This document shows positions 1 through 64,000 of a DNA stretch of 64,000 nucleotides, in pieces. The stretch's first letter is position 1. Each line of letters starts with the position of its first letter. The position numbers and the translations under genes are program-made. This DNA comes from Polaribacter huanghezhanensis (GTDB lineage: Bacteria > Bacteroidota > Bacteroidia > Flavobacteriales > Flavobacteriaceae): assembly GCF_030444335.1 (NCBI RefSeq), contig NZ_CP128595.1, positions 2,122,501-2,186,500 on the forward strand. The letters are read 5' to 3'. The notes under the pieces were generated by a model. The model worked only from the letters and a program-made list of their open reading frames with translations, was not told the origin of the DNA and did not search any database.

Positions 1-33
1 ATAAAAGACGATTTGTTTGGTAAAACCTCATAA
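1..33 (+). CDS. possible 3' end of an upstream gene (partial)
   Basis: The first 33 bases read open in one frame and end in a TAA stop, giving the ten-residue tail IKDDLFGKTS, five bases before the ATG of the MaoC gene. That spacing fits an operon with a gene outside the window. Too short to identify; the reading frame is only an inference. Confidence 0.3.
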   Translation: MKDDLFGKTS

Positions 34-38
34 AAGAC

Positions 39-500
39 ATGAAAAATTTCATTTTTAAAAACGTATCAGAATTTAAAAAGATGATTGGTAGAGAATTACC
101 AACCTCTGACTGGATTACAGTTTCTCAAGAAATGATCAACGATTTTGCAAATGCTACTTTAGACAAACAATGGGTTCATGTTGATGTGGAGCGAGCTAAA
201 AGAGAATCGCCTTTTAAAAGTACCATTGCGCACGGATTTATGTCCGTGGCTTTATTATCAAAATTCTTAGAAGATTTAATACACATTGATAGCATTAAGT
301 TGGGGTTGAATTATGGATTGAATTCCGTTCGGTTTGCAAACGCTGTTCCTGTAAACAGTAAGCTGCGTTTAAAAAGTACGGTAAAAAACATCGAGGATCA
401 TAAAAATGGAATTAAAGTCACTTTTTCTTGTTTTGTAGAAATTGAAAATCAAGAAAAACCCGCTTGTGTCGCAGAGTTTTTAACCTTGTTATTTGAATAA
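39..500 (+). CDS. MaoC family (R)-specific enoyl-CoA hydratase-like protein
   Basis: Cytoplasmic hot-dog fold protein of 153 residues, the usual length for single-domain MaoC proteins. It carries the hydratase-2 signature: FANATLDKQWVH at residues 36-47 and TIAHGF at 62-67. Asp42 and His47 match the catalytic Asp/His pair that hydrates (R)-enoyl-CoA in this family. Family members serve fatty acid oxidation, PHA supply or fatty acid synthesis; which applies here cannot be told. It starts five bases after a stop codon that probably ends an upstream gene of the same operon, and it is closed by a strong hairpin terminator. The fold assignment is firm; the substrate is inferred. Confidence 0.88.
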   Translation: MKNFIFKNVSEFKKMIGRELPTSDWITVSQEMINDFANATLDKQWVHVDVERAKRESPFKSTIAHGFMSVALLSKFLEDLIHIDSIKLGLNYGLNSVRFANAVPVNSKLRLKSTVKNIEDHKNGIKVTFSCFVEIENQEKPACVAEFLTLLFE

Positions 501-529
501 AAAAACGCTTAATTTCTTAAGCGCTTTTT
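501..529. terminator. bidirectional intrinsic terminator
   Basis: The inverted repeat CGCTTAA / TTAAGCG (506-512 and 517-523, loop TTTC) is preceded by an A run and followed by a T run. It lies between the convergent MaoC gene and the small membrane protein gene, so it can serve both strands. Confidence 0.8.
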
Positions 530-550
530 ATAAAAATGTGTTGTAATTTT

Positions 551-970
551 TTAGGATAGAATTCCTTTTTTAGTAGCATCTTTAGCATACCAAACTAAAA
601 ATAAACACACAACAATAATTAGAATTGGCATTGCTAAACTTGGCATTTCAACATTTCTAAATAAATAAATCTGCTGAACAATTGCAGCAAGTGCTGAAAT
701 TAAAAATAATTTTGCGGCAAATTTTTTCTTTAATAAAAGAAATAGTGCCCCTAAAGCTCCACCAAAAACGGCCAAAGCAAATGCAGCAGTAACCCAGGCA
801 GGTTGTTCAGTTAAAAATTCTGCTTGCTGTTCTGGTGGTAAAGCAGCAATCATTTCTTCGGTAATAAATGCTCTCGTTAAATAAGCAAAAACACCCATTA
901 AATTCCAAATGAATGCAACTACTGCAATAATCCAAAATGCTGTAGTTGGTTTGTTCGTTGAATCTGACAT
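551..970 (-). CDS. small four-helix membrane protein, function unknown
   Basis: 139-residue integral membrane protein. Four hydrophobic helices are visible, at about residues 10-31, 58-79, 84-105 and 109-128. A 25-residue polar stretch containing PPEQQAEF lies between the first two. There are no catalytic or metal motifs. The short polar N-terminus has no cleavable signal. I recall similar short proteins in flavobacteria with uninformative labels, but I cannot assign a role. It is a single gene, convergent with the MaoC gene and divergent from the helicase at 1133. Confidence 0.6.
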   Translation of the reverse strand: MSDSTNKPTTAFWIIAVVAFIWNLMGVFAYLTRAFITEEMIAALPPEQQAEFLTEQPAWVTAAFALAVFGGALGALFLLLKKKFAAKLFLISALAAIVQQIYLFRNVEMPSLAMPILIIVVCLFLVWYAKDATKKGILS

Positions 971-1132
971 ACGTTAAATTTTAATAATTATTAGTGTTAC
1001 AAGATAGTTAATATCTTGGTAATTAGAAAATTATAAAATATTTAATAAAAATTAACAGATTTTTTTTTGTGAATTTATTCGTTAAAAACCTTAAAAACAA
1101 CGTACTTTTGCAACTTTCACTAAACAATACAA

Positions 1133-2698
1133 ATGTCAGAAATGTCAGAAATTATTGAAACTACAGAAATAGAAGAACGTAAAACTGGTAAAGATTTATA
1201 TAGTTATCAAAAAGGCGCCATTAATAAAATTTTCAAACTTTTTGAAAATGCTCCAGACGATTATCACTTATTATATCAATTGCCAACTGGAGGAGGGAAG
1301 ACGGTGATTTTTTCTGAAATGGTGAGACAATATTTAAAACATCATCAAAAGAAAGTGTTGGTAATGACGCATAGAATTGAGTTGTGTAAGCAAACATCTT
1401 CTATGTTAACAGAGTTTGGTGTAGATAATAAAGTAATTGATAGCACCGCAAAATTAGATGATCAATCTAATTATTCTTGTTTTGTTGCCATGGTAGAAAC
1501 GCTAAACAATCGTTTAAATGATGACAAACTTGATATTTCTGATATCGGTTTGGTTATTATTGATGAAGCGCATTACAATTCGTTTACCAAATTGTTTAAG
1601 TTTTTTGATAAATCGTTTCTTCTTGGAGTTACAGCAACGCCTTTAAGTTCGAATATTAAATTGCCAATGAAAGACAATTACAATGAGTTAATTGTTGGCG
1701 AAACCATAGAATCTTTAATAGAAAACGAGTTTTTAGCTCAAGCAAAAACCTATTCTTATAATGTTGGATTAACTTCTTTAGTTGTTGGTTCTAATGGCGA
1801 TTATACGGTGAAATCATCAGAAGATTTGTATTCTAACACAATGATGTTAGGCAAGTTATTGCAATCGTATGAAGAACGATCTAAAGGTAAAAAAACATTG
1901 ATATTTAATAACGGAATTAACACTTCAATTCACGTTTACGAAACATTTAAAGCAGCTGGTTATCCGATTGCGCATTTAGACAATACAGCAACAAAAAAAG
2001 AAAGAGCCTTTATTTTAAGATGGTTTAAGAAAACGCCTAACGCCATTTTAACTTCTGTAAGTATTTTAACCACTGGTTTTGATGAGCCAACGGTAGAATC
2101 TATCATTTTAAACAGAGCAACAAAATCGTTGACCTTATACTATCAAATGATTGGTAGAGGATCTAGAATTTTGAAAAATAAATCGCATTTTAATATCATT
2201 GATTTAGGAAACAACTTTCACAGGTTTGGCCCTTGGGGAGCAGATTTAGATTGGCAGCAAATTTTTAGATCTCCTAATTTCTATCTAGAGAAATTATTGA
2301 ATGATGAAGAATTAGAAGAGACGTTTGCTTATGATATGCCAGAAGCTTTAAGAGCTGAATTTGCAAACTCTAAAGACATCACATTTGATGTAAAACAAAC
2401 CTATTTAGATTCTTTAAAAAACAGAGAATCTACAAAAGTTGTGTTAGAAAAATCGTTAGTACATCATGCAAAAATATGCATAGAAAATAGCGAAGATGTG
2501 TATGATGCCTTAGATTTAGCAAAGAAATTAGGCGATGATATCGATTTTAGATTGCAACGTTATACCAAATGCATTAGCAAAAGCACCAATAATTTTATGG
2601 ATTGGCTTAAAAATGATTACAGAATAAAACTGAGATTGTTTTTAAGAGCTAATTTTGATGAAATGTTTGAAGAAATTCACGGAAGACCTGCTGAATAA
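1133..2698 (+). CDS. SF2 DEAH-type helicase (XPB/RAD25-like)
   Basis: 521-residue superfamily 2 helicase. Walker A is PTGGGKT at 51-57, Walker B is DEAH at 144-147, motif III is TATP, and motif VI is QMIGRGSR. The core pattern resembles the RAD25/XPB and type III restriction helicase groups. A C-terminal part of about 130 residues has no motif I know. No nuclease, methylase or other defence partner flanks it, so a restriction role is not supported. DNA or RNA unwinding is inferred from family. Two in-frame ATGs lie nine bases apart (1133 and 1142), and either could be the start. A TACTTTTG element at 1103-1110 is a plausible -7 box. Confidence 0.85.
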   Translation: MSEMSEIIETTEIEERKTGKDLYSYQKGAINKIFKLFENAPDDYHLLYQLPTGGGKTVIFSEMVRQYLKHHQKKVLVMTHRIELCKQTSSMLTEFGVDNKVIDSTAKLDDQSNYSCFVAMVETLNNRLNDDKLDISDIGLVIIDEAHYNSFTKLFKFFDKSFLLGVTATPLSSNIKLPMKDNYNELIVGETIESLIENEFLAQAKTYSYNVGLTSLVVGSNGDYTVKSSEDLYSNTMMLGKLLQSYEERSKGKKTLIFNNGINTSIHVYETFKAAGYPIAHLDNTATKKERAFILRWFKKTPNAILTSVSILTTGFDEPTVESIILNRATKSLTLYYQMIGRGSRILKNKSHFNIIDLGNNFHRFGPWGADLDWQQIFRSPNFYLEKLLNDEELEETFAYDMPEALRAEFANSKDITFDVKQTYLDSLKNRESTKVVLEKSLVHHAKICIENSEDVYDALDLAKKLGDDIDFRLQRYTKCISKSTNNFMDWLKNDYRIKLRLFLRANFDEMFEEIHGRPAE

Positions 2699-2711
2699 GC
2701 AACATTGCTTT

Positions 2712-3626
2712 ATGAAATTAACTAAAGAAACAATCTTAATACTTTTAGCGTTTTTTGCGATTTATGTTATTTGGGGATCTACGTATTTGCTAAATAAAAT
2801 TGCAGTTCAAGAAATTCCTCCTTTATTTTTATCTTCTACAAGATTCACTTTTGCTGGATTCTTAATCTTACTCATTGCTAAAATTTTAAAACTTCCTTTA
2901 AAAATCACAAAAAAGCAATTGTTTAATAATACACTTGCTGGGTTTTTATTTTTAGTGTACGGAAACGGTGTTTTTGTGTGGGCTTTAAAATATGTTGATA
3001 GTAGTTTTGCTGCATTAGAAGCATCATCATTACCATTGGTTGTCATTATTTTAATGCGGATTTTATATGGAAAAAAAATTCATAAAATGTCTGTATTAGG
3101 CGTTTTCTTTGGAATTATTGGAATCTATTTATTGGTAAGTCAACAAGATATTACAAGCGGAGAACATAGTCTGTTGGGTGTTTTTATGATTGCTACTTGT
3201 ATTTTTAGTTGGGCTTCGGCAAGTATTTTTGTTTCTAAAGCCGATTTGCATACAAACTATTTTGTAAATTCTGGGTATCAAATGTTTACTGCCGGAATTT
3301 TATTATCAGGGTTTAGTTTGTTGCTAGGAGAAGAATGGAAATCTCCTTTATTCTGGAATAATGCCACAATGAATTCAATGATATTACTCGTAATCTTTGG
3401 AAGCATAGTAGCTTTTACGTCATTTAATTTTTTATTAAAAAAAGTATCTCCAGAAAAAGTAGCAACTTCTTCGTACGTAAACCCTCTAATCGCTTTACTT
3501 TTAGGCTGGTATGTCTTAGATGAAAACATCACTATTCAATCAATTATTGCAGCAGTAATCTTATTATTGGGTGTTTATTTTATAAATTCTAGTAAGAATG
3601 TTAAGATTCATAAGAAAATTACATAG
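2712..3626 (+). CDS. EamA/DMT family transporter
   Basis: 304-residue inner-membrane protein with about ten hydrophobic helices arranged as two EamA repeats. The typical opening IYVIWGSTYLLNKIA follows the start. In the second half SPEKVATSSYVNPLIALLLG matches the conserved DMT stretch before the last helices. Members export or exchange amino acids and other small metabolites; the substrate here is unknown. I chose the ATG at 2712, 13 bases after the helicase stop. An earlier in-frame ATG at 2655 lies inside the helicase gene and would add a polar tail before the first helix. The gene is likely co-transcribed with the helicase. Confidence 0.88.
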   Translation: MKLTKETILILLAFFAIYVIWGSTYLLNKIAVQEIPPLFLSSTRFTFAGFLILLIAKILKLPLKITKKQLFNNTLAGFLFLVYGNGVFVWALKYVDSSFAALEASSLPLVVIILMRILYGKKIHKMSVLGVFFGIIGIYLLVSQQDITSGEHSLLGVFMIATCIFSWASASIFVSKADLHTNYFVNSGYQMFTAGILLSGFSLLLGEEWKSPLFWNNATMNSMILLVIFGSIVAFTSFNFLLKKVSPEKVATSSYVNPLIALLLGWYVLDENITIQSIIAAVILLLGVYFINSSKNVKIHKKIT

Positions 3627-3665
3627 AGTTTAATATCTTTAAAGTCTATTTTATTTACTTTATTG

Positions 3666-4553
3666 ATGGAAAAATATTTATCTGCGTTTAAAGACGCATT
3701 TTTTGGCTCTTTAGATTGGACGTGGAAATCTGTATTATTTGAAGTTCCTTGGTACACAAATTATTTTTGGGGATTAATTGTTATTTCTCTTGTTGTTTGG
3801 TCTTTAGAAATTGCATTTCCTTGGCGTAAAAATCAAGCGATTATTAGAAAAGATTTTTGGCTAGATGGATTTTATATGTTCTTTAATTTTTTCGTTTTTT
3901 CTATTGTTATTGCAGGGTTTTATACCGTTTTTGAATTGATATTTAACCAATTCGGAATCACATTAAAAAGTTTGGCTCTTCTTGATTTACAGCGTTTTCC
4001 TATATGGGCAGAATTGCTTATTTTCTTTGTTCTGTTAGATTTTGTACAATGGTTTACACATGTTTTATTACATAAGTTTGAATTTTTATGGCGATTTCAC
4101 AAAGTGCATCATTCGGTAAAAGAAATGGGGTTTGCTGCGCATTTGCGTTATCATTGGATGGAAAATATTTTCTACAAACCCTTAAAAACAATTGGCGTAA
4201 TGTTGCTTGGCGGTTTTGAGCCAGAACAAGCGTTTATTGTGCATTTCTTTGCCATTTCTATCGGACATTTCAATCATTCAAATATTAAAATCACGTGGGG
4301 ATTTTTAAAATATATTTTTAACAATCCAGTAATGCATCTATACCATCATGTAAAAGTGTTGCCAGAAAATAAACCCAACGGAATTAATTTCGGAATTAGC
4401 TTAAGTATTTGGGATTACCTCTTTAAAACCAATTATGTTCCTGAAGATAGCGGAACCATAGAATTAGGCTTTCCTGGTGATGAAAACTTTCCAAAAGGAT
4501 TTTTAAATCAACTATTTTATGGCTTTAAAAACGATAAAAAACAACAACTATAA
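3666..4553 (+). CDS. sterol desaturase / fatty acid hydroxylase family protein
   Basis: 295-residue membrane di-iron enzyme. The histidine clusters of the family are complete: HX3H at 132-136, HX2HH at 145-149 (HKVHH), HX2H at 201-204 and HX2HH at 224-228 (HLYHH). Hydrophobic helices precede and surround them. Such enzymes hydroxylate or desaturate lipids using O2 and two irons. Bacteroidota homologues act on carotenoids or fatty acyl chains, but the substrate here is not visible. I take the ATG at 3666; a TTG lies one codon upstream. It shares its direction with the DMT gene 39 bases upstream. Confidence 0.88.
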   Translation: MEKYLSAFKDAFFGSLDWTWKSVLFEVPWYTNYFWGLIVISLVVWSLEIAFPWRKNQAIIRKDFWLDGFYMFFNFFVFSIVIAGFYTVFELIFNQFGITLKSLALLDLQRFPIWAELLIFFVLLDFVQWFTHVLLHKFEFLWRFHKVHHSVKEMGFAAHLRYHWMENIFYKPLKTIGVMLLGGFEPEQAFIVHFFAISIGHFNHSNIKITWGFLKYIFNNPVMHLYHHVKVLPENKPNGINFGISLSIWDYLFKTNYVPEDSGTIELGFPGDENFPKGFLNQLFYGFKNDKKQQL

Positions 4554-4569
4554 CTTAAACATCAACCAA

Positions 4570-7365
4570 ATGAAAACGACATTTTACAGCATGCTTTTTT
4601 TACTTACAATTTCTGTAAGTGCACAGAAAAAAATTTTAGATCATCCAGATTTTGATATCTGGAATACCATAAAAAATCAATCTATTTCTAACAACGGAAA
4701 GTTTATAATGTATTCTTTAGAAAGAGGAGAAAAAGATCGTTTTTTAAAAATTAAAGACGAAAAAGCAAGAGCAATTTTTAGTTATGATAGAGTTGAAGGG
4801 GGGCAATTTACAAACGATTCTAAAAATGCACTTTTCACGATTACTGCTTGGAAAGACAGCATCACCGAAATGCAAAGAAGAAAAGTAAAAAAGGATAAAA
4901 TGCCCAAAGATACGTTGGCAATTTACACTCTTAAAAGCAAAAAATTCACTAAAATCGCGAATGTAAAATCATATAAAGTTCCGCAAAAATGGACTGGTTT
5001 TGTTGCATATTTATTGGAAGACATTAAAAAACTTGCATCAAAAGACAACACTAAAAAAACGGAGAAAGCAGATAAAAAAGAGAAACCAAAAAAGGGAAAG
5101 AAAGTAAGTGCTGAAAATGGATATCATTTAGTGATTAGAAATTTAGCGACTCAAAAAGAAGACACCATTAAATATGTAACATCTTATATTTTTGCTAAAG
5201 AAGGTAAAAACTTGGCCTATGTAACTACTGGAGATTTAGATGCTGAAAAAGGTGGAGTTTTTGTTTTAAATTTAGAGAATAACCAAACAACAGAAGTATT
5301 TACTGCGAATAATAAATCCAAGTATTATCAATTAACATTGAATGATGCAGGGAATAAATTAGCATTTGTTGTAGATGTTGATACTACGAAAGTTTTGGTA
5401 AGACCAAATCAATTGTATGTTTGGAATGGCGCTGCAAAAGCAACTGAAATTACAGATCAGAATTCAACTTCTAAAGGATATCGAATTTCATCAAACGGAA
5501 AAATTAGCTTTTCTAAAGACAATTCTAAAATGTATTTTGGATTGGCAACGCAACCCATTGTAAAAGATACAACCTTAGTAAAAGACGAAATTGTAAATGT
5601 AGAAGTTTGGGCCTACGATTCACCTAGATTGTATACTGTTCAAGAAATGCAAGTAAATAACGATAGAAAGAAATCGTACACCGCAGCATTGCATTTAAAT
5701 TCTAATAAAGTGGTGCAATTGGCAACAACAGAATATCCGAATGCAACGATTGGAAACGAAGGAAATTCTGAAAACGTGTTGATTTCAAATCCAACTCCAT
5801 ATTTATTAGAAAGTCAATGGACAGGAATGAGAGCAAGCGATTATTCCATTGTGAATTCTACTTCTGGGAAAACAACTACAATACTAACGGATATTTCTGG
5901 CGGAGTTCGTTTAAGTCCGCAAGGGAAATTTGCGTATGGTTACAATCCGGTTGATAGCAGCTGGTTTGCTTATGATATTGCAAAAAACACAAAGTTAGAT
6001 TTAACCAAAGGAAAAGTATTTTACAACGAATTAAATGACACTCCAAATCATCCAAGATCATACGGTTTGGCTGGTTGGACCAAAGATGATGAAGCCATTT
6101 TGATTTATGACAGATACGATATTTTTAAATTCAACCCAACAACTGGTCAGCATACAAAATTAACAAATGGTAGAGCAACAAAAACCGTGTATCGTTATGC
6201 TAGATTAGACAGCGAAGAACGTTTTATGGATGCTTCTAAAAAATGGTTGTTAACCACTTTTAATGAGACAACTAAAAATAGCGGATATTACGAGTTCAAC
6301 GCGAAAAGAAATCGCGGAAAGCAATTGGTAGACGGACCATATCGATATTCAAATCCTGTAAAAGCAACAGACAATAAAAGCGTGTTATTTACACGTCAAT
6401 CTTTTATTGATTTTCCGAACTTACGGGTTTCAGATTTGAGCTTTAAAAAGCAAATTGTTATTAGTGATGCAAATCCGCAGCAAAAAGATTACAATTGGGG
6501 AACCATAGAATTGACTCATTGGACTTCTTTAGATGGAAAAAAATTAAGTGGTTTATTAATCAAACCAGAAAACTTTGATCCGAATAAAAAATACCCAATG
6601 TTGGTAAATTTCTATGAACGCAGTTCAGACGGATTACATAATCACAGAGCGCCATCACCAGGAAGATCAAGTATTAATTACAGTTTTTATACAAGTAGAG
6701 GATATGTAATTTTTAATCCAGATATTGTGTATAAAGATGGGTATCCAGGAGAATCTGCTTACAATGCGGTAATTCCAGGCGTTACTGCTTTAATTGATAA
6801 AGGTTTTATCAAAAAAGATAAAATTGGTGCACAAGGACATAGTTGGGGCGGATATCAATTAGCATATTTAGTAACAAGAACAGATATTTTTGCTGCAGTA
6901 GAATCTGGCGCACCAGTTGCAAATATGATTAGTGCTTATGGAGGAATACGATGGTGGACAGGTTTAAGCAGACAATTTCAATACGAGCATACACAAAGTA
7001 GAATAGGAGGAACGCCTTGGGAATATCCGATGCGTTATATAGAAAACTCACCAATTTTTGGAATTGATAAAATTAATACGCCGTTATTAATTATGCACAA
7101 TGATGCTGATGGGCATGTGCCGTGGTATCAAGGAATTGAGTTTTTTACAGCGTTAAGACGTTTGGGAAAACCTTCTTGGTTGTTAAATTATAACGGAGAA
7201 CCGCATTGGCCATTAAAAATGCAAAACAGAAAAGATTTTAACATTAGAATGGCACAGTTTTTTGATTATTATTTAAAAGACACCAACCAACCAACTTGGA
7301 TGCATCGTGGGGTTCCTGCAATAGAAAAAGGAATCAAACAAGGCTATGAGTTGATGAAAAATTAA
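4570..7365 (+). CDS. S9 family prolyl oligopeptidase-like peptidase, secreted
   Basis: 931-residue exported serine peptidase. The signal peptide ends at VSAQ (about residue 19). A long beta-propeller region follows, then an alpha/beta-hydrolase domain at the C-terminus with the nucleophile Ser758 in GHSWGGY, Asp847 (NDADG) and His879 (EPHWP). A Lys/Glu-rich insert lies near residues 155-180. Family enzymes cleave peptides, often after proline or acyl-aminoacyl bonds, and here in the periplasm or outside. I chose the ATG at 4570, which puts the signal peptide at the start. The in-frame ATG at 4519 lies inside the preceding gene. The gene ends in a terminator shared with a second S9 peptidase. 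Confidence 0.92.
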   Translation: MKTTFYSMLFLLTISVSAQKKILDHPDFDIWNTIKNQSISNNGKFIMYSLERGEKDRFLKIKDEKARAIFSYDRVEGGQFTNDSKNALFTITAWKDSITEMQRRKVKKDKMPKDTLAIYTLKSKKFTKIANVKSYKVPQKWTGFVAYLLEDIKKLASKDNTKKTEKADKKEKPKKGKKVSAENGYHLVIRNLATQKEDTIKYVTSYIFAKEGKNLAYVTTGDLDAEKGGVFVLNLENNQTTEVFTANNKSKYYQLTLNDAGNKLAFVVDVDTTKVLVRPNQLYVWNGAAKATEITDQNSTSKGYRISSNGKISFSKDNSKMYFGLATQPIVKDTTLVKDEIVNVEVWAYDSPRLYTVQEMQVNNDRKKSYTAALHLNSNKVVQLATTEYPNATIGNEGNSENVLISNPTPYLLESQWTGMRASDYSIVNSTSGKTTTILTDISGGVRLSPQGKFAYGYNPVDSSWFAYDIAKNTKLDLTKGKVFYNELNDTPNHPRSYGLAGWTKDDEAILIYDRYDIFKFNPTTGQHTKLTNGRATKTVYRYARLDSEERFMDASKKWLLTTFNETTKNSGYYEFNAKRNRGKQLVDGPYRYSNPVKATDNKSVLFTRQSFIDFPNLRVSDLSFKKQIVISDANPQQKDYNWGTIELTHWTSLDGKKLSGLLIKPENFDPNKKYPMLVNFYERSSDGLHNHRAPSPGRSSINYSFYTSRGYVIFNPDIVYKDGYPGESAYNAVIPGVTALIDKGFIKKDKIGAQGHSWGGYQLAYLVTRTDIFAAVESGAPVANMISAYGGIRWWTGLSRQFQYEHTQSRIGGTPWEYPMRYIENSPIFGIDKINTPLLIMHNDADGHVPWYQGIEFFTALRRLGKPSWLLNYNGEPHWPLKMQNRKDFNIRMAQFFDYYLKDTNQPTWMHRGVPAIEKGIKQGYELMKN

Positions 7366-7386
7366 AAGAATAAAAAACAAGAAAAA

Positions 7387-7408
7387 AGCTCCAGAATTTT
7401 CTGGAGCT
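7387..7408. terminator. bidirectional intrinsic terminator
   Basis: A perfect 10-bp stem, AGCTCCAGAA / TTCTGGAGCT with a 2-base centre, has an A run before it and a T run after it. It lies between the two convergent S9 peptidase genes and fits termination on both strands. Confidence 0.88.
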
Positions 7409-7434
7409 TTTATATTTTAATTAACTATTTTGGT

Positions 7435-9510
7435 TTAATCTAACACTAAATGCTGAATAAAGAATTCCATCATTCTGTCTCTACTAACAGCAGTATGGCC
7501 TCTATCTGGACCAACTTGTACTTCAAAACTTTTACCCGATTTTTGTAAAGCTTGTATCAATTGTAAAGAGTTTGCAGGATGCACATTGTTATCACTTGTC
7601 CCAAAGTAAATCATTAATTCACCTTTTAAATCTTTGGCATACGTCATGATACTAGAAGCGTCATATCCTTTTTTATTGTTGGTAATTAAGTTCATATAAC
7701 GTTCTGTATACACATTATCATAATTTCTCCAATCTGTTACCGCAGAATTTGCAACTGCAGCATGATATACTTCTGGATGTCTTAATAAACTTGTTGCTGC
7801 TGTTGTTCCTCCGTAAGAAGTTCCGTAAACACCAACGTTATTTTTATCGATATAAGAACGATTGTACAACGATTTAACGCCTTCTGCAAAATCATCCATT
7901 TCTACAATTCCTAAATTCCCGTACAATTTATCTAACAAACGTTTTCCTCTACCACGAACATTTCTTCCATCAATATTTAAAACAATAAACCCATATTCTG
8001 TTAACAAACTAGGGTAGGTAAAAGATTCTCTAAAAGCGTTGGTTGCTGGTCCACCATAATTATCTAAAATTACAGGGTATTTTTTAGCAGGATCAAAATT
8101 AGAAGGAAAATGAATCATTCCGTGTAGTTTTGTTACTCCGTCAGCAGAAGTAAATGTAAACACTTCAACAGTTTTAAAGCCTAATTTATTAAATTCAGTC
8201 ATATCACTTTTAGTAATTTCAGCTATTTTTCTCCCTTTTGTATTCATTAAATTTACAAAAGGAGGCGTGTTATGTGTTTGAGCAACATCTACAAAATACT
8301 TTCCGTTTGGAGCAATAATTGCACTGTGATTAAATTTTGGATCCGTTAAACGAACATCTTTTGTTCCGTTAATATTTACACGATGCAATTGCATTTTCAT
8401 GTGATTTTCTCCACTGCGAGCATAATAATACACTTGTTTCTTTTTCTCATCAACTTTTACAATTCTTGCAACTTCAAAATTATGGTTGGTTAATGTATTT
8501 ACAAAGGTTCCGTCATAATTATATACGTAATAGTTGTTAAATCCATTTCTTTCTGACGCCCAAATAAAATGCTTTCCATCTGCTAATTCATACATTTCTG
8601 GAGTGTTTTTTGTAAAACTCGGCAACCATTCTTCTCTAACAATGGTTCTGGTTTCTCCAGTAGTTGGATTCCCTGCACTCAATTCCATAATGTCTTGCTT
8701 ACGGTTTGTAGAATGAAATAACAATTCTTTTTCGTCTGGCGACCATTTTATTCCGTATAAATACGTTCCTAGAGCTCCGTCATCATAAGGTTTTCCTTTT
8801 CTAACATCTAAGGTTACTGTTTTTTTAGTATCTAAATCATACACCAATAAATCTACAGGTAAATTTTTAGCTCCAACTTTAGGATAGGCTTCAATTTCTA
8901 CAGAATCTTGTACTTTTATTTGATCGTACAACACATAATATTTCTTCGCATGTTTTTCTTCAAATCGATAAAAAGCTACTTTTTTAGAATCTGGAGACCA
9001 CCACATTGCTGTTGTTTGCCCCAATTCCTCTCCATAAACCCAAGTTGCAATTCCGAATTTGATTTGATTTTCATCATTTCCTTTGGTAGTAATTGCATGT
9101 ACATTAGAACCATCTGGATTGCTGATGTACATATTTCTATCTTTTGTAAATGCTTTTAATTTTTTATCAGGAGAAAGGGCAGAAGGATATTGTCTTCCAC
9201 GAGCAGGTCTATTTCCTCTTCTAAAACGTTGTGGGATTTTTGCTTTTTCTGATGCAATAATTTTTTTCTTTCTTACGTCATAGGTAAGTTGCATTCCGTT
9301 TTCTACATACGTAAATGTTTTCCCCTCTTTTGCCCAAACAACAGAAGTTGGAGCTCTTTTTATTGAGCTATATAGTTTTGGTGCCATTTTTTGATACTGT
9401 GCATACCCTGGCATCTTTTTTAATTTGTCTTGAGCTGCACTATTTAGTGAAAAGACAAACAGTAGCAACAAAGAAAATAAGGTTGCTTTTTTAGAGTGAT
9501 TGAAATTCAT
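7435..9510 (-). CDS. dipeptidyl peptidase IV-like S9 peptidase, secreted
   Basis: 691-residue exported peptidase of the S9B type. The signal peptide ends at SAAQ (residue 27). The propeller carries WVYGEEL at 157-163, the counterpart of the substrate-binding Glu pair of DPP-IV. The hydrolase domain has Ser565 in GTSYGG, Asp640 and His672 (DRGH), and YTERYM, a DPP-IV hallmark, at about 601. It should remove X-Pro or X-Ala dipeptides from peptide N-termini in the periplasm. Length and residue order are normal. It is convergent with the other S9 enzyme, which suggests a local peptide-digestion pair. Confidence 0.92.
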   Translation of the reverse strand: MNFNHSKKATLFSLLLLFVFSLNSAAQDKLKKMPGYAQYQKMAPKLYSSIKRAPTSVVWAKEGKTFTYVENGMQLTYDVRKKKIIASEKAKIPQRFRRGNRPARGRQYPSALSPDKKLKAFTKDRNMYISNPDGSNVHAITTKGNDENQIKFGIATWVYGEELGQTTAMWWSPDSKKVAFYRFEEKHAKKYYVLYDQIKVQDSVEIEAYPKVGAKNLPVDLLVYDLDTKKTVTLDVRKGKPYDDGALGTYLYGIKWSPDEKELLFHSTNRKQDIMELSAGNPTTGETRTIVREEWLPSFTKNTPEMYELADGKHFIWASERNGFNNYYVYNYDGTFVNTLTNHNFEVARIVKVDEKKKQVYYYARSGENHMKMQLHRVNINGTKDVRLTDPKFNHSAIIAPNGKYFVDVAQTHNTPPFVNLMNTKGRKIAEITKSDMTEFNKLGFKTVEVFTFTSADGVTKLHGMIHFPSNFDPAKKYPVILDNYGGPATNAFRESFTYPSLLTEYGFIVLNIDGRNVRGRGKRLLDKLYGNLGIVEMDDFAEGVKSLYNRSYIDKNNVGVYGTSYGGTTAATSLLRHPEVYHAAVANSAVTDWRNYDNVYTERYMNLITNNKKGYDASSIMTYAKDLKGELMIYFGTSDNNVHPANSLQLIQALQKSGKSFEVQVGPDRGHTAVSRDRMMEFFIQHLVLD

Positions 9511-9977
9511 TTTGTGTTAGTTTTAATTTTATTCGAGTAAAGTTAAATGAAAAAATGGTCTAAGTAAAAAAAGATTGAAATTTTAACGAAAGCTTATACT
9601 ATTTATTTTAAAATGAATAATATCCTTAACTTTTACGAACAAATTATAATTTAAAACACATGAATTTATCCTAAGAAAGTATACTTAAGTGGTGAAATTA
9701 TAGCTTCAGAATCTGCTAAAACATCAATATCTGATAGCGTTTTTTTTTATTTGGTGATGGTGTTATGTATAAATTACAAGAAGAACGGCTACAAGAACCC
9801 ATTCTTCTCTGAAAAATAGTTTACCAACAGTTATGATGTATGCCAGTCCGAAAAAAACTACAACAAGCTTATTTTAAGTTGAAATAAAATAGCTTTTTCT
9901 TAGCTATAAAATACTAGCTCAAAACGGGCATGCATTAATTTTAATAAAATTTATTTTAGAACCCTTATAATTTTCTC
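9511..9977. other. intergenic region with no recognisable gene
   Basis: This stretch of almost 470 bases separates two divergent genes. It is AT-rich, with stops in all frames at short intervals. I see no RNA gene, no inverted repeat of note and no coding remnant I can name. It probably holds the divergent promoters. Confidence 0.6.
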
Positions 9978-9985
9978 TAAATTTG
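9978..9985 (+). promoter_or_regulatory. -7 element of the Asp-box protein gene
   Basis: TAAATTTG matches the Bacteroidota -7 consensus TAnnTTTG and lies 27 bases before the ATG at 10013. No clear TTG is seen at -33. Confidence 0.55.
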
Positions 9986-10012
9986 AGAAACTAAACATTG
10001 AATTCCAAACTT

Positions 10013-13000
10013 ATGAAACGCTTGTCATTATTAATACAATTCCTTTTATTCTTATCAATTTCAAGTTCATTACTTGCACAAGACTTTAGTGCTTTAAAAT
10101 ATAGAACTGTTGGGCCAGAAAGAGGAGGAAGAGTTACAACAGTAACTGGAACACCAATGTTACCTGGAACTTTTTATTTAGGAGCAACTGGTGGTGGAGT
10201 TTGGAAGTCTGATGATTATGGAGTTTCTTGGAATAATGTTTCTGACGGATATTTTGCAACGCCATCAATTGGAGCAATTGAAGTAGCTGTAAACGATCCT
10301 AATATTGTATATGTTGGTACTGGTTCTGATGGTTTACGTAGTAATGTTATTTCTGGGAAAGGGGTATATAAATCGATAAACGCCGGTAAAACTTGGGAAC
10401 ATATTGGCTTAAGGGAAACTGGTCAGGTAGGAGCTCTAGAAATTGACCCAACAAATCATAATATTGTTTGGGTTGCTGCAATAGGAAATGCTTTTAAATC
10501 GAATTCTGAACGTGGAATTTACAAAACAATTGATGGAGGAAAAAATTGGAAAAAAATATTCTTTATTTCTGATGAAGTAGGTTTTTCTGATTTAGAATTA
10601 TTACCTAGTAATCCTAACATTGTATATGCAGCAGCCTGGAAAGCTAGAAGAAAACCTTGGACAATTATTTCTGGAGGAAATAAGAAAGAAGGTGGTATTT
10701 ACAAATCTATCAATGGAGGAAAAGACTGGGTGAAATTAGAAAAAGGATTGCCAAAAAACGGAATTGGTAAAATTGATTTGGCAGTTTCTCCTGTAGATTC
10801 AAGTATTTTATATGCTGTTATTGAAGCACCAGGTAAAGAAGGAGGTTTGTATAAATCGATAGATCAAGGAGCTTCATTTATACAAGTTTCTAATAATAAA
10901 GGCTTGGTAAATAGACCTTTCTACTATACAAATATTGAGTTAGATCCCACAAATTCAGAGATTATTTATTCCAACGCAAATCCATTATTAAAATCAATTG
11001 ATGGTGGTAAAAGCTGGAAAAGAATGTCTGTTCCTCATGGAGATAATCATGATATTTGGATCAATCCAAACAATCCAAATTTATTAATTCAAGCAAATGA
11101 TGGTGGCGCAAATGTTACCCATAATGGAGGAAAAACATGGTCATCACAATTCAATCAACCCACGGCAGAATTATATCAAGTAGAAGTAGATGATCAATAC
11201 CCATATTGGTTATACGCTGGCCAACAAGACAATTCTACCGTTGCAATACCGAGTTTACAACCGTTTGCAAGACCAATTTCTGGAAAAGGTTGGGGAATAA
11301 GTGTAGGTGGATGTGAAACAGGACCAGCTGTACCAAAACCAGGAAATCATAATATAGTATATTCAAATTGTAAAGGAAATTTTGGGGTTTATAATAAGTT
11401 AACCGGAATAGAAAAAAAATATACTGTTGGTGCTTCATTTATTTATGGATACAACCCTAAAGATTTGAAATATCGTTTTCAGCGTGTTGCACCCATTCAT
11501 GTTTCTCCACACAATCCAAATGTAGTATATCATGGTTCGCAGTATATTCATAAAACAATGACAGATGGAAAAATTTGGGAAACAATTTCTCCCGATTTAA
11601 CAGCTTTTGAAAAAGACAAACAGGTTGTTTCTGGAAGCCCAATTACGAGAGATATTACAGGAGAAGAATATTATAGTACATTGTATTCAATTAGAGAATC
11701 TAAATTAAAAGAGGGATTAATTTGGACAGGTTCTAATGATGGTGTTATTTCCGTAACCAAAAATGGAGGGAAATCTTGGAAAAATGTTACACCAAAAAAA
11801 TTACCAAAAGGAGGTAGAGTAGAATCTGTAGAGCCATCACAATTTGATCCAGCAAAAGCTTATATTGCTGTTGATAGACATTTATTGGGAGATGATAAAC
11901 CTTATTTTTATAAAACCACAAACTATGGAAGAACATGGGAATTAATTTCTACAAGTTCAAACGGAATTCCAAATGATTTTACAAGCAAAGTTTTACGAGA
12001 AGATCCAGTAAGAACAGGTTTATTATATGCTGGTACAGAATTCGGAATGTTTGTTTCTTTTGACGATGGGAAATCGTGGAAAAAATTTCAACAAAATCTA
12101 CCAGTAACCCCAATTACGGATATTAAAATCTTTAGAGGAGATTTAATTTTAAGTACGATGGGAAGAGGTTTTTGGATTTTAGATAATATTACTACCTTAA
12201 GAGATGAAAAAATTAATAGTTTAAAATCTTCTCCATGGTTATTCAAACCAGACACAACAATTCGCTATCGTTCTCGAGGTTATAGAACTGATGGTATTGT
12301 CCAATATCCAGGAACAAATGTCATTATAGATTATTTTATCCCGAATAAAAATACCTCACCAATTCAATTAGAGATTTTAGATTCAAATAGAAAAACTGTT
12401 GCCTCAATTGTTAGTAATAATAGTTTGATTAATAAAACGACTGTTGTAGAAAACATGAATTTGAGTCAGGTTTTTAAATATGTAGATACAAGATTAGAAA
12501 CAAAATCGGGCATCAATCGTTTTAACTGGAATTTACAGCAGAAAGGAGCTTGGTCATCAAACAAAAATAGAAGTTTTAAAAACGGCCCGATGGTTGCTCC
12601 AGGAGTTTATACTGCAAAATTAACAGTAAACGGAAAATCGTTTGAGCAATCGTTTGAAATTACAATGGATCCAAGAGTTAAAGACGAAGGAATTACAAAA
12701 GCTGATATTGTAAATCAAATTGCAATGCAACAAAGAGTAATGGATTTACTTTCTGAAGCTAGACAATTTCAAGATACATTAGAAAAAGAAGCAAAAACTT
12801 TAAAAGGAAAAAAATCAGCTAGACTAAATACAATTAACGCAATTTTAAAACAATTAAAAAACAATTCTGTTGTGTATCCACAACAAATGCTAGTTTCTCA
12901 AATCTCATTCTTACTAAACATGTTTAGTAGTGCAGATCAAATTCCGGGTCAAGATTCAAAAAATAGATTTAAAGAATTAACAAATCAGTTTCATACATTA

Positions 13001-13021
13001 AAAAATGAATTTAGGAATTAG
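10013..13021 (+). CDS. secreted Asp-box/BNR (VPS10/sortilin-like) beta-propeller protein
   Basis: 1002-residue exported protein with a signal peptide ending at LLAQ. At least nine copies of a motif close to S-x-D-G-G-K-x-W are spread over the first two thirds; examples are KSINAGKTW, KTIDGGKNW, KSINGGKDW, KSIDGGKSW and SFDDGKSW. These are Asp-box repeats of large beta-propellers as in sortilins and sialidases. The last 250 residues form a beta-rich part and then a helical part. Bacteroidota copies are often labelled glycosyl hydrolase, but no catalytic residues can be pointed to. Binding of or action on polymers is possible. I prefer the ATG at 10013 over a TTG five codons earlier because the signal peptide starts there. 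Confidence 0.85.
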   Translation: MKRLSLLIQFLLFLSISSSLLAQDFSALKYRTVGPERGGRVTTVTGTPMLPGTFYLGATGGGVWKSDDYGVSWNNVSDGYFATPSIGAIEVAVNDPNIVYVGTGSDGLRSNVISGKGVYKSINAGKTWEHIGLRETGQVGALEIDPTNHNIVWVAAIGNAFKSNSERGIYKTIDGGKNWKKIFFISDEVGFSDLELLPSNPNIVYAAAWKARRKPWTIISGGNKKEGGIYKSINGGKDWVKLEKGLPKNGIGKIDLAVSPVDSSILYAVIEAPGKEGGLYKSIDQGASFIQVSNNKGLVNRPFYYTNIELDPTNSEIIYSNANPLLKSIDGGKSWKRMSVPHGDNHDIWINPNNPNLLIQANDGGANVTHNGGKTWSSQFNQPTAELYQVEVDDQYPYWLYAGQQDNSTVAIPSLQPFARPISGKGWGISVGGCETGPAVPKPGNHNIVYSNCKGNFGVYNKLTGIEKKYTVGASFIYGYNPKDLKYRFQRVAPIHVSPHNPNVVYHGSQYIHKTMTDGKIWETISPDLTAFEKDKQVVSGSPITRDITGEEYYSTLYSIRESKLKEGLIWTGSNDGVISVTKNGGKSWKNVTPKKLPKGGRVESVEPSQFDPAKAYIAVDRHLLGDDKPYFYKTTNYGRTWELISTSSNGIPNDFTSKVLREDPVRTGLLYAGTEFGMFVSFDDGKSWKKFQQNLPVTPITDIKIFRGDLILSTMGRGFWILDNITTLRDEKINSLKSSPWLFKPDTTIRYRSRGYRTDGIVQYPGTNVIIDYFIPNKNTSPIQLEILDSNRKTVASIVSNNSLINKTTVVENMNLSQVFKYVDTRLETKSGINRFNWNLQQKGAWSSNKNRSFKNGPMVAPGVYTAKLTVNGKSFEQSFEITMDPRVKDEGITKADIVNQIAMQQRVMDLLSEARQFQDTLEKEAKTLKGKKSARLNTINAILKQLKNNSVVYPQQMLVSQISFLLNMFSSADQIPGQDSKNRFKELTNQFHTLKNEFRN

Positions 13022-13095
13022 TTTTATTTGAAAGAGAGATTAGTATAACAAATAAATTGCTTATTTAATTTTCCTATTATTAACTGTAAAATAGA

Positions 13096-13103
13096 TATAT
13101 TTG
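13096..13103 (+). promoter_or_regulatory. -7 element of the cold-shock-domain gene
   Basis: TATATTTG is an exact TAnnTTTG match, 41 bases before the start codon at 13145. Confidence 0.6.
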
Positions 13104-13144
13104 CAAAATAATTTTAAAATAGACTTTAATAATTTACAATACGA

Positions 13145-13600
13145 ATGGCTAAATCGCAACAGACATACAATAAGAGTGAAAAAGAAAAAAAACGTTTAAA
13201 AAAGCGTGAAGACAAAAGAAAGAAGATGGAGGCTCGTAAAGCTGATGCAAAGGAAAATGGAACTTCTGGAATTGAATTTGCTTATGTAGATCATAATGGT
13301 AATTTAACCGATACTCCGCCAGATCCAACATTAAAGGTTGAAGTTGAGTTAGAAGATATCATTTTAGGAATTCCTAAAAAAGAAGAAGGTGAAGCAGAAG
13401 ATCCGATTAGAAACGGAAAAGTTTCATTTTTTGATTCTTCTAAAGGATATGGTTTTATTTTAGATACTGATAATCAAGAAAAATACTTCACACACGTTAG
13501 TGGTTTGATTGATGAAATTGCAGAAAACGACAAAGTTACTTTTGAACTTGAAAGAGGTTTAAAAGGAATGAACGCTGTAAAAGTGAAACAAAAAAAATAA
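13145..13600 (+). CDS. cold-shock-domain protein with basic N-terminal extension
   Basis: 151-residue cytoplasmic nucleic-acid-binding protein. The C-terminal 65 residues form a cold-shock domain: NGKVSFFDSSKGYGFI holds RNP1 and YFTHVSGL holds RNP2, followed by DKVTFELERGLKGMNAV. The first 40 residues are extremely rich in Lys, Arg and Glu (KSEKEKKRLKKREDKRKKME) and probably form a charged helix. A linker with several acidic residues joins them. Single-domain cold-shock proteins are about 65-70 residues, so the extension is the distinguishing part. It probably binds RNA as a chaperone. It has its own promoter and terminator. Confidence 0.88.
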   Translation: MAKSQQTYNKSEKEKKRLKKREDKRKKMEARKADAKENGTSGIEFAYVDHNGNLTDTPPDPTLKVEVELEDIILGIPKKEEGEAEDPIRNGKVSFFDSSKGYGFILDTDNQEKYFTHVSGLIDEIAENDKVTFELERGLKGMNAVKVKQKK

Positions 13601-13631
13601 TTTTAGTATATATACTTACTACTATTAAGGT

Positions 13632-13658
13632 AAAAGCAACTTTTTTAAAGTTGCTTTT
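13632..13658 (+). terminator. intrinsic terminator
   Basis: A 12-bp stem, AAAAGCAACTTT / AAAGTTGCTTTT with loop TTT, is followed by a T run, 31 bases after the stop of the cold-shock-domain gene. Confidence 0.88.
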
Positions 13659-13681
13659 TTTTTATGCCTTAAAACTTCTGT

Positions 13682-13710
13682 TTGAGTGATTATTTATTTT
13701 CATATATTTG
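13682..13710 (+). promoter_or_regulatory. promoter of the M13 peptidase gene
   Basis: TTG at 13682-13684, an 18-base spacer, then TATATTTG at 13703-13710. Both parts and the spacing match the Bacteroidota TTG/TAnnTTTG consensus. The start codon follows at 13731, so the leader is short. Confidence 0.75.
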
Positions 13711-13730
13711 TGTAAACTACACTCAACCTT

Positions 13731-15740
13731 ATGAAAAAAGCACTTTATGTTTCGTTATTTTTATTGGTATTCGCTTCTTGTAATACCGAAAACAGAGCAA
13801 TCAAAAATAAAATTGATTTTGATGGAATCACAGAATCCATCAAACCAGGAGACAATTTCTTTAAACGTGTAAATAAAAAATGGCTAGACACTGCTGTGAT
13901 TGCAGAAGATCAAGTTGGAGTTGGATCGTATAGTTTCTTAAACATTCCGCAAAAAAAATTATTAGAAAACATTTTAACAGAAGTTGCATCAACAGATCAA
14001 AAGGAGGGAAGCATCGAACAAAAAGTAGGCGATTTTTATAGTTCTGGAATGGATACAGAAACCATTAATAAACTTGGTTTTCAGCCAATTCAACCTATTT
14101 TAAATAGCATTGATAATATTAAAAATGTTTCTTCATTAATGACTTTTGTTGCAGAAGAAATTACGTCTGGAAATTATTCTATTATTGGCATGAATGTTTC
14201 TCCAGATAATGAAAATAGTAAATTGAACATCTTGCATTTTGGTCAAGCCGGAATAGGATTGCCAGATCGTGATTATTATTTTAAAACAGATGCAGCTTCA
14301 GTTGTCATTCAGGATGCATATAAAAAATATTTGACTACACTATTTACCTTATCAGAAACAAAAAATGTGGAGAAAAAAGCAGAAACAGTTTACAATATTG
14401 AAAAGAAATTGGCAGCATCACACAAAACAAGAATTGAACGCAGAAATGTAAAGGCCAACTACAATAAAATGGCTGTTTCTAAAATCAATAAAAAACAACC
14501 AAATATTGGCTGGACAAAATTATTGAAAAAGCTAAATCTAAAAGCCGATGAAGTTGATATCAAACAGCCAGCATATTATGATGAGCTAAATAAGTTGTTA
14601 GTTTCTATTCCGATTTCAGAATGGAAAACCTATTTAAAAGCGGGTACTTTAGCTACTTATGCGGATGTTTTAAGCAAACCTTTTGAAGATGCAAATTTTG
14701 AGTATGCAAAGGTTTTGTACGGACAATCTACTCAGAAAACTCGTGCTCAATTAATGGTTCAGAAAGTAGACAGACAATTAGGTTTTGCACTTGGACAATT
14801 ATATGTAAAGCGATATTTTAATGAAGAAGCTAAAAAACGTGTGTTAGATTTGGTAAACAATTTACAAAAAGCTTTTGAAAATAGAATCAATCAATTAGAT
14901 TGGATGAGCAATGTTACAAAAGAACAAGCAAAGGAAAAATTATATGCAATTACTAAAAAAATTGGATATCCAGATGTGTGGAGAACATACGATGTGAAAA
15001 TTGAAAAAGGAAAATATTTTGAAAATGTACTGGCTTTAAAAAAGAATCAATATCAATACCAGGCAAATCAATTAAACAAAGCACCAAACAGAGATCGTTG
15101 GGGAACAACGCCTTCTACAGTAACTGCGTATTACAATCCGCCTTTAAATGAAATTGTTTTTCCGGCAGGAATATTACAATTTCCGTATTTTGATGTCACT
15201 GCAGATGATGCTGTAAATTATGGCGGAATCGGAATGGTCATTGGGCACGAATTAACGCATGCTTTTGATGATCAAGGAGCGCAGTTTGATAAAGATGGAA
15301 ATGTAAAAAATTGGTGGACTACAGAAGACTACACAAAATTTAAAGCAAAAACCCAACAAGTGATAGATCGTTATAGTTCTTTTACGGTTTTAGACAGTGT
15401 TCATATTAAAGGTGCATTAACAGTTGGAGAAAATACGGCGGATAATGGCGGAATTTCAATTGCCTATGATGCATTTAAACTTACCGAACAAGGAAAAGGA
15501 ACAACTAAAGTTCAAGGTTTTACTCCAGATGAGCGCTTCTTTATGTCGATTGCTAGAATTTGGCGCGTAAAAACACGCCATGCTTATTTGCGTAATTACA
15601 TCAAAACAAATCCACATTCTCCACCAATTTGGCGCGTAAATGGTCCATTAATGAATTTTACACCATTCTATAACACTTTTGATGTAAAACCTGGTGATAA
15701 AAATTATAAAGCTCCAGAAGAAAGGATTAAGATTTGGTAA
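13731..15740 (+). CDS. M13 family metallopeptidase (PepO/neprilysin-like) lipoprotein
   Basis: 669-residue zinc endopeptidase. The N-terminus is a lipoprotein signal with lipobox FASC (Cys18), so it is probably anchored to a membrane facing the periplasm. The zinc site is complete: HELTH at 506-510 and the third ligand Glu567 in GENTADNGG, both M13 hallmarks. The C-terminal NGPLMN stretch is also typical. The protein ends in KIW rather than the CxxW of animal neprilysins, which is normal for bacteria. It cleaves oligopeptides and, with the nearby S9 and M1 enzymes, suggests peptide feeding. Single gene with a good promoter. Confidence 0.93.
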   Translation: MKKALYVSLFLLVFASCNTENRAIKNKIDFDGITESIKPGDNFFKRVNKKWLDTAVIAEDQVGVGSYSFLNIPQKKLLENILTEVASTDQKEGSIEQKVGDFYSSGMDTETINKLGFQPIQPILNSIDNIKNVSSLMTFVAEEITSGNYSIIGMNVSPDNENSKLNILHFGQAGIGLPDRDYYFKTDAASVVIQDAYKKYLTTLFTLSETKNVEKKAETVYNIEKKLAASHKTRIERRNVKANYNKMAVSKINKKQPNIGWTKLLKKLNLKADEVDIKQPAYYDELNKLLVSIPISEWKTYLKAGTLATYADVLSKPFEDANFEYAKVLYGQSTQKTRAQLMVQKVDRQLGFALGQLYVKRYFNEEAKKRVLDLVNNLQKAFENRINQLDWMSNVTKEQAKEKLYAITKKIGYPDVWRTYDVKIEKGKYFENVLALKKNQYQYQANQLNKAPNRDRWGTTPSTVTAYYNPPLNEIVFPAGILQFPYFDVTADDAVNYGGIGMVIGHELTHAFDDQGAQFDKDGNVKNWWTTEDYTKFKAKTQQVIDRYSSFTVLDSVHIKGALTVGENTADNGGISIAYDAFKLTEQGKGTTKVQGFTPDERFFMSIARIWRVKTRHAYLRNYIKTNPHSPPIWRVNGPLMNFTPFYNTFDVKPGDKNYKAPEERIKIW

Positions 15741-16140
15741 TCTTCTTTTTAATATACAACATTAGTCATAGTAGTTTCATTTTTTTAACTAAAATGGTTA
15801 ATCAATGATAAATTAAAAATTAAAAAAATCAGAAATACATTTTTTTAATTAATAACAGGATAGTCTTTTATTTATAAGTGAATAATAGACTATTGAGTTT
15901 TCTCGTTTTCTACTTTTCTACCTTGTTTACTATTTCTATAAATATTTTTCTATAATATTAAAACCGTTTTTTATGAACTTCTTCATAAGAAAGTAAGACG
16001 TAGATGCAATTCATCTAATAGCTCTTTTTATACTTTCAATAATCTAATTATTTATAATGCATATAGGTTAAAACATGATAGATGTCATATTTTTTAGCAC
16101 AAATGACTCGTAATTTTACATCTCATAAAATGAAAAGAAT
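15741..16140. other. 400-base intergenic region with several small inverted repeats
   Basis: No gene fits here. Visible structures are ATAGTCT/AGACTAT (15860-15866 and 15887-15893), a perfect 7-bp hairpin TTATGAA-CTTC-TTCATAA at 15971-15988, and ATGA-N6-TCAT at 16075-16088 in front of the cytochrome gene. None has the T run of a clear terminator for the M13 gene. The region probably holds the control region of the cytochrome operon. Confidence 0.55.
16075..16088 (+). promoter_or_regulatory. candidate Crp/Fnr-type operator
   Basis: ATGA-TAGATG-TCAT keeps the TGA-N6-TCA core shared by Crp/Fnr-family sites and ends 52 bases before the ATG of the cytochrome c gene. This is a motif match only, and no regulator is encoded nearby. 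Confidence 0.3.
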
Positions 16141-16575
16141 ATGAAAACAAAAAAAATTATTTACAGTTTATCACTCACAGGTATCTTTTATGTTGTACTA
16201 GTGAGTTTTATTTCTACAAATGAAAATGTCAATTATATTGGCATTAAGCAAAAGAAATGGGTAGCTCCAGAAAGCGCAAACAAAATAGTAAATCCTTTAA
16301 AAGGAGATGAGAAATCATTATCCATAGGAAAAAAACTTTTTAAAATGCAGTGTTCTGTCTGTCATGGATTTAAAGGCAAAGGAGATGGTATGGCAGGAGC
16401 TGGACTAAACCCAAAACCAGCTAATCTAACTAGTGAAGCAGTTCAGTCTCAAACTGATGGGGCAATCTTTTGGAAGATTCAACGAGGTCGTGGACCAATG
16501 CCTAGCTATAAATCTTCACTTAAAGAAGAATATCGATGGTCAATCATTAACTATATAAGAATTTTAAAAAAATGA
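16141..16575 (+). CDS. monohaem class I cytochrome c
   Basis: 144-residue c-type cytochrome. An N-terminal hydrophobic helix (about residues 6-24) has no clear cleavage site and may anchor the protein. The haem site is CSVCH at 71-75, and Met120 in GRGPMPSY is the likely sixth ligand. It would carry one electron at a time in the periplasm. Its stop overlaps the next start by four bases (ATGA), so it is translationally coupled to the porin gene. No oxidase or reductase is nearby, so its redox partner is unknown. Confidence 0.9.
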   Translation: MKTKKIIYSLSLTGIFYVVLVSFISTNENVNYIGIKQKKWVAPESANKIVNPLKGDEKSLSIGKKLFKMQCSVCHGFKGKGDGMAGAGLNPKPANLTSEAVQSQTDGAIFWKIQRGRGPMPSYKSSLKEEYRWSIINYIRILKK

Positions 16576-17759
16576 AAAAACTATTTATAACAATGTTTGT
16601 TATTGGTGTTGCACATATTTCTTATGGACAAACATACAATCGCTTTGAGGTTGATAGTATAATCTCTAAACAATACAAACCAAGTAAAACCCAATTTATG
16701 GTCAGAGGTTATGGTCATACAGGCTTTAACTCTATGGATACTCAAGGAAATAAAAAATCTTCATACGTTGGTTCTGCTTTTTCGCCTATTTTCTTATTCA
16801 AACATTCAGACAGGCTTATGTTTGAAGCTGAACTTGAGTTTGAGCTTGGAGGTAACAACCTAGAAGTCGGCCTAGAATATGCAGATGTAATGTATGTTTT
16901 GAATAAGAATATGACAGTTCGTGCAGGGAAATTTTTGCTTCCTTTTGGAACCTTTATGGAACGATTACATCCCGCTTGGGTTAATAGACTGCCAACAAAA
17001 CCATTGGGATTTGGTCATGATGGTATTGCGCCTGCATCAGGTATAGGTGTAGAAGTTCGAGGAGCTTTTAATATTGGAAGTTCTACTTTAAACTATGCTA
17101 TATACTCAACCAACGGAGCAAGATTAAAAGATGGCAGTGTAGAACCTAAAGAAGCAGGAAGGCTATTATTCAAAAACTATACAGACAATAATACCAGCAA
17201 AGCTTTTGGTGGTCGTATAGGGGTATTACCTTTTGCTGATTCTTCTACAGAAATAGGTTTTTCAACATATTCTACGAATGGACTTGGTTCTTCAGGCTCT
17301 ATATATGAAAATGTTGGAGCCTTTTTATATGCAATCGACTTTGCTTTTGTAAAACAAATACCTGCTATTAGTGGGTTTGTTGATCTTAAAGGGCAATATA
17401 ATAATTCTGATATTACTGACGCTACTTATACAGAACTTGATCAAAATAATGTTCCACAACCGTATACTTTCAATAATATAAGTAACTCCTTTTATACTCA
17501 ATTAAGCTATCGTCCAACTATGGCTAGTAGTGATTTTCTTAAAAAAATAGAACTAGTTGGTAGGTATTCAGATATCAATACACCAGAAGGAGCAGAGTGG
17601 GAAGAACAATCTGTTCAATATGCTTTTGGTATAAATTATTGGTTAACCTGGAGGTCAGTTGTAAAAATCGCTTATCAAACTACCGATACTGTTGGTGGTC
17701 ATGATGGAGGTAGTGGAACAACAAATGGCTTCTATGTGCATTGGGCTATTGGATTCTAA
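16572..17759 (+). CDS. outer-membrane porin-like beta-barrel protein
   Basis: 395-residue exported protein with a signal peptide ending at SYGQ. The body is an alternation of short amphipathic strands and glycine/asparagine-rich turns, with stretches such as RAGKFLLPFGTFMERLHP that are typical of OprO/OprP-like or related porins. It ends in HWAIGF, with the C-terminal Phe expected for outer-membrane barrels. There is no CxxCH motif, so it is not a fused cytochrome-porin of the Cyc2 kind. It lies between two monohaem cytochrome genes and overlaps the first by four bases, which suggests a shared function. The ligand or solute is unknown. Confidence 0.75.
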   Translation: MKKLFITMFVIGVAHISYGQTYNRFEVDSIISKQYKPSKTQFMVRGYGHTGFNSMDTQGNKKSSYVGSAFSPIFLFKHSDRLMFEAELEFELGGNNLEVGLEYADVMYVLNKNMTVRAGKFLLPFGTFMERLHPAWVNRLPTKPLGFGHDGIAPASGIGVEVRGAFNIGSSTLNYAIYSTNGARLKDGSVEPKEAGRLLFKNYTDNNTSKAFGGRIGVLPFADSSTEIGFSTYSTNGLGSSGSIYENVGAFLYAIDFAFVKQIPAISGFVDLKGQYNNSDITDATYTELDQNNVPQPYTFNNISNSFYTQLSYRPTMASSDFLKKIELVGRYSDINTPEGAEWEEQSVQYAFGINYWLTWRSVVKIAYQTTDTVGGHDGGSGTTNGFYVHWAIGF

Positions 17760-17782
17760 AAAATAAATTAAATATAAAGATT

Positions 17783-18088
17783 ATGAAAACAATACATAAA
17801 ATAGTTATAACAGCTTTGCTGCTTTTTATTACTGGAGGAATATTAGTTAGTTGTGCTTCTTCAAAGGAGGTGTATTCTAAAGTAACAAAAATTGAAGACG
17901 AATTTAAAATTGAAAAATCGGGAGCTCAATTATGGGGAGAAGCTTGTAATAGATGCCATTTGGCACCTTCACCTGCTGATTACAATGATATCGATTGGAG
18001 CACAATAAGCTTACACATGAGAATACGTGCTAATTTAACAGAAAAAGACATCACAAAAATAGCAGACTTCTTAAAATCCTCAAATTAA
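17783..18088 (+). CDS. monohaem cytochrome c lipoprotein
   Basis: 101-residue protein. The lipobox LVSC (Cys24) marks it as a lipoprotein. It has one haem motif, CNRCH at 55-59, and Met79 (LHMRI) as a possible axial ligand. It is about the minimum size for a class I cytochrome domain. I set the start at the ATG at 17783, 23 bases after the porin stop; an in-frame ATG at 17741 lies inside the porin gene and would bury the signal peptide. As the third gene of the cytochrome-porin unit it could pass electrons at the inner face of the outer membrane, or outside if surface-exposed. Confidence 0.85.
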   Translation: MKTIHKIVITALLLFITGGILVSCASSKEVYSKVTKIEDEFKIEKSGAQLWGEACNRCHLAPSPADYNDIDWSTISLHMRIRANLTEKDITKIADFLKSSN

Positions 18089-18247
18089 TTAGGGATTTAC
18101 AAAACCCAAATTATACTTGATAAGCTAAGAGTTTTTTTGGTTTTGAAATTTTTAGAATAATAGACATTTTGATAAATCGAAACAAGTGTTGAAGTAAACT
18201 CTTAACAATTAGAATTATAATAAATTGAAAATAAGTGAATTAATGTA

Positions 18248-18277
18248 TTGTCAGTCTAAAAAATGTAACCACCTTTG
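18248..18277 (+). promoter_or_regulatory. promoter of the cold-shock gene
   Basis: TTG at 18248-18250, a 19-base spacer, then CACCTTTG at 18270-18277 (one mismatch to TAnnTTTG). About 35 bases of leader precede the ATG at 18317. Confidence 0.55.
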
Positions 18278-18316
18278 CAACTTATTAATAAGTATTATAA
18301 ATTTAATTACATTACA

Positions 18317-18508
18317 ATGAGTAAAGGAACAGTAAAATTTTTCAATGAGTCTAAAGGATTTGGATTTATCACAGAAGAAGGAGTAGACAAAGATCATTTT
18401 GTACACATCTCAGGATTAATCGATGAAATTCGTGAAGGCGATAGCGTTGAATTTGATTTACAAGAAGGAAACAAAGGATTAAATGCAGTTAACGTAAAAG
18501 TTATCTAA
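18317..18508 (+). CDS. cold-shock protein (CspA family)
   Basis: 63-residue cold-shock domain protein of standard length. [16 protein letters not shown] contains RNP1 and HFVHISGL contains RNP2. It binds single-stranded nucleic acid and acts as an RNA chaperone. I chose the ATG at 18317 because MSKGTVKFF is the normal family start; an earlier in-frame start would add 14 unrelated residues. Two RNA helicases follow on the same strand, but a strong terminator separates them, so they are neighbours rather than one operon. Confidence 0.95.
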
Positions 18509-18530
18509 AACATATACTTTAAGTTTTATA

Positions 18531-18556
18531 AAAGTCCATCAGCAATGATGGACTTT
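18531..18556 (+). terminator. intrinsic terminator
   Basis: An 11-bp stem, AAAGTCCATCA / TGATGGACTTT with loop GCAA, is followed by a T run just downstream of the cold-shock gene. Confidence 0.9.
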
Positions 18557-18604
18557 TTTTATGCTAAAATTCAACGCTAAAATAAGGGACATTAATATAT
18601 TTAT

Positions 18605-18639
18605 TTGTCTTATTCACGAGAACGGTATTGTTATCTTTG
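18605..18639 (+). promoter_or_regulatory. promoter of the DEAD-box helicase pair
   Basis: TTG at 18605-18607, a 24-base spacer, then TATCTTTG at 18632-18639, an exact -7 match. The ATG at 18655 is only 15 bases further, so the leader is about ten bases or less. Confidence 0.6.
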
Positions 18640-18654
18640 CAAAAAATATTATTT

Positions 18655-19995
18655 ATGTCAAAACGTTTTTCCGATTTAGGAATTCATGATCAGTTAGTAC
18701 AAGGCTTGGCTGATTTACAGATTTCTATTCCAACAGATATTCAAGAAAAAACAATTCCGGTTATTTTACATCAACAAGAAGATGTAGTAGCTTTGGCAAA
18801 AACAGGAACAGGAAAAACTGCGGCATTTGGTTTGCCTTTATTGCAATTGATAGATGTTGATAAAACTAATATTCAGGCAGTAATCTTAGCACCAACAAGA
18901 GAATTAGGGCAACAGATTTATACAAATTTAGTGTCTTTTTCTACACATTTACCAGCAATTTCTATTGCTACAATCTGTGGTGGAATTCCAATTAAACCTC
19001 AAATAGAACGTTTAAAAAGCACTACACATATTGTTGTGGCAACTCCAGGGCGTTTGGCAGATTTAATAGAACGTAAAGCAATCGACATTAAAAACATTTC
19101 TTATTTTATCTTAGATGAAGCAGATGAAATGGTAAGCGCCTTAAAAGTTGGATTGGATGCAATTATCAAAGAAATCCCGAAATCGAGAAGAACGTTATTG
19201 TTTACGGCAACAATGCTAGGAGCCATTAAACAATTGGTTCAGAATTACATGTCAAAACACGTTATTCAGATAGAAGCTGATATGACTACTGTTGGACATC
19301 AAGGAATTGACCATCAATATGTGGTCGTAGCACCGATAGAAAAGCTAGAAGTGCTGTTGCATTTCTTAAATTCTAAAGAAGGAAAGCGAGGCATCATTTT
19401 TTGTAAAACAAAAGCTGCCGTAAATAAATTAGCGAAAAACTTAGCCATCAATAAATTTTCATCTGGTGCCATTCATGGGAGTTTAAGTCAAGGAATTCGA
19501 GATCGAATTATGGGGCAATTTAGAGAAGGTTTTATCGATATTTTAGTGGCAACGGATTTGGCAGCAAGAGGAATTGATGTCAAAGATGTTTCTTATGTAA
19601 TCAATTATCATTTACCAGACACCTATGATGCGTATGTGCATAGAAGTGGACGAACAGCGAGAGCAGGAGCAACCGGACTTTCTTTAACTATTTTACAGCA
19701 AGAAGAAGTTGCTGACATTGCTGATTTTGAAAAAGAATTAGGCATTGTTTTTAAAGAATTTAAAAAAGCAGATGCTAAAAGTATTGAAGAAAACAACGGA
19801 TTGTTGTGGGCAAAGAAAATATTTAAGACCAAACCAAATCGCACTATTTCTGAAGAGTTTAGAAAAGAAGTGAGAACAATTTTTCATCATTTAACAAAAG
19901 AAGAATTGATAGAAAAAGTATTGGCAAATTATATAGCACAAACCAATTCAGGAGCTTCAAAATCAGAAGAGCCTAAAAAGAAAAAGAAGAAATAG
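18655..19995 (+). CDS. DEAD-box ATP-dependent RNA helicase
   Basis: 446-residue DEAD-box helicase. The motifs are in order: Q motif with PTDIQ (26-30), AKTGTGKT (48-55), PTREL, TPGR, DEAD (154-157), FTAT in place of SAT, a second RecA domain with VATDLAARGID, and HRSGRTAR. The C-terminal tail is basic and ends in a run of lysines. It unwinds short RNA duplexes, typically in ribosome assembly or mRNA decay. I chose the ATG at 18655, since MSKRFSDLGI is a normal family start. Two bases separate it from a second helicase gene, so they form an operon. Confidence 0.93.
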   Translation: MSKRFSDLGIHDQLVQGLADLQISIPTDIQEKTIPVILHQQEDVVALAKTGTGKTAAFGLPLLQLIDVDKTNIQAVILAPTRELGQQIYTNLVSFSTHLPAISIATICGGIPIKPQIERLKSTTHIVVATPGRLADLIERKAIDIKNISYFILDEADEMVSALKVGLDAIIKEIPKSRRTLLFTATMLGAIKQLVQNYMSKHVIQIEADMTTVGHQGIDHQYVVVAPIEKLEVLLHFLNSKEGKRGIIFCKTKAAVNKLAKNLAINKFSSGAIHGSLSQGIRDRIMGQFREGFIDILVATDLAARGIDVKDVSYVINYHLPDTYDAYVHRSGRTARAGATGLSLTILQQEEVADIADFEKELGIVFKEFKKADAKSIEENNGLLWAKKIFKTKPNRTISEEFRKEVRTIFHHLTKEELIEKVLANYIAQTNSGASKSEEPKKKKKK

Positions 19996-19997
19996 AC

Positions 19998-21311
19998 ATG
20001 GCAAATAACATAAAAGAGCAACAAGATATTCTTGATAAATTAAAGATTTATAGTTTAAATCCGATGCAGGAAGAAGCGTTGGAAACAATCAATAACAATG
20101 CAAACACCATTTTGTTATCTCCAACAGGAACTGGAAAAACATTGGCTTTTTTATTGCCTTTATTAGCGCAGTTAGATCCAGAATGTGAAGAAGTACAAGC
20201 TTTAATTATTGTACCTTCTAGAGAATTGGCGATACAAATAGAGCACGTCATTCGAAATATGGGATCTGGCTACAAAGCAAATGCTATTTATGGTGGAAGA
20301 ACGATTGCAAAAGATAAAATAGAACTAAAACATACACCAGCTATTTTAATTGGCACACCAGGAAGATTGTCAGATCATTTTGAACAAGCTCGTTTTACTA
20401 CAGAAAACATCAAAACATTAATTATTGATGAGTTTGATATTTCTTTTGAAGTTGGCGCAGGTGGAGATATGAGAAACATCATCAGTCATTTACCAAATAT
20501 TACAAAACGCATATTGACTTCTGCGACAAAAGGAACTTCTATCCCTAGTTATTTTAGAATGGATAGTCCTAAAACATTAGATTATCTAAAAGAAAAGGCG
20601 GCATCAAAACTGATGATTAAAACCATCCTTTCTCCTTCTAAAAACAAACACAACACGCTAGTCGATTTATTAAATCATTTAGGAAATGATCCTGGAATTG
20701 TGTTTTGTAATAAGAAAGATAGCATTGAAGATATTAGTGCTTTTTTGGATAAAAAGAAGATTGCACATACGTGTTTTCATGCTGGTATGGAACAAATAGA
20801 CAGAGAACGTGCTTTGATAAAATTAAAAAATGGAAGTGTTTCTATTTTAGTGGCAAGTGATTTGGCTTCAAGAGGAATTGATATCCCTGAAATGAAATTC
20901 ATCATTCATTATGAAACTCCAGATGCTTACGAAGAATACACACATAGAAATGGAAGAACTGCTAGAGTAGATGCAAAAGGAACAGCTTATTTGATAAAAG
21001 GAGATAGAGAAGTTTTTCCTGAGTTTATTGAAAATGCTAAAGTTGAAAAATTATCTACAACCGGTAAAAGAAAACCTCAATTTTGGGCAACCTTATTTAT
21101 TTCTGGAGGAAGAAAAGATAAAATTTCTAAAGGAGATATTGCAGGACTTTTCTTTAAACAAGGCGAAATTAATAAAGACCAATTAGGAACTATTGACTTG
21201 AAACAAGATTGTGCTTTTGTAGCGGTGCCTTTAACCATTGCTGATGCTTTGGTAGAGAAACTAAACAATACTCGTTTAAAAAAGAAAAAAGTAAGAGTGA
21301 GCGTTATCTAA
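19998..21311 (+). CDS. DEAD-box-like RNA helicase with DbpA-type RNA-binding domain and DEFD motif II
   Basis: 437-residue helicase. SPTGTGKT is at 41-48, PSREL at 73-77 and GTPGR at 119-123. Motif II reads DEFD at 144-147 instead of DEAD. SAT, VASDLASRGID and HRNGRTAR follow. The last 75 residues, from TLFISGGRKDKISKGDI to KKKKVRVSVI, match the DbpA RNA-binding domain, which in E. coli DbpA recognises hairpin 92 of 23S rRNA. A role in large-subunit assembly is therefore likely. The catalytic Asp-Glu pair of motif II is kept, so ATPase activity is still expected. Its start is two bases after the first helicase gene. Confidence 0.85.
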   Translation: MANNIKEQQDILDKLKIYSLNPMQEEALETINNNANTILLSPTGTGKTLAFLLPLLAQLDPECEEVQALIIVPSRELAIQIEHVIRNMGSGYKANAIYGGRTIAKDKIELKHTPAILIGTPGRLSDHFEQARFTTENIKTLIIDEFDISFEVGAGGDMRNIISHLPNITKRILTSATKGTSIPSYFRMDSPKTLDYLKEKAASKLMIKTILSPSKNKHNTLVDLLNHLGNDPGIVFCNKKDSIEDISAFLDKKKIAHTCFHAGMEQIDRERALIKLKNGSVSILVASDLASRGIDIPEMKFIIHYETPDAYEEYTHRNGRTARVDAKGTAYLIKGDREVFPEFIENAKVEKLSTTGKRKPQFWATLFISGGRKDKISKGDIAGLFFKQGEINKDQLGTIDLKQDCAFVAVPLTIADALVEKLNNTRLKKKKVRVSVI

Positions 21312-21338
21312 ACTCTCTAGTTCATCAAAATCTTTATA

Positions 21339-21382
21339 AAAACCACAAATCATCAATCGAAAGATTGATGATTTGTGGTTTT
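21339..21382. terminator. 20-bp hairpin with GAAA tetraloop between convergent operons
   Basis: A perfect 20-bp inverted repeat (21339-21358 and 21363-21382) is capped by GAAA, a stable tetraloop. It separates the convergent helicase operon and RND operon. Its arms begin and end with A4/T4, so it can terminate on either strand. Confidence 0.85.
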
Positions 21383-21414
21383 ATGCTTTATCGTTGAAGA
21401 GTTCTTTTTAAATT

Positions 21415-24400
21415 TTAGGCTTTTTCTTCTATCTTAAAACTTGCCAATTTATATACCAATGTTGGTAAAACAATTAATAAAAGAGGCAACGCAATAATAA
21501 ATCCACCAACAACCGCAATTGCCAAAGGTTGATGCATTTGTGCGCCAGTTCCGATTCCTAAAGCTAAAGGCATTAATGCAACAATGGCACTAATGGCCGT
21601 CATTAATTTTGGTCGTAATCTTGCAGAAATGGAATAAATAATCGCTTCTTTTTGCCCTCTTTTTTTAATCTCGGCTAAAAATAAGTAGATGGTAAAAATG
21701 GAAGCTTCTCCTAAAATACCAATAATCATAATAATACCTGTGTAACTTCCTACATTTAACGGAGTATTTGTGAAATACAAAGCCAAAACACTTCCAGAAA
21801 TTCCTAAAACACTTACAAAAATCACGATGAATGAAAGCATTAAATTGCGAAACATAAATAAGATTACCGTAAATACCAACAAACCACCAAATATTAAAAT
21901 GAGTAACAATTCGTTAAATGATTTTTGCTGTTCAGCATAAGATCCTCCGTATACTATTTGGTAAGCTGGTGGTAATTGTAGTTGTGCCAGTTCTTTTTTA
22001 ATATCGTGTATTACGCTTCCTAAATCTCTGTTATTAAGACGGGCTGTTACTACGCCCATAGATTGTAAATTTTCTCTTTCGATTTCAGAAACACCTTGTT
22101 TCATAGAAAAATCAGCAAAAATAGCTAGTGGTAAATAAGTACCTGAATTAGTGGCTATTTTGGCTTCTTTAAGTTGTTCAATGGGTATAGTAGCATTATC
22201 AGGATGCAATACTCTAATATTTGTTAACTGTTCTTTTTCTAAAATTGCCCCTGCAATGGTACCATTTAAATAGGTCTGAATTTGTAGTTGTAAATCACTT
22301 GACGACAAACCATATTGTTTTAAAATGCTTTCTTTAGGATGAATGCTTAACATTGGACCCGCAATTATAATTCCATTAAAAACATCTGCGGTACCCTTTA
22401 CATTTTCTACTTTTTTCGCAACTATTTTCGATAATTCTTGTAGTTTTTTATGATCTGTACCAAAAATTTTAATTTCAATAGGTTGCACACTACTCATCAA
22501 ATCTCCTAACATATCTGTAATTACTTGACCAAAATCAACCGTTAATGCTGGAATTGAGCCTTCTACTCGTTTACGAATAATGTCTGTAACTTCAAAAGTG
22601 GTTTTTTTTCTGTTTTTTTTCAATTCTATCAAGTAATCACCTCTGTTTGGCTCTGTAATAAAAAAGCCCATTTGTGTTCCTGTTCTACGTGAATACGCTT
22701 TTACTTCAGGAATCTGATCTAAAATAGCATCTACTTCAGAAAGCATTCTGTCGGTTTCATTTAGTGAAGTTCCTGATGGACTGTTGTAATCTAAAATGAT
22801 AGAACCTTCATCCATTTCTGGCAAAAAGCCTGTTTTTAATTTAGGTAGTACAAAAACAATACTCAAAATTGTTACGAGAATAAAAGCATAAGAAAATAGT
22901 GGTCTTTCAATAAAATAACGCACCCATTTTCGCTCTTTCAAAGGATGTACTTTAATTTCCTTTGGATTTTTTTTAGAAAATAATAAATACACAACTGGCA
23001 GGCCAATCCAAGTAACAACAAAGGAAACGGCCAAAGTAATAATCATTGTTTCGGTTAAAATTTTAAAATATGCTCCTGCAACACCTGTCATTAGTGCAAA
23101 AGGAAAGAAAATTACTATGGTGCTTAAAGAAGAACTTACCATTGCTGGAAATAAAAATTGAATGGCTTTTCCAACCAAAGCTGTTGCTGGTTCTTTTGGG
23201 TTTTCTTCGTGAGTTCTATGGATTTGTTCAACAATAATTACTGCATCATCTATAATTAACCCAATAGCTGCAGCAATAGCTCCAATAGTCATAATATTTA
23301 AATCATAACCCAATGCTTTCATCACTAAAAATGTTAAGCCTAAGGTAATTGGAATGGTTACCAATAAAACACTACTTGCTTTAAAAGAACGTAAAAAAAT
23401 CATCACCACAATAATGGCTAAAACTAAGCCTATCCAAAGAACATCAATAATACTTTTTAAACTAGTACTTACAAAATCTGCTTGGTTGTAATATTTCACC
23501 AATTGTACTCCTTTGGGAAGAATCTTATTTAACTCTTCAATACTTTTTGTTACTTTATCTGCAACATCAATTAAATTGCTATTGGGTTGCTTTAAAACAG
23601 CAATTAATGGTACGTTTTTACCATCTGCATTGATTTTTATGTATTCTGTTTTTTCAGAAATTTGAATCGTCGCAATATCTTTTAAGCTGATTTTACTTTT
23701 TGCATTGTCAAAAATTACTAAATTTTCTAATTGCTTTTTATTATTAATAGTTGCATCGGTAACCGTTAAATACAAACGCTTATAATCAACAGTGTACCCA
23801 TTCGCTTGGATAAATCCTGTTTGCTGAATGGCATTAATAATCTCTTGAGGTTTTATTTTTAAAGTACTTAATTTTTTCTGATCTAAAATGACTTGAAATT
23901 CTTTGGTTTTTCCGCCAATTACTTCAATTGCAGCCACGCCTTCAATTCTTGATAAATACGGTTTTACAATGTACTCGCCAATCATTTTTAATTCTACTTG
24001 ATTCTTTACATCAGATTGAAGCGAATATCCCATTATTGATAAAATGGAAGGATTCATTTTTTCTACAACAATTTGTGTATTTGGAGGTAAACTGTTTTTT
24101 ATTTGGGCAATTCTAGATTCTAACCGCTGCTTATCAATATTGATATCTGAACCCCAATCCATAAAAGCAGAAATCTCACAAGATCCCATGCTGGTAATAC
24201 TGCGAATCAATTTTAAATTTTCTACTCTTTTTATAGCATTTTCTAATGGTTTGGTAACGGTAACCATCATTTTATCAACAGGTTGTTGTCCGTTATCTGC
24301 AATGATTTTTATTTTAGGAAAAGTAACATTCGGAAATAGAGAAGTGCTTAAATTCTTATAAGAATACGCGCCGCCAATCAATATCAATAATAAAATTACG

Positions 24401-24438
24401 GTAATAGGACTTTTATATTTTACAAATATTTTATCCAT
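21415..24438 (-). CDS. RND efflux pump inner-membrane transporter (AcrB-like)
   Basis: 1007-residue RND permease, standard length, with 12 transmembrane helices in two repeats and two large periplasmic loops. Helix 4 carries GLIIDDAVIIVEQ; the adjacent Asp pair is the proton-relay site of the multidrug (HAE) branch rather than the metal (CzcA) branch. It exports substrates with proton antiport, together with the adaptor and TolC-type channel encoded immediately upstream. Two bases separate it from the adaptor gene. The substrate is unknown. A two-component system lies a few kb upstream on the same strand. Confidence 0.93.
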   Translation of the reverse strand: MDKIFVKYKSPITVILLLILIGGAYSYKNLSTSLFPNVTFPKIKIIADNGQQPVDKMMVTVTKPLENAIKRVENLKLIRSITSMGSCEISAFMDWGSDINIDKQRLESRIAQIKNSLPPNTQIVVEKMNPSILSIMGYSLQSDVKNQVELKMIGEYIVKPYLSRIEGVAAIEVIGGKTKEFQVILDQKKLSTLKIKPQEIINAIQQTGFIQANGYTVDYKRLYLTVTDATINNKKQLENLVIFDNAKSKISLKDIATIQISEKTEYIKINADGKNVPLIAVLKQPNSNLIDVADKVTKSIEELNKILPKGVQLVKYYNQADFVSTSLKSIIDVLWIGLVLAIIVVMIFLRSFKASSVLLVTIPITLGLTFLVMKALGYDLNIMTIGAIAAAIGLIIDDAVIIVEQIHRTHEENPKEPATALVGKAIQFLFPAMVSSSLSTIVIFFPFALMTGVAGAYFKILTETMIITLAVSFVVTWIGLPVVYLLFSKKNPKEIKVHPLKERKWVRYFIERPLFSYAFILVTILSIVFVLPKLKTGFLPEMDEGSIILDYNSPSGTSLNETDRMLSEVDAILDQIPEVKAYSRRTGTQMGFFITEPNRGDYLIELKKNRKKTTFEVTDIIRKRVEGSIPALTVDFGQVITDMLGDLMSSVQPIEIKIFGTDHKKLQELSKIVAKKVENVKGTADVFNGIIIAGPMLSIHPKESILKQYGLSSSDLQLQIQTYLNGTIAGAILEKEQLTNIRVLHPDNATIPIEQLKEAKIATNSGTYLPLAIFADFSMKQGVSEIERENLQSMGVVTARLNNRDLGSVIHDIKKELAQLQLPPAYQIVYGGSYAEQQKSFNELLLILIFGGLLVFTVILFMFRNLMLSFIVIFVSVLGISGSVLALYFTNTPLNVGSYTGIIMIIGILGEASIFTIYLFLAEIKKRGQKEAIIYSISARLRPKLMTAISAIVALMPLALGIGTGAQMHQPLAIAVVGGFIIALPLLLIVLPTLVYKLASFKIEEKA

Positions 24439-24440
24439 AA

Positions 24441-25343
24441 TTAATTGATTTTTACTTGTGTGCTATCAGACAATCCATAAGCTCCTTTCACAATAATTTT
24501 GTCTTTTAGGTATAGTTTAGGTGATAAAATTTCAACGTCTTTATTGTTTTCTAATCCTTTTTTGATGTTGATTTTTAATGCTACATTATTTTCAGTCACT
24601 TTCATTATCCAAAATTCATCTTGTGTTTCGTTTGATAAAACGGCTTCTTTGTTGATTAATATCGTCTGATTTCTTTCTAGAATTGGAATCTTAATCAATA
24701 CATTCAAATTTTCTGGTAAAGGAGTAAACTTTTTCAGTTTAAAAAGAATTTGTTGTGTTTGCGAAACAGCATCAACAGTGGGAATTGTTTTATAGAAATA
24801 GGCTGTTTTTTGTTCTTTATTAGGCAATTCTATAGCAATGCTTTTTTGGGTTTGAATTAAAGCACTTAAAGAAAAAGGCGCATTTACTTGAATAGCTAAA
24901 TCCGTGTTTTTTATAATCGTAATCATGTTATTTCCTTCGTTTACAAAAACACCAGAATCGGGAATGCTTTGCGCATTTACATATCCTGTTACTGAGGCAT
25001 ACACAGCAACAATTCCAAAGTTTGAATTTGGTGAAACTTTCGCTTTTTGCAACGCAATGCTTTCTTTAGTCTGAATTTTGTACAACAATTCTCCCTTGGT
25101 TATTTTATCACCAATTTTAGCATTTACCAAGGTTACATACCCTGTTATTGGAGAAGAAATAGTTGTTTTATTTAAAAAAATAATTTGCCCATTTATTTCT
25201 TCGAATTCTTTGATGTCTCCAAGCACAGGATGTGTTATGGTAACTTGTGGAAGTAGTACATTTTTAGTTTCTACGCTAGTTGTTTTTTGTTTACATGATT
25301 GTAAAACGAAGATGAAGATAAAAAGATAAATAAGTTGTTTCAT
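24441..25343 (-). CDS. RND efflux periplasmic adaptor (MFP) lipoprotein
   Basis: 300-residue membrane fusion protein. The N-terminus is a lipoprotein signal with lipobox LQSC. A lipoyl-like hairpin half is visible around TISSPITGYVTLVNAKIGDKITKGELLYKI, followed by a beta-barrel part. It is somewhat short for the family, with almost no helical hairpin between the lipoyl halves. It bridges the RND pump and the outer-membrane channel. It is the second gene of the TolC-adaptor-RND operon. Confidence 0.88.
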   Translation of the reverse strand: MKQLIYLFIFIFVLQSCKQKTTSVETKNVLLPQVTITHPVLGDIKEFEEINGQIIFLNKTTISSPITGYVTLVNAKIGDKITKGELLYKIQTKESIALQKAKVSPNSNFGIVAVYASVTGYVNAQSIPDSGVFVNEGNNMITIIKNTDLAIQVNAPFSLSALIQTQKSIAIELPNKEQKTAYFYKTIPTVDAVSQTQQILFKLKKFTPLPENLNVLIKIPILERNQTILINKEAVLSNETQDEFWIMKVTENNVALKINIKKGLENNKDVEILSPKLYLKDKIIVKGAYGLSDSTQVKIN

Positions 25344-25355
25344 TTTTAATAATTT

Positions 25356-26633
25356 CTAGTTACTCCAATAGTTATAAACATTAATTAATATTTGTTTTGC
25401 TAATTGGATCGTTGTTTTTTTTTGTTTTTTTAGAGCAATTTCTTTAATAATTATTTTTAAATCTAGTACAGAAACCAAGCTTTCTTTTATCTCTACTTGA
25501 TACAAATGCAATAATTTTTGATATTCCTTTAATTGTTGATTTAAAAGAATGATTTGTTTGTCTACGCTTTGTATTTGTTTGATTAAATTATCTTTCCGAA
25601 TGGTATTTTGATTGATAAAATACGCTTTGTCGAATTTTAAATTTTCTAATTTAATTTGATTTTGTTGATGCTTTAATTTTTGTTGATGCCCATCAAACAA
25701 GTTCCAAGTAACAGCCATTCCAACACTAAAACCTAATCGGTTAGGTTTTGGTAAATAAGTAGCATTTAAACCCGCATCACCAAAAGCTTTTACTTGTGGT
25801 ATATATTTTAAATCTGTTATTTTTTGATCAGATTGTATCGCAAAACTATCAATTTGAAATTGTTTCGCGAAAATTGATTTTTCTGAAAAGCGATTAGATA
25901 TTTGTAATTCGATGTCTTCTAAATCAGCAATAGTAGTTGTTTGTATTCCACAAAGTAAATTTAATGCATTTACGTTGTTTTGATAATTGGCGGTAAAACG
26001 TTCTTGGTCTATTTGACTATTTTTTAACGCTAATTCTATCCATTTTAAATCAATATATTTTAAAATTCCTGCAGCAACCAAAGGTTTCATTTCTTTGATT
26101 TGATTTTCAAGAATCTGACTGTTTTCTTTTGCATTTTCTATGCTTTTTTTAGACTGAATGCACAAGATGTATTGGTGAGTAACTGTTTGTTTTAATTCTA
26201 GCTTTGTTAAGGTAATTTGATTGGCATATTTTTGCTTTAAAATGGTTGCCTGATTTTTATACGCTTCTATATATCTCTTTGTAAATAGTGGTTGGTTTAT
26301 TGAAACTAAAGTTTGGTATTGACCTCCATTACTGATTCCTAAATCATACCCATAATAATTAGTAGCGCCATTTGAAACAACTTCTAACTTCGTAGTTCCG
26401 TTATCATTAGAAATAATTGGTGCAAATAATACATTTGCATTCAAATTTACAGTAGGCGATTTATAGATTGCTTTAAATTGTTTTAAATCTAGGTCTATTA
26501 TTTCATGTGTATTCTTTTCTTTTTGCAACAAAGGGCTATTTTCTAGTGCTTTATTCACATAAAAATGTACTGTTTTTTGAGAATATATTTTTAGAGAAAA
26601 AAGGGTTATTACAATTAAGAATAGTTGTTTCAT
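25356..26633 (-). CDS. TolC family outer-membrane channel (RND operon)
   Basis: 425-residue exported protein with a signal peptide ending at IYSQ. Long heptad-like helices rich in Gln, Lys and Leu and two repeated halves match TolC channels. It forms the exit duct of the pump encoded downstream. It is the first gene of the operon, 12 bases before the adaptor gene. A TATATTTG element lies 24 bases upstream. It is clearly distinct from the second TolC protein at 36304. Confidence 0.88.
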   Translation of the reverse strand: MKQLFLIVITLFSLKIYSQKTVHFYVNKALENSPLLQKEKNTHEIIDLDLKQFKAIYKSPTVNLNANVLFAPIISNDNGTTKLEVVSNGATNYYGYDLGISNGGQYQTLVSINQPLFTKRYIEAYKNQATILKQKYANQITLTKLELKQTVTHQYILCIQSKKSIENAKENSQILENQIKEMKPLVAAGILKYIDLKWIELALKNSQIDQERFTANYQNNVNALNLLCGIQTTTIADLEDIELQISNRFSEKSIFAKQFQIDSFAIQSDQKITDLKYIPQVKAFGDAGLNATYLPKPNRLGFSVGMAVTWNLFDGHQQKLKHQQNQIKLENLKFDKAYFINQNTIRKDNLIKQIQSVDKQIILLNQQLKEYQKLLHLYQVEIKESLVSVLDLKIIIKEIALKKQKKTTIQLAKQILINVYNYWSN

Positions 26634-26656
26634 ATTAAATATAATAATTAAGTGAA

Positions 26657-26664
26657 CAAATATA
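26657..26664 (-). promoter_or_regulatory. -7 element of the RND operon
   Basis: On the minus strand this reads TATATTTG, an exact TAnnTTTG match, 24 bases before the TolC start codon. The shared box found in the neighbouring two-component promoters is absent here. Confidence 0.55.
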
Positions 26665-26680
26665 GGATATATATGCTAAA

Positions 26681-26705
26681 AAGACAGGCTTAAAAAGTCT
26701 GTCTT
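26681..26705 (-). terminator. intrinsic terminator of the PepSY-like gene
   Basis: A 10-bp stem (26681-26690 and 26696-26705) has one G-T pair and loop TAAAA. On the minus strand it is followed by a T run. It separates the PepSY-like gene from the RND operon. Confidence 0.75.
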
Positions 26706-26728
26706 TATTAATGGAAAACAAAAATTAA

Positions 26729-27214
26729 TTAATTTTCATTATCATTCTCGTTGTCTTTTTCACCGTCTTTATCTTCGTTGTCTTTTTTAACTTCTTTTTT
26801 AACAACAGTTCCGTTAGGTGCAATTGCAACTTCTAAATCAGTATCGTCTTTCTCTAAAGCAAACTCATATACTTTTCCTTTCGCAGTTATAGATACTTCA
26901 GCTTCTTCAATATCATATCCTTTAAATTGTGTGTCTAATGTTCTTTTTACGGCTGCAGGAATTTCTCTTTTCTTAATTGCATATTCAGTTTCTTTCCATG
27001 TTCCATTTGTTAAGAAATTAGCCGAATAGTCTTTTCCATTCATTTTAAATTCTACCTCCCATTCAGTGTCATTTTCTTTATCCCAACTTGCTTTTTTAGC
27101 TTTAGGGAATTTTTTAGCAAAAGCTGCTTTTACGTTAGAAGGAGCTGAAAATTGTGCACAAGCTTGTGTCAATGTCATTATTGCAACAAGCATTAATAAA
27201 CTTAATTTTTTCAT
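26729..27214 (-). CDS. PepSY-like domain protein (secreted or lipoprotein)
   Basis: 161-residue exported protein. The signal ends at LTQAC, so it may be lipidated at Cys19. Two PepSY-like (PF11396 type) repeats are visible, with patterns such as FAKKFPKAKKASWDKEND and FKGYDIEEAEVSI. The tail of about 25 residues is almost only Asp, Glu, Asn and Lys. Such proteins are often encoded beside two-component systems in Bacteroidota; their role is unclear, with ligand binding or protease inhibition proposed for PepSY domains. Its promoter carries the same box as that of the response regulator gene, so it is a likely target of that system. Confidence 0.8.
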   Translation of the reverse strand: MKKLSLLMLVAIMTLTQACAQFSAPSNVKAAFAKKFPKAKKASWDKENDTEWEVEFKMNGKDYSANFLTNGTWKETEYAIKKREIPAAVKRTLDTQFKGYDIEEAEVSITAKGKVYEFALEKDDTDLEVAIAPNGTVVKKEVKKDNEDKDGEKDNENDNEN

Positions 27215-27243
27215 TTTTATTCTATTTTATGATTAATATTAAA

Positions 27244-27276
27244 CAAATGTAAATCTCGATTTTGAAGAAATTTTGA
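27244..27276 (-). promoter_or_regulatory. PepSY-like gene promoter with shared regulator box
   Basis: On the minus strand the -7 element is TACATTTG (27244-27251). Five bases further upstream begins a box that reads CGATTTTGAAGAAATTTTGA on the plus strand (27257-27276), with TTTTGAA repeated at an 11-base period. The same box sits at the same distance in two neighbouring promoters. Confidence 0.65.
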
Positions 27277-27289
27277 ATTTTGCTTTACT

Positions 27290-28000
27290 TTAAAATGTAT
27301 TTTCTAATACATCAACTAAATCCAAGACCATGTTCGCAAAAATAGCTGCCATTTTTTTGTTTTTTTCTTTTACACTTAAATGTATTCCATCAAACAATAA
27401 ATTAAAAGAAGCTTTTAAATTAGAGTCTTTTACTTCTGTACTTAAACTTTTCCATACTTGTTCTACATTTTTAGTTGTATGCTCAATGTTTTTCCAGTCT
27501 ATCTTTTTTTGATCGATTAGTGCTAGTATTTTAAAACCTAAATAATCTAAGTGTTCAATTTTTATTTGGTTTTCAATTTTAGAAGCGTCTTTAAAATTAC
27601 TTACATTATAATTAAATATTTCTGTAGAAGTAAGTGCTGTTTTTGCGTAATCTCTTTTCTTAAAATACTTTTTAAGTGCTGCTATTTTTTCATTTAAAAC
27701 CATGATGCTTTCTGGTTTTAAATGATCTGTAAACACATTGTTTTTTGCAGTGTTATCTATTTTAGATAATGATTTTTGAATTCCTTTGTCATTTTTTGCA
27801 AGTGCAAATTCTGTTAAATCTTCAAAAGGAGAAAGAGCTTGATCTAAGTTTTCGAATATCACATCAGATTCGGTAATTTTAGCACTCTCCTTTTTTTCTG
27901 AAATAGTTTCTTTTACGATTTCCTTTTTAGATACTTTTTCTGTACAAGCTTGTGATAAAGCCATCACAAAGACAAGCATTACTATACTAACTTTTTTCAT
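27290..28000 (-). CDS. lipoprotein of unknown function
   Basis: 236-residue lipoprotein. The leader MKKVSIVMLVFVMALSQAC is close to that of the PepSY-like protein next door, with lipobox SQAC. The rest is helical and rich in Lys, Asn and Glu. I recognise no domain or catalytic motif. It follows the PAP2 gene on the same strand but has its own promoter with the shared box, so it probably belongs to the two-component regulon. It might be an accessory or envelope-stress lipoprotein; this is inference only. Confidence 0.65.
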   Translation of the reverse strand: MKKVSIVMLVFVMALSQACTEKVSKKEIVKETISEKKESAKITESDVIFENLDQALSPFEDLTEFALAKNDKGIQKSLSKIDNTAKNNVFTDHLKPESIMVLNEKIAALKKYFKKRDYAKTALTSTEIFNYNVSNFKDASKIENQIKIEHLDYLGFKILALIDQKKIDWKNIEHTTKNVEQVWKSLSTEVKDSNLKASFNLLFDGIHLSVKEKNKKMAAIFANMVLDLVDVLENTF

Positions 28001-28027
28001 TTTATAATTAATTTATAATTTATTAGA

Positions 28028-28060
28028 CAAAAGTAGCAGCCGATTTTGAATTAATTTAGA
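28028..28060 (-). promoter_or_regulatory. lipoprotein gene promoter with shared regulator box
   Basis: On the minus strand the -7 element is TACTTTTG (28028-28035). The box CGATTTTGAATTAATTTAGA (plus-strand reading, 28041-28060) starts five bases beyond it. It differs at two positions from the box at 30774-30793 and shares 16 contiguous bases with it. Confidence 0.7.
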
Positions 28061-28065
28061 ACTTT

Positions 28066-28806
28066 TTAAAAACTATAAGAAAAATACACCCCATAATTAT
28101 CATCATTAATTTCAGGGATTAACGTTATATTTTTTGTCTTCTTAAAAGGGTTAAAGTTTTTAAATGGTTCAAAATGATATACTAATTTTGTTACTAAAAT
28201 TCCGATACCAGCACCCACCAAAACATCCGAAAACCAATGTTTATTATTGATCATTCTAAACGCTCCTGTTGTAGTTGCAAAAGCATAACCGCTATAAGCT
28301 AATACAGGTGAAGTTTCTTTAAATTCTTGATACAATACGGTTGCGTTTGTAAAACCAAAAGTGGTGTGTCCTGAAGGGAATGATCGATATCCTCTTCCGT
28401 TTGGCCTCATCTTTCCTGTAAGTTTTTTTAAGAAAAAAGTAATTGTAGAAGATGCTATATTAGATATGAATAGATTTTTGGTTTGATCAAACCAATGATT
28501 TTTTGCTTTCACTCCTAAAATATCTGCTCCATATAATTCGAAAATAGGAGCAAACTGTAAATAATCATCTATTTTAAATTCATAATTATTTCCAACTTTA
28601 TTTCGAATATCTGTTTGCAAGCTTTTCTCAAAACTACTTTTATTAACAATTATGCCAATACTAATAAGACTAAGAGGGACAATACTTTTTTTTAGTAAAC
28701 TATTTTTCTTAATACTATCATTAATATTAAAAGGAGTTTGTGCATGCAATTTTCCTAAATGACTAAAACAAAAAATTAGAATAAGTAATTTAAAAATGTT
28801 TTTCAT
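28066..28806 (-). CDS. PAP2 superfamily phosphatase
   Basis: 246-residue membrane-associated phosphatase with a signal peptide ending at LHAQ. The three PAP2 motifs are present: K127-x6-R134-P135, PSGH at 144-147, and R184-x5-H190-x3-D194. The last stretch is mainly hydrophobic helices. Family enzymes dephosphorylate lipid phosphates such as undecaprenyl pyrophosphate, phosphatidate or lipid A groups at the periplasmic face. It is the third gene of the two-component operon, eight bases after the kinase gene, so it is likely an envelope-remodelling output of that system. Confidence 0.9.
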   Translation of the reverse strand: MKNIFKLLILIFCFSHLGKLHAQTPFNINDSIKKNSLLKKSIVPLSLISIGIIVNKSSFEKSLQTDIRNKVGNNYEFKIDDYLQFAPIFELYGADILGVKAKNHWFDQTKNLFISNIASSTITFFLKKLTGKMRPNGRGYRSFPSGHTTFGFTNATVLYQEFKETSPVLAYSGYAFATTTGAFRMINNKHWFSDVLVGAGIGILVTKLVYHFEPFKNFNPFKKTKNITLIPEINDDNYGVYFSYSF

Positions 28807-28814
28807 TATCGATT

Positions 28815-30086
28815 TTAATTTATAAAATGAATAGCAAAAATATGATTAGCACCCTGAAAATAATACGTAATTTTCCAGTTTTGAGAATCTATTATTTTTT
28901 TAACAATAGCAAGCCCTAATCCATTTCCGGATTGTGAATCTGAAGATTTAGAAAAACGGACAAAAAGTTTTTCGCTAAAGAGTTTTGTATTTGAGCTGGT
29001 ATTAGAAATGATTAATTTGTCCTTTCTTAGTTCAATATGTACTTCACCATCTTGATGATTATGGCGTATCGCATTTAATAGTAAATTTCTTATCAGTACT
29101 TCTGTAAGTGTTAAATTAGCGGTTAAACTGCAATTATCAATAGCGCTAATAGCAATCTTAATATTTTTAGATTTGGCTTGCTCTCTAAAAAACGGAAGTT
29201 GTTTTTCTACGATTTCATTTATAGAAATCATTTCTTGTTTGTTTGGCTGATTGCCATCTATTTTAGACAGTAAAAGGAGGTTTTTATTGAGTTTATTGAG
29301 ACGAGAAACAGTATCGCTGATGTCATTTAATAAGAGGTATTGTTTTTTGCTAATATCTTTATCTTGAATTAGCATGTCTAACTTCGCTTTAAAAATAGCA
29401 ATTGGAGTTTGTAATTCGTGAGCAGCATTTTCTACAAATTCTCGTTGATTGTTGTAAATACTGATGTTTCTTTTTATCAAATTGTCAATAGACTCATTTA
29501 ATCGATTAAACTCTTCAATAGTGCATGTATCTAAGGAGTATTTTTTTGGATGATCAAGTTCAAAGGCTTCTATTTCTTCTAAAGTTTTGTAAAAAGGTTT
29601 CCAAAGGTTTATAGAGATTTTTCTTGTTAAAAAAATCAAGCCAATCAATAAAATAACAAACAACACTAAAAATAATAAGAGAATGCTGGTAAGTAAATCA
29701 CCAGATTCAAATAAGCTTATTTTGGTTGAAAAGATAAAGGGCTTTTTATTGATGTAAACAACCGAATTTAATTCTCTGTATGGTTCGTTTTCTAATTCTA
29801 ATTTGCTAAAATATTCACTATAAAATAACGTGTCTTTTTTTAAAGGATAATACTCTTTTATTTTAGATGTTAGGTTAAAACGATTCCATGTTTTTATTGT
29901 TTCTTCGGATAAGTTTGGTGCTATTTTTTCTAAAAAATCTGCTTTATATCCTAATAAAGTTTCATCAATGTTTTTTAAATACATTTTTTCTGAGACTAAA
30001 TAAAAAATAGGGGCAACGATGATAAAGGTTACAATAGCAAATATTAAATAAATGCGTTGTGTTTTATGTAATAACTTCTTACTCAT
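28815..30086 (-). CDS. sensor histidine kinase
   Basis: 423-residue membrane kinase. Transmembrane helices lie at about 12-31 and 131-153 and frame a periplasmic sensor part of about 100 residues with no known domain. The phosphoacceptor His223 sits in AAHELQTPIA. The ATPase domain has the G box SGNGLGLAIVKKI. It phosphorylates the response regulator encoded just upstream, whose gene overlaps it by eight bases. The stimulus is unknown; the PAP2, lipoprotein and PepSY neighbours point to the cell envelope. Confidence 0.92.
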   Translation of the reverse strand: MSKKLLHKTQRIYLIFAIVTFIIVAPIFYLVSEKMYLKNIDETLLGYKADFLEKIAPNLSEETIKTWNRFNLTSKIKEYYPLKKDTLFYSEYFSKLELENEPYRELNSVVYINKKPFIFSTKISLFESGDLLTSILLLFLVLFVILLIGLIFLTRKISINLWKPFYKTLEEIEAFELDHPKKYSLDTCTIEEFNRLNESIDNLIKRNISIYNNQREFVENAAHELQTPIAIFKAKLDMLIQDKDISKKQYLLLNDISDTVSRLNKLNKNLLLLSKIDGNQPNKQEMISINEIVEKQLPFFREQAKSKNIKIAISAIDNCSLTANLTLTEVLIRNLLLNAIRHNHQDGEVHIELRKDKLIISNTSSNTKLFSEKLFVRFSKSSDSQSGNGLGLAIVKKIIDSQNWKITYYFQGANHIFAIHFIN

Positions 30087-30756
30087 CTTGCCATTTATAT
30101 CCTAAACCATATACCGATTTAATGTAGTTTTTACTTTTTGCGTAGGTTAATTTCTTTTTTAAATTTTTGATATGTGCATACACAAAATCATGATTGTCTA
30201 ACATGTCAGCCATATCTCCAGAAAGATGCTCTGCAATTGCGCCTTTAGACAAAACTTTGTTCTTGTTTCCAATTAAGTACAACAACAAATCTATTTCTTT
30301 TTTAGTGATATCAACTTTTTGATCATTAATTTTTACAACTTTAGAGAGTACGTCAATTTCTATCTCATTAAAGCTAATAGTATTACTTCCATTGAATTGT
30401 TTACGTCTAATTATTGCCTGAATTCTTACTAATAATTCTGATAAATGAAAAGGTTTGGTTAAATAATCATCTGCACCAAGATTGAACCCTTCAATTCTAG
30501 TTTCTATGGTTTCTTTTGCAGAAATAATAATAACACCATCTGTTTTATGTTGTTTTTTAAGCTCAATTAATATATCAAACCCATCACCATCAGGTAGTGT
30601 TAAATCCAATAAAATACAATCGTAATCAAATAGTGCTATTTTTTCTATAGCAGAAGAAAAATCATTTGCCCATTCGCATAAAAATCCACTAGCATTTAAG
30701 TACTCTTGAATACTTTTTGCCAATTTCACTTCATCTTCTATAAGTAATAATTTCAT
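30079..30756 (-). CDS. OmpR/PhoB family response regulator
   Basis: 225-residue regulator. The receiver domain has Glu8-Asp9, phospho-acceptor Asp51 in LLDLTLPDGDG and Lys101 in LTKPF. The C-terminal winged helix ends in YIKSVYGLGYKW, the normal OmpR-family ending. Length is standard. It is the first gene of the RR-HK-PAP2 operon. A box shared with two downstream promoters lies in its own promoter, suggesting autoregulation and a small local regulon. Confidence 0.94.
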   Translation of the reverse strand: MKLLLIEDEVKLAKSIQEYLNASGFLCEWANDFSSAIEKIALFDYDCILLDLTLPDGDGFDILIELKKQHKTDGVIIISAKETIETRIEGFNLGADDYLTKPFHLSELLVRIQAIIRRKQFNGSNTISFNEIEIDVLSKVVKINDQKVDITKKEIDLLLYLIGNKNKVLSKGAIAEHLSGDMADMLDNHDFVYAHIKNLKKKLTYAKSKNYIKSVYGLGYKWQDE

Positions 30757-30760
30757 TTTA

Positions 30761-30821
30761 CAATAGTACTATACAAATTTGAATTAATTTAGATTTTCAC
30801 TCTAATATATCAAATTTGAAT
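30761..30821 (-). promoter_or_regulatory. two-component operon promoter with shared box and repeat
   Basis: On the minus strand the -7 element reads TACTATTG (30761-30768, one mismatch). Five bases beyond it lies the box CAAATTTGAATTAATTTAGA (plus-strand reading, 30774-30793). CAAATTTGAAT recurs at 30811-30821, so two sites 37 bases apart are possible. The placement suits an activating OmpR-type regulator. Confidence 0.6.
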
Positions 30822-30884
30822 GAATAGAATTTTTAAACGCATTTTTTTTACTTACAAAACTAGCAGGTTTACGCAAGAAAAAGA

Positions 30885-32006
30885 TTAGGAGGTTTTTTTA
30901 TAACTCCAAACAGCCAATCCATTCATTATAAAAGCATATAAAAGTGTTTTTAATAATTGAGGTAGAATATCCCTAAACGTAGAACCTTTAAGCATTACCA
31001 TTCGCATGACTTCTACAAAGTATTTTATAGGATTAAATTCTGCAATCGTTTGTGCCCATTTTGGCATACTTTCTATCGGCGTAAATAAACCACTCATTAA
31101 AATAAAAATGACCATAAAAAACCAAGAAATAAACATAGCTTGTTGCTGTGTTTCTGTAAAGTTTGAGATAAATAATCCAATTCCTAATACCACTAAAATA
31201 TAAACAGAAGTATATAAATACATTGTTGATAAACTACCAACTATGGGGATATCAAAAATAAGTTTTGCTATAAATAAGCCAAAAGTTAATAATCCTAAAC
31301 CCAATATCCAAAACGGAAAAAGTTTTCCAATAATAAATTGAATCTTCTTTATTGGTGTTACATTAATTTGTTCTAAAGTTCCAATTTCTTTTTCACGCAC
31401 AATATTCATTCCAGATAAAAAGAGCGTGATCATTGTTACCAAAAGCACTAAAATCCCTGGTACCATAAAGGTTTTATAATTTAGTGTTTTGTTATACCAA
31501 AATAATGGGATGGTTTCAATGGCAACTGGCTGTGTTTGTTTGTCTGAAAGTTGTTGGAAATCTGATTTTATATGTTGATTAAAGCGTTGCAGAATTTGTG
31601 ATATATAGACATTTTCAACTCCAGCCGCTGCACCATCAATAGCATTAATGGTAACTCCCATGTTTACCTGTTTGTCTTTTTGTAAATCACGTTCAAAATG
31701 AGTTGGAATTTCTAAAACAACATCAATCTTTCCTTTTAACATTGTTGAACTTGCCATTTCTTGAGAAGTAAAATCAGTTAATACATTAAAATAGGTAGAA
31801 GCATTAAATTTTTCGATCAAAGCTCTTGATGTAGAAGAACGATCATTATCGATATACCCAAATTTGATGTTTTTCACTTCAAAAGTAGCTGCATTAGATA
31901 AAATAACCAATTGAATGATTGGCATTATAAAAATGATAGGCAGCATTCCTTTATTTCTAAAGATTTGCTTAAACTCTTTCTGTATGATGTATAAAATTGT
32001 TTTCAT
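30885..32006 (-). CDS. ABC-2 type transporter permease (YbhR-like)
   Basis: 373-residue permease. One N-terminal helix (KEFKQIFRNKGMLPIIFIMPIIQLV) is followed by a periplasmic domain of about 140 residues and then five helices. The conserved ABC-2 coupling stretch NIVREKEIGTLEQINVTP is at about 205-222. It is the last gene of the exporter operon and pairs with the permease at 32042 to make the channel. In E. coli the equivalent is YbhR of the YbhGFSR exporter. The substrate is unknown. Confidence 0.88.
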   Translation of the reverse strand: MKTILYIIQKEFKQIFRNKGMLPIIFIMPIIQLVILSNAATFEVKNIKFGYIDNDRSSTSRALIEKFNASTYFNVLTDFTSQEMASSTMLKGKIDVVLEIPTHFERDLQKDKQVNMGVTINAIDGAAAGVENVYISQILQRFNQHIKSDFQQLSDKQTQPVAIETIPLFWYNKTLNYKTFMVPGILVLLVTMITLFLSGMNIVREKEIGTLEQINVTPIKKIQFIIGKLFPFWILGLGLLTFGLFIAKLIFDIPIVGSLSTMYLYTSVYILVVLGIGLFISNFTETQQQAMFISWFFMVIFILMSGLFTPIESMPKWAQTIAEFNPIKYFVEVMRMVMLKGSTFRDILPQLLKTLLYAFIMNGLAVWSYKKTS

Positions 32007-32041
32007 CTTTTTTCTAACATCTATTTTCTATGGTCATTTTT

Positions 32042-33148
32042 TTATTCTAATCTAATTTTATATTTCTTTACACTTAAAGCGATAAAAGACACGGTCATTC
32101 CAAATAAAATTAAGGTTTCTTTCCAAATAAATTGAATTCCAACTCCTTTTAGCATAATCCCTTTTATAATAATGATAAACCATTTGGCAGGAATTATATT
32201 ACTAATAACTTGTAAAGCTAAAGGCATGCTCGAAATCGGAAAAATAAAACCAGAAAGTATAATTACAGGTAACATTAAGCCCATTAACGAAATCATCATT
32301 GCCGTTTGCTGTGTTGCTGAAATAGTTGAGATTAAAATTCCTAAAGACAAGGCGCTAATGATAAAAAGAATGCTTTCTAAAGCTAATAAAAACAAACTTC
32401 CTTGTACAGGCATGTTAAAAACAAATATACTTAACAAAACGATTACTGTAGCGTTGATGATTGATAAAAATATATATGGAAATACTTTTCCGATAATCAC
32501 CTGAATTGGCTTTAGAGGAGATACTAATAGAATTTCCATGGTTCCTAATTCTTTTTCTCTTGTGATAGAAATAGAAGTCATCATGGCAGAAACCAACATT
32601 AAAATAATAGTCATTACACCAGGAACAAACATGTATACACTTTTTAATTCTGGGTTATACACCATGTGCGTTTCTGGAACAATTTGATAGGCAATTGTAA
32701 TTTCTTTGTTTAATTTTTTTTGATATTGCTGCAATATTGCATTTACATAATTACTGATGGTATTTGCCGTATTTGGATCTGTGGCGTCTGCAATAATTTG
32801 TACAGTTGCTTTGTGGTCTTTAATCAGGTTTTTACCAACGTTTTTTTCAAAAATTAAAACAGCTTTTACACGACCTTTTTTAAAAACAGAAGCAATTTCT
32901 TTTTCATGAGTAATCATTTGTTTGATGCTAAAGTATTTTGATGAAGCTATTTTATTAATAATTTCGGTAGTTGTTGCATCTTTTGAATGATCTAAAACAG
33001 CAATATCCACATTATTTATTTCGTTGGTAATAGCAAAGCCAAAGAGTAAAATTTGCACAATTGGCATTCCAAATAGTATAAATAAGGAGCGTCTATCTCT
33101 AAAAATATGATAGAACTCTTTTTTTATAAAGCCTTTAAATCTTTTCAT
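32042..33148 (-). CDS. ABC-2 type transporter permease (YbhS-like)
   Basis: 368-residue permease with the same layout as its neighbour: an N-terminal helix after FIKKEFYHIFRDRRSLFILFG, a periplasmic domain, and a cluster of helices with SITREKELGTMEILLVSP as the coupling segment. It is paralogous to the gene at 30885, as expected for a heterodimeric exporter. 35 bases separate the two. Confidence 0.88.
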   Translation of the reverse strand: MKRFKGFIKKEFYHIFRDRRSLFILFGMPIVQILLFGFAITNEINNVDIAVLDHSKDATTTEIINKIASSKYFSIKQMITHEKEIASVFKKGRVKAVLIFEKNVGKNLIKDHKATVQIIADATDPNTANTISNYVNAILQQYQKKLNKEITIAYQIVPETHMVYNPELKSVYMFVPGVMTIILMLVSAMMTSISITREKELGTMEILLVSPLKPIQVIIGKVFPYIFLSIINATVIVLLSIFVFNMPVQGSLFLLALESILFIISALSLGILISTISATQQTAMMISLMGLMLPVIILSGFIFPISSMPLALQVISNIIPAKWFIIIIKGIMLKGVGIQFIWKETLILFGMTVSFIALSVKKYKIRLE

Positions 33149-33198
33149 TTTTAATTATTTACCGCAAATTTTTTAATCAATATAACTCTTTACTACTT

Positions 33199-33222
33199 TT
33201 AACCACATAGTCACATAGAGAT
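33199..33222. repeat. possible dispersed intergenic repeat fragment
   Basis: The stretch around TTAACCACATAGTCACATAGAG recalls short repeats I remember from flavobacterial intergenic regions. It occurs once in this window, so the call rests on recollection. Confidence 0.25.
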
Positions 33223-33281
33223 ATAAACTCTTTTTCTTAACGGGTGAATTCAATGACTGTAAACTGTTACAGAATACTTTT

Positions 33282-34013
33282 CTATTGTCCACGTGCTAAT
33301 TTTAAAAACACATCATTCATTGTTGTTGCATTAAACTGTTCTTTTAATCTTTTAGGTGTACCTAATGCTTCTATTTTTCCGTTGACCATAATCGATACTC
33401 GATCGCAATATTCAGCTTCATCCATATAATGTGTCGTTACAAAAACGGTAGTTCCACGATTTGCTGCTTTGTAAATCATTTCCCAAAATTGACGTCTGGT
33501 TATTGGATCAACACCTCCAGTAGGTTCATCTAAAAAAACAATCTTTGGATTGTGTAATAGGGCAACAGAAAAAGACAACTTCTGTTTCCATCCTAATGGG
33601 AGTGAACCCACAAGTTGGTCTGCTACTTTTTCTAAACCCAATTCCTGCACCAACTCTTTCGATTTTTCTTTGATTACTTTTCTTGATAACCCGTAAATTC
33701 CGCCAAAAAAAGTAATGTTTTCTTTGACTGTTAAATCGTCGTACAAAGCAAATTTTTGACTCATATATCCAATGTTCTTTTTGATGTCTTCAGCATGTGT
33801 AAACACATCAAAACCAGCAACAGTTGCGTCTCCTGAAGTTGGATTCGAAATTCCGATGAGCATTTTCATTGCGGTGGTTTTTCCAGCGCCATTTGCTCCT
33901 AAGAAACCAAAGATTTCTCCTTTCTTTACATCAAAAGTAATGGCATTTACAGCCGTAAAATCTCCAAATGTTTTGGTGAGTTCTTTTACTTGTATAACGT
34001 TGTTGTTTATCAT
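33282..34013 (-). CDS. ABC transporter ATPase (YbhF second-half-like)
   Basis: 243-residue ATPase. Walker A is GANGAGKT and Walker B is IVFLDEPTGGVDP. The signature loop reads LPLGWKQKLS instead of LSGGQ. This combination of one degenerate and one standard signature in a pair of ATPases is seen in asymmetric exporters. In E. coli YbhF both ATPase units are fused; here they are separate genes two bases apart. It powers the two permeases encoded downstream. Confidence 0.9.
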   Translation of the reverse strand: MINNNVIQVKELTKTFGDFTAVNAITFDVKKGEIFGFLGANGAGKTTAMKMLIGISNPTSGDATVAGFDVFTHAEDIKKNIGYMSQKFALYDDLTVKENITFFGGIYGLSRKVIKEKSKELVQELGLEKVADQLVGSLPLGWKQKLSFSVALLHNPKIVFLDEPTGGVDPITRRQFWEMIYKAANRGTTVFVTTHYMDEAEYCDRVSIMVNGKIEALGTPKRLKEQFNATTMNDVFLKLARGQ

Positions 34014-34015
34014 GT

Positions 34016-34918
34016 TTATTTTGCCAATTCCATAAAAGTATCTTCTATGGTGGGTTTTGTTTTATGTATTGTGATGTCTGTAAGGTTTTTTGATACTAAA
34101 TACTGCACAAGCTCTTTTGGGTTAAAATCTATTCTACTATCGGTATAATGCACAAATTCACCAAAAGGATATACACTATGATTATGTGGATACTCTTTTA
34201 ACCTATTGATTAAGTGATACATATTATTTGCACTTACATTATAAATTGGTTTAGGATACTGTTTTACAATGGCTTCAGGCGTGTCAATTTCTAAAATTTT
34301 CCCGTCCTGAATCAATGCAATTCTATCGCACAATGCTGCTTCATCCATATACGGAGTAGAAACCAAAATGGTAATCCCTTTTTGTTGTAAACGCTTTAAC
34401 ATTTCCCAAAATTCTTTTCTAGAAACAGGATCAACTCCGGTTGTTGGTTCGTCTAAAAACAATACTTTGGGTTTGTGAATCAATGCACAACACAAAGCCA
34501 ATTTTTGTTTCATTCCCCCTGATAATTTTCCTGCTCTACGATTTTTAAACGGAGCTATTTGCACATAAATTTCTTTAATTAAATCGTAGTTTTCTGCAAT
34601 CGTTGTTCCAAAAATAGTGGCAAAAAAAGTTAAGTTTTCTTCAACCGTTAAATCTTGATATAAGGAGAATTTTCCAGGCATATAACCAACGTGATTTCGA
34701 ATCTGTTTATAGTCTAAAATCACATCAAAACCAGCTACTTTAGCTGAACCAACATCAGCAATTAGCAAGGTTGTTAAAACCCTAAAAAGGGTTGTTTTTC
34801 CAGCTCCATCTGGACCAATCAATCCAAATAATTCGCCAGGTTTTACATCAAAAGAAATGTCTTGCAATGCTTGTGCCTTTTTATAGGATTTACTAATATG
34901 TTGAACAGAAATACTCAT
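34016..34918 (-). CDS. ABC transporter ATPase (YbhF first-half-like)
   Basis: 300-residue ATPase. Walker A is GPDGAGKT, the signature is LSGGMKQKLAL and Walker B is VLFLDEPTTGVDP, all intact. An extra C-terminal region of about 80 residues (from about 220) follows the nucleotide-binding domain. It forms the second half of the ATPase pair with the product of the gene at 33282. It lies six bases after the OsmC gene. Confidence 0.9.
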   Translation of the reverse strand: MSISVQHISKSYKKAQALQDISFDVKPGELFGLIGPDGAGKTTLFRVLTTLLIADVGSAKVAGFDVILDYKQIRNHVGYMPGKFSLYQDLTVEENLTFFATIFGTTIAENYDLIKEIYVQIAPFKNRRAGKLSGGMKQKLALCCALIHKPKVLFLDEPTTGVDPVSRKEFWEMLKRLQQKGITILVSTPYMDEAALCDRIALIQDGKILEIDTPEAIVKQYPKPIYNVSANNMYHLINRLKEYPHNHSVYPFGEFVHYTDSRIDFNPKELVQYLVSKNLTDITIHKTKPTIEDTFMELAK

Positions 34919-34924
34919 AGTTTA

Positions 34925-35383
34925 CTACGCTTGTACAAAAACTTTTGGTTCCATAAATACGTTCGATTTGATAGAATTAGAAATGATACAAGCTTTTGCT
35001 GATTTTTCTAAAACACGAATTGCTTTCTCTTTGTGCTTTTCATCAACTATAAGAACTTCAGGAAAAAGATGCACTTCACTTACTGTGAATTTGCCTTCAA
35101 TTTTTTCTAAAACCCCTTTAGAGTTACAGTTAAAACTTACAAATTCTAATTTTGAATATTCAGAAATCGCTAAAAAGGTAGTCATAAAACAGCTACTTAC
35201 AGCTGCGGTTAGCAGGTGTTCTGGCGACCAGATATGTGGCACACCACCAGGGAATTGTGGTGGAGTAGCAATTTCTATACAATTTTTATTGTGGGTTTCA
35301 GGATGGTATAATTCTGGAGAACACACCATTCCTTTTCGATCTGTCATCCATTTTATAGAAATAGTATAATGCTGTTTGTCCAT
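34925..35383 (-). CDS. OsmC family peroxiredoxin-like protein
   Basis: 152-residue OsmC/Ohr-type protein. Both redox cysteines are in place: SSCFMTTF in the first half and AKACIISN in the second. Family members reduce organic hydroperoxides with thiol partners. The gene sits inside the ABC exporter operon, between adaptor and ATPases, 19 bases from the adaptor gene. This position suggests that the operon answers a thiol-reactive or oxidising compound, which is an inference from context. Confidence 0.88.
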   Translation of the reverse strand: MDKQHYTISIKWMTDRKGMVCSPELYHPETHNKNCIEIATPPQFPGGVPHIWSPEHLLTAAVSSCFMTTFLAISEYSKLEFVSFNCNSKGVLEKIEGKFTVSEVHLFPEVLIVDEKHKEKAIRVLEKSAKACIISNSIKSNVFMEPKVFVQA

Positions 35384-35402
35384 GATTCATTTTTTTTAAG
35401 GG

Positions 35403-36293
35403 TTATTTTTGAAGCCACATTTCTGCAGGCATTCCAATTTTTAATCCACCATCATTTTCTACATCAATTTTAACGGCGTATACTAATGCAATTCGTTCTT
35501 CTTTAGTCTGGATTATTTTGGGTGTAAACTCCGCTTCTGATGCAACCCAACTAACAGTTCCTGTATACGATTTCATTCCATTTGCGTCGTCAATTTTAAC
35601 CGTTACTTTTTGTCCAATTTGTACACTTGATAATTGTGTTTCACTAACATATACACGCAATTGCATGGTGTTTAAATCTGCGATTTTATAAAGTGGTTTT
35701 CCAAATGCAGTAATTTCGTTTTGCTCAGCATATTTGGTCAATACAGTTCCGTTTACAGGATTGATAATCTTGCTTTTTAGAATTTGATCATTGAGTTGTT
35801 GTAGCTGAATATCAATATTTTTATACTCGTTGATAATAGGGGTATTTTGAAACTCAACACTGCTAATTTGTTGTTTTATAATATTGATTTCTCCACTGAC
35901 ATCATCCAACTGCTTTTGTGTTGCTGCATTGTCTTTTAGCAAGTTTTCAATCCTATTTTTTGTAATTATTGCGGATTCTAATTTGGCATTTAAAACAGCT
36001 ACTTGAGACAATACACTTTTAGATTTTGAAGCAATAATTGATTTAGAAATCACTAATTGTTCCCGTTTTAAAGAAAGTGGAATGGTATCAATATATCCAA
36101 TAAACGTATTTTTTTTTAACACACTTCCTTCATCAAGATTAAATTGCATGATTTTTCCGTTATTCTCTGCAGAAATCACTATTTCTGTAGCTTCAAAATT
36201 TCCGTAACCATCGGCTTTTTCATTGCCGTTTGTACACGAAGAAAGAGCAACGAGTACAGTGCTTAAAATGACTATCTTTTTTAGGTGTTTCAT
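35403..36293 (-). CDS. HlyD/YbhG-like membrane fusion lipoprotein
   Basis: 296-residue adaptor. The lipoprotein signal has lipobox LSSC. A split lipoyl domain (about 45-70 and 185-210) flanks a long coiled-coil hairpin rich in Gln, Lys and Ile (about 75-180). A beta-barrel part ends in GLKIGMPAEMWLQK. It links the ABC permeases to the TolC protein encoded ten bases upstream. This layout matches E. coli YbhG. Confidence 0.88.
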   Translation of the reverse strand: MKHLKKIVILSTVLVALSSCTNGNEKADGYGNFEATEIVISAENNGKIMQFNLDEGSVLKKNTFIGYIDTIPLSLKREQLVISKSIIASKSKSVLSQVAVLNAKLESAIITKNRIENLLKDNAATQKQLDDVSGEINIIKQQISSVEFQNTPIINEYKNIDIQLQQLNDQILKSKIINPVNGTVLTKYAEQNEITAFGKPLYKIADLNTMQLRVYVSETQLSSVQIGQKVTVKIDDANGMKSYTGTVSWVASEAEFTPKIIQTKEERIALVYAVKIDVENDGGLKIGMPAEMWLQK

Positions 36294-36303
36294 TGTATGA
36301 ATT

Positions 36304-37548
36304 TTAATTTCCTTTTGTAATTGTATAATTTGCTTTTACCAATTGTAATTGTATTTGATGCGCTATCAATGCATTTTTATCAACAAATAAATTGGTCAGT
36401 TCTGTAATGTATTCCGAAACCGTAATGGTTCCGTTTTTAAGTTGCGAATCTGCTGTTTCTAAAACGTCTTTTCTCAGCTTGATGATTTCTTGATCAGAAA
36501 GAATAAAGCCTTCTATTTTTTCAATTTCTTTTTCTTGTTGATGCAAGGCTATATTAGTGTTTAGTAAGAAAATAGCTTGCTCATTATTAATGATTTCTTT
36601 GTTGAGTGATAGCGATTTTCGTTCTTTTTTATTCGAATTCCAATCAAAAACAGTCCAATGCAATTTTACTCCAACGATATAGTATGATTGAAAAGAATTG
36701 TCTAACATGTTCAAACCAGGATTTCCAAACCCACCTGTTGCAAAACTCATGATTGTGGGTGCATTTTTTTTAGCAACAAGGTTTTCAGTGCTTTCAATCT
36801 CTTCTTTTTTTAATTGAAACAAGTCCAATTCTGGTCTTTTAATTTCATCATTCAAAGCAATTTCTATAATTGGTTTTTTAAAAATAGCATCGTCGTTAAT
36901 TGTCACAGCAATCAATTTAGAGAGTGTTGCAATCAAAACTTTTTTATTGTTGTTGATTTCTTCTAATTTCTGTTTGTTTTTTAGCAATTCTACTTTTAAA
37001 ATTTTATCCGAAGAAGCCACCAAAACACCATTCTTAATTCCAGAAGTTACTTCTTTTAATTTCGATTGTATGAGCTTGTTTTTTGCTTCTACCAATAAAA
37101 TGGCTTCTTGAGCTAATAACACAGAAAAATATAATTGATTTACTTGTTTTTTTAACTGATATACTTGTACGGCAAGTTGTTGCTGTTTTGTCTTTAATTG
37201 CCCTGATTTCAATTGTTTGTTTGCGTCAATCAATCCGCCATTAAAAATTAGCTGATTTACAGACAAGGTCGTTTTGTATTGATCTTTGTTTAAAGAATTG
37301 CTACCTGGAATCGGAACGTTAATCACATCCGATTGATAGGTGAGTTGTCCGTCTAAACTAAACTGAGGCAACTTTCCGATGTTTAAAATTTCTGTGTCAA
37401 ACTCATGTTGTTTGATAAAGGTTTTAGATTGTTTTAATAGCGGATAATTTTCACTAATAAATCGCTGACAATCTTCAAGTGTAATGGTTTGCTGACCAAA
37501 AGCTGATCCACTTATAACCAGCAGTAAAAAGAGGTTAATTTTTTTCAT
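36304..37548 (-). CDS. TolC family outer-membrane channel (ABC operon)
   Basis: 414-residue exported protein with a signal peptide ending near SAFGQ and two long coiled-coil halves. It starts one base after the TetR gene and serves as the dedicated exit channel of the ABC exporter. E. coli YbhGFSR lacks its own TolC gene, so this operon is self-contained. Confidence 0.88.
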   Translation of the reverse strand: MKKINLFLLLVISGSAFGQQTITLEDCQRFISENYPLLKQSKTFIKQHEFDTEILNIGKLPQFSLDGQLTYQSDVINVPIPGSNSLNKDQYKTTLSVNQLIFNGGLIDANKQLKSGQLKTKQQQLAVQVYQLKKQVNQLYFSVLLAQEAILLVEAKNKLIQSKLKEVTSGIKNGVLVASSDKILKVELLKNKQKLEEINNNKKVLIATLSKLIAVTINDDAIFKKPIIEIALNDEIKRPELDLFQLKKEEIESTENLVAKKNAPTIMSFATGGFGNPGLNMLDNSFQSYYIVGVKLHWTVFDWNSNKKERKSLSLNKEIINNEQAIFLLNTNIALHQQEKEIEKIEGFILSDQEIIKLRKDVLETADSQLKNGTITVSEYITELTNLFVDKNALIAHQIQLQLVKANYTITKGN

Positions 37549-37549
37549 T

Positions 37550-38161
37550 TTATGATGTTTTTATTGCGTCAATGATAAAATCGGCAATTTCAGTTTTTCT
37601 TGCGTTCATAAGTACTTTAAATTCCGAGTCATTTATATCAACAAACGCCTTCAGTAGCGGAGTAGCTACAAAGGGAAAAATGCATAAAGAAATAATATTG
37701 ATAAATAATTGCTCGCCATTTATTGGCTTTAAGATTCCGTTTGCAACTTCTTTTTTTACTTGATTTTTAAATTTTACTAGATTTGGAAAACTGGAGTTTT
37801 CTTTTAGTTTTAAAATAAAATCAGGATTTTTATTCAACTCCATAATGATAAAACTAGGCAAATATGGATGTTTGCTAATAAATGAAATATAACTATTAGC
37901 AAAATTCCGGATCTTAATTTCTATGGATGAATCGTCGTTTAAAACTGCATTCAATTGTGGTGCTAATAAACCGAACGCTTTTTTAAAAACGGCTCCAAAT
38001 AAGAGTTGTTTACTTTTATAATAATAATGCAACATGGCCTTGTTAATGCCAGCTTCATCTGCAATTTCTTGCATTCGTGCGCCATCCATTCCTTTTCGTT
38101 GAAATATCGATTCTGCTGCGTCTAGTATTGAACTCTCTGTGTTTGTATCTTTCAATTTCAT
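37550..38161 (-). CDS. TetR family regulator (CecR-like) of the ABC exporter
   Basis: 203-residue TetR protein. The N-terminal helix-turn-helix is at about 25-50 (MQEIADEAGINKAMLHYYYKSK). The C-terminal ligand domain is less conserved. Gene order TetR, TolC, adaptor, OsmC, ATPase, ATPase, permease, permease parallels CecR-YbhGFSR of enterics. A perfect 16-bp palindrome overlaps the promoter, so it likely represses its own operon until a ligand binds. Confidence 0.9.
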   Translation of the reverse strand: MKLKDTNTESSILDAAESIFQRKGMDGARMQEIADEAGINKAMLHYYYKSKQLLFGAVFKKAFGLLAPQLNAVLNDDSSIEIKIRNFANSYISFISKHPYLPSFIIMELNKNPDFILKLKENSSFPNLVKFKNQVKKEVANGILKPINGEQLFINIISLCIFPFVATPLLKAFVDINDSEFKVLMNARKTEIADFIIDAIKTS

Positions 38162-38177
38162 TTACTAACTGTTTAGT

Positions 38178-38224
38178 TTAACCAATTGGTTAACAAATGT
38201 AGTACAAATTATTTTTGAAATCAA
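38178..38224 (-). promoter_or_regulatory. promoter and TetR operator of the exporter operon
   Basis: On the minus strand, TTG at 38222-38224, a 20-base spacer, then TACATTTG at 38194-38201 form a consensus promoter. The perfect palindrome TTAACCAATTGGTTAA (38178-38193) directly adjoins the -7 box and covers the predicted transcription start. A repressor bound there would block initiation. Confidence 0.8.
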
Positions 38225-38414
38225 AAAAACAACATTTAATTTTTCAATTAATTGGATATCAATAGTTAAGAATATATAGAAAATGCACTTGGATATTCTG
38301 GTCACAATCAACACAAGCTAAAAAACCCGGTGAATAATTATGTTTATAACTAAACCGTTATTTTAACCGGAATACTTCAAATGATTTGTATTTTTCACAA
38401 AAATATTTATTAGA

Positions 38415-38885
38415 ATGTGCAAAGAAAAATTTATGCAAGAAGCTGTAGATGCAGCTTTAAAAGGAATGAACAATAATGAAGGTGGCCCTTTTGGTTGTGT
38501 GGTAGTTAAAGACGGAAAAATAGTAGGAAGAGGAAACAATAAAGTAACGTCAACCAACGATCCAACAGCACATGCAGAAGTTACAGCCATTAGAGATGCG
38601 TGTAAAAATCTAGATTCTTTTCAATTAGATGGGTGCGAGATTTATACGTCGTGCGAACCTTGTCCGATGTGTTTAGGTGCTATTTATTGGGCGCGTCCAG
38701 ATAAAGTGTATTACGGATGTAATCAAGTTGATGCTGCAAATATTGGCTTTGATGATGAATTTATTTACAAAGAAATTCCGTTGCCATATGCTGAACGAAG
38801 CATTCCGTTTGAACAATTAGCGCACGAAATTGCTTTGAAACCATTTCAAGAATGGACGAAAAAAGAAGATAAAACAGCATATTAA
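38415..38885 (+). CDS. guaD: guanine deaminase
   Basis: 156-residue cytidine-deaminase-fold enzyme. Zinc is held by His53 of HAE (Glu55 is the proton shuttle) and by Cys80 and Cys83 in CEPCPMCLGAIYWARP. The stretches HAEVTAIRDACKNLDSFQLDGC and GFDDEFIYKEI closely match B. subtilis GuaD rather than the tRNA deaminase TadA. It converts guanine to xanthine and ammonia. Xanthine dehydrogenase genes follow 71 bases downstream, which confirms a purine-degradation role. Confidence 0.92.
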   Translation: MCKEKFMQEAVDAALKGMNNNEGGPFGCVVVKDGKIVGRGNNKVTSTNDPTAHAEVTAIRDACKNLDSFQLDGCEIYTSCEPCPMCLGAIYWARPDKVYYGCNQVDAANIGFDDEFIYKEIPLPYAERSIPFEQLAHEIALKPFQEWTKKEDKTAY

Positions 38886-38895
38886 ATTAGATATA

Positions 38896-38946
38896 ATGTC
38901 AATTCGAGTGTCACGCTTTTGGGTGTGATGTATCGAGAACTTTTGA
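38896..38946. repeat. dispersed intergenic repeat fragment
   Basis: The stretch containing GTCAATTCGAGTGTCACG and TATCGAGAACTTTTGA recalls a repeat I have seen between flavobacterial genes. It has weak internal symmetry (TCACGC / GTGTGA). It lies between guaD and the xanthine dehydrogenase genes. No second full copy is in this window, so the call is tentative. Confidence 0.4.
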
Positions 38947-38956
38947 AACCTATTAC

Positions 38957-40366
38957 ATGATAACTTTCATCTTAAACAATAAAACCATTACAACTTCAGA
39001 CAATGCTGGAATGACCTTGTTAGATTTTGTTCGATATCAACAACGACTTACAGGAACCAAAATTGGTTGTCGAGAAGGCGATTGTGGTGCTTGTACTGTT
39101 TTAGTTGGAACGTTAAAAAATGATGCAATGGAATACCAAAGCATCACCTCGTGTATTTCTCCTTTAGGAAATGCACATGGAAAACACATTGTAACGGTTG
39201 AAGGTACAAATCTGCAAAACAAATTAACCACAGCTCAAGAAGCCATGAAAGGAAATTTTGCAACGCAATGCGGATTTTGTACACCAGGTTTTGTAGTAGC
39301 GTTAACGGGTTTTGCCTTGTCAAATTCTGATAAAAATCACAACAATGCTTTAAATGCAATTAGCGGAAATATCTGTAGATGTACTGGATATAAAGCAATT
39401 GAAAAAGCAGTGCATCAAGTAGTTGAAAAATTTCAAAGCACACATAAAACGTCTGTAAATTGGTTGATAGAGAACGAATTTGTTCCTGCCTATTTCGCAA
39501 CGATTCCAAAACGTTTAAAAGAGATTGCTACTAAAAAATTAAACCAATCTAAAGGAAAAGTGGTTTCTGGAGGAACGGATTTATATGTGCAACAAGCTGA
39601 TAATTTAACGGATAACGATGTTCTTCTTATTGCCAAAAACGAATCTTTAAAAGGCATTTCTATTGAAAATGGAACCTGTACTATCGGAACAAACGCAACG
39701 GTTTCAGATGTATGGAACCATTCTGAATTAAACAAGTTGTTTCCAAACTTAAGAAAACACTTAAAACTGGTTTCTTCAGAACAAATTAGAAACATGGCTT
39801 CTTTGGGTGGAAACTTTGTAAATGCATCGCCAATTGGAGACATGACAATCTTCTTTTTAGCGTTGAATAGTGATATTACAATCGTAAATTCTAATGAAGA
39901 TGAACGCACAATTGCGCTTAAAGACTTTCATCAAGGATATAAAAAATTCGATTTACAAGAAGGCGAATTGTTGAAAGAAATTCGTTTCAAATCACCAACA
40001 AAACAATCGTTTTTTAATTTCGAAAAAGTCTCCAAACGCACACATTTAGACATTGCAAGCGTCAATGCTGCAATACATATTTCTGTAGATAATGATACCA
40101 TTGTAGAAGCACACGTTGCTATTGGTGGCGTTGCTGCAATTCCGAAATACCTTCACGAAACTTCTGCATTTTTAAAAGGAAAACAATTATCTATAAAAAC
40201 TATTATTGATGCCAATGAAATCCTTCAAAAGGAAATCGCACCAATTAGCGATATTCGTGGTACAAGCGATTACAAACGTTTGTTAGCGCGACAATTATTC
40301 TTTGCGCATTTTACGGAGTTATTTCCACTACAATTCACTTTAAACGATGTCGTTCAGCATGCATAA
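38957..40366 (+). CDS. xdhA: xanthine dehydrogenase iron-sulfur/FAD subunit
   Basis: 469-residue subunit with three parts: a plant-type [2Fe-2S] domain (Cys38, Cys43, Cys46), an all-helical [2Fe-2S] domain (Cys105, Cys108, Cys140, Cys142) and a FAD domain from about residue 190 with VSGGTDLYV and SLGGNFVNASPIGD. It passes electrons from the molybdenum site to NAD. The stop overlaps the start of the large-subunit gene by 20 bases. Confidence 0.95.
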   Translation: MITFILNNKTITTSDNAGMTLLDFVRYQQRLTGTKIGCREGDCGACTVLVGTLKNDAMEYQSITSCISPLGNAHGKHIVTVEGTNLQNKLTTAQEAMKGNFATQCGFCTPGFVVALTGFALSNSDKNHNNALNAISGNICRCTGYKAIEKAVHQVVEKFQSTHKTSVNWLIENEFVPAYFATIPKRLKEIATKKLNQSKGKVVSGGTDLYVQQADNLTDNDVLLIAKNESLKGISIENGTCTIGTNATVSDVWNHSELNKLFPNLRKHLKLVSSEQIRNMASLGGNFVNASPIGDMTIFFLALNSDITIVNSNEDERTIALKDFHQGYKKFDLQEGELLKEIRFKSPTKQSFFNFEKVSKRTHLDIASVNAAIHISVDNDTIVEAHVAIGGVAAIPKYLHETSAFLKGKQLSIKTIIDANEILQKEIAPISDIRGTSDYKRLLARQLFFAHFTELFPLQFTLNDVVQHA

Positions 40367-42686
40367 AAACAACTCAAATACCGATTTAGATTCAAAGTTA
40401 GATGCTGTTGCTGCTGGGTTAAAACAAAGCATCAAAAACTTAGATTCTTATACACATGTTCGTGGAGAATCTTTATATGTTGATGACATCAACGTTAGAG
40501 AAGGAACCTTTCACGGAGTAGTTTTTGATTCACCAAAAGCTCACGGAAAAATAAAAAGTGTCGATTATTCTAAAGCTGAAGCTTTGGAAGGAGTGGAGCG
40601 TATTTTTACGTATAAAGATGTTCCTGGTGAAAATCAGATTGGCGGAATTATTCCTGATGAACCTTTATTTGCAGAAGATGAAGTTCATTTTTGGGGAATG
40701 CCAATTGCGTTAATTGTTGCTACATCCGAATTTATTGCAAGAAAAGCAAGAGCTTTAATCGAAATTGAAATCGAAGAACTTCCGGTAATCACAACAGCAA
40801 AAGAAGCGAAAGCAAAAGAAAGTTTTATCAATGCACCAAGATCTTTTAAATTAGGAGATACCGAAAAAGCATTTGCAGAGTGCGACTATGTTTTTGAAGG
40901 CGAAACGTTTTCAAACGGACAAGAGCATTTATATATTGAAGCACAAGGCGCCTATGCAGAACCTTTAGAAAACGGAAATATAAAAATCACCTCTTCTACA
41001 CAAGGTCCAACCTCTGTACAAGCAATTACAGCAAGAGTTTTAGGTGTTGCCATGCACAAAATTGAAGTGGATGTAACACGACTTGGTGGCGGATTTGGCG
41101 GTAAAGAAGATCAAGCGACACCTTGGGCCGTAATGGCTGCTTTGGCAACGTCTCATCTAAACCAGTCTGTCAAATTAATTCTAAATCGCCATGATGATTT
41201 ACGCATGACAGGGAAACGCCACCCGTATGAAAGTACCTATAAAATCGGCTTAACTAAAGATTTAAAAATACATGCATATCAAACAGAATTTCTACAAAAT
41301 TCTGGTGCAGCAGCAGATTTATCTCCTGCAATTGCAGAAAGAACCTTGTTTCATGCAACCAATAGTTATTACGTTCCTAATGTAACCACAAAAGTGATTA
41401 GTTGTAAAACCAACTTGCCTCCAAATACAGCATTTCGTGGTTTTGGTGGTCCGCAAGGAATGTTTGTTATAGAATCTGCCATTGCAAAAGCTGCTCATGA
41501 AATCGGTGTGAGTGCAAAACAAATTCAGGAAGCCAATTTATTGGAGGAAAACGATACGTTTTCCTACGGACAAATCGCTAAGAAAGTAGAGGCAAAGAAC
41601 ACATGGAATTCTGCAAAAAAACTATTTAATAGCGAAGCTTTAGAGCAAGAAGTAGAAGATTTCAACAAAAAAAACAAAGCATTCAAAAAAGGAATCGCTT
41701 TTATGCCAATTACTTTTGGAATTTCATTTACGAACACACCAATGAATCACGCGCGTGCCTTGGTACATATTTATTTAGATGGAAGTATAGGTATTAGTAC
41801 TGCTGCCGTAGAAATGGGGCAGGGTGTCAATACCAAAATGATGCAAATTGCTGCTGATGTATTTTCCATTCCCATTGATAAAATTAAAATAGAAACTACC
41901 AATACAACTCGAGTTGCAAATACATCACCATCTGCGGCAAGTTCTACAGCAGATTTAAACGGAAAAGCAACCTTAATGGCGTGTAATTCACTTTTAGAAC
42001 GCTTAAAAACTGTAGCTTCGGCAACATTAAATGTTTCTGAAAAAGACATCACATTAAAAGGTGAATTTGTTTATATAAAAGGAAAGAAATCAACAGTAAC
42101 ATGGACAGAGCTCATCAGTAAAACCATGTTAAAACGAGTAGCTTTAACGGAGAATGCACATTATGCAACTCCAGAAATTCATTTTGATAAAACCAAAGAA
42201 AAAGGGCATCCTTTTGCGTATCATGTATACGGAACGGCAATTATTACTACAACAGTAGATTGTATGCGTGGTACGTACGAATTTGATTCGGTTAAAATTG
42301 TACACGATTACGGAACAAGTATGAGTGAAGGAATTGATTTAGGTCAGGTTGAAGGTGGATTAATTCAAGGAATTGGTTGGATGACTATGGAAGAAATTGG
42401 CTATAATGCTGAAGGGAAACTACTTTCAAATGCGCTATCAACCTATAAAGTACCAGATATTTTTTCTGTTCCTAAAAATGTGGAAGTAGTTCCTGTTGAA
42501 ACAGAAGGGAATGACATGGCAATATTAAAATCGAAAGCAGTTGGAGAGCCGCCTTTAATGTATGGAATTGGAGCTTATTTTGCGCTTCAAAACGCCATCA
42601 AAGCTTTTAATCCAAATTATGATTTAAAGTTCCATTCACCAATGACTCCAGAAAAAGTGTTAATGAGTTTATTTTCTAAAAACTAA
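40347..42686 (+). CDS. xdhB: xanthine dehydrogenase molybdenum-binding subunit
   Basis: 779-residue large subunit. Molybdopterin motifs include RLGGGFGGKE, FRGFGGPQ, AVEMGQGVNTKM and, near the C-terminus, the active-site Glu of GEPPL. It oxidises hypoxanthine and xanthine to urate in the cytoplasm. A second ATG lies 12 bases after the first. No XdhC chaperone or molybdenum-cofactor genes are in the window, so cofactor insertion must depend on genes elsewhere. Confidence 0.95.
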   Translation: MSFSMHKNNSNTDLDSKLDAVAAGLKQSIKNLDSYTHVRGESLYVDDINVREGTFHGVVFDSPKAHGKIKSVDYSKAEALEGVERIFTYKDVPGENQIGGIIPDEPLFAEDEVHFWGMPIALIVATSEFIARKARALIEIEIEELPVITTAKEAKAKESFINAPRSFKLGDTEKAFAECDYVFEGETFSNGQEHLYIEAQGAYAEPLENGNIKITSSTQGPTSVQAITARVLGVAMHKIEVDVTRLGGGFGGKEDQATPWAVMAALATSHLNQSVKLILNRHDDLRMTGKRHPYESTYKIGLTKDLKIHAYQTEFLQNSGAAADLSPAIAERTLFHATNSYYVPNVTTKVISCKTNLPPNTAFRGFGGPQGMFVIESAIAKAAHEIGVSAKQIQEANLLEENDTFSYGQIAKKVEAKNTWNSAKKLFNSEALEQEVEDFNKKNKAFKKGIAFMPITFGISFTNTPMNHARALVHIYLDGSIGISTAAVEMGQGVNTKMMQIAADVFSIPIDKIKIETTNTTRVANTSPSAASSTADLNGKATLMACNSLLERLKTVASATLNVSEKDITLKGEFVYIKGKKSTVTWTELISKTMLKRVALTENAHYATPEIHFDKTKEKGHPFAYHVYGTAIITTTVDCMRGTYEFDSVKIVHDYGTSMSEGIDLGQVEGGLIQGIGWMTMEEIGYNAEGKLLSNALSTYKVPDIFSVPKNVEVVPVETEGNDMAILKSKAVGEPPLMYGIGAYFALQNAIKAFNPNYDLKFHSPMTPEKVLMSLFSKN

Positions 42687-42699
42687 CCGCCTTATCGAA

Positions 42700-43182
42700 T
42701 TGCATTATAAAAAATCAAACATTCTTAAAGGCGCACTTATTTATAGTGCTGGAGATTCCGTTGCTGCTCTATTACTAGATGAATTTACGGTATCTCGTTT
42801 GTTAGGAATGATGTTTATTGGCGCTACTTTTTACGCTTTTGAAATTCCGAATTATTTTGATTGGATTGTAAAAAAAACACAGTCACTAAAAGGAATTAAA
42901 GCTACTTTAACAAAAACATTGTTGGCAATCGCTTATTTTAATCCGTTGTGGATTGCGAGACATTTGTTGTTTATTAAATTGTTTTCTGGACAGTTAGATG
43001 CTATTGGTTTCAATCTTTTAGAAATTGCATTTTGGTCGTTTTTAGTAAATATTCCTATTTCTTTTGTCGCCAATTACATCATTCAAAACCGATTTAAACT
43101 ACAGTGGCGTTTTTTAGGATCTGCAATTTTCTCTGCTATCATGGCTATTTACTACGCACTTAGCGAAACTATATTTAGTTAA
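42700..43182 (+). CDS. four-helix integral membrane protein, function unknown
   Basis: 160-residue membrane protein, 13 bases after xdhB and probably in its operon. No ATG lies in frame before the first helix; TTG at 42700 is the most sensible start. The N-terminal helix holds SAGDSVAALLLDEFTVSRLLGMMFIGATF, and the last third is again hydrophobic. The GD...R...G order faintly recalls Mpv17/PMP22 proteins, but I would not assign that family without a profile search. Given the neighbours, a role in purine uptake or urate export is possible but unproven. Confidence 0.6.
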   Translation: MHYKKSNILKGALIYSAGDSVAALLLDEFTVSRLLGMMFIGATFYAFEIPNYFDWIVKKTQSLKGIKATLTKTLLAIAYFNPLWIARHLLFIKLFSGQLDAIGFNLLEIAFWSFLVNIPISFVANYIIQNRFKLQWRFLGSAIFSAIMAIYYALSETIFS

Positions 43183-43224
43183 TTTTTTGTATATATCTAA
43201 CAAAATTATAATTATTTGTTAATT

Positions 43225-43267
43225 GTATTTAAGTAATTGCTTAAATACGTAAATAATTATATATTTG
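43225..43267 (+). promoter_or_regulatory. promoter and ArsR-type operator of the mer operon
   Basis: The promoter is TTG (43237-43239), a 20-base spacer and TATATTTG (43260-43267). A 9-bp inverted repeat GTATTTAAG-N6-CTTAAATAC (43225-43248) covers the -33 element. Its size and AT-rich inverted form suit an ArsR/SmtB-type repressor, encoded 19 bases downstream. Confidence 0.75.
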
Positions 43268-43285
43268 TATTCTAAAATAGATCAT

Positions 43286-43657
43286 ATGAAATTAGAAGTA
43301 AGCTGTACACGAGTAGAAGCCAACCATAAACAGTTGCAAAACTGTATGGAAACATTAGACAACATGGAAGAAAGTTTTGAAAAAACAACAAAATTACTTT
43401 CTATTTCTGGGAATGATGTCAGATTAAAAATTCTTTATCTATTAAATATGGAGAAAGAACTTTGCCCTTGTGATTTAGCCGATATATTAAGAATGAGTGT
43501 TCCTGCAATATCACAACACATTCGGAAAATAAAAGATGCTGGGATGATAACAGCTAGGAGAGAAGGACAAACACTCTACTATTCATTAAATAATGATGAA
43601 ACAGCGATTTTAAACACCATTTTTAACTCCATTAAATTAAATAGAAAAATAGCCTAA
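43286..43657 (+). CDS. ArsR family metal-sensing repressor of the mer operon
   Basis: 123-residue winged-helix protein. The helix-turn-helix is at about 58-85. The metal site of classic ArsR, ELCVCDL, appears as ELCPCDL with Cys60 and Cys62. Extra cysteines at 7 and 20 could complete a Hg(II) site. I chose ATG 43286; a TTG seven codons earlier overlaps the -7 box. MerTP and MerA genes follow at once, so it probably releases the operator when it binds mercury. Confidence 0.88.
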   Translation: MKLEVSCTRVEANHKQLQNCMETLDNMEESFEKTTKLLSISGNDVRLKILYLLNMEKELCPCDLADILRMSVPAISQHIRKIKDAGMITARREGQTLYYSLNNDETAILNTIFNSIKLNRKIA

Positions 43658-43668
43658 AATTTAAAATT

Positions 43669-44277
43669 ATGAACACTAAAAAAACATCAAAAAAAGCAGC
43701 ATATACAGGGGTATTTGCTGCCGTAGCAGCATCATCATGTTGCATACCACCAGTTATTGCATTAATCGCCGGAATAGGAGGTAGCGCATCAGCATTGTCT
43801 TGGATGGAACCTTTTAGACCTTATTTAATTGGTATCGCTATTATCGCAATTGGCTATGCATGGTATACCTATTTAAAACCTAAAAAAGCAGAGGATTGTT
43901 GTGAAGCAGATAAAAAACCAACATGGTATCAAACCAAAGGATTTTTAATTGGAATAACGCTCTTTGCAGCAATATCAATAGCCTTTCCTTATTATGCATC
44001 TATTTTTTATCCAAACAATAAAAAAGAAATAACTATTGTTAAACAATCAAACATAGAGACGCTCAATTTTGATATCAAAGGAATGACTTGTGCTTCTTGT
44101 GAACTACACGTTGTACATGCGGTAAATGAATTAGGAGGTATTGTTGATGTAGTAGCGTCGTTTGAAAAAGCAAATGCCACGGTAGCGTTTGACAATTCAA
44201 AAACTTCGAAGAAGGACATTGAAAAAGCAATAAATTCAACAGGGTATAAAGTAATTCATCAAAATAAAGAAAAATGA
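43669..44277 (+). CDS. merTP: mercuric ion transporter, MerT-MerP fusion
   Basis: 202-residue fusion. The N-terminal MerT part has the paired cysteines Cys24-Cys25 (SSCCIPP) in its first helix, further helices, and a second pair Cys77-Cys78 in the cytoplasmic loop. The C-terminal heavy-metal-associated domain has GMTCASC with Cys141 and Cys144, the counterpart of MerP. It brings Hg(II) in and hands it to MerA. It starts 11 bases after the regulator gene and overlaps merA by four bases. Confidence 0.92.
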   Translation: MNTKKTSKKAAYTGVFAAVAASSCCIPPVIALIAGIGGSASALSWMEPFRPYLIGIAIIAIGYAWYTYLKPKKAEDCCEADKKPTWYQTKGFLIGITLFAAISIAFPYYASIFYPNNKKEITIVKQSNIETLNFDIKGMTCASCELHVVHAVNELGGIVDVVASFEKANATVAFDNSKTSKKDIEKAINSTGYKVIHQNKEK

Positions 44278-45950
44278 TTCCAAACATAAAAACGGTTAAT
44301 CTAAAAATTAAAGGAATGAGCTGTGATGGTTGTTCATCTCATATAGAAAAGGATGTCAATTCAAAAGACGGAATTGTAAGCAGCACTGTAAATCACCAAA
44401 CTGGAGAAGGCAAGTTTGTTTTTGACGCAAATAAGATCAGCAATCAAGATATTGTGAATGCAGTGAATACTATCGGCAATTATTCAGTTGATGAAACTGT
44501 TGAAAAAGAAGATTGCTGTGTTGTAAATTCTGATAAAAAAAAGCAATTCGATTTAATTGTGATTGGAGGTGGTTCTGCGGCATTTTCGGCAGCTATCAAA
44601 GCGGAAGATTTAGGACTTACCACTTTAATGGTCAATGCTGGATTAGATTTTGGCGGCACCTGTGTCAATGTAGGTTGTGTGCCTTCTAAAAACTTAATTA
44701 GAGCAGCTGAAACAGTATATCATGCTACACATTCTAATTTTAAAGGCATCAAAACCAAAGGAGTAGAAATTGATTTCACTCAAATTATCAAAGACAAGAA
44801 AGCATTAGTTGCCACATTACAGCAACATAAATATATGGATGTGGTAAGTGATTTCAAAAACTTAACCATGCTTAAAGGATGGGCTACATTTGTTGATACA
44901 AATACAATCCTTGTTGATGGTAAAACTACATACACCGCAACTAACATCATTATAGCAACAGGAGCGACCACCAACATTCCAAATATTGAAGGATTAAAAG
45001 AGGTGGGCTACCTAACCAATGTTTCTTTGTTCGATTTAGAAGAAAAACCTAAAAGTTTAACCATCATGGGTGCTGGTTATATTGGATTGGAAATAGCCAT
45101 GGCATACAATCGTTTGGGCGTAAAAGTGCGTATTATAGAGTTTACGGATAGACCTTTACGCAGTCAAACCAAAGACATTACCGATATTTTAGAAACGCAA
45201 ATGAACAGTGAAGGAATTGAAATCCTTCCCAATTTTAGAGCCATTAAATTTGAAAAAGAGGGCGATAACACTATTATTCATTGCAAATGTCCAGATGGTT
45301 CTATTACTCAAATCATTGAAGAAGGACATCTTCTTGTTGCTACAGGAACAACATCAAATACATCAAATTTAGGTCTTGAAAATGTTGATTTAAAATTATC
45401 AAAAAATGGACATATTATGGTCAATGAGAAAATGGAAACCAATGTTGCTAATATCTATGCAGCTGGTGATGTTGCTAATACTCCTCCTTTTGTATACACT
45501 GCTGCAAAAGAGGGAAGTACAGCGGTACATAACGCCTTTACTTTAGCAAAAAACAGTGTCGATTATACTTCGTTACCTTGGGTGGTTTTTACGGATCCTC
45601 AAATAGCCGGAGCGGGTATGGATGAAGTAGCAGCCGAAAAAACAGGCATTCCTTTTGAAGTATCTAAATTAGATTTAATTCACGTTCCTAGAGCATTAGC
45701 GGCACAAGATACCAGAGGGTTTATAAAGTTAATTAGAAATACAGAAACCGATAAATTAATTGGCGCAAGAGTCATAGCTCCAGAAGGAGGTGAGCTCATC
45801 CAACAATTAAGTATGGCTATTAAGTTTGGCATAACAGTAAAAGATTTAGCAGAGAGCTTTTATCCGTATTTAACATTGGGAGAAAGCATCAAGTTAGCAG
45901 CAATTACTTTTGGAAAAGATGTTTCTAAACTGAGTTGTTGTGCTTCTTAA
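44274..45950 (+). CDS. merA: mercuric reductase
   Basis: 558-residue flavoprotein. An N-terminal heavy-metal domain carries GMSCDGC (Cys17, Cys20). The core is a pyridine nucleotide-disulfide oxidoreductase with FAD motif GGGSAAFSAA, redox pair Cys130/Cys135 in GGTCVNVGCVPSK, the NAD(P)H motif GAGYIGLE, and the mercury-delivering Cys555-Cys556 four residues from the end. It reduces Hg(II) to volatile Hg(0) with NADPH. All catalytic cysteines are present. Confidence 0.96.
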   Translation: MIPNIKTVNLKIKGMSCDGCSSHIEKDVNSKDGIVSSTVNHQTGEGKFVFDANKISNQDIVNAVNTIGNYSVDETVEKEDCCVVNSDKKKQFDLIVIGGGSAAFSAAIKAEDLGLTTLMVNAGLDFGGTCVNVGCVPSKNLIRAAETVYHATHSNFKGIKTKGVEIDFTQIIKDKKALVATLQQHKYMDVVSDFKNLTMLKGWATFVDTNTILVDGKTTYTATNIIIATGATTNIPNIEGLKEVGYLTNVSLFDLEEKPKSLTIMGAGYIGLEIAMAYNRLGVKVRIIEFTDRPLRSQTKDITDILETQMNSEGIEILPNFRAIKFEKEGDNTIIHCKCPDGSITQIIEEGHLLVATGTTSNTSNLGLENVDLKLSKNGHIMVNEKMETNVANIYAAGDVANTPPFVYTAAKEGSTAVHNAFTLAKNSVDYTSLPWVVFTDPQIAGAGMDEVAAEKTGIPFEVSKLDLIHVPRALAAQDTRGFIKLIRNTETDKLIGARVIAPEGGELIQQLSMAIKFGITVKDLAESFYPYLTLGESIKLAAITFGKDVSKLSCCAS

Positions 45951-45970
45951 AAGTTACTTCTAAATAAAAC

Positions 45971-46003
45971 AAAAAAGGTTGTCTATAACAGACAACCTTT
46001 TTT
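45971..46003. terminator. bidirectional intrinsic terminator
   Basis: A 14-bp stem (45971-45984 and 45990-46003, loop ATAAC) has A and T runs at its ends. It separates merA from the convergent DJ-1-type gene. Confidence 0.9.
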
Positions 46004-46018
46004 TATGAATGGATGATT

Positions 46019-46699
46019 TTATGATTTCAAACTTTCTAACAACTTCTCAGCAACTAATTCTGATGAAGCTGGATTTTGACCAGTAATTAAATTCCCGTCT
46101 TGAATAGCATAGGCGTGCCAATCTTCTTTTTTAGAGTAGATTCCTTCATTTTTATTCATCATGTCTTCCACTAAAAATGGTACGATGTCTGTAAGTCCAA
46201 CAGCTGCTTCTTCAGTATTTGTAAAACCGGTTACTTTTTTTCCTTTTACCAAAGGTGTACCATCTGCGTTTTTCACATCTTTTAAAGCTGCTGGTGCATG
46301 ACATACAAAAGCAATTGGTTTCTTTTGACTGTTAAATTTCTCAATCAAAGCAATTGAATTTTCGTCATTTGCTAAATCCCATAAAGGACCATGACCACCT
46401 GGATAAAATACAGCATCAAAATCATCTGCATTCATGTCTGCCAATACTTTTGTGTTTGCAATTTTTGCTTTTGCATCTGCATCCTTATTAAAACGCTCTG
46501 TGTCTTTAGTTGCTGCATCTGGTGTATCACTACTTGGATCTATTGGGGCAGCGCCACCTTTTGGAGTTGCAATCGTAATGTTGGCTCCTTTGTCTAATAA
46601 TGTATAATATGGATTTGCAAATTCTTCAACCCAAAACCCTGTTTTTTTTCCTGTATCTCCTAATTTATCGTGAGATGTTACTACAAATAAAATGTTCAT
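46019..46699 (-). CDS. DJ-1/PfpI (Hsp31-like) family protein
   Basis: 226-residue class I glutamine-amidotransferase-like protein. The nucleophile Cys lies in FVCHAPAAL; the Glu of GFWVEEFANPY and the FYPGGHGP stretch complete the Hsp31-like site. Members of this group act as glutathione-independent glyoxalases (methylglyoxal to lactate) or as chaperones. It is the last gene of the TetR-led oxidoreductase cluster, 79 bases after the alcohol dehydrogenase gene, consistent with aldehyde detoxification. Confidence 0.88.
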   Translation of the reverse strand: MNILFVVTSHDKLGDTGKKTGFWVEEFANPYYTLLDKGANITIATPKGGAAPIDPSSDTPDAATKDTERFNKDADAKAKIANTKVLADMNADDFDAVFYPGGHGPLWDLANDENSIALIEKFNSQKKPIAFVCHAPAALKDVKNADGTPLVKGKKVTGFTNTEEAAVGLTDIVPFLVEDMMNKNEGIYSKKEDWHAYAIQDGNLITGQNPASSELVAEKLLESLKS

Positions 46700-46778
46700 T
46701 TTTTTTCTATTTAAATTTATGTTATTCTTTCTGAAACTTTTTCAAAAAGTTTTTTCGTTACAATTTATTACTAATTAA

Positions 46779-47939
46779 TTAGTATGCCATTTTTACAATC
46801 TTTTCCACCTTATCTGGTGATAATGATTGATGTTCTCCCAAACCTAACCAACCACGATCTGTAAAGCGTTTGGCTATTTCTTCTGCGGTTCCTTCATATT
46901 CTTTTGTATAATCAGACAATTTTGTGTCGATGCCTAATTCGTGGAAAAAAGCAACTGTTTTTTCAATTGCAGCATAGGCTTTATCATCAATACTTCCTTC
47001 GGTGATATTCCATACACGTTCGCCATATTGTGCTAATTTTTCTTTTTTCGCTTCAAAATTATATTTGTAATGACTTGGAGCAATAATCGCTAACGTACGT
47101 GCGTGATCTATACCAAATAAGGCAGTCAACTCATGTCCCATAGCGTGAACAGCCCAGTCTGTTGGCACTCCTTTTTGTATCAATCCGTTTAAAGCCATAG
47201 TACAACTCCACATAAAATTTGATGCAGCTTTATAATCTGAAGGATCTTTTAAAACTTTTGGAGCCACTTCAATAATGGTTTGTAAAATACTTTCCGCAAA
47301 ATGATCTTGTAACAATGCACCAACTGGATAGGTCATGTATTGCTCTAAAACGTGTGTAAAAGAATCGGTTAAACCATTTGCTAATTGACGCTTAGGGATT
47401 GATGTAATCACTTGAGGATCTAAAATAGAGAACTCAGGAAACAACCCTGGTCCGCCCATTCCTAATTTTTCTTTGGTTTCTCTTCTCGTAATGACAGCTC
47501 CAGAATTCATTTCAGAACCGGTTGCTGGTAACGTTAAAACCGTACCAAAAGGCATTCCTTTTTCGGTCCTAATATGTTTGCTTAAAATATCCCAAGGAGT
47601 ATCGCCTTCAAATAAAGCGGCAGCTGATAAAAACTTCGTTCCGTCAATAACAGATCCACCACCAACGGCTAATAGATAGGTAATGTTTTCGTCTTTAATC
47701 ACTTTTAAAGCATCTAATAACACTTCATATTCTGGGTTTGCAGGAATGCCTCCAAACTCCACAATAGTTGTTTTTGCTAAAGCGGTTTTAACTTGGTCAT
47801 AAATGCCATTTTTTTTGATACTTCCGCCACCATACAGTAGTAATACTTTAGCATCTTTCGGTATTTCTTTTTCTAAATTCTTTATGGTTTCCTTTCCAAA
47901 AATAATTTTAGTCGGATTTTGAAATTCAAAATTGTTCAT
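46779..47939 (-). CDS. iron-containing alcohol dehydrogenase (YqhD-like aldehyde reductase)
   Basis: 386-residue group III alcohol dehydrogenase. GGGSVIDGTKF matches the nucleotide site, and the metal ligands appear in DSFTHVLEQYMTYP and HAMGHELTALFGIDHARTLAI. The sequence resembles E. coli YqhD, an NADPH-dependent enzyme that reduces short and lipid-peroxidation aldehydes. It sits between a quinone-type reductase gene and a DJ-1 gene, which fits a detoxification role. Confidence 0.9.
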   Translation of the reverse strand: MNNFEFQNPTKIIFGKETIKNLEKEIPKDAKVLLLYGGGSIKKNGIYDQVKTALAKTTIVEFGGIPANPEYEVLLDALKVIKDENITYLLAVGGGSVIDGTKFLSAAALFEGDTPWDILSKHIRTEKGMPFGTVLTLPATGSEMNSGAVITRRETKEKLGMGGPGLFPEFSILDPQVITSIPKRQLANGLTDSFTHVLEQYMTYPVGALLQDHFAESILQTIIEVAPKVLKDPSDYKAASNFMWSCTMALNGLIQKGVPTDWAVHAMGHELTALFGIDHARTLAIIAPSHYKYNFEAKKEKLAQYGERVWNITEGSIDDKAYAAIEKTVAFFHELGIDTKLSDYTKEYEGTAEEIAKRFTDRGWLGLGEHQSLSPDKVEKIVKMAY

Positions 47940-47965
47940 GTTTTTTCTTTTTTTAGGTGTTCAAA

Positions 47966-48967
47966 TTAAATTTTAACAATCATTTTACCTTTGTTTTTAC
48001 CTTCAAATAAATCGATAAAAGCATTCGGAATAGTATCAAAACCATCAACGATAGTTTCTGTGTAGGTTAATTTACCTTCCGCTAACCAACCAGATAAATG
48101 CTTCATCGCTTCTGGAAATTTTTCTGCATAATTAGAAATAATAAAGCCTTGCATTAAAGCGCTATTTCTAACCAAAAAGGGTTGTACACTAATACTTTTC
48201 GGAATTTCTGTATTGTTATATACAGAAATGGCTCCACAAATAACCATCCTTGCAAACTTATTAATGTTAAATAATACTGCGTCAGAGATCGGTCCGCCAA
48301 CATTATCAAAATAAATGTCTACACCATTTGGTGCGGCTTTTTTAATGTCTGCACTTATGTCTTTACTCGTATTATAATTGATTCCAGCATCAAAGCCAAA
48401 TTTGTTTTTTAGCATCTCTATTTTTTCATCTGTACCTGCAATCCCAATGACGTTCAGTCCGAGTATTTTTCCTATTTGACCTACAATACTCCCAACGGCA
48501 CCAGCAGCTCCAGAAACTACTAATGTTTCACCAGCTTTAGGTTTTCCAATTTGGTTTAGACCTAAATAAGCGGTTAACCCCGTCATTCCTAAAATTCCTA
48601 AATAAGCACTTAAGGGTACTTTAGATCCATCCACTTTTAATAGTCCTTCACCTGTAGAGACCTGTTGTGTTTTCCAATCTAACATTCCAGAAACAAAATC
48701 ACCTTCAGTAAAATTGTTGTTTTTAGAGGCGATTACTTTTGCAATAACTCCAGATTGTATTGGTTTATTTAATTGAAAAGAAGGAACATACGATTTTGCG
48801 TCGCTCATTCTTCCTCTTAAATAAGGGTCTACAGAAACGTAGATTGTTTCTAATATTATTTCGCCTTGGTTGATTTTTAAATCAGCTTCTTCTGTTACAA
48901 ATTCAAAATCTGAAATAGAAGGTTTCCCTTCGGGTCTATTTTTTAATAAAATTGTCTTTGTCATCAT
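47966..48967 (-). CDS. NADP-dependent medium-chain oxidoreductase (CurA-like)
   Basis: 333-residue zinc-independent MDR enzyme. The nucleotide motif is SGAAGAVGSIVGQIGK at about 150, and FDNVGG and QGFIISNY follow as in the prostaglandin-reductase/curcumin-reductase group. Such enzymes reduce alpha,beta-unsaturated carbonyls with NADPH. An in-frame ATG at 48982 overlaps the nitroreductase gene; I prefer ATG 48967, just after that gene's stop, and 48964 is also possible. It is coupled to the nitroreductase gene. Confidence 0.88.
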   Translation of the reverse strand: MMTKTILLKNRPEGKPSISDFEFVTEEADLKINQGEIILETIYVSVDPYLRGRMSDAKSYVPSFQLNKPIQSGVIAKVIASKNNNFTEGDFVSGMLDWKTQQVSTGEGLLKVDGSKVPLSAYLGILGMTGLTAYLGLNQIGKPKAGETLVVSGAAGAVGSIVGQIGKILGLNVIGIAGTDEKIEMLKNKFGFDAGINYNTSKDISADIKKAAPNGVDIYFDNVGGPISDAVLFNINKFARMVICGAISVYNNTEIPKSISVQPFLVRNSALMQGFIISNYAEKFPEAMKHLSGWLAEGKLTYTETIVDGFDTIPNAFIDLFEGKNKGKMIVKI

Positions 48968-48974
48968 TTTTGAT

Positions 48975-49607
48975 TTATTCAATAACGGTTACTAAATCTT
49001 TCATTGGTTTTCTAACTTTCGTTAATTTCACCAACCAATCTTCTTCTTCTTTTCTATATCCTATCGGTAATAAAACCGCGCTGCGCAATCCTTTTTCTCG
49101 CAATCCTAAAATTTCATCTACCGCAGCTGGATCAAATCCTTCTAACGGAGTGGCATCTACACCTTCATAAGCCGCTGCAATAATAGCCGCTGAAAATGCG
49201 ATGTACGCTTGCTTTGCCGCATGATTAAAGTTTTCTTCTGCATCTTTTTGAGGATAAGAACCTAATAACATCTGACGGTAATTTTCCCATCCTTCATTTT
49301 TAAACCCACGGATGTCGTTTGTCAAATCAAACATATAATTAATTCTATCGGCTGTATAGGTATCCCAAGCAGCAAATACAAGTAGGTGAGAACAGTCTGT
49401 AATTACAGATTGGTTCCACGCAACTGGTTTAATTTTTTCTTTAACCTCTTGATTTTTAATCACGATAATCTCAAAAGGTTGTAAACCACTTGAGGTTGGA
49501 GCTAAGCGAGCCGCTTCTAAAATACGTTCTATTTTATCGTCCGCTACGGTTGTTCCATTCATTGCTTTTGCAGCATATCTCCAGTTCAATTTATCTAATA
49601 ATTCCAT
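48975..49607 (-). CDS. nitroreductase family NAD(P)H-dependent oxidoreductase (NfsB-like)
   Basis: 210-residue FMN enzyme of usual length. It has the opening LNWRYAAKAMNG, RLAPTSSGLQPFEIIVI and the C-terminal GLREKGLRSAVLLPIGYR of the NfsB group. It reduces nitro compounds and quinones with NAD(P)H. It is the first enzyme after the TetR regulator gene, 48 bases away. Confidence 0.9.
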   Translation of the reverse strand: MELLDKLNWRYAAKAMNGTTVADDKIERILEAARLAPTSSGLQPFEIIVIKNQEVKEKIKPVAWNQSVITDCSHLLVFAAWDTYTADRINYMFDLTNDIRGFKNEGWENYRQMLLGSYPQKDAEENFNHAAKQAYIAFSAAIIAAAYEGVDATPLEGFDPAAVDEILGLREKGLRSAVLLPIGYRKEEEDWLVKLTKVRKPMKDLVTVIE

Positions 49608-49655
49608 GTATTTAATTTTTACTTTTATTGTTTATGTATTTTTTAATATTCTAAC

Positions 49656-50240
49656 CTATTCACAAAGTTTAATACTACTCCAAGCAGCTTGATACGCTTT
49701 TTCTAAATGCGTGCTGTCTAATTTAAAAGCACCTCTTTTTTCAGACATCATTAAAAAGGATAGCGGGTTTATCGCATAAGCATACAATAAGTAATCTGAT
49801 ATGGGTTTTATAATTCCTTCTTTTTTACCACGAGCCCAAAGATCGAGTAGGGGTTGTAAATGTTTAATTCCTTCTTGTCTACTGTGTTCATCAATCATTG
49901 GAGTATTATCACATTGTGCTAAAAACATAGCATTTTCGCACTCTTTTAATTTAAAATCGGCAATCCGTTTCCATATCATTTCAAAGCCTTCTGTTACAGA
50001 CATATTTTCTGTATAGGTAGCAAATGCATAATCTGTATAGGCTGCTTTTACATCTATATAAGTTTTGTTTACCAAGTCTTGTTTGTTTTCAAAGTACAAA
50101 TAAATAGTTGCAGGAGAAACGTTCGCCATTTTTGCAATTTTACTCATCGGTGTTGCATGAAAACCATTATTGTTTACCAATTCAATCGTTGCTTTTATAA
50201 GCGCATTCCGTTTATCGATACTTTTTTGAAGTTGTGCCAT
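49656..50240 (-). CDS. TetR family regulator of the oxidoreductase operon
   Basis: 194-residue TetR protein. The helix-turn-helix is at about 27-50 (MSKIAKMANVSPATIYLYFENKQ). The ligand half has three cysteines (KECENAM, AQCDNTP, KLCE); a thiol switch as in E. coli NemR is possible but unproven. It is first in a run of four electrophile-reducing enzymes. A 14-bp inverted repeat lies next to its promoter. Confidence 0.9.
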   Translation of the reverse strand: MAQLQKSIDKRNALIKATIELVNNNGFHATPMSKIAKMANVSPATIYLYFENKQDLVNKTYIDVKAAYTDYAFATYTENMSVTEGFEMIWKRIADFKLKECENAMFLAQCDNTPMIDEHSRQEGIKHLQPLLDLWARGKKEGIIKPISDYLLYAYAINPLSFLMMSEKRGAFKLDSTHLEKAYQAAWSSIKLCE

Positions 50241-50259
50241 GTTGTTTTAATTTCTAGCA

Positions 50260-50288
50260 CAAAGATATATAAAAAATGAATGTTCATT
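50260..50288 (-). promoter_or_regulatory. promoter and TetR operator of the oxidoreductase operon
   Basis: On the minus strand TATCTTTG (50260-50267) is an exact -7 element, 20 bases before the ATG. Seven bases further upstream is AATGAA-TG-TTCATT (50275-50288), an inverted repeat placed between -33 and -7, where a repressor would block polymerase. Confidence 0.7.
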
Positions 50289-50328
50289 CTTTTTTTAACT
50301 AAAGTTTATATATGAAAGCATAAATAAA

Positions 50329-50353
50329 ATTGATAACTGTCAACTGTCAATTA
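50329..50353. repeat. intergenic AACTGT-type repeat
   Basis: AATTGATAACTG followed by TCAACTGTCAATT has inverted ends (AATTGA / TCAATT). Related words occur at 51059-51100 and 52812-52860. Confidence 0.5.
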
Positions 50354-50989
50354 AAACGCATGCCGTTGCTCCTCAGTAGAAGAAGCCTTTAACAATTGAT
50401 TGAACTCTTTAATACGATCAAAATCTTGAGTAATAGCATCCGCTACAGCAATTCCAGAAACACCAGTTGCTAAAATAGCTGTAACATCAGTTGTGGTAAT
50501 CTCACCAAAACCAATAATAGGCGTTTCTGTTTGTAAAGCTTCTGTAATTAAAGTAAATCCGTTTATAGCTAAAACTGTAATTGTATCGTCTTTTTCTGTT
50601 TGTCTAAATGGACTTAACGTAATATAATCTACTTCTTTTTCTAGTAAAGTTTCGCAATCTTGCAAGGTGTTTGCTGTTGCTCCAATAAGTTGCCAAGTAA
50701 ATACATGTTTTCTTGCAACACTTGGGCATACGTCGGTTTTTTCGAGATGCACACCATCTGCTTTTACTGTTTTTGCTATTTTATAATTTCCGCGAAGTAG
50801 CAATCTAGTTTGAAAATGTGCTGTAATTTCTCTTGCTGTTGTAGCTACTTCTAAAAGTTTTTTATCCGACACCTTTTGTAAATCCAGTAGCACCATTTCT
50901 GCACCAGAAGTACAGGCTTTTTGAATGTTTTCTAAATGTTCTTTTGGTGAGTTTCCTTGAGAGATGTATTGTAATTTCGGAATAATCAT
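50351..50989 (-). CDS. thiamine phosphate synthase-like protein (ThiE/TenI family)
   Basis: 212-residue TIM-barrel protein. KADGVHLEKTD, IGATANT, DYITLSPFRQT and GVSGIAVADAI follow the ThiE order. Key ThiE residues differ: the INDR motif reads LRGN and the VQLRxK motif reads LDLQK. It may be TenI-like or have an altered substrate. True ThiE joins the thiazole and pyrimidine halves of thiamine. No other thiamine gene is nearby. No riboswitch-like leader is visible. Confidence 0.72.
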   Translation of the reverse strand: MIIPKLQYISQGNSPKEHLENIQKACTSGAEMVLLDLQKVSDKKLLEVATTAREITAHFQTRLLLRGNYKIAKTVKADGVHLEKTDVCPSVARKHVFTWQLIGATANTLQDCETLLEKEVDYITLSPFRQTEKDDTITVLAINGFTLITEALQTETPIIGFGEITTTDVTAILATGVSGIAVADAITQDFDRIKEFNQLLKASSTEEQRHAF

Positions 50990-51058
50990 AACGTGTGTAG
51001 CTTCTTAATATTAAACGAGTCACAAAAGTACAAATGTTTACCGACTCCACTCATGTAT

Positions 51059-51101
51059 TGCTAATTGTTTACTGATAACTATAACTGTTAATTGTCAACA
51101 A
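51059..51101. repeat. intergenic AACTGT-type repeat
   Basis: AT-rich stretch with TTTACTGATAACT and AACTGTTAATTGTCAA, sharing words with the repeats at 50329 and 52812. It lies in the leader region of the zinc-finger SDR gene. Confidence 0.5.
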
Positions 51102-51145
51102 AACATTATTACTATTTTTACACGAATTCTAGAGAACCATATCAG

Positions 51146-51153
51146 TATCTTTG
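51146..51153 (+). promoter_or_regulatory. -7 element of the zinc-finger SDR gene
   Basis: TATCTTTG is an exact TAnnTTTG match, 45 bases before the ATG. No good -33 TTG is seen. Confidence 0.5.
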
Positions 51154-51198
51154 CCAATTATTTTTTATACCAAATAGTTACAGCGTTAACGTTTAAAT

Positions 51199-52761
51199 AT
51201 GCTTAAAGATCAACATAAATCAGACACAACTCCAATTGTCTTATCAGAAGAAATAGATGCGTGTATTACTGTATTACAACAATTAACTACAGATACAAAC
51301 CAATTATTTGAACTTCCCGAAGCACAAAGAACAGCCTTGTTAAAAGTTGCAGGATTGCTCTCTCGTCCAAATCGAGATGAGTTTCAGCGTAGAAGAAAAG
51401 ATGCTAAAAAAGCGGCAAAACGGAAGATGATTGCCAAAGACACACACGCAAGAAAATCAACAGGAATAAGATCTGCGCGTGAAGCTGCCTTATTTATTGC
51501 TCCAAAATTACTTGCTCCGACTGAAATTCAGGAAGAAACTTTAGAATTAGAATCTCCAAGAAACTGCTATGTTTGTAAAGCCGTATTTACAAAATTGCAT
51601 CATTTTTATGATACGATGTGTACAAGCTGTGGCGATTTAAATTATGCAAAACGTTTTCAAACGACAGATTTAAAAGATCAAGTGGCTGTGATTACAGGTT
51701 CTCGATTAAAAATAGGATATCATATTACCTTAATGTTATTGCGTTCTGGAGCTACAGTAATTGCAACAACTCGTTTTCCTGCTGATTCTGCCATTCGTTT
51801 TTCTAAAGAAGACGATTACAGACAATGGTCAGATCGTTTGCACATTCACGGATTGGATTTACGACACATTCCGAGTGTAGAGATTTTCTGTAATTACATC
51901 GAACAAAAATACAACCGATTAGATATTTTAATCAATAATGCTGCACAAACCGTACGAAGACCTTCTGGTTTTTATGCACATTTGATGGAGAATGAAAAAA
52001 AGCCACTTCAAGAACTTCCAACATTAGCTCAATCCTTATTAAAAGAGCATCACAACTGTTTGCAAGAACTAGCAGCTATCAGTATCGGCACTTCAAAAAC
52101 AAGTAAAAACAATGTATTACCAGTAACTTGGCACGGACCAGAACCTGGAATCGGATTGCGAAATTCAGCTGCATTGTCTCAAATTCCATATAGTTTCGAC
52201 AATTCTTTACAAACATCAGAAGTATTTCCTGAAGGAAAATTAGATGCCGATTTACAACAAGTAGATTTGCGTAAAACTAATAGTTGGCGATTAAAATTAG
52301 GCGAAATTGAAACCACAGAAATGGTAGAAGTACAGTTGGTAAATGCTGTAGCGCCTTTTGTGTTGTGCAATCGATTGTCAAATTTAATGATGAAAGAAAA
52401 CACAGGTAAAAAGCACATCATCAATGTATCTGCAATGGAAGGGAAGTTTCATCGCTTTAAAAAAGCGGACAGACATCCACATACAAATATGGCAAAAGCC
52501 GCTTTAAATATGTTAACACATACATCTGCAGCAACTTTTGCAAAATCAGGTATTTATATGAATGCGGTAGATACAGGTTGGGTTACCGATGAAGATCCGG
52601 CAGAATTGTCTAAGAAAAAAGTAGAAATTCACGATTTTCAACCTCCATTAGATATTGTAGACGGAGCCGCAAGAGTGATGGATCCGTTAATAGACGGAAT
52701 CAACACCGGAAAGCATTGGTCTGGTAAATTCTTAAAAGATTATTTTCCTATAGATTGGTAA
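51199..52761 (+). CDS. SDR-fold oxidoreductase with N-terminal zinc-finger-like module
   Basis: 520-residue protein, about twice the usual SDR length. An N-terminal part of about 115 residues (helical, with a basic stretch [13 protein letters not shown]) leads to a Cys4 motif: Cys123-x2-Cys126 and Cys141-x2-Cys144, probably a zinc site. A Rossmann fold follows with [13 protein letters not shown] and LINNAAQ. An insert of about 130 residues lies after NNAAQ. The usual YxxxK active site reads TNMAK (Thr429, Lys433), so the catalytic Tyr is missing in the direct alignment. Ser411 may be the SDR serine. Function unknown; binding rather than catalysis is possible. Confidence 0.75.
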
Positions 52762-52811
52762 GAAATTTCATAAAGTAATATGCTGTAGGCTATAAGCCAT
52801 AAGCAAAACTG

Positions 52812-52885
52812 CCAACTGTTCACTGATAACTGTTCACTGATAATTGATAACTGTCATTTCGACGAAAGGAGAAATCTCAAGAAAT
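52812..52885. repeat. intergenic repeat cluster
   Basis: A 14-base unit AACTGTTCACTGAT occurs twice in tandem (52814-52827 and 52828-52841), followed by AATTGATAACTGTCA. Directly after it comes GTCATTTCGACGAAAGGAGA with AATCTCAAG, a sequence I remember as a common dispersed repeat in flavobacterial genomes. Confidence 0.6.
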
Positions 52886-52957
52886 AAAACACAAACTTTA
52901 CAAATAATCACTTAATTTTACACACTTAAAAATACCAGATTCATAACTCATTAATAA

Positions 52958-53581
52958 ATGGATAATTTAGTTACATTTTCTATTACCGTATTTACTGCAT
53001 TCTTTGCAATCACAAACCCCATTTCTAACATGACGGTTTTTGTGTCCTTAACACAAGGTATCGATAAAAAAACAAAGAGAACCATCAATAAAAGAGCCAA
53101 TTTAACCGCTTTTATCATAGTTGCTTTTTTTGTTCTTTTAGGGAAATATATTTTCGAGTTGTTTAATATTAGCATTCCAGCCTTTAAAATTACGGGTGGA
53201 ATTTTAATCTTTTTTATTGGTTTTGAAATGTTACAATCAAAAAAATCCAATGTAAAAAATATTAAAGATGTACACATCAATGAAGATATTGCGATTTCGC
53301 CATTGGCAATTCCAATTTTAGCAGGTCCAGGAACCATTGTTACAGCTATGAACTTCGTATCTAATGCTGTACCACTACAAATATTCTTAGTAATTGCTAT
53401 TTTTGGCTCCATGAGTTTGTTAACGTATTTTACCTTTAGACTAAGCGATCTTATTGTAAAAATAGTAGGGCATAATGTCATTTCTGTAATTGGTAAAATT
53501 ATGGGGTTAATCATTGCAATTATTGGTACAGGGATGATTATACAAGGAATTAAAATTTCTTTTGATTTAATTGCTCAATAA
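52958..53581 (+). CDS. MarC family membrane protein
   Basis: 207-residue membrane protein with six hydrophobic helices in two repeats. AITNPISNMTVFVSLTQG and SPLAIPILAGPGTI are the paired conserved stretches of the family. The molecular function of MarC proteins is not established; a role in multiple-antibiotic resistance was proposed for E. coli MarC and later doubted. Single gene. A long open frame on the opposite strand is an antisense shadow. Confidence 0.9.
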   Translation: MDNLVTFSITVFTAFFAITNPISNMTVFVSLTQGIDKKTKRTINKRANLTAFIIVAFFVLLGKYIFELFNISIPAFKITGGILIFFIGFEMLQSKKSNVKNIKDVHINEDIAISPLAIPILAGPGTIVTAMNFVSNAVPLQIFLVIAIFGSMSLLTYFTFRLSDLIVKIVGHNVISVIGKIMGLIIAIIGTGMIIQGIKISFDLIAQ

Positions 53582-53862
53582 ACTAAAGTGTCGAAAAAAA
53601 ACTTTTTTATGAGTTTGTGATTTTGGCGTTGGCAAGCGATGGATATCTTTTCTGTATTTCCATCAAATAAACCTTGAAGTTAAGAATCCGTAATTTAGTT
53701 CACGCCTTCTTATTGTTTTTTAATTGAGTTCATGAATACTTCGTATTTCTTTTAACATAATATCTATCGATATAAAGCGAATGCTGTTATATCTGATATT
53801 ATGATTAAATAGCCGCTTTACGGCTATACAGGAATTACTGTATGTTTGTTCTATAATTTACA
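53582..53862. other. 281-base intergenic region
   Basis: No gene or RNA is recognisable. A 6-bp stem TAGCCG-CTTTA-CGGCTA (53810-53826) could be a weak terminator for the minus-strand methyltransferase gene. The rest is AT-rich without repeats inside this window. Confidence 0.45.
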
Positions 53863-54498
53863 TTATGTTAAATAGTAAATTACACAATGCACTCTATTAC
53901 AATTGTTTGGTAAAATAATTGTCGCCATACAACGTTGGTTAGCAACGTTCACATATTTCTTCGGTTCTAATAATTGTATAGGATATGTAGCAATCAGTTT
54001 ATCCAACAAAGCATCTGTTAATAAAAACCGATTGGTAGTATCTGGCAATACATAAACACCATCAGCAATTGGTTGTACAAAGGCTTCAATACTTTCTTTA
54101 GATGTCATGCGTATAAATAAACTCCCACCAGGTTTCAACACACGCACCAATTCAGAAAATAGATTCATAAAATGTTGTGTATGCTGTGCAAAATGCAATA
54201 CAGCACTACAAATAACATGATCAAACGTATTATCCTCAAAATCCAACACATCTAAGTTTTGTACAGATAATTGGTCAGAAATCCTTGGATACTTCTCTTT
54301 TGCAGCTTTAATACTATTGGTATTGGTATCAACTCCATACAATGTATATGCATGCTTGTAAAACCATTTTAAATTACGCCCTGTGCCGCAACCGGCATCG
54401 AGTATCACAGCGTTTTCTGGATAACGTCCTTTTACAATTTGATCTAACAAATAGATGTCAATTCCGCCAATATCATTTACCAATCTCTCTATAGACAT
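53863..54498 (-). CDS. class I SAM-dependent methyltransferase
   Basis: 211-residue methyltransferase. Motif I is ILDAGCGTGRN (about 32-42), the acidic ribose-binding residue is in YGVDTN, motif II is HVICSAVLHFA and motif III is LVRVLKPGGSLFIR. The fold is clear and the substrate is not. The C-terminal third, after KPGG, is rich in Leu and Ile. It is divergent from the MFS exporter gene, and a shared control region of about 50 bases lies between them. Confidence 0.87.
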   Translation of the reverse strand: MSIERLVNDIGGIDIYLLDQIVKGRYPENAVILDAGCGTGRNLKWFYKHAYTLYGVDTNTNSIKAAKEKYPRISDQLSVQNLDVLDFEDNTFDHVICSAVLHFAQHTQHFMNLFSELVRVLKPGGSLFIRMTSKESIEAFVQPIADGVYVLPDTTNRFLLTDALLDKLIATYPIQLLEPKKYVNVANQRCMATIILPNNCNRVHCVIYYLT

Positions 54499-54537
54499 AT
54501 TTTATTTTTAAACTACCAAAATACAAATTCTTAGCGG

Positions 54538-54545
54538 TAAATTTG
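54538..54545 (+). promoter_or_regulatory. -7 element directly before the MFS gene
   Basis: TAAATTTG is an exact -7 match that ends only four bases before the ATG at 54550. If used, the transcript would be leaderless or nearly so. Confidence 0.5.
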
Positions 54546-54549
54546 CCGA

Positions 54550-55755
54550 ATGCAAAAAAATCAAAGTTCCAAAATAGAATTCATTGCTTTAATGGCTTCG
54601 TTAATGTCTATTGTAGCACTTTCTATAGATGCTTTATTGCCAGCTTTAGAACACATTGGCGCTTCTATCGGAATCCACAATGCTACTGACAATCAACTAT
54701 TGGTCACTATGATTTTCTTAGGATTGGGCTTTGGGCAACTAATATTTGGACCTATTTCTGATAGTTTAGGCCGTAAACCTGTTATTTATATGGGTTTTAC
54801 GCTCTTTGTAATTGCTAGTTTTATCTGTGTATCTGCCACCAATTTAGAAACCATGGTGGTGGGTAGAATTTTACAAGGAATTGGACTCGCTGCGCCTAGA
54901 ACCATCAGTATTGCTATGATTAGAGATAGTTTTAGCGGGAATTATATGGCTAAAATCATGTCGTTTGTAGTGGTTATTTTTATTCTAGTTCCCGTAGTTG
55001 CTCCAGCAATTGGTAAACTTATTTTAGATGCATATGGTTGGAAAGCTATTTTTATGAGTCAATTAATTATTGGCGTTGCCATTATGATTTGGTTATGGAA
55101 ACGGCAACCAGAAACATTGCCCATAGAAAAGAGAACAAAGTTTAGATTTCGCCTCTTTGTGGATGGCGCAAAAGAGTTTGTAAAGCACAAACAAGCTGTC
55201 ACTTTTACCTTAGTATCTGGCTTTATAACGGGCTCTTTTATGGTGTACTTATCAGCATCACAACATATTTTTCAAGAACAGTATCATTTTAAAGAAGAGT
55301 TTCCGTACATTTTTGCTGGATTGGCAATTGCTGTAGGATTTGCAACCTTCTTAAACGGAACATTAGTTATGCGTTTTGGCATGTACAATTTAGTAAAAGT
55401 ATTTGCCATTTTGTTTACACTAATACCACTACTCTATGCTAGCATCTATTTTAATAGCGATGTCAACCCTAGTATCACCATCTTTTTAGTGTTCTGTGGT
55501 TTACAGTTCTTCTCTTTAGGATTTTTATTCGGAAACCTTAGGGCTTTAGCCATGCAACCGGTCGGACATATTGCCGGAGTTGGTTCTGCAATAAACGGAT
55601 TTGTATCTACCATTATGGCGGTACCAATTGCGACGTTTATAGGTAGTTATGTGATAGAAACTGCTCTACCTTTATTTATTGGATTCTTTATTTGTGGATT
55701 GTGTTCTTTACTGTTGATACAGTTTTTACCCAAACAATCAATTGCAACAAATTAA
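54550..55755 (+). CDS. MFS drug exporter (Bcr/CflA-type)
   Basis: 401-residue transporter with 12 hydrophobic helices. The first repeat has GLGFGQLIFGPISDSLGRKPV, the MFS motif A, and GRILQGIGLAAPRTISIAMIRD, motif C-like. This pattern is characteristic of the Bcr/CflA group that exports antibiotics and amino acid derivatives by proton antiport. The substrate is not predictable. It stands alone and is divergent from a methyltransferase gene. Confidence 0.9.
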   Translation: MQKNQSSKIEFIALMASLMSIVALSIDALLPALEHIGASIGIHNATDNQLLVTMIFLGLGFGQLIFGPISDSLGRKPVIYMGFTLFVIASFICVSATNLETMVVGRILQGIGLAAPRTISIAMIRDSFSGNYMAKIMSFVVVIFILVPVVAPAIGKLILDAYGWKAIFMSQLIIGVAIMIWLWKRQPETLPIEKRTKFRFRLFVDGAKEFVKHKQAVTFTLVSGFITGSFMVYLSASQHIFQEQYHFKEEFPYIFAGLAIAVGFATFLNGTLVMRFGMYNLVKVFAILFTLIPLLYASIYFNSDVNPSITIFLVFCGLQFFSLGFLFGNLRALAMQPVGHIAGVGSAINGFVSTIMAVPIATFIGSYVIETALPLFIGFFICGLCSLLLIQFLPKQSIATN

Positions 55756-55763
55756 GCGATCTA

Positions 55764-57752
55764 TTAATAGGCTAACAGTTCTTTTACTGTGGATTCAAAG
55801 CGGTTTTTAGCCAAGTATTGCTTTTCTAGTTCCTTCTCAAACGGAATCGGAGTTTCTAAACTTCCAACACGTTTCACAGGTGCATCTAAACTGTCAAAAC
55901 AGTTTTCGGTAATCAGTGCAGACAAATCACTGGCTATTCCCCCAAACAACGAATCTTCTTGCAATACAATTGCTTTCCCTGTTTTTCTAACGGATGCATA
56001 AATAGTTTCAACATCTAGCGGTTGCAAGGTTCTTAAGTCGATTAGATCCGCAGAAATAGTTGGGTTCTTCTCTAAGGTTTCTAAAGCCCAATGCACTCCT
56101 GCTCCGTAACTTATAATAGTAATGTCGTTTCCTTCTTTTAACGTAGCCGCTTTTCCAATTGGTAACGTATAATAATTCTCTGGTACTTCTTGATACACTG
56201 AACGATACAGGGCTTTGTGTTCAAAGAACAATACCGGATTTGGATCGTTAATGGCAGCAATCAACAAGCCTTTTGCATCCGCAGGAAATGCTGGATAGAT
56301 AACTTTTAATCCTGGTGTTTTGGTAAACCACGCTTCGTTGGTTTGACTATGAAAAGGTCCTGCTCCAACACCAGCGCCACAAGGCATTCTTACTACAACG
56401 TCTGCAATTTGATTCCAACGATACTGTGATTTTGCTAATAAATTCACAATCGGATTAAAGCCAGTAGACACAAAATCTGCAAATTGCATTTCCATCACAG
56501 ATTTGGTTCCGTTTACAGACAAACCATACGCTGCGGCAACAATTGCCGATTCACAAATAGGTGTATTGCGTACTCTGTCTTTTCCGAATTGGGCTAAAAA
56601 CCCGTCTGTTATTTTAAAAGCACCTCCATATTCTGCAATGTCTTGCCCCATAATCACCAAATCATCGTGTTGTTCCATAGATTGTCTCAATCCGTCAGAA
56701 ATGGCATCTATTAAACGAATCTTCTTAGTTTCTGTTGATGGATTGATGGTTTCTGGTTGATGTGCTTTAAAAACATCCTTTAACTCTGTTTCTAAATCAG
56801 CGATTATTGAAGGTTCATCATTAGCTAGTTGTAAATGCTCATTAATCTCATTTATAATATCTTCTTTAAATTGAGCATCTTCTTTTTCTGTAAGTATTTT
56901 TTCTGCTTTTAAATAGGCTTTAAAATTTTCTAAAGGATCTTTTACAGCCCAAGTATCCATCAACTCTTGCGGAACGTATTTTGTACCACTCGCCTCTTCA
57001 TGACCACGCATTCTAAAGGTTTTAAACTCCAATAAAATGGGTCTTGGATTTGCACGAACACTCGCTGCAAATTCAGAAACTTTGGTATAGACTTCTACAA
57101 TATTATTTCCGTCAATAATATGACTTTCCATTCCGTAACCAATTCCTTTATCAGCAATGTTTTCACAATTAAACTGTTCAGAAGTTGGTGTAGAAAGTCC
57201 GTAACCATTGTTTTCTACACAAAACAACACAGGCAAACTCCAAACTGAAGCAACATTTAACGCTTCATGAAAGTCGCCTTCACTTGTTCCTCCTTCACCA
57301 GTAAACACAGCACAGACCTTTTGTTCTTTTCTAATTTTATGTGCCAATGCAATTCCGTCTGCAATTCCCAATTGTGGCCCTAAATGAGAAATCATTCCAA
57401 CAATATTGTATTCTTGTGTTCCAAAATGAAAACTTCTGTCTCGTCCTTTTGTAAATCCGTTTGCTTTTCCTTGCCATTGCGAAAATAAGCGGTACAACGG
57501 AATTTCTCTAGTTGTAAAAACGCCTAAATTTCTGTGCATTGGTAAGATGTATTCATCTTTTAATAAAGCAGCTGTAACTCCAACAGAAATAGCTTCTTGT
57601 CCAATCCCAGAAAACCATTTAGATATTTTACCTTGACGCAATAAGATCAGCATCTTCTCCTCTATCAATCTTGGTTTTAACATTGATTTGTATAAATCGA
57701 TAAGTTGAGTTGTTTCTAAAGAAGCATTTGAATAGTTCATTGGAGAAATCAT
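55764..57752 (-). CDS. 2-oxoacid dehydrogenase E1, fused alpha and beta subunits
   Basis: 662-residue fusion. The alpha part (about 15-320) has the thiamine diphosphate motif GEGGTSEGDFHEALN to NNGYGLSTP (152-187). The beta part (about 340-662) starts at IRLIDAISDGLRQSMEQHDD and includes GQDIAEYGGAFKIT. Length equals the sum of the two separate subunits. It decarboxylates branched-chain 2-oxoacids from Val, Leu and Ile and loads the acyl group on E2. Such fusions are common in Bacteroidota. E2 and E3 are not in the window. Confidence 0.93.
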   Translation of the reverse strand: MISPMNYSNASLETTQLIDLYKSMLKPRLIEEKMLILLRQGKISKWFSGIGQEAISVGVTAALLKDEYILPMHRNLGVFTTREIPLYRLFSQWQGKANGFTKGRDRSFHFGTQEYNIVGMISHLGPQLGIADGIALAHKIRKEQKVCAVFTGEGGTSEGDFHEALNVASVWSLPVLFCVENNGYGLSTPTSEQFNCENIADKGIGYGMESHIIDGNNIVEVYTKVSEFAASVRANPRPILLEFKTFRMRGHEEASGTKYVPQELMDTWAVKDPLENFKAYLKAEKILTEKEDAQFKEDIINEINEHLQLANDEPSIIADLETELKDVFKAHQPETINPSTETKKIRLIDAISDGLRQSMEQHDDLVIMGQDIAEYGGAFKITDGFLAQFGKDRVRNTPICESAIVAAAYGLSVNGTKSVMEMQFADFVSTGFNPIVNLLAKSQYRWNQIADVVVRMPCGAGVGAGPFHSQTNEAWFTKTPGLKVIYPAFPADAKGLLIAAINDPNPVLFFEHKALYRSVYQEVPENYYTLPIGKAATLKEGNDITIISYGAGVHWALETLEKNPTISADLIDLRTLQPLDVETIYASVRKTGKAIVLQEDSLFGGIASDLSALITENCFDSLDAPVKRVGSLETPIPFEKELEKQYLAKNRFESTVKELLAY

Positions 57753-57827
57753 GTCATTTTTTAGTTAAATGTAGCTGCGAATTTAAAAATAAAAAGTGAC
57801 TTATAGTGCATTTAATTAGTAGTTATA

Positions 57828-58973
57828 TTATTCTAATTTATTTAAAATTTCTGCGGATTTTTGTAAGGTTTCGTCTTTTTTAGCAAAACAGAAACGCACT
57901 ACTTTTTCATCTAGATTATTGGTGTTAAAAACCGAAATAGGAATGGATGCAACACCAAACTCTACCGTTAGTTTCTTGGCAAAATCTATATCATTTATCT
58001 GAGTGATACCACTATAGTTTAATACTTGAAAATAGGTTGCTTTAGACGGAATAAACGTAAATTTTGAATCTTTAATGGCCTCTAAAAAGGTGTTTCTTTT
58101 ATCTTCATAAAACAAGTTTAATTGCTCATAATTATTAGGCTCGTTAATATATTCAGCTAAAGCAATTTGCGTAGGATGATTTACACAAAACACATTAAAT
58201 TGATGCACTTTTAGAAACTCTTTCATTAATTCTTTTGGACCACAACAATACCCTATTTTCCAGCCCGTATTATGAAATGTTTTTCCGAAAGAAGCTGTTA
58301 TAAATGTTCGTTCTTTTAACTGCGGAAACAAACAAGCACTTTGATGTTTTAATCCATCAAAAACCATGTGTTCATACACTTCATCACTTAAAACAATAAT
58401 ATTTGTATTGTTGGTAATTAACTCTAACTGTTGCATATCTTCTTTAGAAAAAACAGTTCCACAAGGATTTTGTGGCGTGTTGATCACAATCATTTTGGTA
58501 TTTGCTGTAATGGCATTCTTTACCTTATTCCAATCTACTTCATAACCTGGATAAGTTAATTGAATAGGAATAACTTTACCGCCATTTAATTTGATTGCAG
58601 GTTCATAACAATCATAGGCGGGTTTAAACAAAATAACTTCGTCTAAAGGATGTATAAATGTGGTAATTATTGTAAAAATTGCCTGTGTTGCTCCAACAGT
58701 AATTACGATCTCGTTTTCTGGATTGTACGTAGATTGATACAAGCCCTCAAATTTTTGTGCAATGGCATCTCTTAATGCTAATACACCATGCATTGGAGCG
58801 TATTGATTATAGCCAGAATTCATTGCTTTTGTTACCAAATCGTTTAATTTCTGATCGCTATTAAAATTGGGAAAACCCTGAGCTAAGTTAATAGCATTGT
58901 GCTTTTTAGCTAAATTACCCATTATTGTAAAGATGTTCGTTTCTAAATTTGGTAGCTTTGAAATAGGAGTCAT
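57828..58973 (-). CDS. class I aminotransferase (methionine/kynurenine aminotransferase-like)
   Basis: 381-residue PLP enzyme. Asn168, Asp197 and Tyr200 bind the cofactor and Lys231 in SFGKTFHNTGWK forms the internal aldimine. The start NLAQGFPNFNSD resembles YbdL/kynurenine aminotransferase-type enzymes that act on methionine and aromatic amino acids. It lies between the E1 gene and an Lrp gene on the same strand, which fits amino acid degradation. Confidence 0.9.
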   Translation of the reverse strand: MTPISKLPNLETNIFTIMGNLAKKHNAINLAQGFPNFNSDQKLNDLVTKAMNSGYNQYAPMHGVLALRDAIAQKFEGLYQSTYNPENEIVITVGATQAIFTIITTFIHPLDEVILFKPAYDCYEPAIKLNGGKVIPIQLTYPGYEVDWNKVKNAITANTKMIVINTPQNPCGTVFSKEDMQQLELITNNTNIIVLSDEVYEHMVFDGLKHQSACLFPQLKERTFITASFGKTFHNTGWKIGYCCGPKELMKEFLKVHQFNVFCVNHPTQIALAEYINEPNNYEQLNLFYEDKRNTFLEAIKDSKFTFIPSKATYFQVLNYSGITQINDIDFAKKLTVEFGVASIPISVFNTNNLDEKVVRFCFAKKDETLQKSAEILNKLE

Positions 58974-59004
58974 AAAATGGATTTAATAATTTCGTTAAAA
59001 TAAA

Positions 59005-59033
59005 AAATCCTTATCAAATTTTGATAAGGATTT
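59005..59033 (-). terminator. intrinsic terminator of the Lrp gene
   Basis: A 14-bp stem, AAATCCTTATCAAA / TTTGATAAGGATTT with one base in the centre, is followed by a T run on the minus strand. It separates the Lrp gene from the aminotransferase gene downstream. Confidence 0.85.
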
Positions 59034-59053
59034 AAATATATTCTACACGTTGC

Positions 59054-59533
59054 TTACAATTCTTTGAAAATTGCATGCATCATTCTTTTTTTATCGTTGA
59101 TGCTTTCTTCTAAAGAAATCATGGTTTCTGTTCTGTTTACACCTTCTATATCATCAATCTTATAAATAATGTCTTTGGCATCGTTTGTATCTTTGGCTCT
59201 TACTTTACAAAAAATATTGTATTTCCCAGCAGTTACGTAAGCTACAGTAACATTTGGAATGGTTCCAAGGGACTTAATGACGTTTTGTGTCATGGAAGTT
59301 TTTTCTAAGAAAATCCCTACATGGGCAATAAAAGAATAGCCCATTTTTTCGTAATTAAGTGTCAATGTAGAACCTTGGATAATTCCTTCGTCTTCCATTT
59401 TTTTTACGCGAACATGAATTGTTCCCGCAGAAACTAATAACTTTTTTGCAATGTCAGTAAACGGAGTTCTGGCATTTTCTATTAATACATCTAGTATTTG
59501 ATGATCGATTTCATCTAAAACAAACTTTTTCAT
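59054..59533 (-). CDS. Lrp/AsnC family transcriptional regulator
   Basis: 159-residue regulator. The N-terminal helix-turn-helix is LDVLIENARTPFTDIAKKLLVSAGTIHVRVKKME, and the C-terminal RAM domain contains VAYVTAGKYNIFCKVRAKD. Length is typical. It binds amino acids and controls their metabolism. The aminotransferase gene downstream is a plausible target. It has its own promoter and terminator. Confidence 0.93.
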   Translation of the reverse strand: MKKFVLDEIDHQILDVLIENARTPFTDIAKKLLVSAGTIHVRVKKMEDEGIIQGSTLTLNYEKMGYSFIAHVGIFLEKTSMTQNVIKSLGTIPNVTVAYVTAGKYNIFCKVRAKDTNDAKDIIYKIDDIEGVNRTETMISLEESINDKKRMMHAIFKEL

Positions 59534-59562
59534 TTTTTTTAAGCATTATTCAATTAATAGGC

Positions 59563-59595
59563 CAAAAATATGAATTATATTTAAAGTAATAACAA
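59563..59595 (-). promoter_or_regulatory. promoter of the Lrp gene
   Basis: On the minus strand TTG (59593-59595), a 22-base spacer and TATTTTTG (59563-59570) match the consensus. The start codon is 29 bases downstream. Confidence 0.65.
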
Positions 59596-59619
59596 TAATA
59601 CTAGAAAAAATACATAAAA

Positions 59620-60660
59620 TTAAGATTTTACTGCATGTCCTAAATAATTACTTAGGTCGCCTTCCTTTTCTAATACAATCTCCGTAAAAAGAGCATTGTC
59701 TATAATTTTATCCACAAATAAATAGCCTTTTCCTTCTGTTGAGTTGGCTTTTTTCTCTATGATATCAAAAAAGTTTTCTTGATTATTTGGAATCTCAAAG
59801 TACGGTAAATACTCTTTATAATCAGCTGCTGTAGCGATATGATATATTCCTTGAACAAGTGCATAAAAGTTGAATTTACGTGTTTCTTCTCTCTCGTAAT
59901 CATCAGGGAAATGTCCTGCTTCTATCAAGATGGTATTGAATCCTAATTTCTGAAAGTTATCTCCTGTTGCCGTTGGATAAAAGGTATCAGTGTATCTACC
60001 AACGTGATTCGGAATTACTTTTTGTAATAACGCATTCATTGCCACAATTACGTTCATAGTACGTTTTCTACCTTCTGTTAGCTTTCTGGTTGCTTCTTCG
60101 GATGGCGCTAAAAAAGAAATAGTTGCTGGGTTTTTAGTGCCTTCTACTCCAAAAATGGTTCTTTGATCGTGTAGGTTGAAACAATAATCTGGTTGAAAAC
60201 TTTCTAAAACACCTCGCAATAACTTGCTTTCTATGGCTTTTTGATCTACTGCATCTCTATTTAAATCTATATTTTTTGCATTTTCACGTGTGTAGTTTAA
60301 CGATCCGTCTGGATTTAACATTGGAATACACAAAATAGTACATTCCTTTAAAATCTCTTTAAAAATAGGATTTGTAGAACTTGTGGTGCAATTAAATAAA
60401 TCGAACACTACTTTTGTTCCAGTACTTTCATTTCCGTGCATTTGTGTCCAAATAAGTATCTTTTTTGCTCCAGAACCAAATTGTACACTTTGAATAGGGA
60501 TGTTATTTTCTGAAGATCCAATTGTTGCTACTGTATGTTTCTCTGATAATTTTGATAACAACGGAGAAATATGTGCATCATGAATCCATTTTCCAAAAAG
60601 AGTCGTTTCTTTTTTAGAACTATAAATTGTTTCTAAAATATGTGGATTTAAAATTTCCAT
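59620..60660 (-). CDS. M14-type zinc carboxypeptidase/deacylase-like protein
   Basis: 346-residue enzyme. The zinc site reads MHGNEST (His and Glu) with a later His in CFNLHDQRT. NPDGSLNYTRENAKNIDLNRDA and the late Glu in LIEAGHFPDDYE also match the M14/AstE superfamily. Substrates range from peptides to N-acyl amino acids; none can be fixed here. I chose the ATG at 60660 because a TATTTTTG promoter element lies just upstream (60676-60683); an earlier in-frame ATG at 60708 would include that element in the coding region. Confidence 0.82.
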   Translation of the reverse strand: MEILNPHILETIYSSKKETTLFGKWIHDAHISPLLSKLSEKHTVATIGSSENNIPIQSVQFGSGAKKILIWTQMHGNESTGTKVVFDLFNCTTSSTNPIFKEILKECTILCIPMLNPDGSLNYTRENAKNIDLNRDAVDQKAIESKLLRGVLESFQPDYCFNLHDQRTIFGVEGTKNPATISFLAPSEEATRKLTEGRKRTMNVIVAMNALLQKVIPNHVGRYTDTFYPTATGDNFQKLGFNTILIEAGHFPDDYEREETRKFNFYALVQGIYHIATAADYKEYLPYFEIPNNQENFFDIIEKKANSTEGKGYLFVDKIIDNALFTEIVLEKEGDLSNYLGHAVKS

Positions 60661-60675
60661 GATAAAAGTATCTGA

Positions 60676-60683
60676 CAAAAATA
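60676..60683 (-). promoter_or_regulatory. -7 element of the M14-type gene
   Basis: Minus-strand TATTTTTG, an exact TAnnTTTG match, 15 bases before the ATG at 60660. It supports the shorter start. Confidence 0.55.
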
Positions 60684-60738
60684 CAAATTCGAATTGAGCT
60701 TCTTCCATATTTATTTACAAAAGTAAACTGACTGAATG

Positions 60739-61012
60739 TTACAATTGTAATCTAAGTATTTCGTTTTTATTGATACAATTGTAATTTACATTCAAACAAA
60801 AGCTACTTGTTGTTTTACATAATTGAATCGCAGTATTATCAATATAAATATATTCTATAATTAACACTCAATTAACTTAAATACAGTTAATTAAATATAT
60901 TTATATAAACTTATACTTCACATATAAAATACAAGCTTAGAAATATTACAAATGAATTGAAGGTTATTCAATTCATTTGTTTTACATTTGTAATATGATT
61001 TTTAATTTACAA
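60739..61012 (+). promoter_or_regulatory. control region of the XRE gene with repeated TTACAA/TTGTAA sites
   Basis: The region holds palindromes TTACAATTGTAA (60739-60750) and TACAATTGTA (60774-60783), then ATTACAAATG (60945-60954) and its inverse CATTTGTAAT (60985-60994). A perfect 14-bp inverted repeat (60948-60961 and 60967-60980, loop GGTTA) overlaps these. The promoter TTG (60957-60959), 23 bases, TACATTTG (60983-60990) lies in the middle. The repeated sites suggest autoregulation. Confidence 0.65.
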
Positions 61013-61383
61013 TGGTAAACACAAGTGATTTTACAACTAGACTACAAAAAGTGATGGAATATCATCATTTAACAGCTTCGTTATTCGCAGATAAAATAGA
61101 AGTGCAGCGCTCTAGCATCTCTCATATTATTTCTGGGAGAAACAAACCAAGCTTAGATTTTATCTTAAAAGTGACCACTACTTTTAAAGATGTAGATATT
61201 TATTGGCTACTAAATGGTAAAGGAACTTTTCCTAAAGAAATAGAAATAGCTGAAAAACAAAGTAGCCACGTTCCTACTCTTCCTTTTGAGGAAAAAAAAA
61301 TAATCAATTCTGATACCGAAAAGAAAATACAACGAATTGTTCTTTTTTATACTGATGGAACTTTTGAAGAATACAAAAAATAA
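61012..61383 (+). CDS. XRE family helix-turn-helix regulator
   Basis: 123-residue protein. The helix-turn-helix is at about 8-62, with ASLFADKIEVQRSSISHIISGRNKPSLDFI. DVDIYWLLNGKG follows, a pattern common in chromosomal XRE regulators of Bacteroidota. The C-terminal 50 residues are charged with no known domain. No toxin, phage or restriction gene adjoins it, so it is probably a free-standing autoregulator. Confidence 0.88.
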   Translation: MVNTSDFTTRLQKVMEYHHLTASLFADKIEVQRSSISHIISGRNKPSLDFILKVTTTFKDVDIYWLLNGKGTFPKEIEIAEKQSSHVPTLPFEEKKIINSDTEKKIQRIVLFYTDGTFEEYKK

Positions 61384-61408
61384 AGCCTTTAGATATTCTA
61401 AAGGCTTT
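61382..61408. terminator. bidirectional intrinsic terminator
   Basis: A 12-bp stem, AAAGCCTTTAGA / TCTAAAGGCTTT with loop TAT, is followed by a T run. It starts at the stop codon of the XRE gene and faces the convergent M1 peptidase gene. Confidence 0.88.
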
Positions 61409-61433
61409 TTATATGAATTGTGAAGAATACTTC

Positions 61434-63887
61434 TTAGTTTACTAACTTCGCCAAGCCAGTTCTAATAATGAGTATGTGCTTGTTTCTGTTAGAAACACCA
61501 CTGTTTTTTTGAGTTTCAACCATTTGTTGTAATAAATTTATGGCAGTTTTATCAAAATTAAATTGCTTAAACTGAATTCCTTTAGCAACAATATCATCAA
61601 CTAAATTCTGAATTGCCTTTGTACTATTGCTTTTCGAAATTTTATCGTAGGCTCTTTTATACAGCCCCTGAACTCGGTTATCATTATTTAAAAACATGCC
61701 AGATAAAACATTTTGTGCAATAAATTCTAGTTCTGTTTCATCATTTTCTTCAATAAATATTCTTGTTAAAGGCGTTGCTATAATTTTCCGAACATCATTA
61801 GGCAATTCTTTTGACAGCTTAATTGCTGCCGCTTTATCAATATAATAAATAGCAACCAAGGTTTTTCCTAAAACACTGTACGATTTGCTTTTTAATGCTT
61901 CTTCAAAAAGCGGTAAATTTCCTGGTTCAGTTAATTTCCCCAATGTTTCTATTGCTGCTGCTCTTACCAATGTTTTTTCATCCTGTAAAGCAATTTTTTT
62001 AATTTTATCAATGACAGCTCTTTTAGAAGACTTATCAAACAAATCGATGTTCTCTATTGCCAAAATTCTGATCTTGTAAAAGGGATCGTCTAAGGCGCTT
62101 GCTATTGCTTCAAAAACTTTTTTATCACTTTGCAACTTTACAATTGCCAAAATAGCTTCCTTTTTATGTCCGTAATCTGTGGTGTATTTCAACTGACTTA
62201 TATATTGACTCGTTGTTTTTGCTTCTGTAAAATCTGCTAATAAAACGCCATCTGCATTGACAAGAATGTTTTCGGGTGTTTTAGAATATGAAAAAACAAA
62301 CGAGGCATCTTTACCATCAACAAAAACATTTTTTCGAGTTACTTTACCATTTTCTACAATATCGATTGCCAACGGGAATTTAAAATCTCCTTCTGTTTGA
62401 AGAATATTAACAGCAACTCTTTTCTCTAATGTGTTATAATCGTACGAAACTTGAATTTTTGGATGTCCATTAGAAAAATACCATTGATTAAAAAACCAAT
62501 TTAAATCTTTTCCTGTAACTTTTTCGAATGCCAAACGCAATTGAGCGACCTCTGCTGATTTGTATTTGTTTTCTGTTAAATAGAGTTTTAAACTGGCAAA
62601 GAAAGCGTCATCACCAACATAATTCTTTAACATGTGTAATATGGCTCCACCTTTATTATAGCTTACAGTATCAAATAGATCTTCTTTGTCTTTATAAAAA
62701 TAACGCACCAAGTCTTTGTCGAAATTTTTCCCTTGTTTGTATGCTTCTACATCTTCTAATAAATGTGCATTTGCATCGTCTTTTCCGTATTTATGTTCTC
62801 TCCACAAATATTCGCTATAATTTGCAAACGATTCGTTTAACGTTATATTACTCCAACTTTCTGCGGTAACCAAATCGCCAAACCAATGATGAAATAATTC
62901 GTGTGCAATGGTGTTTTCTTGTACGTTTTCATCAATCAATTGCCCTGGCATTTGATATGCTTTTTCTCCATGAACCACAGCAGTTGTATTTTCCATGGCA
63001 CCACTTACATAATCTCGTCCAACAATCTGACTAAATTTACTCCAAGGATATTCTACGCCTGTAATTTTTGAGAAAAAAGCCATCATTTCTGGAGTTAAAC
63101 CAAAAATATCTTTTGCATACGGAGCGTATTTTTTTTCTACATAATATTCAACAGGAATCATTTTATAAGAATCTTTAATAATTTCATATTCGCCAACTCC
63201 TAAAAAGAATAAATACGGTGCATGTTTTCGTTTAAAATTCCAATAATCTGTTCTTGTTCCGTTGGCGTTGTTAGTTTGTTTTTCTAAGGTTCCGTTTGAT
63301 AAGGTTTTAAATTTATTAGGAACTGTAATTGTTAATTCTTGCGAAGTTTTTTGATTTGGACTATCAATCGTTGGAAACCAACAACTACTTGCCTCAGTTT
63401 CTCCTTGTGTCCAAACCTGTGTTGGTTTTGATGTATCCAATCCATCAGCATTGATAAAATACAATCCTTTTGCTTCTGTGATTGCTGCACTTCCTTTTTG
63501 CTGTACTTTTTCTGGTCTTGCTGTGTATTTTATGTCTAAGATAAAGCTTTCGTCTTTGGTGTATGCTCGAGGCAGTTCTACAATAATTTTTTCTCCATCG
63601 TAATTGTAACCAACATCTTTATTCTTTAATTGGATGCTATGAATAAGCATCGCTTTTGCATCTAACGTAACTTTATTTGTTGCGTAGAAATAAGGTTTTA
63701 ATGTGAGCCAAGCTTCACCATTTAATTCTTTCTTCTTAAAATCTAAAGAAACAACAAGTTTTGTGTGTTGCAATTCATGTACTTTATCTTTTTCTTTTCT
63801 GTAAATAGATTGCGGAGCTATAGTTTGCGCAGAAACCACAGCAATAAAAAAGATACAAATTATAAAAGTGAGTTTTTGAAACTTCAT
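61434..63887 (-). CDS. M1 family aminopeptidase with C-terminal HEAT-like repeats, secreted
   Basis: 817-residue exported peptidase with a signal peptide ending at VVSAQ. GAMEN (296-300) binds the substrate amino terminus. The zinc site is HELFH (329-333) plus Glu352, spaced as usual. The last 250 residues contain HEAT-like helical repeats (KIRILAIENIDLFD, LVRAAAIETLGKLTE). It removes N-terminal amino acids from peptides in the periplasm or outside and completes the set of secreted peptidases in this window. Confidence 0.93.
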   Translation of the reverse strand: MKFQKLTFIICIFFIAVVSAQTIAPQSIYRKEKDKVHELQHTKLVVSLDFKKKELNGEAWLTLKPYFYATNKVTLDAKAMLIHSIQLKNKDVGYNYDGEKIIVELPRAYTKDESFILDIKYTARPEKVQQKGSAAITEAKGLYFINADGLDTSKPTQVWTQGETEASSCWFPTIDSPNQKTSQELTITVPNKFKTLSNGTLEKQTNNANGTRTDYWNFKRKHAPYLFFLGVGEYEIIKDSYKMIPVEYYVEKKYAPYAKDIFGLTPEMMAFFSKITGVEYPWSKFSQIVGRDYVSGAMENTTAVVHGEKAYQMPGQLIDENVQENTIAHELFHHWFGDLVTAESWSNITLNESFANYSEYLWREHKYGKDDANAHLLEDVEAYKQGKNFDKDLVRYFYKDKEDLFDTVSYNKGGAILHMLKNYVGDDAFFASLKLYLTENKYKSAEVAQLRLAFEKVTGKDLNWFFNQWYFSNGHPKIQVSYDYNTLEKRVAVNILQTEGDFKFPLAIDIVENGKVTRKNVFVDGKDASFVFSYSKTPENILVNADGVLLADFTEAKTTSQYISQLKYTTDYGHKKEAILAIVKLQSDKKVFEAIASALDDPFYKIRILAIENIDLFDKSSKRAVIDKIKKIALQDEKTLVRAAAIETLGKLTEPGNLPLFEEALKSKSYSVLGKTLVAIYYIDKAAAIKLSKELPNDVRKIIATPLTRIFIEENDETELEFIAQNVLSGMFLNNDNRVQGLYKRAYDKISKSNSTKAIQNLVDDIVAKGIQFKQFNFDKTAINLLQQMVETQKNSGVSNRNKHILIIRTGLAKLVN

Positions 63888-63911
63888 AAATAATGATTCT
63901 TATTAAGTTCT

Positions 63912-63919
63912 CAAAAGTA
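63912..63919 (-). promoter_or_regulatory. -7 element of the M1 peptidase gene
   Basis: Minus-strand TACTTTTG, an exact TAnnTTTG match, 24 bases before the start codon. Confidence 0.55.
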
Positions 63920-63960
63920 AGAAATTTAAGGCGCATCCTTGTTAATGGCTCGTTAAAAAG

Positions 63961-63996
63961 AAAAGCCCAAAATCTAAAGGTAGATTCTGGGCTTTT
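63961..63996 (-). terminator. intrinsic terminator of a gene beyond the right edge
   Basis: A 16-bp stem with one mismatch (63961-63976 and 63981-63996, loop AAGG) is followed by a T-rich run on the minus strand. It probably ends a minus-strand gene outside the window. Confidence 0.75.
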
Positions 63997-64000
63997 CCAT

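Follow-up and report, generated by a model that had tools for sequence, protein, structure and literature searches.

A conserved tandem box very probably links a PorY-family kinase and its OmpR-type response regulator to their own operon and envelope neighbours in Bacteroidota

Three promoters of a two-component locus in Polaribacter huanghezhanensis share tandem 8-bp half-sites, TTCwAAAT-N3-TTCwAAAT, with an 11-bp period when read on the minus strand. Shared by the three promoters and, over a large part of the phylum, found at the same place before the response regulator (RR) gene, this box very probably acts as the switch by which a PorY-family kinase and its RR turn on themselves and a few envelope neighbours. 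Judging from sequence comparison, the boxes are in all likelihood the operator of the OmpR-family RR (30079-30756), which would activate its own operon and the lipoprotein and PepSY-like genes. A preliminary description of this DNA had proposed a small activator-dependent regulon of kinase, RR, PAP2 phosphatase, lipoprotein and PepSY-like protein. That proposal is well supported by conservation and by co-occurrence with the RR; binding and activation are inferred. The PorY-family identity of the kinase and the predicted leaderless RR mRNA go beyond that description.

In all three promoters, the paired half-sites end 7 nt upstream of a TAnnTTTG-type -7 element (Table 1). The 20-base boxes described earlier were said to lie five bases beyond the -7 element, and exactly five intervening bases are found in 3/3 promoters. 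Likewise, the 16 contiguous bases reported as common to two boxes (TTTGAATTAATTTAGA) are present exactly twice in the window (the whole 64,000-nucleotide stretch analysed), at 28045 and 30778, and the reported TTTGAA-like repeats of about 11 bases correspond, in the direction of transcription, to two TTCNAAAT half-sites at exactly 11 bp. The absence of a -33 TTG had also been noted. There is indeed no conserved -33 element at these promoters, but as an argument for activator dependence this carries little weight, because mapped Flavobacterium johnsoniae promoters lack a strong -33 motif too (PMC6847099). Scanning for sigma-70-type promoters gave no useful information, as one would anticipate for Bacteroidota.

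Table 1. Features of the two-component locus and its surroundings, in window coordinates
Feature	Position	Strand	Sequence	Details
RR-operon box	30774..30794	-	ATCTAAATTAATTCAAATTTG	two half-sites, 11-bp period; 14.9 bits, rank 3 in window
RR-operon -7 element	30761..30768	-	TACTATTG	spacer TATAG from box; last G 4 nt before RR ATG
OmpR/PhoB-family response regulator (RR)	30079..30756	-		225 aa; REC + Trans_reg_C
Sensor histidine kinase, PorY family	28815..30086	-		NF052314, 421.8 bits (cut-off 350), residues 4-421
PAP2-superfamily phosphatase	28066..28806	-		8 bp behind kinase gene
Lipoprotein-gene box	28041..28061	-	TTCTAAATTAATTCAAAATCG	23.3 bits, rank 2
Lipoprotein-gene -7 element	28028..28035	-	TACTTTTG	spacer GCTGC from box; 27 nt before ATG
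Lipoprotein	27290..28000	-		236 aa; ORFan
PepSY-like-gene box	27257..27277	-	TTCAAAATTTCTTCAAAATCG	29.3 bits, rank 1
PepSY-like-gene -7 element	27244..27251	-	TACATTTG	spacer AGATT from box; 29 nt before ATG
PepSY-like periplasmic protein	26729..27214	-		PF11396
Hairpin (probable terminator or attenuator)	26675..26708	-	AAAGACAGACTTTTTAAGCCTGTCTTTTT	between PepSY-like and TolC genes; -9.3 kcal/mol, z -2.7
TolC / membrane-fusion / RND efflux operon	21415..26633	-	TATATTTG	own box-less -7 (sequence given)

A 21-column matrix was derived solely from other genomes, using 75 boxes that lie upstream of RR genes. It gave the three boxes the first three ranks of the window on both strands, with the next site at 12.0 bits. 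Best matches in 60 Markov-random windows averaged 13.0 bits (sd 2.6, maximum 20.5). Of the three boxes, that of the RR scores lowest; weak by score alone, it is carried by position. The genome-wide search of P. huanghezhanensis used mismatch patterns rather than a matrix scan. Allowing one mismatch at most, the pattern of box plus -7 element matched only the three boxes and a single additional site, which precedes a rimO-like gene. The box alone at two mismatches was near background (76 matches versus 48 for the reversed pattern); the pattern is specific only with the -7 element added or at 0-1 mismatch. The site ranked fourth in the genome (C1:2492858, upstream of a rimO-like gene, with 2 mismatches in the box) was left out, as was C1:1525231, which lies inside a coding frame.

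The preliminary description had named equal frequency of the motif in random intergenic DNA of this genome as grounds for refutation. Such equality was not seen: the three boxes are the best matches in their own genome, and in Flavobacteriales the motif tracks the RR, with 27/32 RR-positive and 37/216 RR-negative genomes carrying it (248 genomes; Fisher p 7e-14). Of 62 matches tallied in RR-positive genomes, 50 lie at most about 5 kb from the RR. An alternative-sigma or extended promoter element, instead of an operator, would account for the fixed distance from box to -7, and general F. johnsoniae promoters show AT-rich motifs at -18 and -28 (PMC6847099). We regard this as very improbable, given a tandem 11-bp repeat whose C positions are almost invariant (74/75 and 75/75 boxes), a distribution bound to a single RR gene and the genes around it, and near-background occurrence in RR-negative genomes.

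Conservation at orthologous loci, a check set beforehand, is also borne out. Of 99 Bacteroidota loci, 86 have the box in the 200 bp ahead of the RR gene, compared with 1 for the reversed-pattern control, and it recurs before neighbouring genes: PepSY-type genes (PF11396; 19 of 28 related loci), sulfatase/LtaS-like genes (19/22), TauE (8/11) and DUF347 (8/16), as well as PAP2 and OMP-barrel genes in related loci. The gap from box to -7 is 7 or 8 nt in nearly all, across gene classes. The half-site has diverged in 62 more distant RR promoters, yet these retain an 11-bp-lag repeat with its peak exactly at -39/-40. Recognition-helix residues differ in the more distant RRs (N188-H189, A194, K200 versus S-F, S/T, R), a helix-box covariation that is confounded with phylogeny. 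A good box, with two mismatches or fewer, is missing from some RR promoters, including that of Yeosuana locus L036, whose RR is among the nearest in the tree and where boxes stand only at the PAP2 and PepSY genes. We found no description of the box or of the PorY/OmpR-type RR pairing in the open-access literature searched.

The two-component system is present in Flavobacterium, Chryseobacterium, Elizabethkingia, Sphingobacterium and Chitinophagaceae, and the RR itself is patchy. Sampled congeners have no close orthologue, four of them carrying only relatives of about 50% identity, while RR genes 72-77% identical occur in Flavobacterium, Chitinophagaceae and Yeosuana. Such a distribution would suit recently transferred DNA, in which box conservation is mere shared descent. 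The loci, however, span several families, their RRs being about 58-77% identical, and within one genome the box is found again in front of genes that are not homologous, which makes this reading less probable still than a promoter element.

The RR belongs to the OmpR/PhoB family by its receiver (PF00072, 9.4e-25) and winged-helix (PF00486, 2.1e-15) domains, and conserved tandem half-sites at an 11-bp period are what such a regulator would bind. Its nearest solved full-length relatives include BasR/PmrA. The PmrA/BasR-PmrB system of lipid A modification also has an OmpR/PhoB-family RR, which binds two head-to-tail half-sites 11 bp apart (PMC3973317), and the present locus resembles it further in its envelope-modifying neighbours (PAP2 and sulfatase-fold transferase-like genes). 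The two differ in half-site (TTCwAAAT here, with no CTTAAT-N5-CTTAAT-type box, versus CTTAAT/CTTAAG) and in the Bacteroidota -7 promoter found here, and the RR scores 153 bits against an NCBIfam PmrA equivalog cut-off of 330.

We propose that the kinase encoded behind the RR gene would phosphorylate the RR, which would bind head-to-tail as a dimer to TTCwAAAT-N3-TTCwAAAT. That site starts 26-27 bp upstream of the -7 element and covers where a -33 element would lie; the RR would recruit housekeeping RNA polymerase by class-II activation, as PmrA or PhoB does. RR, kinase and PAP2 would thereby be positively autoregulated, and the genes for the lipoprotein and the PepSY-like protein would be activated. 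A box overlapping the -33 region would also suit a repressor or dual regulator that occludes the promoters until a signal arrives, and these promoters could work unaided, as many in F. johnsoniae have no strong -33 (PMC6847099). We consider repression unlikely, because a constant 7-8 nt lies between the end of the box and the -7 whatever the gene class, a helical spacing expected for polymerase contact and unneeded for occlusion, and because box promoters have no conserved -33.

The PAP2 gene is probably on the same transcript as the kinase gene. The lipoprotein has no Pfam or NCBIfam match, and 250 further genomes of the family yielded no relative. A small secreted PepSY-type protein beside an OmpR-type two-component system, as encoded here, is likewise found in DbfQRS of Vibrio cholerae and the BqsRS module of Pseudomonas aeruginosa (PMC12714742, whose main text does not mention Bacteroidota), with a similar envelope theme and autoregulated promoter. 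Here, in contrast, the domain is PepSY_like rather than the PepSY Pfam domain, and the gene follows that of the kinase on its 3' side and has a boxed promoter of its own. The protein would probably exert periplasmic feedback on the kinase, in the way that DbfQ acts on DbfS; the signal may be envelope stress. Outputs would change the envelope through PAP2 and, in relatives, through sulfatase-fold LtaS/MdoB-like enzymes, OMP barrels and transporters. The RND operon had been described as lacking the box, which it does; it carries its own -7 and has the hairpin in front. However, about ten relatives show the gene order PepSY-TolC-MFP-RND, in some cases interrupted by one additional gene, so a functional link of the operon is probable.

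In 53/74 loci the -7 element of the RR promoter stops exactly 4 nt short of the ATG, and in 62/96 RR genes versus 18/686 other ORFs it stops 3-5 nt short. As this spacing equals the -7-to-TSS distance of F. johnsoniae (4-5 nt; PMC6847099), the RR mRNA is predicted to be leaderless, starting at its own ATG; target genes, unlike the RR, mostly have leaders. A leaderless, autoactivated regulator message would be unusual for a group in which leaderless mRNAs make up just 5.5% of those mapped (F. psychrophilum; PMC9723704).

The kinase passes the PorY-family model, and its gene overlaps that of the RR. Among class-level PorY-family kinases, 69 of 70 lie directly behind an OmpR-type RR gene, the single exception being at a contig end. 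PDB matches to a fold model of the kinase (mean pLDDT 83, pTM 0.50) were kinase cores only, which left the sensor domain uninformative as to the signal. In Porphyromonas gingivalis, PorY is an 'orphan', unlinked to porX but paired experimentally with PorX, a T9SS regulator without a classical DNA-binding domain (PMC5005315, PMC11320123); deletion of porX, not porY, abolishes T9SS function (PMC11320123). The P. huanghezhanensis genome also encodes a separate PorX-like receiver-PglZ protein, but its kinase gene, rather than standing unlinked to a regulator gene, shares an operon with that of a DNA-binding OmpR-type RR. Family name and published topology, the only grounds for this placement, suggest that P. 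gingivalis PorY falls in the same clade.

Few Bacteroidota response-regulator operators are known to us. With a concrete operator, the distance that separates it from the phylum's -7 element and the candidate target genes in hand, binding, regulon and signal become open to direct testing. The finding also bears on which regulator PorY-type kinases really serve. We suggest tentatively, at somewhat less than even confidence, that their primary and ancestral partner across Bacteroidota is the OmpR-type RR, with its own operator and autoregulated leaderless message, and not PorX. If so, the 'orphan' PorY of P. gingivalis would be a kinase left without its original partner, pairing with PorX secondarily or through cross-talk.

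The two-component locus lies in a single-contig 2.59-Mb genome whose closest grouping is with relatives of Flavobacteriaceae type (the window is C1:2122501-2186500) and carries a tandem box upstream of the response regulator (RR), lipoprotein and PepSY-like genes. In the direction of transcription the boxes read TTCNAAAT-N3-TTCNAAAT, with half-sites 11 bp apart and the downstream half-site 7 nt from a TAnnTTTG-type -7 element. As the preliminary description had drawn the box, exactly five bases do separate it from the -7 in all three promoters, and the 16-base identity common to two boxes has no further copy in the window. We scanned both strands of the 64 kb with a matrix built on 75 boxes that precede RR orthologues elsewhere, all from other genomes and with window sequence excluded. 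The three boxes ranked 1-3 (29.3, 23.3 and 14.9 bits; next 12.0), while top scores in Markov-random windows had a mean of 13.0 (sd 2.6, maximum 20.5); the significance of the RR box comes from its position, its score alone being insufficient. Genome-wide, box plus -7 at ≤1 mismatch returned the three window sites and one weak other.

Features of the two-component locus and its neighbours (window positions)
Feature	Position	Strand	Remark
Response regulator (RR)	30079-30756	minus	
Histidine kinase (HK)	28815-30086	minus	overlaps RR gene end
PAP2 phosphatase	28066-28806	minus	
Lipoprotein	27290-28000	minus	
PepSY-like protein	26729-27214	minus	
TolC, membrane-fusion and RND genes	21415-26633	minus	
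-7 of RR	30761-30768	minus	TACTATTG
-7 of lipoprotein gene	28028-28035	minus	TACTTTTG
-7 of PepSY-like gene	27244-27251	minus	TACATTTG
Half-site-like copy	30811-30836		TTCAAATTTG; 37 bp upstream of RR box, without 11-bp partner

Conservation was assessed at orthologous loci from 80 contigs (RR ~61-77% identity) and Flavobacteriales genomes, with boxes called at ≤2 mismatches and the reversed pattern as control. Upstream of RR, 86 of 99 loci kept the box, whereas the reversed pattern occurred at 1. It also preceded nearby PepSY-like (19/28), sulfatase/LtaS-like (19/22), OMP_b-brl_3 (15/50), TauE (8/11), DUF347 (8/16) and PAP2 (7/27) genes, mutually unrelated families for each of which the control gave 0. 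Box and -7 lay 7 or 8 nt apart in almost all promoters.

The motif is not equally frequent elsewhere: among 248 Flavobacteriales genomes, strict TTCWAAATNNNTTCWAAAT occurred in 27 of 32 RR-positive versus 37 of 216 RR-negative genomes (Fisher p 7e-14). By our own tally, 50 of the 62 strict matches in RR-positive genomes fell within ~5 kb of RR, and because they cluster there the regulon is a local one. In 62 more distant RR promoters (RR <57% identity) the box sequence has drifted; an 11-bp-lag repeat nevertheless has its maximum precisely at -39/-40 relative to the ATG (3.56/8 matches versus ~2.3). Drifted half-sites such as TWCAGAWT are frequent at this position in the RR promoters of loci L144 to L245, L165 having TACAGATTTCGTACAGATT. 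Recognition helices of RRs with the box carry N188-H189, A194 and K200, and those without it S-F, S/T and R, which agrees with RR reading the box, although phylogeny confounds the comparison. The RR itself is patchy: sampled congeners have no close orthologue, just ~50%-identity relatives in four, and genes 72-77% identical are present in other genera, reflecting either horizontal transfer or repeated loss.

The -7 of RR promoters ended exactly 4 nt before the ATG in 53 of 74 cases and 3-5 nt before it in 62; as the box gap varies between 7 and 8, the box moves along and the -7-to-ATG distance stays constant. In a count that ignored the box, 62/96 RR genes versus 18/686 other ORFs had a -7 whose end lay 3-5 nt upstream of the ATG. 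In Flavobacterium johnsoniae the -7 sits 4 or 5 nt upstream of the start site (PMC6847099). Given this distance and the conserved spacing, the RR message is predicted to be leaderless and should begin at its own ATG. Boxed target genes mostly have 17-42 nt from -7 to ATG (9-11 in some DUF347 genes); in the window the values are 4 nt for RR, 27 for the lipoprotein and 29 for the PepSY-like gene.

The RND operon lacks the box, as previously noted, and a hairpin precedes its separate -7, TATATTTG, but the order PepSY-TolC-MFP-RND recurs in about ten relatives, which suggests that the functions are linked. These are distant loci (e.g., L045), and their RND operons are seldom boxed (2/10 TolC genes). 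The box-controlled lipoprotein is an ORFan: it had no match in Pfam/NCBIfam, and none of 250 other genomes from the family contained a relative.

Most likely, a head-to-tail dimer of phosphorylated RR would occupy the -33 region and recruit polymerase, activating the RR gene itself and its neighbours. PmrA likewise binds two half-sites, with the same period as here (PMC3973317). The absence of a -33 TTG, previously offered as an argument for an activator, is weak evidence. By analogy with Vibrio cholerae, where DbfQ restrains DbfS in a system switched on by membrane damage (PMC12714742), the PepSY-like protein may hold HK in check; an envelope signal is a guess from the target genes.

With 421.8 bits, HK exceeds the cut-off (350) of NCBIfam NF052314, "PorY family sensor histidine kinase", and is its genome's sole member (threshold E 1e-60). 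In 197 Bacteroidia genomes, an OmpR-type RR gene immediately preceded 69 of the 70 family kinases examined, on the same strand, and the remaining one sits at a contig end; large RR-kinase "gaps" in the neighbourhood survey are alignments beginning inside the kinase. Several Chryseobacterium-type loci have a gene for a four-helix 23S_rRNA_IVP protein between RR and kinase (e.g., L068:6714-7070). Porphyromonas gingivalis PorY, in contrast, is called an orphan and paired with PorX (PMC5005315, PMC11320123), while here the HK gene overlaps an OmpR-type RR gene and a 523-codon frame elsewhere in the genome encodes a PorX-like protein with receiver and PglZ parts. The sequence comparisons point to a genuine autoregulated regulon of the OmpR type. 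It is ordinary in principle, and the literature searched contained no earlier description of it. What makes it noteworthy is the pairing of a PorY-family kinase with an OmpR-type regulator, together with a regulator message predicted to be leaderless.
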